From Desulfuromonas sp. (GTDB lineage Bacteria; Desulfobacterota; Desulfuromonadia; Desulfuromonadales; BM515): 44,598 nt of DNA. The translations under genes and the position numbers were made by a program. Positions 1-44,598 of the stretch are shown piece by piece. The notes under the pieces were generated by a model. It searched no databases. It was not told the DNA's origin and saw only the letters and a program-made list of their open reading frames with translations. Numbering within the stretch: the first letter of the stretch is position 1; every line of letters starts with the position of its first letter. The stretch is from positions 1-44,598 of the forward strand of contig PKUF01000032.1 of assembly GCA_002869635.1 (NCBI GenBank). Direction: 5' to 3'.

Positions 1-3000
1 GAAGCGTATCGCCAGCTGTTCACCACTGAAGACGGTGCGGGTCGCACCGTTGAAGCTGAACTTCACGGCACGCATGGTCCGCTTGCCAACGGTGACCGGG
101 GTCGAAACAAGCGCCCCGCCATTTGGTGCAGCAAAAGGCTGGAAACCACCACTGTAAAGACCCAGTTCACAGGTCATATCTGCCGCAACATTGTCGTTGT
201 CAACATACAGGGTAATTGAGCTCACATAAATAGTCGTGTCACCGCTGTAGACCTTCGGCGTGACAAAAACGACCGGGTAGCTTGCTGAACTGCTTGCCGT
301 GGTAGTGGTAAAGTCGGTGGCCAGCATAGTGACCGCCCCTCCAGAGACCGCGCCGCTGGCGTAGTAGGTCACATCGGTCTTCGGCACCGACTTAAGACCT
401 TCAGGAGCGGCCAGCAGGGTACTCAGGTTACTATCGCTATTGCCGGCACTGTCTTTGGCGCGGACCGCAAAGGTGTAGGGCGTCCCATCGGTCAATCCGG
501 TGACACGATAGCCATGCTGATCCTTGGTGTTGGCCTGAGGCGTACCGTAATCGATACTGCCGACATCCGACCAGAAGATCTCGTAGGTAATCGGCATGGA
601 ATGGTCTTCCGCCGGCGTCCACTGGAGATAAACCGAGCCGGTATCATCAAGCACCGTCGCCCTGTCAATCCCGTACCACGCCGGCGAGCCGACCAGAACC
701 GGAGCGAGCGTGTCGGCGGGTACCGTCATATTAACACTATCCGAGCCCCCGAAATTTCCAGCCTCATCGTAAGTACGCAGAGCAAAGGAGTAGTTCACCC
801 CCGGGATAAGGTTACGGGCAATCGCTTCCTGAGGCTCTCCCTTGCGACTGACCGTCGGCGGACCGCCGAAGAAGTTATCGGAACGAGTAAAGTCCGTTGC
901 CAGCGCTGCCGCCGGGTAGCGACTATCTCCGTCACTTCCCATGCGAATATCGTAACGATAGGCCGTCCCGTCATCGGTGCCATCATCACCCGGGGCCGTC
1001 CAGGTAATCTTCAGCGACCGCGGCTCAGGGCCTGCCGCAATGGCAAGACTCGAGGATGCGATAGTCACATCAGCAGGAGCTACGGTGTCTCCATACCACC
1101 CCGGAGTAAAGGGTGCGCGGGCATGGCAGAGAACGGTAGAACAAGTTCCATCGGTAGAACCAATGTTGAATGCCGCACTTGAATCAGCGGCCCCCCAAAG
1201 ATCTTCAGCCCTACGGCCTTCGCTGGTTACGAAGACCTCTGCCGGGAGGTTTGCTGCCGTACCATGATCCGAGTCATTCGTCACCGCCGCATGACAGTGC
1301 TCACAGAGATCCTTCTGCTTACCCGCCGAGGCGGCATCATCGAGTAGTTCCTGCAGAGTGAGGCTGTAAATCTTCTCACTCAAAACGGTCATATGCAGGG
1401 TGTGAACACCATCGTCGTTCTCACTGTTGGCGTTACTGTCGTCAGGCCAGAAGTTCGACTCATACACCCCACTTGTGCCACCACCGTGGCAGATGTTGCA
1501 GCCGCCCACCGGATCGTTGGCCCCATCAACCGACTCACGGGCGATATCCGCCACAGCGAAGGTGTGGGTTCCGGAAGTGCCGGGGTCTCCGTCATCGGAG
1601 TGACAGGCGGCACACCAGGCCCGACCGCCCGATTCCGTGACGCCGGTCGCCCCGTTGTCGTTCATCGTGACGCTACCGTTACGGTGATTGGCAACCGAGG
1701 GATAGGCATGACAGTCTTCGCAAGCATTCGCCGCCCCACCTACCGAGTTGTGGCTGTCACCACGGGTTGAGGTTCCATCGCCAGGATAGGCCGCGTAGTG
1801 GCTGGTCCCGGTACGCCATGCCCCGAACTGACCGTGGCAGTTGTTACACTCGGTGCCGTCACTGTTGACGGCCGTCGTGCTCCAAAGACGGGTCCAGTTG
1901 CCCGCGTCCGCATGGCAGCTGCTCAGTGTCCCGGTGGGGGCGCAAGTCGGCGTCGCGGCATCGGCAAAGGTGACATCTGCGGCGAAATTAACACTCGGCG
2001 CGACCGCATTCCAGCTATTGGTATAGGTGCCATCAATATGGTTCGTTGAGGGCGTCGTCGTATGGCAGTTCGTACAGTTCCCTGCCAACAGTGTCTCATC
2101 ATGCGTCGTTGATGAGATCGTCGGGGTGATGGCATGCAGACCGGTGGCCGGCAAAGCACCCGCGGTATCAGCGACCCGCCCACTGACATGGCAATCGACA
2201 CAGGCCAAAGAACCGCCAGGAGTCCAGTCTCCACTGGTGTTGGCCACATGACAGGTAATAGTACAAGTCTGACTCCCCGAGACATAGGTCACAGAGTTGT
2301 CGACGCTGCCGTTTTTGTGGCCGCTGTGGGCACCGGTTGCGGCACTGGCCCCGTGGCAATCAGCGCAATCACCCGCGACATAGGTATTGTTATCAATATG
2401 CGGGGTATGCTTGGCGCTGGCGATCGGCCAGCCCCCTTGATCAAGGGAGCGAGCCGCCCCTGCCAGAGCGGTCGCGTTATGACAATCGGCACAGTTCAGG
2501 CCTGCCGCATCCATCCAGCCGTTACCCGCCACGGTGTAGTGACAGGCGTTGCTGCAGGTGGTGTCACCGGTGTTGTAGGTGGTGAGGCTGCTGGCAACGG
2601 TAATGGTGGCGACATTGGGGCCACCGAGATGATCGTCCGCCGCCCCGAGCGCACCGTCGTGCCCGTGGCAATCCGCACAGCCACCACCGACAAAGGTGCT
2701 GTTGGCCATATGGATGTCGTGCTCACCGGCGTTGGGACCGACCGAGATGGAGAGATCGGCTTCGCCGCCGGCATCGAGCAGCTTCGTACTGCTATGGCAA
2801 TCGGCACAGGCCAAGCTACCCGTGGTCCAGTCGTCGTTGGTGTTGGCCCAGTGACAACTGTTATCGCAGGTCGCATTGGCGGCAGAGTAGGTGACGATAT
2901 CGTCGATTGCGCCATTACGGTGGGTCGCGTGGGCGCCGGTATCGGCGCTGGCGCCATGACAGTCAGCACAGTCTCCCGCCACATAGGTGTTCTGGTTGAT

Positions 3001-6000
3001 GTGGATGGTGTGCTTGTTGCCGGTCGGCGGGAACATGTTGTTCTGCGTCAGCAGCTTGGCCCCCGAGGCGTGACAGTCGGTGCAGCTGTCGCCCCCGAGA
3101 TTCCCGGCGGCCCATTCGCTATCATCGGAATCGTGACAGCCATTGGCCGTGCTGCAGTTGATGTTGGTGAAATCGGCCCCGCTGTAATTAAGGGCTGTCG
3201 TCAAATAGGTGCCACCGAAATCGACGTTGGTATCGTTGTGCTTGGCATCCCCCGGTCCCGTATGGGGGTGGCAGGCGCCACAGCCACCGGCAAAGAGACT
3301 TGAGCCGGTGTGCAGAGCGTGAATGACACTGCTCTCATTGGTCCCGGTATGATCGCGGCCACTGCTGTTGTGACAGTCGGTGCAGTTGGCCGACGGGCCA
3401 TTCTGCTCAAGGCGGGTCCAGAGTGTCGTCTCATCAAACTCATGCCCCTCATCGGCGGTGCCATCGTTGGAAACATGGCAGGCCGAACAACCGACCGTTG
3501 CGCCGTTGTCGGTGAAGCTGATCTGGTTGTTGATCTGGATGTTGGCGTCGCGATGATCGACCGAGAAGTCATAGTAGGTCGTATCGCCGTTTTTGTAGGT
3601 ATGGCAGGTGTAGCAGGGGTCGGTTCCATCATGGCTGGCCGCGACCTGGCCATCGGCATCGCCGCTGGTGTTGGTCTGATGCCGCGCCACAACCCCGGAC
3701 GTAAACCCGGTGGCGAAGGTGCCGTGGCAGTTGCCGCACTCGGTTCCGTCGCTGTTCGCCGCCGTCGTACTCCACTGGCGAGCCCAGGCCCCGGAATCGG
3801 CGTGACAGCTGGCATTGCAGCCGGTCGCTGCGGCATAGGCGCTGACATTGGCGTTGAAGGTGAACGTCGCCGTTCCAGAATTATTCAAGGTGCCGGTCTT
3901 ATTAGCATCGGACGGCGAGGCGGCGTCATGGCAGTTGATGCAGTTCCCCGTCTGCAGGGTATCGTCGTGGGTTGCCGCCGAGATCGTCGGGGTGATGGCA
4001 TGCAGCCCCGAGGCAGGCAGGTTGCCGTTGCCGCCGACATAGGTTCCGGCATGACAGTCGCGACAGACCAGCGCTCCACCGGCGGTCCAGTCGCCGCTGG
4101 TATCGGCGAGGTGGCAGGTGATGCTGCAGGTCTGGGACAGACTGACGTAAGTCACGGTGTCGTCTACGGTCCCATCCTTGTGACTGACATGGTTACCGGT
4201 GTCAGAATTGGTTCCATGACAGTCGGCGCAGTCACCCGCGACATAGAAGTTGTTATCGATGTGCTGGGTGTGCTTGGCGCTGGTCGGCGGATAGGCATCA
4301 AGGGCCGCACTCAGTTTTGCCGCCGCGTGACAATCGGCACAAATCAGGCTGCCGCCATTCCAGTCACGGCCGCTGACCACCGTATGGCAGTTGTTGGTAC
4401 AGGTCCCGTCACCGGCACTGGCCAGAAGGGTGTAAGCGGTCACATCGTTGATCACGGTCACGTTGCCGTCGTTGTGCGCCGCAAGGTGATTGCTCACCGA
4501 GGAACCGACACCGTGACAGGCGTCGCAGGCGTCCACTCCAACCGTCCCGACATAGGCACTGTTGCCAAGGTGGGCGGTATGAGCATTACTGCTCGGCGGA
4601 TAGCCCCCTTGATCGAGAAGCTTGCCGGTGGCGGCGTGACAATCGCTACATGTGGCGAGGCTGTCGGCCACCCATGAGCCTTCATCGGAATCGTGGCAAC
4701 CGTTGGCCGTGCTGCAGTTGGTGTTGGCGAAATCGGCCCCGCTGTAATTGAGAGCGGTCGTCAGGTAGGTGCCGCCAAAATCGACCGTGTTGTTTTCGTG
4801 CAGTGTCCCGCCAGGTCCTGAGTCGGCGGGGTGACAGGCGCCGCAGCCCGGCGACATGGGCGATCCGGTGTGGTAGGTATGAACCGCCTCGCTTTCGTTG
4901 GTGCCGGTGTGGTCGCGGCTGTTCAGAACATGACAACCGTTGCAGTTGCCTGTCGGGCCTCCGACGATCATCTCCCGCGACCAGCGATCAACCCCGCCAT
5001 CAGCGATGTCATCCTTATTGGAGTCGATGAAGCCGTATTCACCGTCCGCCGTCCCGTAGGGACCGGCGCCGGAGTCGTGACAACCGTTGCAGGTGTTCAC
5101 CGAGTCATCGTTGTCAACGAAGAGCATGTCGTCGTTGAGCTGGATCGCCCCATCACGATGCTTCGTCGCGAAATCGTAGGGGACCGTCTGCCCTTGCTTG
5201 TAGGTATGGCACATATAGCACTTTTCACCGGCCACCCCGGTATGCCCCGCTTCCACCTGAGCATCCCCGGCATGGCGGGCGATCACGCCCCCAGCCCATC
5301 CCTGATCAAAGTCGCCGTGACAGTTGCCGCACTCGGTGTAGTCGCTGTTCTTGGCGGTTGTACTCCACTTGCGGCTCCAGGCGCCGCCATCGTCGTGACA
5401 GCTCACCAGGCCGTTGCCGGGGGCGCAGGTTGAGGGCGCGCCGTTGCTGTAGTTCAGATCGGTCGCTATCGCCGCCTGGGTCGCGGTCGGTGCTCCCCCG
5501 GCAATATGCGCCGCAGGCAGGTTGTTGGTGACATCGATACCGCTGTGGCAGGTGGTACAGGTCCCGCTCGGCACCGCTTCGCCGCGGGTGATCTGGAAGC
5601 TGATGTCGTGGGTGTTGCCGGAGACGGTCAGGGTTCCACTGTGCAGACCGCTGATCGGAGCAGTCCCGATCTTGCCGGCGGTGTGACACTCAACGCAATC
5701 GAGACTGCTGGCGTCGGTCCAGGTTCCGGTTGCATCAACATCGTGGCAGGCGTTGGTGCAGGTCACACCATTGGTGCTGACCAGGTCGATGCTGGCATCC
5801 CCGGCCTGCACCGTGCCGTTGATATGAGTGGCAACCGCTGCAGAGGAACTGGTTGTGTCAAGGTGGCAGTCACCGCAACCCGCTACATAATTGCTGTTGC
5901 CCACATGACCCGTATGGCGGCCGGTTCCCGGCGGCAGTGCGTGACAGATTGAGCAGTTCGCTGAAGCCGTTCCCCAGACCGGACTTTGGACAGCAGAACC

Positions 6001-9000
6001 TTTGCCGTCGTTATGGCAGGTGGTCGTGGTGCACTGGCCATAGGTGACATCAGTATAGTCCGAAAGGCTGGTGGTGTAGGCGAAGCCACCGTTGAGATCG
6101 ACCGCCCCGGTCAGGTGACCGTTGTCACCACTGTTATCCGGATGGCAACTGATGCAGGCGACGGTCAAGCCAAAGGTGCCGCTCGCCCCCATATGAGCAG
6201 TATGGCTCCCCGGCGTCCCTTTCCCCGTATCGGGGTCGCTGCTGCTGTGACAGAAATCACAGTTCTGACTATTAGGCGTTCCCCAGGTTGCCACATTGCT
6301 CAAGCCAGAGGGGTTATGGCAGCCGGCGTTACTACAGGTATCCGTCCCATCATCCCAAGTCGTGACAATCACCGTCGCCTCATCTTGCGAGGCGTTGCCG
6401 CGATCGTCAAGGACTGCTCCGTCGTTGGTCGCATTGAGCGCCCAAGAGTCATGATCATCAATATGAGTCCGCGGGAAGACATCACCCGCGTTGTCATCGT
6501 GACAGGTGGTGCAGACCTTACCGCTGTCGAAATGTTTGTTGTGCGTCGCACTGACTGCTTCGCTGTTACCATTGGCCACGTTGCCAACACTGGCAGGCGT
6601 ATCACTCCAATAATGACAGGAACTGCAGTTCAAACCGTCGCTGTCGGTCCAGTTGCCATCGTCGCCACCGGAATAGTGGCAGGCGTTGGCACAGGTCGTG
6701 TTGGTGATCCCTACAGCCAAGCTGACAGACGAGTCTGAGTGGGAGAGTGTGAATGTCGATGCTCCGGGATGACAGACCTCGCAATCGAACTTATCTTCGG
6801 ATTCATCATGACTGGAAACGTTAACGTGCGCCTCGTGCACCCCAGCCTTGCCCACCGGACGATCGTCGCTTGCTGTCGGCGGATTACCGTGGCAATCATT
6901 ACAGGCGGTTCCGCCCTGTGGCATGAAACCACCATATACATTGGCCTCGGTATGGCCATGACAAGTAAGACAGTTTTCATCTTCGTGATGGGCGCCACCC
7001 ACTGCGACATTATTATGAGTTGTCGCCGTATGACAGGTGGCGCAGATATCATCACTATTTACGCCATCAGCTTCATCAAAGGAGCCCGCGCCTGTAAATG
7101 CTGTAAAATCGACGCTTCCGGCAAAATCGGCTTTGACCTCGCCAATCATCGCAACATTACTACCCACGCCGTGCGGATCATGGCATTCAAGACACAGTTT
7201 ACTGAAATCAGTCCTCTTCTGCCCTGTGTAGTCAGTATCCGTATTCGCATGGGTCTGGACATCAACGGTCGCCTCAGCATTACGTGAACCACCGCTGGTA
7301 TGGCAGGCTTCACAACTAAATCCACCGATAAGAAGTGTCACCGTGGCGCCGCCGACGTGATCACTTTCTCCATTGATAGAACTTAGATGGCAGTCGGTAC
7401 ACACCTTGTTTGCCGCCGGATTACCGGTCTCAGCATAATTACCGCTAGTTAGGTTGTGACCGATCGTCGCCGCCAGCGCCTTATCCGGGGCACTCACCGC
7501 CGATGAAGAGGCATCGGAGTATGTGGTCACCGATGCTCCGATGTGGCAAGTCCGGCAGTCAACACTTGAGGGGTTGCCCCAAACCGGCGAGATATCCCAC
7601 ACCGCGGTGTTTTCAACCCCATGACAAGCATCACAGGATGCTGCAAGCGACAAGGTCGTGACCTGACCATCAACATGACCACTATGTGAAGCTGTGTTGG
7701 CACCGGCCCCGTGACAGTCATCACAGCTTACATTTGCTCCTGCTGTATCGAGATGCACGGTGTGCGAATTGGTTGTCAAGGTGGCCGACGTCACACCATG
7801 GCAGCTGCCACAGGCAGCACCGCCGACACCATCATCCCAGTCTGCGGTGTTGCCTAAATCGGCAGGGTCGTGGCAGTAGACCGAACAGGTTCCCGTTGTT
7901 GCATCGTAGTCGACACCAACATCGTTGGTCGCAAGGGCGGTTTTCAATGTCGAACCGCTCGAGGCATAGACAATGTCGACCAGCGTGTTGACATGATTTC
8001 CACCTGAGGCCGGGCTGAGAATATTGACCAGATGCGCTCCAGCTGACACGGTCGAATTATCAAGCGCCGTGCTGTTGTGGCAGATACTGCAATCATTCCC
8101 ATACGTATCAAGATGTTTACCATGAGCTGGGGTATTCCCCCGGTTCGACATGGTTACACTGGTATTACCGTGACAGGTCGAGCACTCTCCGACCTGCCCA
8201 ATCAACGTATCCTTACCGTTATCCCAGGTCGGCGAGGGGATTGTTCCTGTGTAATCACGAGTCGGTCCATCAGCTGTACGAGGCGCACCATTGCCGTGAC
8301 AATAGAGGTTTTCACACTGATCAGTTCCGGTGTTGTAGGTTCCCGTTGAACTCGGATCGACGACAGGATCAAAGGCGACATCCCTGTAACCCGTTGCATA
8401 AGGCGTTGTTGCTGACTGCTGATGGGTCGGAACGTAGTTGGCGTGACACGGCTCACAAGCGTAGACTCCTGGGCCAAAAATGTAGTCTGTCGCAGCCCCT
8501 TGCGTCGTACCGCCTGCCGCATGAGCATTATGCGGTGTTACACTTTCGTCCTTTTGGTAGGTCACGCTCGCGTGCCGGTAGTTCCAGGTTGCATCGATAT
8601 AGGCGTAGCCTCCATCAACCCCTGAACCGATTCGGTCACCACGGTTATCGATGTAAGGAGGGAAGCCGTGGCAATCACCGCAGGTCGCAGCACTGGCATC
8701 ATTCTGAAAACTATAGCTCCAAGCCGGTCCGTTGTGGAGATGGCATGCCGTACAATCATCCGTCGACGAGTGAAAGCTTCCCCCTTTGGGAATCGTCTCT
8801 GCTTCACCGTGGCAGGCTTCGCAATAACCAAACGCCGTAAGATTGCTGTTGTCTTTCCAGACTTCAGTCCTGTTCGGCAGTGAGAAGATCGCTGAATTGC
8901 TGTAGATGTAGTCTGTTCCGGAAAAACTATAACCGGTAAAACTGACCATCGAGTCTGAGATCGGATTGTATGTCTGTGGTCGTAGAACATAGTAAAAAGG

Positions 9001-9948
9001 CACATTATTATTGTAGGAATGAGCGCTGTGGCAGTCTGTACAGCCGAGAAAGGTCCCACCATCGGCTGATTTTCCGTGGATGAGATAAGTGTGGCAGGAC
9101 TGACAGAGGCTTGAGCGTTTATTGGCTTCTGCCTCTGTAAAATCGGCCGACGTGACTGAGTTAAAATCACGGGGGCCATCTGTCCTCAGGATATGGCCAT
9201 CACCCGCATTTAAACCTGCAGCCATATACGAGTCTTTCCCGTCAACTGTTGATGAATCTGAATCTGTGTAATGCAATCCGTGACACGTGCTACATGAGAC
9301 CGTTGTGCCAATTAACGCCATCTCACCACTAAAGGTTGCAGGAACAACATATTTATCCAGTGTTTCACCTGAATTTATGGCATTGGCTGTCGTTTCATAA
9401 TCATCGATTAACGGATGGGTCAAAAGGGCATGATCACTATTGCCAATATTCCATAGTGCGTGACAATCCTTGCACATTTCGTCATTCAAATTTTCATTTC
9501 GCAGAATCCTCGTATCTGCTGAATCGTAGGTTTTATGGGGGTCATGACAGACGCTACAGTTAACAGATCTGTTTGAAATATTATAACTACTGCTATAAAG
9601 AGCCACACTCGGAGGTGCCGCTCCTGCGGCAGGCACATCGTTATTGACCCCCCAAAGGTGTGACACCTGATTCGTTGCACTCGGATTATTTCCCAATGCA
9701 TTACTCGCATCGTCGGCCGTCATCTTCCCTGTAGGAACATGCCCTGTACTTCCGTCCGAGTATGTCGTTGATCCAACGGCCCCCGTATCATGACAACTCA
9801 GACAGAGGTTCAGTGCAATTTCATCAAGTGCCAATCCGGCGCGATGACAGCTTTTGCAATCAAAATAATGAACATCGCGCGCCTGTGCTAACGATCCACA
9901 CAAGAGAATAACAATCAACACGAACAATTGACGAAGACGAGAAGCCAT
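1..9948 (-). CDS. Giant multiheme c-type cytochrome with C-terminal fibronectin-III-like region (3' end truncated by window edge)
   Basis: Reverse-strand frame from ATG at 9948 (RBS GGGAGG, signal peptide MASRLRQLFVLIVILLCGSLAQA) reads with no stop found to position 1. Hand count: ~61 CxxCH, 9 CxxxCH, 4 CxxxxCH, 2 CX5CH, 2 CX8CH. All minus ORFs listed in this interval are in the other two frames. The pattern matches the Geobacter CxxxxCH...CxxCH repeat family (TIGR01904, from memory). Confidence 0.93.
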   Translation of the reverse strand, partial: MASRLRQLFVLIVILLCGSLAQARDVHYFDCKSCHRAGLALDEIALNLCLSCHDTGAVGSTTYSDGSTGHVPTGKMTADDASNALGNNPSATNQVSHLWGVNNDVPAAGAAPPSVALYSSSYNISNRSVNCSVCHDPHKTYDSADTRILRNENLNDEMCKDCHALWNIGNSDHALLTHPLIDDYETTANAINSGETLDKYVVPATFSGEMALIGTTVSCSTCHGLHYTDSDSSTVDGKDSYMAAGLNAGDGHILRTDGPRDFNSVTSADFTEAEANKRSSLCQSCHTYLIHGKSADGGTFLGCTDCHSAHSYNNNVPFYYVLRPQTYNPISDSMVSFTGYSFSGTDYIYSNSAIFSLPNRTEVWKDNSNLTAFGYCEACHGEAETIPKGGSFHSSTDDCTACHLHNGPAWSYSFQNDASAATCGDCHGFPPYIDNRGDRIGSGVDGGYAYIDATWNYRHASVTYQKDESVTPHNAHAAGGTTQGAATDYIFGPGVYACEPCHANYVPTHQQSATTPYATGYRDVAFDPVVDPSSTGTYNTGTDQCENLYCHGNGAPRTADGPTRDYTGTIPSPTWDNGKDTLIGQVGECSTCHGNTSVTMSNRGNTPAHGKHLDTYGNDCSICHNSTALDNSTVSAGAHLVNILSPASGGNHVNTLVDIVYASSGSTLKTALATNDVGVDYDATTGTCSVYCHDPADLGNTADWDDGVGGAACGSCHGVTSATLTTNSHTVHLDTAGANVSCDDCHGAGANTASHSGHVDGQVTTLSLAASCDACHGVENTAVWDISPVWGNPSSVDCRTCHIGASVTTYSDASSSAVSAPDKALAATIGHNLTSGNYAETGNPAANKVCTDCHLSSINGESDHVGGATVTLLIGGFSCEACHTSGGSRNAEATVDVQTHANTDTDYTGQKRTDFSKLCLECHDPHGVGSNVAMIGEVKADFAGSVDFTAFTGAGSFDEADGVNSDDICATCHTATTHNNVAVGGAHHEDENCLTCHGHTEANVYGGFMPQGGTACNDCHGNPPTASDDRPVGKAGVHEAHVNVSSHDESEDKFDCEVCHPGASTFTLSHSDSSVSLAVGITNTTCANACHYSGGDDGNWTDSDGLNCSSCHYWSDTPASVGNVANGNSEAVSATHNKHFDSGKVCTTCHDDNAGDVFPRTHIDDHDSWALNATNDGAVLDDRGNASQDEATVIVTTWDDGTDTCSNAGCHNPSGLSNVATWGTPNSQNCDFCHSSSDPDTGKGTPGSHTAHMGASGTFGLTVACISCHPDNSGDNGHLTGAVDLNGGFAYTTSLSDYTDVTYGQCTTTTCHNDGKGSAVQSPVWGTASANCSICHALPPGTGRHTGHVGNSNYVAGCGDCHLDTTSSSAAVATHINGTVQAGDASIDLVSTNGVTCTNACHDVDATGTWTDASSLDCVECHTAGKIGTAPISGLHSGTLTVSGNTHDISFQITRGEAVPSGTCTTCHSGIDVTNNLPAAHIAGGAPTATQAAIATDLNYSNGAPSTCAPGNGLVSCHDDGGAWSRKWSTTAKNSDYTECGNCHGDFDQGWAGGVIARHAGDAQVEAGHTGVAGEKCYMCHTYKQGQTVPYDFATKHRDGAIQLNDDMLFVDNDDSVNTCNGCHDSGAGPYGTADGEYGFIDSNKDDIADGGVDRWSREMIVGGPTGNCNGCHVLNSRDHTGTNESEAVHTYHTGSPMSPGCGACHPADSGPGGTLHENNTVDFGGTYLTTALNYSGADFANTNCSTANGCHDSDEGSWVADSLATCSDCHAATGKLLDQGGYPPSSNAHTAHLGNSAYVGTVGVDACDACHGVGSSVSNHLAAHNDGNVTVINDVTAYTLLASAGDGTCTNNCHTVVSGRDWNGGSLICADCHAAAKLSAALDAYPPTSAKHTQHIDNNFYVAGDCADCHGTNSDTGNHVSHKDGTVDDTVTYVSLSQTCSITCHLADTSGDWTAGGALVCRDCHAGTYVGGNGNLPASGLHAITPTISAATHDDTLQTGNCINCHDAASPSDANKTGTLNNSGTATFTFNANVSAYAAATGCNASCHADSGAWARQWSTTAANSDGTECGNCHGTFATGFTSGVVARHQTNTSGDADGQVAASHDGTDPCYTCHTYKNGDTTYYDFSVDHRDANIQINNQISFTDNGATVGCSACHVSNDGTADEGHEFDETTLWTRLEQNGPSANCTDCHNSSGRDHTGTNESSVIHALHTGSSLFAGGCGACHPHTGPGDAKHNDTNVDFGGTYLTTALNYSGADFTNINCSTANGCHDSDDSEWAAGNLGGDSCTDCHASGAKLLTQNNMFPPTGNKHTIHINQNTYVAGDCADCHGASADTGAHATHRNGAIDDIVTYSAANATCDNSCHWANTNDDWTTGSLACADCHSSTKLLDAGGEADLSISVGPNAGEHDIHMANSTFVGGGCADCHGHDGALGAADDHLGGPNVATITVASSLTTYNTGDTTCSNACHYTVAGNGWMDAAGLNCADCHNATALAGAARSLDQGGWPIASAKHTPHIDNNTYVAGDCADCHGASAATGAHSGHKNGSVDNSVTYVSGSQTCTITCHVANTSGDWTPGGSLACVDCHVSGRVADTAGALPATGLHAITPTISSTTHDETLLAGNCTNCHTTTPSTNHIDGTYTNSWNAVAPSVNFAADVTFADAATPTCAPTGTLSSCHADAGNWTRLWSTTAVNSDGTECNNCHGQFGAWRTGTSHYAAYPGDGTSTRGDSHNSVGGAANACEDCHAYPSVANHRNGSVTMNDNGATGVTESGGRAWCAACHSDDGDPGTSGTHTFAVADIARESVDGANDPVGGCNICHGGGTSGVYESNFWPDDSNANSENDDGVHTLHMTVLSEKIYSLTLQELLDDAASAGKQKDLCEHCHAAVTNDSDHGTAANLPAEVFVTSEGRRAEDLWGAADSSAAFNIGSTDGTCSTVLCHARAPFTPGWYGDTVAPADVTIASSSLAIAAGPEPRSLKITWTAPGDDGTDDGTAYRYDIRMGSDGDSRYPAAALATDFTRSDNFFGGPPTVSRKGEPQEAIARNLIPGVNYSFALRTYDEAGNFGGSDSVNMTVPADTLAPVLVGSPAWYGIDRATVLDDTGSVYLQWTPAEDHSMPITYEIFWSDVGSIDYGTPQANTKDQHGYRVTGLTDGTPYTFAVRAKDSAGNSDSNLSTLLAAPEGLKSVPKTDVTYYASGAVSGGAVTMLATDFTTTTASSSASYPVVFVTPKVYSGDTTIYVSSITLYVDNDNVAADMTCELGLYSGGFQPFAAPNGGALVSTPVTVGKRTMRAVKFSFNGATRTVFSGEQLAIRF

Positions 9949-10051
9949 TTGATCCTCCCAAAGAAGGCTTTCATTCACTGTTGCCAACTAATAAAATCTA
10001 ATCTTTGTGGCAGTTAAATCTGCATAACTAGTTTTTTTTAATGTTACACAC

Positions 10052-10080
10052 AAAAAAGAGGCCCCCTAGAGGGCGCTCTT
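10052..10080 (-). terminator. Rho-independent terminator after the tetraheme cytochrome gene
   Basis: Minus strand GAGCGCCCTCTAGGGGGCCTC followed by TTTTTT; lies just past the stop of the 10089-10934 CDS. Confidence 0.65.
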
Positions 10081-10088
10081 CATTTTTA

Positions 10089-10934
10089 TTATTTTACGTG
10101 ACAGGCCTTACAAAGGGCACTGCCAGTGTTCGGTGTAATAAGAAACGGCGTGTAAACAGTGTAAGCGGGATCACCTGCGTTTGTTCCGTATTTACCGTAA
10201 TCGACATGCGGATCATGACAACTGGAACATTCGACCCTGTTTGTCGCCCCGAAGAAACGTACATTTTTACCTGCCGCATTCACCGTCGTATCAAGCCCCG
10301 ACGGGTCGTCTAAATAAGCCGCATCATAACTGAATGAGATGGGATGGTCATCTGACAGATCACCACCAACGTTATAAATCATGTTAAACAATCTGTCACG
10401 TGATGAGCCGATCCAGGCTCCTGGAGCGAGGGGGTCTGGAAAACCTATCTCCTTGATCGTTACCCACTGATCATTCATACGAATTCGCTCTGTCGGCTCT
10501 GTGGCATCTAACTGTGGCGTTCTATTACTTAAATTGATGACCCGGTTCACCGCGATCGTCCCGTCATGACAAGAGAGACAGAGAAGCGACTCTGTACTAA
10601 CGGCCCGCGCGGTATCTCCTGCCGTCGCGCCGAGTGTTGAACTATCGTAATGCGTGAAATAGCCTGGTGCCGCAATATTTGCAGCGAGCGGATTTGAGGA
10701 CGCGGTATCGTCCATCTCGCGGTTCCAGAGCGGGCCATCAAGGCTTCCACCGTGTGGTGTATGACAAAAGATACAGATTTCATCTTCATCACTTGCATTA
10801 TACGGTGATGACGTGGTCTTGCTCATGTTGTGCATTGTGTTAGCAATCCCCGCAACTCCCTTGGCCATGGCACTTAGTGGTAATACCGCCAAGACAATCA
10901 ACATTCCCATTACCGCAACTATGCTTCTCATCAT
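10089..10934 (-). CDS. Secreted tetraheme c-type cytochrome
   Basis: Signal peptide MMRSIVAVMGMLIVLAVLPLSAMA; heme motifs CIFCH, CLSCH, CSSCH, CKACH. Start placed at MMRS inside the 293-aa ORF. Confidence 0.9.
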   Translation of the reverse strand: MMRSIVAVMGMLIVLAVLPLSAMAKGVAGIANTMHNMSKTTSSPYNASDEDEICIFCHTPHGGSLDGPLWNREMDDTASSNPLAANIAAPGYFTHYDSSTLGATAGDTARAVSTESLLCLSCHDGTIAVNRVINLSNRTPQLDATEPTERIRMNDQWVTIKEIGFPDPLAPGAWIGSSRDRLFNMIYNVGGDLSDDHPISFSYDAAYLDDPSGLDTTVNAAGKNVRFFGATNRVECSSCHDPHVDYGKYGTNAGDPAYTVYTPFLITPNTGSALCKACHVK

Positions 10935-10975
10935 ACTTCGTTCCCCAGAATAGATGTTTCTACCACCCAATCAGA

Positions 10976-13864
10976 CTAGTCAAGGAGATGGACCAATTGC
11001 TCAATTTCGACGTAGCCGGAGGCGCCACTCACCATGGTTGCCAACAGGGCGCGGGCCTGCTTTGCAGCTTCCTTATAATCTTTTATTTCTATCGCCGCCC
11101 TGACAGCCCCTGTTTCTCCCGCTGCCAGAAAAGTATCAATTTGATCAACCTTCTCAACCAAAGAGCCCCTGAAGCTCTCTACAATTGCACTGCCATAGGA
11201 ACGGACGTAGCGGATCTCGCCGGCAGAATTCCCGACAAGGAGATCTTTTCCGCTTTTCCCGTCGAGATCAACGGAAAAGAGCCGCAATCGATTCCCCAGC
11301 GAATAAGTTCCACTGGTCGATTTGCCGTTGTTGTCATTAATCAGCTCATCGGCAACCGAAAGAACCGCAACCGCCTTATAATTCCCGGAAACCGACTCGT
11401 ACACATAGATGTGTTCGTCAGCTGCAAGCAAAAGCTCTGCGGCATTATCGCCATCCCAGTCAACGAAAAAGGGCGCAACGGGTGAGCTGATTCGGAAAAG
11501 GACAACGGGAGCGGAAAGTTCCGGCGCAGCATCTGTCCCAAGATTGGTACAGAGCGACACCGTGCCGTCTGTCGCACCAACAAGCAGGTCTTTGTCGTTA
11601 TCGTTGTCAATATCATAAATAACCGGCGCAGCCGCCCCTGAAACCATAAGGGGGCCTTCCACAGTCGTCACCACAGACCCTGTGTAATCAGTACCGTTGG
11701 CTCCAGAAGTCGCCAGATAGAGGTGAACCGTTCCATCCTCAGCACCTATCACAAAATCGTTCAAGCGATCATTGTTCCAATCGACAACAACAGGCGTGGC
11801 GCCGGGAAGTAACGGTAACCCAGATATCTCTGTCAGCGCCCCAAAGTAAAGGTCTCCCTCAAGAGATTCAGCACCAGCGGCGACGCTAATTCTACCGGAG
11901 AGCTCTCCGGTCACCAGATCAAGCAGACCATCTCCGTTCAAATCAACAAGATAAGGGACTGCATCTCCAGAGAGAGAGATCTTGGTCGCATCCACCTCCA
12001 GCGGCCTCGCCTTGAGATCTTCCGGCGAGATTGCAGGGCGCAGCGCCACAGAGACAGAAAGGTTCTCGTTCTCACCAACCGTAATCTGTTTCACGACGGG
12101 CTCGAAGCCACTCTTTACCAGAACAAGAGAAGTCTGTCCCGGCGTGAAGTCTTGAATTTCCAGAGGGGTCACCCCTGCATAACTACCGTAGTAACCATAA
12201 TTCCCCCCGAAGTAGACCTTGACCCCCGGCATATTCGCATCAACAGACACCAATGTGGTATCATAGACGAACATTTGCGCATCGCTATAGGACGTCGTCC
12301 CATGCTCATCAACAGCAAGAACCCGAAGGAAATAGGCCTCTCCATCCATCAAGGCTGCATATCCCGTCAGATCGGCCAGAGCGGTCTCTCTCAGCTCACT
12401 AAGTTCTGACTCAGCGACAACCTGCTCAAAGGACGGGTCCGAAGAGACCTCGACCATGTACTGAACCGCGTCATAGGGATCGGGGTCGACTGATGCATCC
12501 CAAGAGATGAGATCTGCACCGTCAACGACAGCAGCGGCTACAGGACGCAGCAGAGAAGGGGCAGAAGGAGCTTCCGGCGTGGCATTGACATAGAACGACT
12601 CCAACCCTGACCAACCGGAGACTTCCTCAGCATCCGCCGCCTGAACCCGCCATGTAATCTGGGCATTTTCAGGCAAAGACACATCCACCTGAACATCCGT
12701 GTTCCCCTCGCCCTCAGGCTGCTCCAAATACTCCACAACGAGCGTGTCATCCGCGTAAACCTGCACCTGATACGTCAGAACATCGCCATCAGCATCAACG
12801 GCATTTTCTATTTGCAGCAGCGGCGTTGCCGTCGAAACCTCGACATTATCAGTCGGACTATACGGAACCGGAATTCCAGGCTTAACATTTGTAACCGGCG
12901 GGGTGGGGTTTATTGCACCATCGACGCCAAAAACTTCAACACGCCCCCCGTCCGAAGAGACAAAGAGGCGATGGGTCAGACCATCGTAGGCAACAGCACG
13001 AGGCATCGCCAGCTGTCCGACCTCAATCCCCTGCGTCCCATACGTCAACAACAAACCACCTGAGACCGCAGGTGCTGACATCACCCGTACCTGCCCCAAC
13101 ATCGTGTCAAGAAAATAGGCCCTTTCATTTCCAGCCTTGCCACCAAATGCGATCCCCCCGAACCACGCCAGAGAAGGCGTTCCAAAGGACGTCGTCATCG
13201 AAAGTGAACGCTTATAGTTCCCTACCATGTCATATACGACCACCTTTGCCGGGGTCCGGCCATAGGTCTGAACATCTGCAACGTACACTTCTTTATTGAC
13301 ATCATCGATCGCCAAGGCCCACACGGAGATCAACGTCGAAAGAGTTGTCCCTTTTGCCCCAATACTGTAGGCACATTCACTCCCGTCAGGGCCATACACC
13401 CGAACCTTCAAGACCGACTGATCAACAACATAGACATATCCATCGGCATCAACCTTTATCATGTCCACATTGCCGAATTCCCCTTCACCACTTCCCAGAG
13501 AGCCAACAAGGGAACCGGAATCCAGGTCCAAAACCCGAACGATCGTGCGATCACCGACATAAAGACGAGAACGGCCTGAATCCACGGCCATCGCCCCCGC
13601 ACTCAGAAAAGCCGAAGAGTAAGTCTCTGCAAGCTCTCCATACATGTCAAAGCGATAGACAACATGATTCAGCGAGTCCGCGACATACAGATTCCCCTCG
13701 GAATCGACATCAAGCGCACTGACAAACGCCAACCGATCACTACTGATCCGCCCCAGAGAGGCCAAGTCCGGGACCGTTGCCGCCTGAACCGGCATATGCC
13801 AAATGACACTCACCAGCAGCACAATCGCCGCCAAAAGGCCAGTCTTCCGAATTTGCAATTCCAT
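10976..13864 (-). CDS. Secreted NHL-repeat beta-propeller protein with FN3-like, PEGA and FG-GAP/VCBS-type repeats
   Basis: N-terminal signal peptide; NHL-like 'ALDVDSEGNLYVADSLNHVVYRFD'; PEGA-like 'PGVKVYFGGNYGYYGSYAGVTPLEIQDFTPGQTSLVLVKSGFEP'; FG-GAP-like 'VDLNGDGLLDLVTGELSG', 'VDWNNDRLNDFVIGAEDG', 'YDIDNDNDKDLLVGATDG'. Confidence 0.85.
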   Translation of the reverse strand: MELQIRKTGLLAAIVLLVSVIWHMPVQAATVPDLASLGRISSDRLAFVSALDVDSEGNLYVADSLNHVVYRFDMYGELAETYSSAFLSAGAMAVDSGRSRLYVGDRTIVRVLDLDSGSLVGSLGSGEGEFGNVDMIKVDADGYVYVVDQSVLKVRVYGPDGSECAYSIGAKGTTLSTLISVWALAIDDVNKEVYVADVQTYGRTPAKVVVYDMVGNYKRSLSMTTSFGTPSLAWFGGIAFGGKAGNERAYFLDTMLGQVRVMSAPAVSGGLLLTYGTQGIEVGQLAMPRAVAYDGLTHRLFVSSDGGRVEVFGVDGAINPTPPVTNVKPGIPVPYSPTDNVEVSTATPLLQIENAVDADGDVLTYQVQVYADDTLVVEYLEQPEGEGNTDVQVDVSLPENAQITWRVQAADAEEVSGWSGLESFYVNATPEAPSAPSLLRPVAAAVVDGADLISWDASVDPDPYDAVQYMVEVSSDPSFEQVVAESELSELRETALADLTGYAALMDGEAYFLRVLAVDEHGTTSYSDAQMFVYDTTLVSVDANMPGVKVYFGGNYGYYGSYAGVTPLEIQDFTPGQTSLVLVKSGFEPVVKQITVGENENLSVSVALRPAISPEDLKARPLEVDATKISLSGDAVPYLVDLNGDGLLDLVTGELSGRISVAAGAESLEGDLYFGALTEISGLPLLPGATPVVVDWNNDRLNDFVIGAEDGTVHLYLATSGANGTDYTGSVVTTVEGPLMVSGAAAPVIYDIDNDNDKDLLVGATDGTVSLCTNLGTDAAPELSAPVVLFRISSPVAPFFVDWDGDNAAELLLAADEHIYVYESVSGNYKAVAVLSVADELINDNNGKSTSGTYSLGNRLRLFSVDLDGKSGKDLLVGNSAGEIRYVRSYGSAIVESFRGSLVEKVDQIDTFLAAGETGAVRAAIEIKDYKEAAKQARALLATMVSGASGYVEIEQLVHLLD

Positions 13865-14206
13865 ATTTCGCCTCCTAATAGGTACGGATGGTTCCTTTAT
13901 TTATCAAGCTTCATGTTCAAATTCGATGTAGGACAGAGGTGTCCTCACGCGGAGTAGATGCAACCATGGTACCAAATCAACACAACCACTCATCGCTCCT
14001 TGAACTCACCTCGACAAACAGCCCCCGACATCTATCCTTTTCGCCAAAATTGCGGGGTTTCCAACAAAGAGCATCGCTCTTCAAACTGTCACCCTTGCCC
14101 CCGCTTCACCTTGTGCTTTGACGGGGCCTGTGTTATTTAACGTGCGCACAGAATAGCATCATTTCTCGTTGTGTCACTTTCTCATCCTTATAAACGAGCA
14201 TCGACC

Positions 14207-15622
14207 ATGTCCCCTCACAAATCCTTGCTCCGCCATATTCCCGGAGTCGATCGCCTTCTGCAAAGCCCCCTGCTGCAAAACCTCGCCAGTGAGATCCCAA
14301 CCACCCTCATCACTGATGCGGCTCGCAATGTTACCGCCACCCTCCGGGAGAGAATACTCGCCGGCGAACTCCATACCGCCCCATCCGTTGAGGAGATCTG
14401 CGTCCAAACCCATCGCGAAGCCTTGCTGCGGGCTCGCCCCTCGCTACGCCCAGTCCTTAATGCCACCGGAACCCTGCTCCACACCAATCTCGGTCGCGCA
14501 CCCTTAAGCGATGCTGCTCTGTCGGCGATGGAGTCGGTCGCCCGTTCCTACTCCAATCTTGAGCTTGACTTGGAGAGCGGCGAACGCGGCCACCGCTACA
14601 GTCATATCGAGGCACTCCTTTGCCGCCTCACCGGCGCCGAGGCCGCGACAGTGGTCAACAACAACGCCGGAGCGGTCATGCTCGCCCTCACGGCTCTGGC
14701 ACAAGGGAGAGAAGCGATCGTCTCGCGAGGCGAACTTGTTGAGATCGGAGGGGCTTTTCGGGTTCCCGATGTCATGGCCGCGGGGGGTGTTTTGTTGCAC
14801 GAAATCGGCACGACCAACAAGACCCATCTTCGCGACTACCGTGCCGCCATCAACGAAAAGACCGGACTCCTTCTTAAAGTTCATACCAGCAATTACCGCA
14901 TCGTCGGGTTCACCGCCGCCGTTTCGGCGAGCGAGATGGTCTCTCTCGCTCGCGAGCATAACCTGCCGGTCCTTGAAGATCTCGGCAGCGGGATGCTCAT
15001 GGACCTCTCTCCCTTCGGGCTTCCTAAGGAACCAACGGTTGCCGAAGCGGTCGGCGCCGGGATTGACGTGGTCACCTTCAGTGGCGACAAACTCCTTGGC
15101 GGACCTCAGGCCGGTCTCATTGTCGGGCGCAAAAACGCTGTGGAGAAAATCCGCAAACACCCCTTCGCTCGCGCCCTGCGCAGTGACAAACTAACCCTGG
15201 CAGCGTTGGAGGCGACCCTACGTCACTACCTTGACCCGGCTGATGCACTGCGCGAGATCCCGGTTCTGAGGATGCTTGCTGTCACGCCGCAGGAGCTGCG
15301 CCGCTCTTGCCGCCGGCTGCAGCGGCGCCTTTCTCAACTGGCCGAGCAACTACACTGTGAGATCGTCCCCGAGCCGTCGGCTGTCGGTGGTGGCGCCCTA
15401 CCGCTGACGTAGCTTCCCGGAGAGGCACTGGCGCTGCGACCACAAACTATCTCTGTCGACACCCTCGCCACCCGCCTGCGGCTCGGAAGCCCGGCGGTGG
15501 TCGGGCGACGCCGCGATGGCCTCTTCATCATCAACCCTCGCACCTTGCGTCAGGACGAGGAGGCAACGCTCTGCGCCGCCATCGCCTCGGCCCTCACTCT
15601 GGAAGCAACGTCCGCATCATGA
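14207..15622 (+). CDS. selA: L-seryl-tRNA(Sec) selenium transferase interrupted by an in-frame amber codon at 15410-15412 (possible pseudogene)
   Basis: SelA-type sequence with PLP-lysine region 'TFSGDKLLGGPQAGLIVGRK'. After TAG the same frame continues 'LPGEALALRPQTISVDTLATRLRLGSPAVVGRRRDGLFIINPRTLRQDEEATLCAAIASALTLEATSAS' to TGA at 15620-15622, overlapping the selB ATG. Confidence 0.9.
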
Positions 15623-17547
15623 GCAAAACAACAGAACGCCATCTGATCATCGGCACCGCGGGCCACGTCGATCACGGCAAGACGACCCTGATCCGTGCCT
15701 TGACCGGCGCCGAGACCGATCGCCTCAAAGAAGAGAAGGAACGCGGGATCTCTATCGATCTCGGCTTCGCCCCGTTCCGGCTCCCCAAAGGGGGAATGGC
15801 CGGTATCGTCGACGTCCCTGGGCACGAACGCTTTATCCATAATATGCTCGCTGGCGTCGGCGGCATCGACATGGTCCTGCTCCTGCTCGATGTCATGGAG
15901 GGGGTGATGCCTCAGACGAGAGAGCATCTCGCCATCCTTAAGCTGCTCGATGTACAACGTGGCATCGTCGTATTGAGCAAATGCGATCTTGCCGATCCTG
16001 ACTGGGTCGATCTGGTGGAAGAAGAAATCCGCGAAGAGGTCGCCGAAACCTTCCTTAAAGACGCTCCTTTCTGCCGTGTCTCGGCCTTGACCGGCGACGG
16101 TATCCCCGATCTCATCGCGACGATTGAGGAGGTCGCCCGAGCCATCACCCCCAAGGATGCCGACGGCCCCTTGCGCCTTCCTATCGACCGCCACTTCACT
16201 GTTGCCGGGTTCGGCACGGTGGTGACCGGCACACTCCTTTCGGGACGGATCCGCACAGGCGAGACGGTGGAGATGCTCCCTCCGGGAGAGACTGTACGGG
16301 TGCGCGAGCTGCAGGTGCATGGCAAGAAAGTCGAGGAGGCCAGCGCTGGTCAGCGCGCCGCCCTCAACCTCGTCGGTCTCGACCGCGAACGGATTCAACG
16401 CGGCGCCGTGGTTGGAACCCCCGGCATCTTCGAGATGACCGAACGCTTCGACGCCCGCCTTACCCTGCTCCCCGAGGCTCCGCGCCCCCTCAAATTCCGC
16501 GACCCGGTCCATCTCTACCTCGGCACCGCCCGGGTGGTGGGGATGGTCGCCCTGCTCGACCGGGACATTCTTGAACCGGGGGAGAGCGCCATCGTGCAGA
16601 TTCACCTCGACCGACCGCTGGTGGCACATCGTCAGGACCGCTTCATCATCCGCTCCTATTCGCCGATGACGACCATCGGCGGCGGGGTGGTGGTCGATCC
16701 AGCCCCAGTCAAACATAAGCGTTTCCGCGATGACGTCATGGCCTCCCTCAAAGAGTTGGAGTCGGGGGAGAAGTCATTCCTGCTGCAAAAACTCGCCGCC
16801 CAGCCCTGCCTGCGCCTTAAGGAGTTCGAACAACTTGCCGCCATGGGACGGGAACGGATCGGCGACCACCTTGAAGCACTGCAGAACGAAGGACGGGTCG
16901 CCCTGCTCGCCGACCAGTGGGTTGTCGTCGAGACCTTGCGTAGCTGGCGCCGCAGACTGATCGAGGAGGTCGAGCAGTTCCACAAAGCGAATCCGCTTCT
17001 CCTCGGCATCCCCCGCGCAACCCTTAAAGGGGCGTTGCCTGCCGCCCTTCTCCCCAAAGGGTTCGATGCCCTCCTTGCCGCCGCTCATGAGGAAAACGAT
17101 CTGGTCGCCGGGACAGAAAGCGTCCACCTCCCTGGCTTCTCTCCCCAACCGGAAGGGGAGCAGGCTCGCCTCATTGAACAGATTGAAAATGCGTATCGGC
17201 AGGACGGGGTGTTGGTCAAGAACCGGCAGGAGATGCTCGACCGACTCGGTCTTGATGCCGCAGCGAGCGACGAATGCTTCGCCTACCTCTTTGCCACTGG
17301 GCGGCTGGTGCGGCTCAGCGAAGAGAGCTTTCTGCACCGCGACGCTTATAACGCCGCACTCTCCGCCCTGATCGACCACTTCAACCAACAGAAAACCCTG
17401 ACTCTGGCGGAGTTTCGCGACCGCATCGGCAGCGCCCGCAAGCAAACACAGGCGCTGCTCGAGTACTGGGACAGTCTCAAATATACCCTGCGTCAGGGAG
17501 ACGCCCGGGTCGGGTGGAAGCTCCCCACCGCCCCACCAGCTTCATGA
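15619..17547 (+). CDS. selB: Selenocysteine-specific translation elongation factor
   Basis: GTAGHVDHGKTTLIRALTG..TDRLKEEKERGISIDLGFA..DVPGHERFIHNMLAG; C-terminal winged-helix region. Confidence 0.95.
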   Translation: MSKTTERHLIIGTAGHVDHGKTTLIRALTGAETDRLKEEKERGISIDLGFAPFRLPKGGMAGIVDVPGHERFIHNMLAGVGGIDMVLLLLDVMEGVMPQTREHLAILKLLDVQRGIVVLSKCDLADPDWVDLVEEEIREEVAETFLKDAPFCRVSALTGDGIPDLIATIEEVARAITPKDADGPLRLPIDRHFTVAGFGTVVTGTLLSGRIRTGETVEMLPPGETVRVRELQVHGKKVEEASAGQRAALNLVGLDRERIQRGAVVGTPGIFEMTERFDARLTLLPEAPRPLKFRDPVHLYLGTARVVGMVALLDRDILEPGESAIVQIHLDRPLVAHRQDRFIIRSYSPMTTIGGGVVVDPAPVKHKRFRDDVMASLKELESGEKSFLLQKLAAQPCLRLKEFEQLAAMGRERIGDHLEALQNEGRVALLADQWVVVETLRSWRRRLIEEVEQFHKANPLLLGIPRATLKGALPAALLPKGFDALLAAAHEENDLVAGTESVHLPGFSPQPEGEQARLIEQIENAYRQDGVLVKNRQEMLDRLGLDAAASDECFAYLFATGRLVRLSEESFLHRDAYNAALSALIDHFNQQKTLTLAEFRDRIGSARKQTQALLEYWDSLKYTLRQGDARVGWKLPTAPPAS

Positions 17548-17554
17548 GGATATG

Positions 17555-18589
17555 ATGACACAAAAACTTCGACTGACCGCCCTCTCCCGCAGCAGCGGCT
17601 GAGCCGCAAAACTGGCCCCCGGGCCACTGGCGCAGGTTCTGCGTCATCTACCAGAGAATCGCGACCCGAACCTTCTATCGGCCGCCATCCCTTTTGCCGA
17701 CGCCGGGATCTACCGCCTCGACGCGACAACCGCCCTTGTGCAATCTGTCGACTTTTTCACCCCGGTCGTCGACTCCCCGCGCCTCTTCGGGCGGATCGCC
17801 GCCGCTAACGCCCTCTCCGACATCTATGCGGTGGGGGCACGGCCGTTGACCGCCATGAATCTCGTCGGTTTCCCCCGCTGCCTCGCACAGGAAATCCTTA
17901 CCGAAATCCTCTTGGGTGGCAGCGAAGCGATGGCCGAGGCCGGTGCCACGCTGGTCGGTGGCCACACGGTGGAGGATGACGAGCCGAAATACGGCCTCTC
18001 GGTCACCGGTCTGGTCGATCCGACGATGATGGTCTCCACCGTTGGCGCCTGTCCCGGCGACCATCTCTACCTCACAAAACCACTCGGCACCGGCATCCTC
18101 GCCACCGCTCTCAAAGGAGAGGTTCTTGCCGAGAAGGATATCCCCGACGCCATCGCCGGGATGGCAACCCTCAATCGCACCGCCTGCGCTGCCATGCTTG
18201 AGATCGGGGTCAACGCCTGCACCGACATCACCGGCTTTGCCCTTCTCGGACACGCACTGGAGATGGCCGAGGCGAGTGACGTCTCCTTCGAGCTCAACGG
18301 CGCCAGCCTGCCAGCCTATCCGCACAGCTTCGAAATGGCCGCCATCGGCCTTGTCCCCGAGGGGAGCTACCGCAATCGGGAGTTTTATCGAGAGCGGGTG
18401 CTGAACTGGGAGGAGATAGCGCCAGAGATGATCGACCTGCTCGCTGACCCCCAAACCTCAGGGGGACTGCTCATGGCCGTGGCGCCAGAAAAGTCGGCCG
18501 CGCTTGAAGCACGACTGCAGCAGACCGGTGGGGGATGGAAGGTCGGGGTCGTTAAAGATGGGAAACCAGGGACAATGCAACTCACCTAA
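17555..18589 (+). CDS. selD: Selenide, water dikinase; selenoprotein with UGA (Sec) at 17600-17602
   Basis: ATG at 17555 gives MTQKLRLTALSRSSG-U-AAKLAPGPLAQVL, continuing in frame into the listed ORF 17738-18589. Sec is codon 16, at the known SelD Cys/Sec position. Confidence 0.93.
17612..17627 (+). promoter_or_regulatory. Candidate bacterial SECIS stem-loop downstream of the selD UGA
   Basis: GGCCC-CC-GGGCC inverted repeat beginning 11 nt after UGA; folding not computed. Confidence 0.4.
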
Positions 18590-18606
18590 AGGCAAGACAA
18601 CGCCCC

Positions 18607-19623
18607 TTAAACCGTGTCGACTGGTTCAACCAAAGCAATCTCCTCAAGATTGCGAATGGCGGCTGGCTGTCCCAAGGTGATCAGGATATCGGAGGCCGCG
18701 ATCTCAACATCGGAGGCAGGATTGAAAACCATCTGCCCATCCCCCTTCTTGATCCCGACGATGATAATCCCGAGGTCGCGACGGATCCCCGAGGCGACAA
18801 GACTTTTACCGACCAGAGCCGAGGCGGCATCAACCCGTATCTCTTCCAGTTGCAGCTCAAGGTTTCGGCCGGCGGTGGCAATTTCGATGAAGTCCATCAC
18901 CGAAGGACGCAGTATCGCCTGCGCCATACGGTTGGCACCAATGGTATAGGGAGAGATCACTTTGTTGGCGCCGGCCCGTTTAAGCTTCTTCTCTGACCCC
19001 TCCTCACCGGAGCGGGCAAGAATAAAGAGCTCGGGATTAAGGCCGCGAGCGGTCAGGGTGATATAGACATTCTCGGTATCGGAGGTGACTACCGTCACCA
19101 GCCCTCGCGCCCGTTCGATCCCCGCCGCCATCAAGACCTCATCATCGGTGGCATCGCCCCGAACATGGAGGAAGCCTTCCGCTTCGATCTTCTGGCAGAG
19201 ATCCGGCTCACGTTCAACCACAACAAACGGTAGCGGCCGGTTGTGAAATTCGCGACAGATCAGATGGCCGATTCGGCCGTAACCACAGATGATGTAGTGC
19301 CCTTTGAGTTTTCGGATCTGCTTCTCCACTTTCTTCCTCCCGAGAATCCCGAGCAGGTGCCCTTCAACGGTAAACTGAATCAAACTCCCCACCGCATATG
19401 CAATGATTCCCGCCCCGAAGAGAATCAGCAGGATGGTGAACGCTTTCCCCTCCTCCGAAAGACGGTGCACCTCACCATAACCGACCGTCGCCAGAGTAAT
19501 CACCGTCATGTAGAGCGCATCAAAAAAACTCCAATCTTCGATAACCGCGTAACCGGCGGTTCCCGCCCCCATTACCGCAATTAGAATAAATAGAGAAAAG
19601 CGCAGATGCCGAATCGGATCCAT
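18607..19623 (-). CDS. Potassium channel with TrkA-N/TrkA-C (RCK) domains
   Basis: Selectivity filter TLATVGYGEV; Rossmann 'GHYIICGYGRIGHLICREF'; C-terminal TrkA-C-like segment. Confidence 0.88.
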   Translation of the reverse strand: MDPIRHLRFSLFILIAVMGAGTAGYAVIEDWSFFDALYMTVITLATVGYGEVHRLSEEGKAFTILLILFGAGIIAYAVGSLIQFTVEGHLLGILGRKKVEKQIRKLKGHYIICGYGRIGHLICREFHNRPLPFVVVEREPDLCQKIEAEGFLHVRGDATDDEVLMAAGIERARGLVTVVTSDTENVYITLTARGLNPELFILARSGEEGSEKKLKRAGANKVISPYTIGANRMAQAILRPSVMDFIEIATAGRNLELQLEEIRVDAASALVGKSLVASGIRRDLGIIIVGIKKGDGQMVFNPASDVEIAASDILITLGQPAAIRNLEEIALVEPVDTV

Positions 19624-19705
19624 CTATTTTCACCCTAAAAAAGAAATTCACGGATCATAGCGCATAAAGCTTAAAAAACAAGAATATATCATGGGTTGAA
19701 GGATA

Positions 19706-19749
19706 TTGTATACAAAATGACTTGACAACCTATGTATACTGTATACAAT
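19706..19749 (+). promoter_or_regulatory. Promoter with overlapping GTATAC palindromes upstream of gntR-type gene
   Basis: TTGACA (19722-19727), 16-bp spacer, TACAAT (19744-19749); TTGTATACAA at 19706-19715 and GTATACTGTATACAA at 19734-19748. Confidence 0.6.
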
Positions 19750-19779
19750 TCCCGGCAAGATCATTGTGGGAGTGGGATT

Positions 19780-20490
19780 GTGCGAAAAAAACCGATTGAA
19801 CGGCATCAGACATTACGTGAAAAGATCATTGAGACCATTCGCGATGCGATCCTCAAAGGGACCCTGAAGGCGGGTGAGAAGGTCGCCGAGCCGGAACTGG
19901 CTGAGCGCTTCGGTATCAGCCGCACTCCGATTCGCGAGGCATTTCGCCAACTCGAATCCGAAGGCTATCTCACTGTCATTCCACGCAAAGGGGCGGTTGT
20001 CGCCTCCCTCTCGGAACGCGACATTGAAGAGTTCTACTCGATCAAGAGCATCCTTGAAGGGTATGCGGCCCGTATGGCGGCAGAGAATCTCTCCGACAAG
20101 GATATTGAGCGGCTTGAAACCATCAACGAGCGCCTGCATCAGCTTGCCATTGGCGGTGACATCAAGACCTTTTTCAAGATCCATAACGAATTTCACGACC
20201 TCTTTATCCGCGCCGCCGGCAACGAGAAGCTCTTCGAGCTGATCGGTCAACTCGGTCTCAAATTTAACCGTCTGCGCATGGCCTCCCTCTCCTTGCCGGG
20301 ACGGATGGACATCTCAGTGCAAGAACATAAGAAAATCCTTCAGGCCTTTCGCCAGCACGATGGCGAGGCCGCTGACAATCTGGTTCGCAAAAATGCGACC
20401 TACGGAGGCCAAGTTCTCCTCCAGAGTCTTGCCCAGCAAGAGGGGAGACGGATCGAAACATCGATCGTCTCCCAGTCGGTCGACGTCTAA
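19780..20490 (+). CDS. GntR family transcriptional regulator (FCD-type)
   Basis: wHTH 'AEPELAERFGISRTPIREAFRQLESEGYLTVIPRKGAVVASLS'; likely GTG start at 19780. Confidence 0.88.
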   Translation: MRKKPIERHQTLREKIIETIRDAILKGTLKAGEKVAEPELAERFGISRTPIREAFRQLESEGYLTVIPRKGAVVASLSERDIEEFYSIKSILEGYAARMAAENLSDKDIERLETINERLHQLAIGGDIKTFFKIHNEFHDLFIRAAGNEKLFELIGQLGLKFNRLRMASLSLPGRMDISVQEHKKILQAFRQHDGEAADNLVRKNATYGGQVLLQSLAQQEGRRIETSIVSQSVDV

Positions 20491-20517
20491 GGAGAACATC
20501 TGGCAACAACATACCGA

Positions 20518-20540
20518 CCCCGCCCTCCGCGGGGTTTTTC
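20518..20540 (+). terminator. Rho-independent terminator
   Basis: CCCCGC-CCTCC-GCGGGG followed by TTTTTCTTTT. Confidence 0.75.
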
Positions 20541-20623
20541 TTTTCCTCCCCTTGCGCTCCCCCCCACTCCTCGGTGTATCATGCCGCTCGGGCAATGACG
20601 CCCTTCTCGCTTAAAAGGTTTTC

Positions 20624-21793
20624 ATGTCGCGCACGATCTCTTGGTTCAGAGTCTCCCTGTTCATCCTTATCCTCCTCAATCTCAACGGCTGCCTCACCGC
20701 TCCTCCCAGCGTCGCCCCACCGACACTGACCCCGGTCGCATGGAAAGACCTTCCCGGCTGGGAAGAAGATAGCCTCTCTCAAGCGTGGCCAGCCTTTCTA
20801 CAGAGCTGTCGCGTCCTCAAAAAGAGAGTGGGGTGGCAAGATCTCTGCGGCAACGCCCAAGAGCTCGCAGCGAATGAAGTCGCCATCCGAAACTTTTTCG
20901 AAACGAACTTCACCCCCTGTCGGGTCACGAACAAAGATGGCAGCGATCATGGGCTGATTACCGGCTACTACATGCCGGAACTCACCGGCAGCCGTACCCC
21001 GAAAGAGCCATTTCTCTATCCACTCTACAAGGTGCCGGCCGACCTTCTCATCGTCGATCTGACCCGCACCTACCCCGACCTCGACAACTTCCGCCTCCGC
21101 GGCCGAGTCGAGGGACGCAAGATCATCCCTTACTACACCCGCAAAGAGATCGATAGCGATCACTCTCTCCTCGCCGGCAACGAACTCCTCTGGGTCGACG
21201 ACCCGGTCGATCTTTTTTTTCTTCACATTCAGGGCTCGGGGCGAATCCGCCTCGACAGCGGCGAGACCGTCATGGTCAACTACGCTGATCAAAACGGTCA
21301 TCCCTTTCGTTCCATCGGCAAGCTCCTTCTTGAGCGAGGCGAAATGAGCCGTGATCAGATGTCGATGCAGAACATCAAACGCTGGGCGCAGCAGAACCCC
21401 GACAGGGTCTGGAGCCTGCTGGCCGAGAATCCGAGTTACATCTTCTTTCGCGAGACGCCTGACAACGGCGCTCCCCCGCCCGGTGCCCTCGGCGTCCGCC
21501 TCACCTCCGAACGAAGCATCGCCGTCGACCGCCGCAGCATCCCTCTCGGCGCCCCGGTCTTTCTCGCCACCCACCGCCCAGAGAACCTGCAGACCCCGCT
21601 CAACCGTCTGATGCTGGCTCAAGATACCGGCGGCGCCATCCGCGGGGCCGTTCGGGCCGATTTCTTCTGGGGGATCGGCAAACAGGCTGGCAGCATCGCC
21701 GGAAGGATGAAACAACAGGGGAAGATGTGGGTCTTGTTGCCGAAATCGCTCGCACCAAAGATGAACGAAAAAACAAAAAGCCCGCTCAATTGA
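20624..21793 (+). CDS. mltA: Membrane-bound lytic murein transglycosylase A (lipoprotein)
   Basis: Lipobox LNGC; 'LITGYYMPELTGSRTPKEPFLYPLY', 'VDLFFLHIQGSGRIRLDSGE', 'AQDTGGAIRGAVRADFFWGIG'. Confidence 0.92.
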   Translation: MSRTISWFRVSLFILILLNLNGCLTAPPSVAPPTLTPVAWKDLPGWEEDSLSQAWPAFLQSCRVLKKRVGWQDLCGNAQELAANEVAIRNFFETNFTPCRVTNKDGSDHGLITGYYMPELTGSRTPKEPFLYPLYKVPADLLIVDLTRTYPDLDNFRLRGRVEGRKIIPYYTRKEIDSDHSLLAGNELLWVDDPVDLFFLHIQGSGRIRLDSGETVMVNYADQNGHPFRSIGKLLLERGEMSRDQMSMQNIKRWAQQNPDRVWSLLAENPSYIFFRETPDNGAPPPGALGVRLTSERSIAVDRRSIPLGAPVFLATHRPENLQTPLNRLMLAQDTGGAIRGAVRADFFWGIGKQAGSIAGRMKQQGKMWVLLPKSLAPKMNEKTKSPLN

Positions 21794-21804
21794 GCGGGCT
21801 TTTT
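21775..21804. terminator. Bidirectional intrinsic terminator overlapping the mltA stop codon
   Basis: AAAAAGCCCGCTCAATTGAGCGGGCTTTTT, a perfect palindrome with A/T tracts on both sides. Confidence 0.85.
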
Positions 21805-21825
21805 CAGAGTGAACACCACGAGAGT

Positions 21826-22011
21826 TTAGATCGTCTGCCAAAGCGAGTAGCCAAACCAGGTAAAAACAACTCCGCTGAGCGCGACGGCGAAAAAGAACAA
21901 GGCGAAGGTCAGCAACGTCAGCGCCTGCTTCATATAACGCCGGCGCCACGTCAGCACACCAAGGTAGAGACAGAGCAGCGACAACGGAAATGAAAGAATA
22001 GCAAAAAGCAT
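21826..22011 (-). CDS. Small hydrophobic (membrane) protein
   Basis: 61-aa ORF with two hydrophobic segments; sits behind the bidirectional terminator. Confidence 0.5.
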   Translation of the reverse strand: MLFAILSFPLSLLCLYLGVLTWRRRYMKQALTLLTFALFFFAVALSGVVFTWFGYSLWQTI

Positions 22012-22121
22012 CAGACAAACCTGTAAAACGAAAAAGGGGCAGACGCATTGCCCGCGCCTTTGGTCTTCTGCTGAAGTCGTCCGTTACGACATCTCGAATG
22101 GAACCTCCAAACAGCCCCAAC

Positions 22122-22457
22122 CTAGTGGTTAATCGTTTTGGAGAAGACGTTTATCACAACCACTCCAGAAACGATTAACCCCATACCAATGACAGCAGAG
22201 ACATCGGGGACTTGTTTATAGATAAAGATACTAAAGACCGTCACCAAAACGATACCGAGACCGCTCCAAATCGCATAGGCAATACCAACAGGCATTGATC
22301 GCAATGTTAGCATCAAGAAATAAAAAGCGGCGCAGTAACCAACGATCACGATTGCCGAAGGCGCTACTTTTGTGAACTCTTCGGACGCCTTTAAGGCACT
22401 CGTTGCGATGACCTCTGCGAGAATTGCTATCAACAAAAAGACATAAGCCATTTTCAT
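22122..22457 (-). CDS. SMR-family (EmrE/QacE-like) multidrug efflux protein
   Basis: [30 protein letters not shown]...[28 protein letters not shown] signature. Confidence 0.9.
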
Positions 22458-22538
22458 CCCGGCTCCGTTTCTCCTCATGATGCAAAGTTCAATTCAGATC
22501 TGCGCTGACAGCATTGGCAGACTTGTTTTAAAAGACAA

Positions 22539-22589
22539 AGCCCATCTCCTGTGTACCAGTTTGTGTACCGGTTTTTCAGAAGATGGGCT
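22539..22589. repeat. 9-bp inverted repeat enclosing two tandem 12-bp direct repeats, just 3' of tRNA-Ala
   Basis: AGCCCATCT (22539-22547) / AGATGGGCT (22581-22589); inside, TGTGTACCAGTT-TGTGTACCGGTT (22550-22573). Confidence 0.6.
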
Positions 22590-22632
22590 CTATATCGTCT
22601 AAGCTCTTAACCTATCTAAGAACTTAATCTTT

Positions 22633-22708
22633 TGGTGGAGCTGATGAGGATCGAACTCACGACCTACGCATTGCGAACGCGTCGCTCTCCCAGCTGAGCT
22701 ACAGCCCC
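22633..22708 (-). tRNA. tRNA-Ala(CGC), encoded CCA
   Basis: GGGGCTGTAGCTCAGCTGGGAGAGCGACGCGTTCGCAATGCGTAGGTCGTGAGTTCGATCCTCATCAGCTCCACCA; anticodon loop TTCGCAA; G3:U70 alanine identity pair. Confidence 0.95.
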
Positions 22709-22744
22709 AGAACAGAGCATTTATATACAAAGCGTTGACGCTTG

Positions 22745-25003
22745 TCAATAGTTCGGTACGACACTGACGCCATCTTTTCCCACCGGGAGTTTAATTGTAA
22801 AAATCGCCCCCTGCGGTCCGTTACGGGCGAGAAGTTCGCCGCGATGCTGTTCGACAATGCGACAGGAGATCGCCAGTCCGAGCCCGGTACCGTTATCCTT
22901 GGTCGAGAAGAAAGGGGCAAAGACCCGACCGATCCGCTCTTCGCCGATCCCCTCGCCACTATCCTCAACTTCAATGCTGACCGCTTCGGCGCCACGGAAG
23001 AAACCGGGAAAGACCCGCAAAGTCAATACCCCCCCTTGCAACATCGCCTGACGGGCATTGGCCAGCAGGTTGATCATCACCTGATGCAGCTTGGCGGCAT
23101 CACCGAGAATCTTCGGCAACGGACGGACAATCTCGAGGCGCAGATCGATCTTCGCCGCAGCGAGAAGGTCGCGCTCGAGCTCTAGACTCTTCTCAACCAT
23201 CCCTTCCGGGTCGACCTCCGAGAAACAGAGTAGCTGTTTGCGGGAGAAGCCGAGAATGCTATCGAGCATCTCCTCAAGGCGTACCCCTTCGCGATGAATG
23301 ATCTCACCATATTCCCGCATCTTGCCGGGGTCACTCTCTTTACGGGCGATACGGGAAGCAAACCCCCCGATGGCAACCAGCGGATTCTTCAGTTCATGAG
23401 CGATGGAGGCGGCCATCTCACCGAGCAGTGCCATCTTCTCGCCATGCATCAGTCGCTCTTCGGTCTTGTGCAACTCCTGATTAGCAAGCTCAAGGTTGCG
23501 CAGCAGCAGTGAGTTCTCCATGGCGGCCGACGCCTGACTGGCGAAGAGTTCGAGAAAGTAGAGACGCTGGGCCGTAATCTCCTGCTTTGATTCGGGGTTA
23601 TCGACCACCAGCACCCCCAAAGGGCGGTGGCGACCGAGCAGAGGGGCACAAGCGTAAGGGCCGAGCTGCAAGGTTTCAGCAAAAAGAGCGGCGCCTCTCT
23701 CATGTCGAGGATGAGGGACAAAGATCACCCGCTGACTCTGCAGCGCCCGCGCCAACGGATTCTCCTCGCCTCTTCCCGCCAGGCGCTGTTTCACGACCTG
23801 ACGACAAAAAGGGGATTTATGCTGCAACGCCTCGGCCTCGGGGCAGATCCGGGGTTGCTCCCAGTCGACCTTGTCTCGCCCCCCCAAAAGGGCAAAAAGG
23901 GCACTTTCCCGCGTCACTCCAAGCATCCCCTGCAGCATACCGCTGCGTTCGTTGAGCATGAAGAGCATCGCCCGTTCGAAGCCCCCCCCATCGGGAACCG
24001 CCGCCGCCGAGAGGATCAAGTGGGTCAACTCATCCATCTTGACGGTGCTGTGAATCGCCTTGGAGATCCGGTAGAGGGTCGCCGTCTCACGCAGCTTGCG
24101 CTCATTCTCCACCGCCAGAGTCGAGCGAGCTTCGTGGGCCGTAATCCGCTCAAGGGCATGGGCAAAAAGAGAGTAGATCGCCGAAACAAAACGACGCTGA
24201 CGCCGCTCCCCCCAGACCGGCGAGGTCTCCTGGCCCTCGGCGAACAGGGTAAGAATTCCTAGCACCCGCCCCTGAAATCGCAAGGGGGCTGATAGGGCGA
24301 GAAAATCGTCCGAACGCTGTTCGCGATAACCATCACATTGCACCACCTGCCAAGAGAGTTCCTGGGCAGAGCGACGCATCGCCTCGATCACTGCACCCTG
24401 CGGAATTGCCGCCTGAAAGAAGCAGTTGCCGAGCAGGGTATTCCCATGCAAAGGACGTAGGCCAGCAGCGAGGATACCGCGCTGATGAAAGAGGGTACGA
24501 CAGAGGTGAGAGAACGCCTCTTCGATCGAACCGGCCAGATGCAGGCTCTTTTCGAGCACGGTCAGTGAGCGCAGGGTGCGACGGCCCAAAGGGTCCGCCA
24601 GAGGAGGAGGTTCTGCAAAACGGGGAAAAACTGCGCTGAGGGCAAGGAGAGACCGGGTCAGCGCCGGCGCGAGGGGGCGCTGACCCAAGAGGACCAGCAA
24701 AGGAGGGTCGGCCCCCGGCAGAAGAGGGATAAAGTGATACGGCGAGACGAAGGTGACACGGTCGAGGGGAAGATACCCCGGTGAGGGGAGATCCCCTGCC
24801 GGCAGCCACCCCGCCACACCGCGCCCCGAAAGCTGACGGTTCCCCTGACGGCGCGACGGCGGTACCCAAAGCAGGGCGTCGTCACAACCACAGCGACGTG
24901 CCAGATCGGCAAGGAGTGTTTTTAATCCCTCAAGATCGGACTCGGAAAGCAGACGAGCGCGTGGCAAAAACGACAACAGGATGTCGTTGGAGCTCTTCTC
25001 CAT
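22745..25003 (-). CDS. GAF-domain sensor histidine kinase
   Basis: H-box 'LGEMAASIAHELKNPLVAIGGFASRIAR', N-box 'INLLANARQAM', G1 'VEDSGEGIGEE', G2 'KDNGTGLGLAI'. Confidence 0.9.
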   Translation of the reverse strand: MEKSSNDILLSFLPRARLLSESDLEGLKTLLADLARRCGCDDALLWVPPSRRQGNRQLSGRGVAGWLPAGDLPSPGYLPLDRVTFVSPYHFIPLLPGADPPLLVLLGQRPLAPALTRSLLALSAVFPRFAEPPPLADPLGRRTLRSLTVLEKSLHLAGSIEEAFSHLCRTLFHQRGILAAGLRPLHGNTLLGNCFFQAAIPQGAVIEAMRRSAQELSWQVVQCDGYREQRSDDFLALSAPLRFQGRVLGILTLFAEGQETSPVWGERRQRRFVSAIYSLFAHALERITAHEARSTLAVENERKLRETATLYRISKAIHSTVKMDELTHLILSAAAVPDGGGFERAMLFMLNERSGMLQGMLGVTRESALFALLGGRDKVDWEQPRICPEAEALQHKSPFCRQVVKQRLAGRGEENPLARALQSQRVIFVPHPRHERGAALFAETLQLGPYACAPLLGRHRPLGVLVVDNPESKQEITAQRLYFLELFASQASAAMENSLLLRNLELANQELHKTEERLMHGEKMALLGEMAASIAHELKNPLVAIGGFASRIARKESDPGKMREYGEIIHREGVRLEEMLDSILGFSRKQLLCFSEVDPEGMVEKSLELERDLLAAAKIDLRLEIVRPLPKILGDAAKLHQVMINLLANARQAMLQGGVLTLRVFPGFFRGAEAVSIEVEDSGEGIGEERIGRVFAPFFSTKDNGTGLGLAISCRIVEQHRGELLARNGPQGAIFTIKLPVGKDGVSVVPNY

Positions 25004-25049
25004 CCCTTCCTCCCCGAATCACGACAGATCGTACACCGGAGCAGGTTTG

Positions 25050-25406
25050 TCAGCCGATCTTCTCCTGACGCTCCTGCTCGGTCTTGCACTCAATGCAGAG
25101 GGTGGTGACCGGACGGGCCCGCAGACGAGCATCGCCGATTTCCTCCTCACAACTCTCGCAGATACCGAATTCACCGCTGTCGACCCGTTCGATCGCCTCG
25201 CGGATCTTCATGATCAGCTTGCGCTCGCGGTCACGGATACGCAGCTCAAAGTTACGGTCCGATTCAAGAGACGCCCGATCGGTCGGATCAGGGAAGTTGG
25301 TCTTCTCATCGGTCATCTCAGAGACGGTTTTTTCTGCTTCACGCACCAGTTCATCGAGCTGTTCTTGCAGAATGTTTCGAAATTCGTCGAGTTTTTCCTG
25401 CTCCAT
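25050..25406 (-). CDS. dksA: DksA/TraR-type zinc finger transcription factor
   Basis: CESCEEEIGDARLRARPVTTLCIECK zinc finger; start at MEQEKLDEFR. Confidence 0.9.
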   Translation of the reverse strand: MEQEKLDEFRNILQEQLDELVREAEKTVSEMTDEKTNFPDPTDRASLESDRNFELRIRDRERKLIMKIREAIERVDSGEFGICESCEEEIGDARLRARPVTTLCIECKTEQERQEKIG

Positions 25407-25492
25407 AACATACTCCGGGAACGATTTTAAGAATTTCCTCAAAATAGAGGAAAACCTCTGTCAAGTCAACAACAAAGGGCTTGCACTTCCCC

Positions 25493-27511
25493 CTACTCCT
25501 CGGCAACGAGTCCCCCTTCGCGCCGCAACAGTTCCTCTTTTTCAAGCCGCAGCACCTTGTCACGCAGCCGCGCCGCCTCTTCAAACTCAAGCTCGGCGGC
25601 CGCCGCAAGCATCTCTTTTTTCAGCGCCGCAATCGCCTGTTGCAGCTCCTTGAGATTGCCATAGTCGCTCTCCTCTTCGGCGACCCGCGCCGCCTCTTCC
25701 TCATCCACTGCGGTGAGATCTTCAAGGATTGTACGCAGCGACTTGCTCACCGAGGTCGGGGTGATGCCGTGCTCGGCGTTGTAGTCAAGCTGGGTCTGGC
25801 GGCGCCGCTCGGTCTCGTCGATGCAGGCCTGCATGCTGCGGGTGATCTTATCGGCGTACATGATGACCCGTCCCTCGACATTTCGCGCCGCCCGGCCGCA
25901 GGTCTGGATGAGCGATTTTTCGCTCCGCAGGAACCCTTCCTTATCGGCATCAAGGATCGCCACCAACCCGACCTCGGGGATGTCGAGCCCCTCACGCAAG
26001 AGGTTGATCCCGATCAGCACGTCGAACACCCCCTGACGCAGATCACGGATGATCTCCATCCGCTGCACCGTGTCGATATCCGAGTGGAGATAGCGCACCC
26101 GCACCCCAACCTCCTCAAGGTAGCCGGTAAGATCCTCGGCCATCCGCTTGGTCAGGGTCGTCGCCAGCACCCGCGCCCCGGCCTCAGTGGTGGTGCGGAT
26201 CTCGCCGAGCAGATCGTCGACCTGCTGCCGTGCCGGACGGATCTCAATGGGCGGGTCGACCAGCCCGGTGGGGCGGACGATCTGCTCCACCACCACCCCT
26301 TGCGCCTTCTCCAGTTCGTAATCACCGGGGGTCGCCGAGACATAGACCGTCTGCACCCCCTTCCCTTCGAACTCGGTGAACTTCATCGGCCGGTTGTCGA
26401 GGGCCGAGGGGAGGCGGAAGCCGAAGTTGACCAGCGTCTCCTTGCGCGAGCGGTCGCCCCGGTACATCGCCCCGACCTGCGAGACGGTGACGTGACTCTC
26501 ATCGATAAAGAGGAGGGCGTCGTCGGGGAAGTAGTCAAAGAGGGTCGCCGGCGCCTCGCCGGGGTTGCGGCCATCGAGAAAACGTGAGTAGTTCTCGATC
26601 CCCTGGCAGTACCCCATCTCTTCGATCATCTCGATATCAAACATGGTGCGCTGCTCGATGCGCTGCGCTTCAACAAGCATGTTGCGAGCGCGAAATTGCT
26701 GAATGCTCTCGCGCAGTTCATCCTGTATCGAACGGATGGCGCGGTCGAGGGTCGGGCGGGTGGCGACATAGTGACTCGCCGGAAAGATGGTCGTGCTCGA
26801 AATCCGGTCGGTCACCACCCCCCGCACCGGATCGATCTCGCTGATCGTCTCGATCTCATCGCCGAAGAACTCGACCCGGATCGCCCGCTTCTCTTCGTAG
26901 GGGGGGAAGATCTCCACCGTGTCGCCGCGCACCCGAAAGGTACCGCGGTGAAAATCGACGTCGTTGCGCTCGTACTGAATCTCCACCAGCCGCTTGAGCA
27001 GATCGTTGCGGCCGATCTCTTCCCCCTCTTCAAGACGGATGAGCATGCCGAAGTAAGCCTCCGGCGAACCGAGGCCGTAGATGCAGCTCACCGAGGCGAC
27101 AATCAGCACATCGCGCCGCGACAGCAACGAGCGGGTGGCGCTGTGGCGCAGCTTGTCGATCTCTTCGTTGATGGAGGAGTCTTTTTCGATGAAGGTGTCG
27201 GTGGTCGGAACGTACGCCTCGGGCTGGTAGTAGTCGTAGTACGAGACGAAATATTCGACGGCGTTGTGGGGGAAGAACTCGCGAAACTCACCGTAGAGCT
27301 GCGCCGCCAGCGTCTTGTTGTGGGCCAGCACCAGCGTCGGGCGCTGCACCTGCGCCACCACGATGGCCATGGTAAAGGTCTTGCCGCTGCCGGTGACCCC
27401 GAGCAGCACCTGATGTCCATCGTTGCGGTTCACCCCCTCGACCAGCTCTTCAATGGCGCGGGGCTGGTCGCCACGAGGTTCATACGGGGAGTGCAATTCA
27501 AATTTGGCCAT
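25493..27511 (-). CDS. uvrB: Excinuclease ABC subunit B
   Basis: [39 protein letters not shown]; '[31 protein letters not shown]'; C-terminal UVR motif. Confidence 0.97.
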
Positions 27512-27715
27512 GCGAACTTCCGTCAAGAGATACAGAGTTACGGGGTAAGAGGTCTATCATACTCCAAATGCGGCGGGGGCGAAAGACGAGGGGGATTTTG
27601 CAGAATGCCTGCGCTTTACAGACGGCAAAAGCTTTGACAGTCTTAAGTGATTTCAGGTAGAAAGGATAGAATCACTCGGGGGGATGATGGTTTCAGGATG
27701 AGTCGTTATACGAAT

Positions 27716-27780
27716 AAAGGGGCAGTCGCGCAGCAGGCGCGATCTGCCCCTTTGTGCCTTCAGGCACCCGAAAAATCGGG
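27716..27780 (-). terminator. Cluster of three stem-loops downstream of yoeB
   Basis: AAAGGGGCAG..GCGCAGCAGGCGC..CTGCCCCTTT (27716-27753), GTGCCTTCAGGCAC (27754-27767), CCCGAAAAATCGGG (27767-27780). Confidence 0.55.
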
Positions 27781-27786
27781 CCGACA

Positions 27787-28041
27787 TCAGTAGTGGTAGC
27801 GTAGTTGGGCAATAAGAACCGCGTCGTCTTCAACCTTGTAAACGAGCCGGTGCTCGTCGTTGATGCGACGGGACCGGTACCCTGAGAGCCCATGCTTTAG
27901 CGCTTCGGGCTTGCCGACCCCGGTAAAGGGGGAGCGCTGGATCTCTTGAATCAGGGTGTTGATGCGCTTGAGGATTTTCTTGTCTGTCTTGAGCCAGTAC
28001 TGGTAATCCTCCCAGGCATGCTCGGAAAAGATGAGCTTCAC
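27787..28041 (-). CDS. yoeB: YoeB-family toxin (mRNA interferase)
   Basis: MKLIFSEHAWEDYQYWLKTDKKILKRINTLIQEIQRSPFTGVGKPEALKHGLSGYRSRRINDEHRLVYKV, typical Txe/YoeB. Confidence 0.95.
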   Translation of the reverse strand: MKLIFSEHAWEDYQYWLKTDKKILKRINTLIQEIQRSPFTGVGKPEALKHGLSGYRSRRINDEHRLVYKVEDDAVLIAQLRYHY

Positions 28042-28289
28042 AAAGCAAGCTCCCGCTCGCTGCCGCCACCCGATTCCAGTTGTCCGACCGACTCAAGAAG
28101 ACGCCGGGCATTTTTCGGACTGCGCAACAGATAAGCGGTCTCTTCAAGGGCCTGATAATCTTCGAGCGAAATCATCACGACCGCGTTCTCGTTGCGGCGG
28201 GTGATGATGACGGGGGAGTGGTCTTCACAGACCTCTTCCATCGTCTTGGCCAGATTGCTTCGGGCGTTGGTGTATGAAATGGCTTTCAT
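28038..28289 (-). CDS. yefM: YefM-family antitoxin
   Basis: MKAISYTNARSNLAKTMEEVCEDHSPVIITRRNENAVVMISLEDYQALEETAYLLRSPKNARRLLES; overlaps yoeB start. Confidence 0.95.
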   Translation of the reverse strand: MKAISYTNARSNLAKTMEEVCEDHSPVIITRRNENAVVMISLEDYQALEETAYLLRSPKNARRLLESVGQLESGGGSERELAL

Positions 28290-28307
28290 GGCGGTGCTCC
28301 CTTCTCG

Positions 28308-28330
28308 ACATGTACGGTTTACTGTACCAC
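28308..28330 (-). promoter_or_regulatory. Candidate YefM-YoeB operator
   Basis: Two TGTAC cores (28311-28315 and 28323-28327), 12 bp apart, directly upstream of yefM. Confidence 0.5.
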
Positions 28331-28455
28331 AGCAACAGAGGGAGAACAACTGGTTGCACGCTGTCTTCACTTAAAGAGCCCTGCTCGGCAGAAAAAGGTA
28401 GAATGGGTGTTATGTTCCCGAACCCCCTGCCACACACGATTGATGGAGAAGAGCG

Positions 28456-28866
28456 ATGAACCCAAAACCCGGATCATGCCTCTGTGGTGCCGTCACCTTT
28501 GAAATTGATGGCGATTTTAAGAAATTCTATCTTTGCCATTGCAGCCTCTGCCGCAAAGATACCGGCTCGGCCCATGCCGCCAATCTCTTTTCATCAACGG
28601 CGACGCTGAAATGGCTCACCGGCGAAGACAAAGTGACCAACTACAACGTGCCGTCAACGCGCCACAACAAATCGTTCTGCTCTGTTTGCGGCTCTGCCCT
28701 TCCGATCGTTCTCAATGATGGCAAGTTTCTGGTGGTCCCGGCCGGAAGCCTTGATTGCGACGTGGACATCACGCCAACGGCGCATATTTTTGTTTCGAGC
28801 AAGGCGAACTGGGATGAGAACCTGCATGAAATTGAAGGAGTAGAGGCGTATCCGACTAAAGAATAA
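28456..28866 (+). CDS. GFA-family (CENP-V/GFA) zinc-binding protein
   Basis: PGSCLCGAVTFEIDGDFKKFYLCHCSLCRKDTGSAHAANLF..KSFCSVCGSALP. Confidence 0.88.
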   Translation: MNPKPGSCLCGAVTFEIDGDFKKFYLCHCSLCRKDTGSAHAANLFSSTATLKWLTGEDKVTNYNVPSTRHNKSFCSVCGSALPIVLNDGKFLVVPAGSLDCDVDITPTAHIFVSSKANWDENLHEIEGVEAYPTKE

Positions 28867-28935
28867 ATTCGACGGATATTCCTAGTTGTCCGAAATAGCC
28901 CGCCCCTCCCTTTCCCCCTCTCACCAAGGCCACCT

Positions 28936-29826
28936 ATGGAAGAAAAAGTCTGCGAAAACGATGAGTTGCTGGCAGGGTACTATTTAGTCGCCTTTTTCGA
29001 CTTACTTGGCCAACAAAAAGAATTACGTGAAATAAAATCTTTACCAAATCCTGAAGATGATATAGCTGTCAAAATTTTTACAGATCGTGTTAAGCAAACG
29101 TACGGCGCAGTAAAAAACATGCGATCATACTTTAGAGATTTTTTCGATTCTTTTATCGAAAGCAATGCTGAAAAATATCAACTAGACCCAGCACAGCGCG
29201 CTATATTTGAACAGTGCAAAAGCAACAAAATAAAAATTCAGCAATTTTCCGACTGTATAGCCATTTTCTTACCCCTACGCGACGACATCAACAAACTACC
29301 AACGAGAGGTATTTTGGGCGTACTTGCTGCCGCAGCAACAACCAGTTTAAGATGCCTCGCACATGGGCATCCTATCAGAGGCGGCATCGACATCGGCGTA
29401 GCACTGGAAATCGACCAGGATGAAATATACGGCCCCGCCCTTTCAAGGGCTTATAACCTTGAAAATTCAGTGGCTCAATATCCTAGGGTTGTTATTGGCG
29501 AAGAGCTTTTTAAATACCTCAGGCTTCACGCCAACCAAGTAGAAACCGATTTCTTTTCGAAAATATCAAAAGAAACGGCAAAAAGTTGTCTTAGCCTTCT
29601 AGCCTTGGACGATGACGGCTACCCATTCATCGACTTCCTCGGAGAGGATTTCAAGAAATCAATGGAAGATTTTTTCAGATCTGGCGTAATTGATAGGGCA
29701 TACGATTTTGTTTTGTCTGAATCAAAAAAACATCAAGAGGAAAGGAATCCCAAACTAGCCTTCAAATACACTCTTTTGCGAAATTATTTTGAAGACAGAA
29801 TGGAAAATTGGACTAAAGAAGAATGA
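28936..29826 (+). CDS. Orphan protein with class III nucleotidyl-cyclase-like motifs
   Basis: AFFDLLGQ, QFSDCIAIF, HPIRGGIDIG, EIYGPALSRAYNLENSVAQYPRVVIG; visibly AT-rich against flanking genes. Confidence 0.5.
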   Translation: MEEKVCENDELLAGYYLVAFFDLLGQQKELREIKSLPNPEDDIAVKIFTDRVKQTYGAVKNMRSYFRDFFDSFIESNAEKYQLDPAQRAIFEQCKSNKIKIQQFSDCIAIFLPLRDDINKLPTRGILGVLAAAATTSLRCLAHGHPIRGGIDIGVALEIDQDEIYGPALSRAYNLENSVAQYPRVVIGEELFKYLRLHANQVETDFFSKISKETAKSCLSLLALDDDGYPFIDFLGEDFKKSMEDFFRSGVIDRAYDFVLSESKKHQEERNPKLAFKYTLLRNYFEDRMENWTKEE

Positions 29827-29948
29827 TTTTCCCAAGTCGTAGCTACCTCAAACAAATCCTTAAAAATCCCACCGAATAAAATCTTTGGGCGGGAATTTTA
29901 TCTCCTTACCAAATGATCTATGGCTTTAGCCAAAATGTGGTCCACCCG

Positions 29949-30404
29949 TCAAAAAAGCATCTTCCCACCCTCTATCGTCACCATCGCAACAAGACAATAA
30001 CGAACAAACTTCCCCACGGTCACCAGCAGCAGAAACCGGCCAAACCCGACCCGCAAAACGCCCCCCACCAGACAGAGCGGATCCCCCACAACCGGGAGCC
30101 AGGTAAAGAGCAGCGCCCACGATCCGTAACGAGAGAAAGTCGCCTCGGCGCGCTTGCGAGCGTTGTCGTCGATGCGTAAAACGCGCTGGGTGAGAAACGG
30201 ACCGCCCCAGAGCCCGATGCCGTAGGTGGTGAGGGCACCGAGGCTGTTGCCAAAGGTCGCGACGGTGACGACGCCTGAAGGGGCGAAGCCGTCAAGGAGC
30301 ATCGCGGCGAGAAGCCATTCAGAGCCGAGCGGCAGCAGGGTCGAGGCGAGAAAGCTGACGAGAAAGAGGGCGGGATAACCGTGAGTGGTCAGCAGCTCGT
30401 GCAT
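29949..30404 (-). CDS. YqaA-family (DedA/SNARE-associated-like) membrane protein
   Basis: MHELLTTHGYPALFLVSFLASTLLPLGSEWLLAAML..GNSLGALTTYGIG. Confidence 0.8.
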   Translation of the reverse strand: MHELLTTHGYPALFLVSFLASTLLPLGSEWLLAAMLLDGFAPSGVVTVATFGNSLGALTTYGIGLWGGPFLTQRVLRIDDNARKRAEATFSRYGSWALLFTWLPVVGDPLCLVGGVLRVGFGRFLLLVTVGKFVRYCLVAMVTIEGGKMLF

Positions 30405-30457
30405 GGTGTGACTCGGGCGAAAGGTGGTGTTGCCATGCGGCAACCTCCCTAGAGAAA

Positions 30458-30487
30458 AGGCTCCGGCAGATCACTGCCGGAGCCTTG
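30458..30487 (-). terminator. Intrinsic terminator after cysS
   Basis: AAGGCTCCGGCAG-atca-CTGCCGGAGCCTT, 13-bp stem; minus-strand T tract. Confidence 0.8.
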
Positions 30488-30516
30488 GTGTTTTGAGCTC
30501 GGGACGGGAAGCGGGG

Positions 30517-31998
30517 TTACTTCACCTTCCAGCTTGTCCCATCCTTCGAGTCGAGCAGCTCAATCCCCTTGGCGACGAGCTCATCACGAATCTCGTCGGC
30601 GCGGGCAAAGTTGCGATCTTTACGCGCCTGCTGCCGCTCGGCAATGAGCGCTTCGATCTCTTCCGGGGCGACACCGGTCTGGGCGAGACCTTCGCTCTGA
30701 CTGCGGGCGAGCCAAGCGGCCGGTTCGGTGACGAAGAGGCCGAGAACAGCGCCGAGGCGCAGCAGCTTGCTGCGACCATCCTTGAGCACCGCCAGCGACA
30801 GAGGGCACTCGTCGAAACGGTTCGCCGCCATGAGGCGGTTGAGGGTGCGCACCGCGTCAAAGAGGTGGCCGATGGCGAGCGCCGTGTTGAAGTCGTCGTC
30901 CATCGCTTCGACGAAGCGATCCTCGAGGGCCTCGACCTTGTCGAAGATCTCGCGCTCATCGTCGGTGAGGGTCGGACAGGGAACCTGCTGCGGCAGCGGG
31001 TTGCGGGCGAGAATCTCGTCGGCGTTCTTGAGCGCCTCGTAGAAGCGGGTCAGACCAGAGCGGGCATCCTCAAGGTTCTGGTCGGAGAAGTCGATGGGCG
31101 AGCGGTAATGGGCGGTGAGGATGAAAAAGCGCACCACCTCGGGATCGTAGGTTTTGAGAATGTCGCGGATGGTGAAGAAGTTGCCCAGCGACTTGCTCAT
31201 CTTCTCTTGATTGACGTTGACGAAGCCGTTGTGCAGCCAATACTTGACGAACGGCTGCCCCGACGCCCCTTCACTCTGGGCGATCTCGTTTTCGTGGTGG
31301 GGAAAGACCAAATCTTTACCGCCGCCATGGATATCGAAGGTCTCGCCGAGGTACTCCATGCTCATCGCCGAACACTCGATGTGCCAGCCGGGACGCCCCG
31401 GCCCCCAGGGCGATTCCCAGGAGGGCTCGCCCGGTTTGGCCGCCTTCCAGAGGGCGAAATCCATCGGGTTGCGCTTCTGCTCACCGGGGGCGATGCGGGC
31501 ACCGGCACGCATCTCATCGATGTTGCGCTTGGAGAGCTTGAGGTACGAGGGGAACTTCTCAACCGCGAAATAGACGTCACCGTCAGCCGGGTAGGCCATC
31601 CCCCGGGCGATCAGCTTTTCGACAATGGAGATGATATGGGGGATATGCTCCGTCGCTTTCGGCTGCATGGTCGGCAGATCGAGGCCGAGGGCCGCCATAT
31701 CCTCATCAAAAGCGCGGATGAACTCTTCGGCGAGGTCGCGACTGTCGATCCCTCGCTCGTTGGCGCGCTTGATGATCTTGTCGTCGACGTCGGTGTAGTT
31801 CCGCACGTAGTTGACGTCATAGCCGGAAAAGCGGAGATAGCGATAGACGATATCGAAGACGATGTTGGCGCGGGCGTGACCGATATGGCAGTAGTCATAG
31901 ACGGTGACGCCGCAGACGTACATGCCGACCTTGCCGGGGGTCAGGGGGACAAACGGCTCTTTGCGGCCATGCAGGGTGTTATAGAGGCGCAGTCTCAT
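30517..31998 (-). CDS. cysS: Cysteinyl-tRNA synthetase
   Basis: [61 protein letters not shown]. Confidence 0.97.
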
Positions 31999-32113
31999 GA
32001 ACAGCGGGCTCCTTGATTGGTTCAGAGGGTGAAGAAGAGGGCTCCTTCGCGAAAGCACTCTTCATACCACAGAAGGGGGGACGGAGAAAAGTTTTTCCCG
32101 CTACACAAAGGGC

Positions 32114-32773
32114 TTAGCGCAGCTGACGGCGGATCTCTTCCCCTATCTGCTTCGCCTCAAGGCCACTCTCGGCAAGCAGGCTCCCCCAGCTGCGCCCCTG
32201 CCGTACCTTCTGCAAAAGGGCAAGCGGTTCCTCCCCCCGGCGGGTGGCCAGAAGAATGGCGAGGATCGTCTCGCGGTCGCCCGCCCCGCTTAACCGCAGC
32301 GTCGCGACACTCTCTGGCGAAATCGCCAGACGACGAATGAGAATGGCGTCAACCGCCGCGCTCGCAAGCGTGTCCGTCGCGGCACCACGCAGGGCAGCCG
32401 CGACAAAGGCGGCGGAGAGCTTTTCCGGGTCGGCCCCACGCAGCAGAGACGCCCAACTCGCCCCTTTGGTGCGGTGGGCGCTCAGTTCATCGGCCGTCTG
32501 GTCGCTGCCGGCGGCGAGAAACTGCAGCGCCCACAACTCTTCAGCGCTGCCACCCCCCATCAAGGTCTTGACCACCTCCCCCTTCTTGATCCCGAAGACG
32601 ACGGCATAGAGCGTGTTGCGCCCAGTGGCGAGGAGGTAGGGATCGACCGCGGCGGGGCGCGCCGGATCGAAGCTGCGATCCTGAAAGCAGTGGCAGGCGA
32701 TGGTCGGGACGGCCGCGACCGCGGCAGAGGGGAGGAGCAGAGCGAGGAGGAGCAGAACAAGAGTCGAGCGCAT
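32114..32773 (-). CDS. Secreted hypothetical protein
   Basis: Signal peptide MRSTLVLLLLALLLPSAAVAA; two imperfect ~90-aa halves ('GASWASLLRGADPEKLSAAFVAA' vs 'GRSWGSLLAESGLEAKQIGEEI'). Confidence 0.7.
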   Translation of the reverse strand: MRSTLVLLLLALLLPSAAVAAVPTIACHCFQDRSFDPARPAAVDPYLLATGRNTLYAVVFGIKKGEVVKTLMGGGSAEELWALQFLAAGSDQTADELSAHRTKGASWASLLRGADPEKLSAAFVAAALRGAATDTLASAAVDAILIRRLAISPESVATLRLSGAGDRETILAILLATRRGEEPLALLQKVRQGRSWGSLLAESGLEAKQIGEEIRRQLR

Positions 32774-32864
32774 AGGGGAATCTCCGCAGTCAGGAAAGAG
32801 ATGATAGCGTTGATTCTAATCGGTGGCGAAACGGCGCACCTTGACGCGGGTCAAAAGAGGCGAT

Positions 32865-33572
32865 CTAGAAGAGGCGCCCAAGCAGAGCGGGAATCGCCGC
32901 CTCAACCCGCAAAATGCGCTCGCCACAGGCGACCGGGGTCATCCCCATCGCCGTTAACAGCTCGACCTCGAAGGGGATGAATCCGCCCTCCGGGCCGATG
33001 GCGAGGGTGACATGCTCTTGCAGCGCCCGCGGGCAAAATTGGTCGGCGTAGGGATGGGCGACAAGGCCGCGGCTCTCGTGCAGCAGCGCCGGCAGCTCAT
33101 CCTCAACGAAGGGGCGAAAACGCTTACGCAGTTCAACCGTCGGCAGCACGGTATCGCGCCCTTGTTCAAGACCGAGGTGCAACGACTCGTCGATCCCCTC
33201 TGCGGTGAGGGCCGGGCTCTGCCAGTAGCTCTTCTCCACCCGATAGGCGTTGAAGAGGACGATCTTCTTCACTCCCATACTGGCGGCTGTGACGAAAACC
33301 CGGCGCAGCACCTTGGGGCGCGGCAACGCCAGCAGCAGGGTCAGCGGCAAGGGGGGCGGCGGGGCGCTCTCCCAGACAACCGTCATCGCCAGCCCCGCCT
33401 CATCGAGGTGAGTCACCTCACCACGGCCAATCTCACCATCGAGACGACCGACACAGAGCGACTGGCCGACCTCGGCCCGATGAACGTCACGCACATGCTT
33501 CAGCCGCCGTCCCCGCAGCACCACCTGATCGGGGGCGATAAAATCATCGGCCAGCAAGAGGATGAGGTTCAC
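32865..33572 (-). CDS. rsmE: 16S rRNA (uracil1498-N3)-methyltransferase
   Basis: 'HVTLAIGPEGGFIPFEVELLTAMGMTPVACGERILRVEAA'. Confidence 0.93.
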   Translation of the reverse strand: MNLILLLADDFIAPDQVVLRGRRLKHVRDVHRAEVGQSLCVGRLDGEIGRGEVTHLDEAGLAMTVVWESAPPPPLPLTLLLALPRPKVLRRVFVTAASMGVKKIVLFNAYRVEKSYWQSPALTAEGIDESLHLGLEQGRDTVLPTVELRKRFRPFVEDELPALLHESRGLVAHPYADQFCPRALQEHVTLAIGPEGGFIPFEVELLTAMGMTPVACGERILRVEAAIPALLGRLF

Positions 33573-35737
33573 CGCCGCCGCTCCCGGCGGAGAATGCGCC
33601 AGCAGTTGTGGATGCGGGGGTTACGGGCGAAGTCGGGCGGCAGGGTCGCGGCGCTGATCTCCTCGATATCCAGCTCGGGCAGGGCGTCGCGATCCATACG
33701 GAAGCGCCGGTGGTTGTTCGAGAAGATCAGTTCGCCGCCGGGGGCGAGGAGGCGGGCGGTGGCGCGTAGCAGCGGCACATGATCGCGCAGCACGTCGAAG
33801 CTGTCGTCCATACTCTTGGAGTTGGAAAAGGTCGGCGGGTCGAGGAAGATCAGGTCAAACGGCTCCTGCGCTTCGTCAATCCAGCTTCGGCAATCGGCCT
33901 GAATAAAGCGATGCCGCTGGTCGGAGAACCCGTTAAGGGCCATGTTGCGCCGAGCCCAGCCGAGATAGGTGCGCGAGAGGTCGACGGTGGTGGTACTGCG
34001 GGCACCGCCAAGGGCAGCATGAACCGTCGCCGCGCCGGTGTAGGCAAAGAGATTGAGAAAGCGCTTCCCCTTTGCCATCTCGCCCAGCATCAACCGGGTC
34101 GGGCGATGGTCGAGAAATAGCCCGGTGTCAAGGTAGTCGGTGAGATTGACCAACAGCCGCGCCCGCCCCTCCTGGACATCAAAGAACTCATCCTCACTGG
34201 CCAGTTTGTGGTACTGCGCCGCCCCCTTCTGGCGCTGGCGCACCTTGAGAAAGATCCGCTCTGCGGGGATTCCGAGGGTCGGCGCGAGCGCCGCCATCAC
34301 CTCGTCGAGGCGCTGTTTGGCTCGCCGCGCATCGACGGTCTCGGGCGGGGCGTACTCCTGCACATGCACGCGATCACCATAGAGATCGATGGCGACGGCA
34401 TATTCCGGCATATCGGCATCGTAGAGGCGGTAGCAGCTGACCCCGTCCTTACGCGCCCAGCGACCAAGGCTCTTGAGATTTTTGCGCAGGCGGTTGGCGA
34501 ACATCTGCGCCCCCTCACTCAGCGGGGTATCGGCCTCGGGTGTCCGGTTCTGACGGGCGGTCGCTCCGACAACCCGTTCAGGGTCGACATCAAAATGGAA
34601 GAGACGGCAGGGGATCGGACCGCTGTGAAAGCTGTGATAGCGGTGGGCGCGCAGCCCCATGTCGCGGGCGAGATCGGGGTTGCCGGTAAAGAGCGCCGCC
34701 TTCCACCCCTGAAAGTCACGCCGCAGCGCGCCGCCAAGGGCGGCATAGAGATGGCGCAGCTCACGCACATCGCCGAGACGCTCACCGTAGGGGGGGTTGA
34801 CCACCAGCAGACCCGGCGCCTTGGAATTCACCGGCTCAAGGCGAGCGAGCTCGCGCCGCTCGAGATGGATGATCGTGCTCAGGCCGGCCCGCTCGACACA
34901 CTCGCGCGCCACCCGAATCACCGCCGGATCGGCATCGTAGCCGTAGAAAGAGGGGAGACTCTCTTTGCCAGCCTCCCAACGCGCTGTCGCCTCTTGCCGC
35001 AGCCGCTCCCAGAGCGCGGCGTCGTGCCCGCGCCACTGCTCAACCCCGAAGCGCTCGCGCCGTGCCCCCGGCGGCATTTTGCCGGCGAGCAGCGCCCCCT
35101 CGATGAGGAGGGTTCCAGTGCCGCACATCGGATCGAGCAGGGGGCCGCCGGCAGCGGCGATCTCGGGCCAGCCGGCCCGCAGCAGGATGGCAGCGGCGAG
35201 GCTCTCTTTGAGCGGCGCCGTCCCCCCCGGCACCCGGTAGCCGCGGCGGTGCAGGCTCTCGCCCGAGAGGTCGAGGCTGATCGTCGCCTCATCCTTGGCG
35301 AGATAGAGGTGGATGCGCAGGTCGGGATGTTCGGTATCGACCGAGGGACGCTCACCACAGGCGTCACGTAGCTGATCGACGATGGCATCCTTCACCTTAA
35401 GGGCGGCAAACCCCGAGTGGCGCAGCTTCGAGCGGTTGACCACCGCATCGACCGCCAGACTCCCCGTCGGCAAGAGGTGCTCCTGCCAGCGGATCGTCTG
35501 CACCCCGGCGTAGAGCGCCTCGGGATCCGGCGCAGCAAAGGTCGCCAGCGGCAAGAGGAGGCGGCTCGCCAGATGCGATTCGAGGAGCACCCGGTAGGCA
35601 AAAGCGAGGGAGCCCTCGGCATAGACCCCGGCGCGGCTCTCTTTGACCGCGCTGGCACCGAGTTGACGCAGCTCATCGAGCAACAGCCCCTCAAAACCGA
35701 CGGCGGCACTGACGAAGTAGGTGGTTTCAGACGACAT
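33569..35737 (-). CDS. rlmKL: Bifunctional 23S rRNA (guanine-2445-N2)/(guanine-2069-N7)-methyltransferase
   Basis: N-terminal THUMP region, 'LLDPMCGTGTLLIEGAL', 'LLVVNPPYGERLG', and C-terminal 'FDLIFLDPPTFSNSKSM'. Confidence 0.95.
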   Translation of the reverse strand: MSSETTYFVSAAVGFEGLLLDELRQLGASAVKESRAGVYAEGSLAFAYRVLLESHLASRLLLPLATFAAPDPEALYAGVQTIRWQEHLLPTGSLAVDAVVNRSKLRHSGFAALKVKDAIVDQLRDACGERPSVDTEHPDLRIHLYLAKDEATISLDLSGESLHRRGYRVPGGTAPLKESLAAAILLRAGWPEIAAAGGPLLDPMCGTGTLLIEGALLAGKMPPGARRERFGVEQWRGHDAALWERLRQEATARWEAGKESLPSFYGYDADPAVIRVARECVERAGLSTIIHLERRELARLEPVNSKAPGLLVVNPPYGERLGDVRELRHLYAALGGALRRDFQGWKAALFTGNPDLARDMGLRAHRYHSFHSGPIPCRLFHFDVDPERVVGATARQNRTPEADTPLSEGAQMFANRLRKNLKSLGRWARKDGVSCYRLYDADMPEYAVAIDLYGDRVHVQEYAPPETVDARRAKQRLDEVMAALAPTLGIPAERIFLKVRQRQKGAAQYHKLASEDEFFDVQEGRARLLVNLTDYLDTGLFLDHRPTRLMLGEMAKGKRFLNLFAYTGAATVHAALGGARSTTTVDLSRTYLGWARRNMALNGFSDQRHRFIQADCRSWIDEAQEPFDLIFLDPPTFSNSKSMDDSFDVLRDHVPLLRATARLLAPGGELIFSNNHRRFRMDRDALPELDIEEISAATLPPDFARNPRIHNCWRILRRERRR

Positions 35738-35757
35738 GAAGCGAACTCTCCTTGAAA

Positions 35758-36615
35758 CTATCCGTTCAACCGCCAGAGGGCGGCGCGAATCTCATCGACA
35801 CAGGTATAGGGGATGCGCAGGTTGCCGTAACCGCGGCCGATCTCGAGATTGGGCTGGGTGCCGTGAAAATCGGAGCCGCCGGTGACGATCAGCCCCTTGC
35901 GGCGGGCGAGGGTGATCCAGTTGTCGATCTCATCGTTGCTGCCGCCACTGTTCCACGCTTCGATCCCGTCAAGCCCCATCGGCAGGAACTCTTCGACAAT
36001 CGCCTCAAGGCGGCGCAGGTTGCGGGTGATGAAGGGGGGATGAGCAAGGACCGCCACCCCACCGGCAGCGTGAAGCAGTTCGATCGCCTTGTCGATGGCA
36101 AAGTCGCGCTTCGGCACATTGCAGGGGACGAGATAGCGGTTGAACGCCTCGTCCATACTCTCGGCGTACCCCGCCTCGACCAGCGCCATGCCGATATGCG
36201 GCCGCCCCATGGTCCCCTGCGCCCGCTCCTGAACCGCTGCGGACTCAAGGGGGGCTTTCCCATGTTCCTGCAACAGATCGTTGACCCGCTCAAGAATCTG
36301 GCCGTTGCGCCCCATACGATAACGGCGACATTCATCAAGTTCAGCGCAGAGTCCGGGATGTTGCGGATCAAAGCCGTAGCCGAGCAGATGAATCTCGCGC
36401 AGATCGTTCCAAACCACCGACAGTTCGACCCCACTAAGCACCTCGATGCCGAGACGTTGACCGGCCTGTTGCGCTTCAGCAATACCGTCAAGGGCATCGT
36501 GGTCAGCCAGCGCTGCCGCCGCCAGCCCCACCTCGGCCGCCATAGCGATCACCTCGGCCGGGGCGTAAGCGCCGTCCGAGCAGGTGCTGTGCAGATGCAG
36601 GTCGATCCAAGCCAT
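35758..36615 (-). CDS. PHP-domain phosphoesterase
   Basis: [44 protein letters not shown]. Confidence 0.9.
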
Positions 36616-36788
36616 CGTATCTCCAAAATCTCGCTTTGACAGTCGGGACGAAAGCGGTATGGTTGGTAGAAAGTGTCCTGCTAAAAACCCGATCCAAGGC
36701 GCAAAGTCAAGGGAAAAGCGTTCGCAGGAGTATAACACGAAATAGGCATGGGCCGACAGAATCGGCCACGAGGGGAAAGGAGCCCATC

Positions 36789-37409
36789 ATGGCAACACGC
36801 GTTCAAATCGTCTTTTACAGTATGTACGGCCACATCTACGATCTCGCCGAATCGATCGCCGCAGGAGTCCGTGAGGTTCCGGGCTGCGAAGCGACCCTGT
36901 TGCAGGTGCCCGAACTGGTGCCCCCGGAGGTTCTCGAACAGTTCGGCGCCACCGAAGCACGGGCCCGCTTTTCCCACATCCCTCTCGCCTCGGTGGAGGG
37001 GCTGGCCGAAGCCGACGCCATTATTTTCGGCACCCCGACCCGCTTTGGCAACATGAGCGCCCAGATGCGCAACTTCCTCGACCAGACCGGTGGGCTCTGG
37101 ATGAAGGGAGCACTCATCGGCAAGGTCGGCAGCGCCTTTGCCTCCACCGCCAGCCAGCATGGCGGGCAGGAGACGACGTTGACCTCCTTCCACACCACCC
37201 TACTGCACCATGGCATGGTCGTCGTCGGCGTCCCCTACTCGGAACCGGCTCTGCTCACCATGGATGAGGTCAGCGGCGGCACCCCCTACGGCGCCACCAC
37301 TCTCGCCGGCGGCGACGGCTCCCGCCAGGTCAGCGAAAACGAAAAGGTGATCGCCCGCTTCCAGGGCCGGCATGTCGCCGAGATCGCGACCCGCCTCAAA
37401 CAGGGATAG
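36789..37409 (+). CDS. wrbA: NAD(P)H:quinone oxidoreductase, WrbA-type flavodoxin
   Basis: [78 protein letters not shown]. Confidence 0.95.
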
Positions 37410-37426
37410 TTTTCCTACCTATCACC

Positions 37427-37466
37427 AAAAAGAGCGGAGTCGGCATGGCCGACTCCGCTCTTTTTT
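37427..37466. terminator. Intrinsic terminator after wrbA (bidirectional)
   Basis: AAAAAGAGCGGAGTCGGCATGGCCGACTCCGCTCTTTTTT. Confidence 0.9.
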
Positions 37467-37489
37467 ATCCGTTCATACAAAACTCTGCC

Positions 37490-37873
37490 TCAGACAACCA
37501 AATGCTTTTTCTTCCGCCCCAAGGTGAAGGGATGCGCCTGACGACTGATGATGAAGTCGACGATGATCTTCATCCAAAGGGTGATCCCGGCGATCTCGAT
37601 CCAACGATCAAAGGTGTAGAACCCCAAAGGGATAGTGACCGCTAGCCAGACCGCCACTCCCCCACCGATCAGATTGGTTAATCCGGTAAAGGGTGCATAG
37701 CGTCCGGGATTGGCGGGGGCCTCCCCTTTTTTCAAAGCGACCTCGGCATAATCCTTCTTGATAAAGATCCGCCAGGATCGCCGCAACCAAAAAAAGGAGA
37801 CGGGAAAGAGCGCCAGATAGAGAACCCAAGTCAAAACAAAACGAGCAAGATCATGATTCATAGACATCTCCAT
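37490..37873 (-). CDS. Hypothetical integral membrane protein
   Basis: 128-codon ORF with three hydrophobic segments. Confidence 0.6.
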   Translation of the reverse strand: MEMSMNHDLARFVLTWVLYLALFPVSFFWLRRSWRIFIKKDYAEVALKKGEAPANPGRYAPFTGLTNLIGGGVAVWLAVTIPLGFYTFDRWIEIAGITLWMKIIVDFIISRQAHPFTLGRKKKHLVV

Positions 37874-37947
37874 CGTCGGGTCAGGGGAAGATCAAGCGTA
37901 TCACACTGAACATCTCAATTTTTGCCCCCACATATGGCGGGAGAAAG

Positions 37948-37974
37948 AGCCCCGCCAGATCCTCTGGCGGGGCT
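37948..37974 (-). terminator. Intrinsic terminator after symporter gene
   Basis: AGCCCCGCCAG-atcct-CTGGCGGGGCT. Confidence 0.7.
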
Positions 37975-38014
37975 GATCAACATACCCTCACTTCACGTGA
38001 GACCGTTGCAAGAT

Positions 38015-39817
38015 TTAATGCGAACCATCAACAGCTTTCGAGCCGCGGGGGATACGAACTTGCTCGACCATGTCGGCAATATCGCTCGGGACCGGAGTCG
38101 TCATGTTCTTCACCGCAAAGGCGACGGCGAAGTTGACGATGGCCCCGATGGTCCCGAAGGCGTTCGGCTCGATGCCGAAGAAGAAGTTTGCCTCTCCACC
38201 GAAGAGACCGAGGAACTCCGTCCCCTTGATGAAGAACAGACCTTTATGAGCGAAGACATAGAGCATGGTGACCCCGATACCGGCAAGCATACCAGCCATA
38301 GCACCCTGCTTGTTCATGGTCTTGCTAAAGATCCCCATCATCAGCGCCGGGAAGATTGAGCTGGCAGCGAGACCAAAGGCAATGGCCACGGTACCGGCAG
38401 CAAAGTCTGGCGGATGAAGGCCGAGAATACCGGCGACGACAATGGCGCACGCCATGGCAATCTTACCGGCCATCAGCTCACCCTTTTCCGAGAGGTCAGG
38501 CATGAACTTCTCTTTGAGCAGGTCGTGGGAGATCGCTGAGGAAATCGCGAGGAGCAAACCGGCGGCGGTGGAGAGCGCGGCGGCAAGACCACCGGCGGCG
38601 ACCAGCGCGATAACCCAGTTGGGCAGCATGGCGATCTCAGGATTGGCGAGAACCATGATGTCCTTGTTAACGGTCAGCTCGTTCCCTTTCCAGCCAGCCG
38701 CTTCAAACTTGGGATCACTGCTCTTGTCATTGTAGTACTGGATGCGGCCGTCGCCGTTTTTGTCTTCGAACTTGAGCAGACCGGTGACTTCCCAGCGCTT
38801 CATCCACGCCGGCCGCTCGTCATAAACAATCTGGGAGCCAGAAGCCGTAATGTCCGTCAGCGTCCCTGAAACGATACCGGGGTTGACAGTCTTCAGAAGG
38901 TTCATCTGTGCCATCGCCGCCACGGCCGGAGCTGTCGTGTAGAGAAGGGCGATAAAGACGAGAGCCCAACCGGCAGATGAACGGGCGTCTTTAACCTTGG
39001 GAACCGTGAAGAAGCGGACGATAACGTGCGGCAGACCGGCCGTTCCCAACATCAGGGAGACCGTATAAACAAAGGTATTGAGCATGCTGCCACGCCAGTG
39101 CGTCGTGTACTGGGCGAAGCCGAGATCGGTCACGATCTGGTCGAGTTTGTCAAGCAAGGCGATGTTGGAACCGACCATGTCGGAGCCGAGCCCAAGCTGG
39201 GGGATCGGATTCCCGGTGAGATGCAGCGAGATAAAAACTGCAGGGACGGTGTAAGCGAGGATCAGGACGCAGTACTGGGCGACCTGGGTGTAGGTGATCC
39301 CTTTCATGCCGCCGAAGACCGCGTACATGAAGACGATCCCCATCCCGATATAGATCCCGGTAGCGTTGGAGACGCCGAGGAAGCGGGAGAAGGCAACCCC
39401 GACACCAGTCATCTGGCCGATGATATAGGTGGTTGACGCGATCAACAGACAGATAACCGCGACCGTACTCGCCCCCTTGGAATAGTACCGAGAACCGAAA
39501 AATTGAGGGACGGTAAACTTGCCGAACTTACGCAAATAGGGCGCAAGCAACATGGCGAGAAGAACGTAGCCACCGGTCCAGCCCATCAAGAAGAGACATC
39601 CCCCGTAACCGAAGGCGGCTATCAGGCCGGCCATGGAGATGAAGGAGGCTGCGGACATCCAGTCGGCGCCGGTCGCCATCCCGTTCAGAACGGGGTGGAC
39701 TCCACCGCCAGCAACGTAAAACTCCTTGGTACTCCCCGCACGGGCCCATATGGCAATACCGATATAGAGCGCGAAGGTGATACCGACGATGATGTATGTC
39801 GTTGTTTGAAGCTCCAT
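38015..39817 (-). CDS. Sodium:solute symporter (acetate/ActP-like, VC_2705 subfamily)
   Basis: 'GIAIWARAGSTKEFYVAGGGVHPVLNGMATGADWMSAASFISMAGLIAAFGYGG', SSS family. Confidence 0.9.
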   Translation of the reverse strand: MELQTTTYIIVGITFALYIGIAIWARAGSTKEFYVAGGGVHPVLNGMATGADWMSAASFISMAGLIAAFGYGGCLFLMGWTGGYVLLAMLLAPYLRKFGKFTVPQFFGSRYYSKGASTVAVICLLIASTTYIIGQMTGVGVAFSRFLGVSNATGIYIGMGIVFMYAVFGGMKGITYTQVAQYCVLILAYTVPAVFISLHLTGNPIPQLGLGSDMVGSNIALLDKLDQIVTDLGFAQYTTHWRGSMLNTFVYTVSLMLGTAGLPHVIVRFFTVPKVKDARSSAGWALVFIALLYTTAPAVAAMAQMNLLKTVNPGIVSGTLTDITASGSQIVYDERPAWMKRWEVTGLLKFEDKNGDGRIQYYNDKSSDPKFEAAGWKGNELTVNKDIMVLANPEIAMLPNWVIALVAAGGLAAALSTAAGLLLAISSAISHDLLKEKFMPDLSEKGELMAGKIAMACAIVVAGILGLHPPDFAAGTVAIAFGLAASSIFPALMMGIFSKTMNKQGAMAGMLAGIGVTMLYVFAHKGLFFIKGTEFLGLFGGEANFFFGIEPNAFGTIGAIVNFAVAFAVKNMTTPVPSDIADMVEQVRIPRGSKAVDGSH

Positions 39818-39832
39818 GGTATCCTCTCCTCC

Positions 39833-40090
39833 CTAGTCTTCGTGAACGTCGAATTTTTCGTCGATCTGTCCCATTTTTTTCGCATAGAAAAAGATGAGCG
39901 CCACGAAACAATAAATCGACCCTTGCTGGGCGAACCAGAAACCGAGTGGATACCCTCCCAAATGAATGTTGTTGAGCACCGGAGCCAGCAAGATTCCGAA
40001 GCCGTACGAAACGACGAACCAGACGATCAGGACGTTCCTGATCAGACCGAGTGTCGCCTTCCAATAGCCTTCACCGTCGTGTTGCACCAT
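39833..40090 (-). CDS. DUF4212 small membrane protein (symporter small subunit)
   Basis: MVQHDGEGYWKATLGLIRNVLIVWFVVSYGFGILLAPVLNNIHLGGYPLGFWFAQQGSIYCFVALIFFYAKKM. Confidence 0.88.
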   Translation of the reverse strand: MVQHDGEGYWKATLGLIRNVLIVWFVVSYGFGILLAPVLNNIHLGGYPLGFWFAQQGSIYCFVALIFFYAKKMGQIDEKFDVHED

Positions 40091-40602
40091 AATTGCCTCC
40101 TCTCGTTGTCCTTGGAGATAACTGCCAACCGACTGACCCCTGCTGTCGCAACGGGTCCCACACTCTCTCTTTCCTCCCAACTTTCAAGATGTTTTGAACC
40201 ATAAGTTCAAAATCACGACAAAACCAAAAACAGGTCAAAAAACGTTACCCGCAGCAAAACTCTACAACACTATTTTTTGTTTTCAAGTATCAATAAAACA
40301 TTGTTTTCAAAAAAGCCAAAAAACCCGTTTTCGTCGTCCCAATACTACGGCGGCACGAAACCAATATCAACACAAAAATATAACCCTGTTTGATTTTTCT
40401 CCAAGCCTTTACACATCCGCAATCATTTCAGCATGTTACAAAGACCTAATCTTCCCCCCAGGCGCCACACAAAGAAGAAAAACCAGCTCCGAACCGCCAC
40501 AAGAGCCCCCCGTTTAGCCAAAAAAAGAGCTTGAATGCGATTGTGTTCTCAGAAAGAGCGCTATACAATTTCGACTTAGATCGTTTCAGCCATGGAGGCG
40601 GC

Positions 40603-42060
40603 ATGACGCACGGCCCATTCAACGAAGAGAGCCTTTTCTTTCTTCAGGTGGAAGCTCTCCGCAAGGGACCTGCCATCACCTGCGACCAGGGCACCACCGT
40701 CATCAATGCGGCAAACCTGATGCGCGAACACGACGTTTCAGGGCTGGTCGTTCTCGTCGATGGTGCCCCCAGGGGGATATTCTCACTGCGCGACCTACGC
40801 AACCTGATCGCCAGCGCTCCACGCAACATTGAACACGAACGCGTCGCCACCCACATGTCATCCTCCTTGATCACCCTCTCTCACCGTGCTTACGTTTTTG
40901 AAGCAATCTTCAAGATGGCCAAGCACGACATTCACCGCCTCGCCCTGACAGGAGACAACGGCGAACTCCTGGGCGTGTTGACCGGCTCAGACTTGCTACG
41001 ATCCCGGACCCGCACCCCCCTCTACCTCAATCAAGAGATCGAGGCCGCCACGTCGATTGAACAACTTCGCGCACTCAACGAGAAGATGCTCGAAACCATC
41101 CGCTTTGCCACCCGCGCCGGCGCCGACGCCCGCAGCCTGGTTCAGCTGATCTCCCACTTCAACGACTCCTTCAGCCTGCGAATCATTGCCCTGCTCAACG
41201 AAAAAGAAGGGGTCAGTCTCCCCCAAGGAGCGGCCTACCTCGCCCTCGGCAGCGAAGGCCGCAACGAGCAGACCCTGCGCACCGACCAGGACAGTGCCAT
41301 CGTCTACCGCGACGGCCTCTCCGAGGCGGATCAACAACAGATGGCCTACTTCGCCACCCGCCTGGTCGACTCTCTCGAACAGGTTGGCGTTCCACGTTGC
41401 CCCGGTGACACCATGGCGAGCAACCCTCTGTGGCGCCACAGCCTGTCAAGCTGGCGCGACACCGTCGACCACTGGATCAACACCCCGACTCCCGACAACA
41501 TGGTCAATTTCGGCATGTTTCAGGATCTTCGCACCCTGCATGGCGATCCCGACCTTGAAAGAGAGTTGCGTCAACATATCTGCGATAGCGTCAAGCACCA
41601 CACTCTCTTCCTGCCCCACATGGCGCGCCATATCGTCCGCTTCACCCCACCGCTCGGCATGTTCGGACGTATCAAGGTCGAGCGCCGCGGCGAACATCGC
41701 GGCACCCTCGACCTTAAAAAAGCGGGAATTTTCGCCCTCACCATCGGCACCAGCCTGCTCGCACTCGAATCTGGAATCGTCGGGGGGAGCACCTGGAACA
41801 AGTTCGACCTTTTGGCACAAAAAAAGGTTTTCATCGCCAGCGACTTGCTGCCCATCGAAGAGGCGTTCACCTTTCTCGTCCACCTGCGCCTGCAACGACA
41901 GCTGCGCGCCATCGCCGAAGGGAAACCACCCAGCAACCACGTCGACCCCCTGATCCTCTCGGACCACGACCGCGAAAAACTACGCGGCTCCTTACGGGGG
42001 GTCAGCTCCTTGCTCAAAATCCTCACCGATCGCTACCAGATCAACTTCATCGCCCGATAG
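40603..42060 (+). CDS. CBS-domain / DUF294 putative nucleotidyltransferase
   Basis: Two CBS-like repeats, then 'AAYLALGSEGRNEQTLRTDQDSAIVY', the DUF294 nucleotidyltransferase signature. Confidence 0.9.
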   Translation: MTHGPFNEESLFFLQVEALRKGPAITCDQGTTVINAANLMREHDVSGLVVLVDGAPRGIFSLRDLRNLIASAPRNIEHERVATHMSSSLITLSHRAYVFEAIFKMAKHDIHRLALTGDNGELLGVLTGSDLLRSRTRTPLYLNQEIEAATSIEQLRALNEKMLETIRFATRAGADARSLVQLISHFNDSFSLRIIALLNEKEGVSLPQGAAYLALGSEGRNEQTLRTDQDSAIVYRDGLSEADQQQMAYFATRLVDSLEQVGVPRCPGDTMASNPLWRHSLSSWRDTVDHWINTPTPDNMVNFGMFQDLRTLHGDPDLERELRQHICDSVKHHTLFLPHMARHIVRFTPPLGMFGRIKVERRGEHRGTLDLKKAGIFALTIGTSLLALESGIVGGSTWNKFDLLAQKKVFIASDLLPIEEAFTFLVHLRLQRQLRAIAEGKPPSNHVDPLILSDHDREKLRGSLRGVSSLLKILTDRYQINFIAR

Positions 42061-42075
42061 GCCTCCCCGCCGACA

Positions 42076-43152
42076 ATGGCACATTCCCTGAAGGATCTCG
42101 CCGTGACGATTCGCCAGCAACTCGAAGAGAGAGAGCAACAGACCCTCGCCCCCCACGCCTGTCTCAGCAGCGAGAGCCGTGGGCGCTTACGCCCCGAGCC
42201 CCCCTGCCCCCTGCGCACCGCCTTTCAGCACGACCGAGACCGGATCCTGCACAGCAAGGCGTTTCGTCGCCTCAAACACAAAACTCAGGTCTTTCTCGCT
42301 CCGGAAGGGGATCACTATCGCACCCGCCTGACCCATACCCTTGAGGTTGCCCAAATCGCCCGCACGGTGGCCCGAGCCCTCGCCCTCAACGAAGACCTCA
42401 CCGAGGCGATCGCTCTCGGCCACGACCTTGGGCACACCCCCTTTGGCCATGCCGGAGAACGGATTCTGCACGAACTCGCCCCGGAAGGCTTTCACCATGT
42501 GCGCCAAAGCCTGCGGGTCGTCGATCGGCTCGAAAAGGAAGGAGACGGCCTCAACCTTTGTGAAGAGGTGCGCGACGGGATCCTTAAACACTCCAAGGGG
42601 CTCGGCCCCCTCACCGGCTTCAGGCCCGACCACCTCCCCTTCACACGCGAAGGGCAGATCGTCCGCCTTGCCGACGTCATCGCTTACGTCAACCACGACC
42701 TCGACGATGCTCTTCGATCAGGACTCATTGCCGCCACTGCTCTCCCCGAGAGCCTTCTCGCCCCTTTAGGCCAGCGTCACAGCGAGCGGATCAACAGCAT
42801 GGTACGCGACCTGATTGAAACCTCGGTCGCCAGCGCCGACCTGACCATCGCCCTCTCCCCCCCTATCCTTGAGGCGGTCGAGACCTTACGCGGCTGGCTC
42901 TACACCCACGTCTATCGCTGCGCCACCGTCGAGGACGACTTTCAAAAAGCTGCACGGGTCATTCGCGAGCTCTTCAACTATTTCCTCAAAAATGAAGAAG
43001 CGCTGCTCCGCTGCGGCGGCGTACGCCCTCCCGACGACACGATCGAAACCGCAGTGACCGACTTCATCGCCGGAATGACCGACCGCTACGCCCTCAACCT
43101 CTATCACCAGCTCTTTCTTCCTCAGCCATGGAAAAACATCCAGACCCCATAA
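42076..43152 (+). CDS. dgt: Deoxyguanosinetriphosphate triphosphohydrolase-like protein
   Basis: HD motif 'HTLEVAQIARTVARALALNEDLTEAIALGHDLGHTPFGHAGE'. Confidence 0.93.
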   Translation: MAHSLKDLAVTIRQQLEEREQQTLAPHACLSSESRGRLRPEPPCPLRTAFQHDRDRILHSKAFRRLKHKTQVFLAPEGDHYRTRLTHTLEVAQIARTVARALALNEDLTEAIALGHDLGHTPFGHAGERILHELAPEGFHHVRQSLRVVDRLEKEGDGLNLCEEVRDGILKHSKGLGPLTGFRPDHLPFTREGQIVRLADVIAYVNHDLDDALRSGLIAATALPESLLAPLGQRHSERINSMVRDLIETSVASADLTIALSPPILEAVETLRGWLYTHVYRCATVEDDFQKAARVIRELFNYFLKNEEALLRCGGVRPPDDTIETAVTDFIAGMTDRYALNLYHQLFLPQPWKNIQTP

Positions 43153-43263
43153 CCCCTTGAATTTCCCGGTTAAAACTATTGACACCCCCAGCCCCCTGTG
43201 ATAGCGTTGTGAGCACTTTGCCCTGTTGTTTCGACCACTTGACCGATACCCGGAAAACTGCCC

Positions 43264-43713
43264 ATGTCCCCAGCGGCCCAGATGCATCTGGTGTTTCGTC
43301 TTTACGGCATCGGATTCGCACTGCCTCTTTCTGACCTGGTGGAAATCCGGGAGACGCCGGAATGTCCTCTCGACCCGTCACTGGCGGCACCAACGGAGCA
43401 TATTCTCGGCGTGATTCAGTTACGCGACGAGCAACTTCCCCTCAGGGACCTGCGAACCCTGATGCGTCTCCCCTCACGGGGAGCGGAAGAGCCGGTCACC
43501 CTGATCCTCAACGGGCAAGAAGGGGCTTGGGGGGTTCGGGTTGATGAGGTGGAAGGGATTTTCCCTGCGGAGCAGTTTACACCGCGGGAGCTTCCGTTTC
43601 TCCTCGACCCCACACACAAGCGCCCCTACACAACGTTACTTCTGCGGCACAATGAGCCGCTCGTCTCCCTTGAAAGCGACCGCCTCGACAGCGCCTGGGG
43701 GAACCATGAGTGA
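43264..43713 (+). CDS. CheW-like domain protein
   Basis: 'HLVFRLYGIGFALPLSDLVEIRE...ILGVIQLRDEQLPLRDLRTLM'. Confidence 0.8.
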   Translation: MSPAAQMHLVFRLYGIGFALPLSDLVEIRETPECPLDPSLAAPTEHILGVIQLRDEQLPLRDLRTLMRLPSRGAEEPVTLILNGQEGAWGVRVDEVEGIFPAEQFTPRELPFLLDPTHKRPYTTLLLRHNEPLVSLESDRLDSAWGNHE

Positions 43714-44131
43714 GCGACGCATCGCCCTTTTTCGGGCTGGCAAACAGGAGGTCGCTCTCTGGGTCGAAACGGTGCTGCGCATTTTTCCAACCCCCTCCGT
43801 TTATCGGTTACCGCTGATGCCCGGCGGTTTTTCCGGCATTTTCATTGACCAGGAGGAGGTCTTTCCGTTACTCAATTCCAGCCGCTTAAGCCTTCACACG
43901 ACAGCGGCTCAGAGTGACGGCTACATTGTCCTTTGTAGCACCGACCTCGGTGCCGTCGGCCTTGAGATGGACCAGGTTCTGGGGGTTGTCGCTGCAGAAC
44001 AAGGGGAGATCGCACTTACCGAGGAAGAGAGAGGGGCATCTGGCATGACCTCGGTCCATTTCAATCACGCCGGAACCTCTTACCGATTGCTTGATATCGA
44101 AAGGATTGTCGCAGCGCTGCCAAATCGTTAG
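43706..44131 (+). CDS. Divergent CheW-like protein
   Basis: MSERRIALFRAGKQEVALWVETVLRIFP..GFSGIFIDQEEVFPLLNSSR; overlaps the preceding CDS by 8 nt. Confidence 0.65.
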   Translation: MSERRIALFRAGKQEVALWVETVLRIFPTPSVYRLPLMPGGFSGIFIDQEEVFPLLNSSRLSLHTTAAQSDGYIVLCSTDLGAVGLEMDQVLGVVAAEQGEIALTEEERGASGMTSVHFNHAGTSYRLLDIERIVAALPNR

Positions 44132-44171
44132 CGCAGCGCCTGTGCCTGTGCCGGAATACATGGAGGCCTGA

Positions 44172-44598
44172 ATGAGCAAGAAACTGCTACTGGCAGATGA
44201 CAGCATTACGATCCAGAAGGTGATCGGCATCACCTTCGCTCAAGAAGACTACGAGCTGACAGTTGTCGACAACGGCGATGCGGCTCTTGAAAAGGCGCGG
44301 GCGATCCAGCCTGACCTGATCCTTGCCGATGTCTTTATGCCGGGCAAAGACGGCTACGAGCTCTGCACGGCGATCAAGCAAGATGCGCAACTTCAGAGCA
44401 CCCCGGTTCTGCTGTTGACCGGGACCTTTGAACCGTTTGACGAGGACAAGGCCCGCTCCTGTGGTGCCAGCGAGTGGATCTCCAAACCCTTTGAGTCTCA
44501 ATCTCTGATCGACTGTGTCGAAGGGCTCCTCGCCCAGAACAGCGGCGCGGCTCCAGCGGCTCCTGCGGCTCCTGCGGCTCCTGCGGCTCCTGCGGCTC
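44172..44598 (+). CDS. Response regulator receiver protein (C-terminus beyond window)
   Basis: MSKKLLLADDSITIQKVIGITFAQEDYELTVVDNGDAALEKARAIQPDLILADVFMPGKDGYELC..LLLTGTF..SKPFES; runs off the right edge, so absent from the ORF track. Confidence 0.9.
   Translation, partial: MSKKLLLADDSITIQKVIGITFAQEDYELTVVDNGDAALEKARAIQPDLILADVFMPGKDGYELCTAIKQDAQLQSTPVLLLTGTFEPFDEDKARSCGASEWISKPFESQSLIDCVEGLLAQNSGAAPAAPAAPAAPAAPAA
44549..44598 (+). repeat. 9-bp tandem repeat GGCTCCTGC encoding a (PAA)n linker
   Basis: At least four near-perfect copies of ggctcctgc, continuing past the window edge. Confidence 0.85.

Follow-up and report, generated by a model that had tools for sequence, protein, structure and literature searches.

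A giant multiheme c-type cytochrome gene of Desulfuromonas next to an OmcE-like gene and its possible role in extracellular electron relay

Results

The stretch of DNA analyzed here (44,598 nucleotides; hereafter, the window) is the entire contig C85 of a 138-contig, 2.39-Mb, 74%-complete genome bin of Desulfuromonas sp. An ORF call with open ends allowed indicated a minus-strand frame at positions 1 to 9987 (3,329 codons, 3'-open), in which the gene for a giant multiheme c-type cytochrome (1 to 9948) starts with an ATG at 9948, preceded by a ribosome-binding-like GGGAGG (9954 to 9959, minus strand), and runs for 3,316 codons without a stop down to base 1. This agrees with the frame described in an initial annotation of this DNA, which had also pointed out that the gene was missing from the ORF list; that list was one of closed ORFs, and the gene did not appear in it because the contig holds no stop for it. 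Upstream on the same strand are two genes not described in that annotation, one for an OmcE-like tetraheme cytochrome (10089 to 10970, a 293-amino-acid frame with the true start probably near 10934) and one for a secreted beta-propeller (NHL/FG-GAP) protein with a PEGA domain (10976 to 13864). Genes resembling selA, selB, and selD of the selenocysteine machinery lie beside these cytochrome genes at 14171 to 18589.

A pattern count on the translation of the giant gave 61 CxxCH, 9 Cx3CH, 4 Cx4CH, 2 Cx5CH, and 2 Cx8CH motifs, 78 in total, and the earlier hand count of 61 canonical and 17 variant motifs was thus exact. As is characteristic of a c-type multiheme cytochrome, the motifs are present far beyond chance, the number of CxxCH in 300 shuffles of the same composition having a mean of 0.45 and a maximum of 4, and there are enough histidines to serve as distal ligands, 100 potential ones being located outside the motifs. 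Outside the motifs, there are only two cysteines, Cys17 of the signal peptide and Cys3260 of a C-terminal beta domain.

The giant begins with a probable Sec signal peptide (MASRLRQLFVLIVILLCGSLAQA; 9880 to 9948, minus strand, as are all features of the giant below), which was read from the sequence and has no clear lipobox; a hydrophobic leader is also present in other rows of the N-terminal alignment A1. It is followed by the N-terminal heme domain that defines the family (residues about 25–400; 8749 to 9876), in which CxxCH motifs and histidines are invariant across the 20–28 sequences of alignments A1 and A3. The window protein matched the N-terminal profile with an E value of 2e-132, a value to be read with the window sequence itself being a row of the profile alignment A1. 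The structural model predicted for this domain was of low confidence (pLDDT 55), and a fold search against the PDB with this model gave no match. The heme array as a whole (1123 to 9876) has its first motif near residue 34 and its last at residue 2942, with one motif per about 37–40 residues, and occupies about 90% of the known chain. Domain searches confirmed its expected cytochrome character, with TIGR01904 (NCBIfam) in five stretches above the cutoff and matches to four Pfam families (PF14522, PF22113, PF14537, and PF09698), so that TIGR01904, cytochrome c7, and MtrC/MtrF-domain-like stretches are found along the array. A part of the array (residues about 1500–2700; 1849 to 5451) is internally repeated at offsets of about 520 and 621 residues, with about 68–74% identity in DNA, and coincides with about 630 residues that the window protein has in excess of its closest relative, described below.

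The initial annotation had given one motif per ~42 residues; this is to be corrected, as residues about 2957–3316 are heme-free. This part consists of two fibronectin type III (fn3)-like domains (residues about 2990–3172; 433 to 979), with a PF00041 match at residues 3104–3172, and a beta-rich domain (residues about 3220–3316; 1 to 291), which was delineated in alignment A2 and ends at the contig edge. A predicted model of residues 2941–3316 matched fn3 tandems in the PDB, and the strands of the beta-rich domain were predicted in it with modest confidence. These domains are most likely spacers or attachment points.

To define the family, we used the N-terminal profile at E ≤ 1e-50, a single-sequence scan of contigs having found nothing. 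The profile matched in 40 of the 136 genomes of the order. Named relatives are Desulfuromonadales metagenome-assembled genomes, Malonomonas, Geothermobacter, Geoalkalibacter, Desulfuromonas, and Geobacteraceae. When 247 genomes sampled from the phylum were scanned, no strong match was found outside the class. The closest relative is a complete ORF of 3,789 amino acids in genome G022, with 55 CxxCH motifs and 70 CH motifs overall, and a second close one is a contig-cut ORF in G002, which belongs to the same genus as G022. Single chains of 3,100–4,064 amino acids are found in several genera, and complete ones carry 70 motifs in the above 3,789 amino acids and 76 in 4,059. In other genomes, the family is split into two ORFs, the first of 1,300–2,800 amino acids with up to 77 motifs and the second with its own leader and an end collinear with the tail of the single chains; in these genomes, the first protein (71–77 motifs) stops before the fn3 part. 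Geothermobacter hydrogeniphilus, which is available as an isolate and carries the module described below, has a first ORF with 71 motifs at locus L090. On a contig of another genome (G306:C150:197907-238579; L135–L137), seven relatives of the N-terminal domain are arranged in tandem over about 41 kb, one of which has a length of 3,724 amino acids with only 24 CH motifs, representing length without hemes.

Comparison with these relatives indicated selection on the heme motifs. Over residues 1–1,200 of the window protein, the G022 relative keeps all aligned motif residues (87/87) and 38 of the 40 non-motif histidines, compared with 663 of the 1,095 remaining residues (61%). Between G022 and G002, dN/dS was about 0.19 over 3,603 codons, with no stop, and ranged from 0.12 to 0.31 in every block of 600 codons, indicating purifying selection and, therefore, a maintained gene. 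That selection acts on the motifs strongly, though indirectly, indicates their use. Taken together, the ORF in the window is best explained as the single-chain form of a family of giant secreted cytochromes of Desulfuromonadales.

The missing C-terminal end could be estimated from relatives. The G022 protein has 1,118 residues with 13 further motifs beyond the point where the window protein stops, and contig C48 of the same genome as the window carries a homologous C-terminal piece of 1,200 amino acids with 13 motifs at its start. If the window gene ends like G022 and the C48 tail, the complete protein is probably about 4,400 amino acids long with about 91 motifs, and the C-terminal tail typical of the family (NCHR...GWNxVTPW), to which the fn3 and beta part leads, would fall beyond the contig end. 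The type of split form with 71 motifs in the first ORF has 22 more in the examined part of the second, which adds up to 93 and comes close to our prediction of 91. The left end of C48 was rejected as a direct continuation of the window, as the overlap of 80 residues is only 69% identical and hence not the same DNA. The C48 tail stems either from a close paralogue or from a duplication of the beta domain in the same gene. The genome has two strong N-terminal domains (C85 and C48) and two tails (C48 and C72), and the C85 giant and the C48 tail are both closest to one G022 gene; therefore, one gene may contain the beta domain twice. Between the tail (3–3602) and the N-terminus of another giant (12503–16048) on C48 (L014) lie a pair of sensor kinase and NtrC-type regulator genes, a permease-like gene, and uvrC.

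That the length of the ORF is an artefact of a chimera or of misjoined repeats is very improbable, even with an incomplete draft bin, a contig end inside the gene, and internal repeats, because ORFs with the same layout, collinear over thousands of residues, are present in independent genomes, the repeats are too diverged for a simple repeat collapse, and all motifs are in frame.

As for the upstream genes, a phmmer search against the PDB matched the tetraheme protein with the tetraheme cytochrome 9YUQ (E 7.6e-20) and the filament subunit of OmcE (7TFS; E 2.9e-19) as its best solved relatives. It retains the four CxxCH motifs of OmcE and the four histidines outside them, the N-terminal one among them, which are conserved at 97–100% in an alignment of 30 sequences. 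This likeness is that of the neighboring gene and not of the giant, and the neighbor is a candidate filament former. The order of beta-propeller/PEGA, OmcE-like, and giant genes on one strand was found at about 33 loci in many genera (27 after removal of duplicates by hand and 6 further ones). The linkage of the giant and OmcE-like genes is strong but not obligatory, because tandem giant paralogues occur without an adjacent OmcE-like gene (G022, G021, G029, and G014) and the genomes of genus g15 (G014, G030, and G050) have the propeller and OmcE-like genes with the giant elsewhere in the genome. In the tandem array of G306 and in Malonomonas, the propeller gene is present and the OmcE-like gene is absent.

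A terminator-like hairpin with a T-run (10061 to 10074, minus strand), a consensus match only, separates the giant from the tetraheme gene and would allow an excess of the tetraheme protein over the giant; similar hairpins accompany several single-chain relatives, and most split loci show a weak one or none. An NtrC-like response regulator gene is located near or upstream of the propeller gene at six loci (L063, L071, L118, L119, L120, and L122), with a sensor kinase beside it wherever the examined stretch reaches far enough, and the NtrC-like protein is a possible regulator of the module. At two of these loci (L119, 9413–10243; L120, 9441–10265), a gene for a secreted protein (GRVIGRIQVEGVDTYRGVASLWD...) is located beside a propeller/OmcE-like site that is not followed by a giant.

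Discussion

The initial annotation was right in describing a giant cytochrome, which is a real, conserved, and secreted c-type multiheme protein, and none of the relatives examined has as many motifs as the partial window protein (the next being 77 and 76). Its heme-richness has precedents, as large size alone is already known from published proteins with 85 (PMC5566968) and 86 motifs (PMC9012536, PMC12133095). Desulfuromonas acetexigens, a related bacterium, has high-molecular-weight cytochromes whose heme-binding motifs number up to 86 and which are expressed on electrodes and iron oxides, and under electrode growth it also expresses an OmcE homologue (PMC12133095). These cytochromes are comparable to the giant in motif number, a likeness by description and not by sequence, and the accessible portion of that account describes no gene block with an OmcE-like gene. 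The PCC3 extracellular cytochromes of Fe(II) oxidizers (up to 85 motifs) are likewise very large secreted heme arrays with repeats (PMC5566968) but differ in having a clustered porin and periplasmic partner and 22–39 amino acids per heme; no genes for such a porin or periplasmic cytochrome were recognized from 10 to 44.6 kb of the window, with the downstream side of the giant falling beyond the end of the contig; nor did the loci of its relatives, read by eye, show an adjacent porin. The S-layer multiheme cytochromes of ANME (up to 86 motifs) are also giant surface heme arrays with non-heme domains (PMC9012536), although they are archaeal and have S-layer domains, which were not detected in the giant. 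The 38-heme and fn3-bearing 24-heme cytochromes of Geoalkalibacter ferrihydriticus look like the split two-gene form (PMC12016550), but they are two shorter proteins, likened by layout and not by homology.

Other candidate identities were rejected or uninformative. The PF22113 matches are local stretches in a 78-motif array and do not make the giant an MtrC/MtrF decaheme cytochrome, and no MtrA/MtrB neighbors were seen in an ORF survey of the window. The full-length giant gave nothing at E 1e-3 in a phmmer search against the PDB, and hence no overall match to the solved OmcS or OmcZ chains, and the N-terminal profile matched OmcS over a local heme stretch only. With the GSu_C4xC__C2xCH/TIGR01904 cytochromes of Geobacter, the giant shares only a heme-motif domain, which is uninformative on the whole architecture.

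The gene linkage suggests that the giant and the OmcE-like protein jointly carry respiratory electrons out of the cell, and the conserved module leads us to propose, with a probability of roughly 0.6, that the secreted giant functions with OmcE-type filaments as an electron relay. After export by Sec, the giant would carry about 78 covalent hemes (about 91 when complete) and be retained in the matrix or at the outer cell surface, where the fn3 and beta domains suggest attachment. With one heme per about 40 residues, electrons could pass along neighboring, close-packed, and probably bis-His hemes, and the giant may in this way be a single-chain conductor, as the initial annotation had proposed. 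The relay would have an outer-membrane conduit at one end, for which no gene, porin or other, was recognized next to the giant, and OmcE-type filaments or an external acceptor at the other. It could serve the filaments as a base, cap, or parallel path, a role proposed because its gene is linked to the OmcE-like gene. The hairpin that parts the two genes in the window and the exceptions to the linkage count against this proposal.

A more specific form of this relay, which we put forward as doubtful, is a two-part nanowire, in which the giant is a dedicated base, cap, or branch electrically linking OmcE-type filaments with the cell or a mineral, and the propeller protein assists in its assembly. 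The giant would then be one chain with about 90 hemes, possibly tens of nanometers long, and, if this is true, the complete giant would exceed the motif count of any single protein in the published work compared.

It is similarly unlikely, in our estimation, that the giant is an independent single-chain conduit or electron store (capacitor) at the surface and that its adjacency to the OmcE-like gene reflects shared regulation only. The tandem paralogues without an OmcE-like neighbor and the distance between the two genes in the three g15 genomes are consistent with such independence, but the fixed order of the trio at so many loci and in many genera is more than shared regulation usually needs. 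We consider it quite improbable that the giant is mainly adhesin-like, fixing cells to minerals, electrodes, or partner cells by the fn3 and beta domains and the propeller protein, with the hemes for contact. Although tandem fn3 and beta domains, a propeller/PEGA neighbor, and the discussion of adhesion for the Geoalkalibacter pair (PMC12016550) fit this role, fn3 domains are common as spacers, nearly all of the known chain is heme array, and the first protein of the split genomes ends before the fn3 part. An electron relay with OmcE-type filaments is the reading we prefer.

In the literature searched, outside of which lie key filament papers, we found no account of the family, of its occurrence in fused and split forms, of its expansion through repeats, or of its linkage to an OmcE-like gene, and an earlier description of the linkage is therefore possible. 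The way in which cytochrome filaments attach to the cell and to one another is still an open question, and this gene block provides a testable candidate for the junction. The block, an OmcE-like gene followed by a giant array, occurs in both single-chain and split forms in an order with culturable members. Furthermore, long-range electron transfer within a chain could be studied across the family, whose heme arrays form a natural series ranging from about 17 to about 90 motifs.
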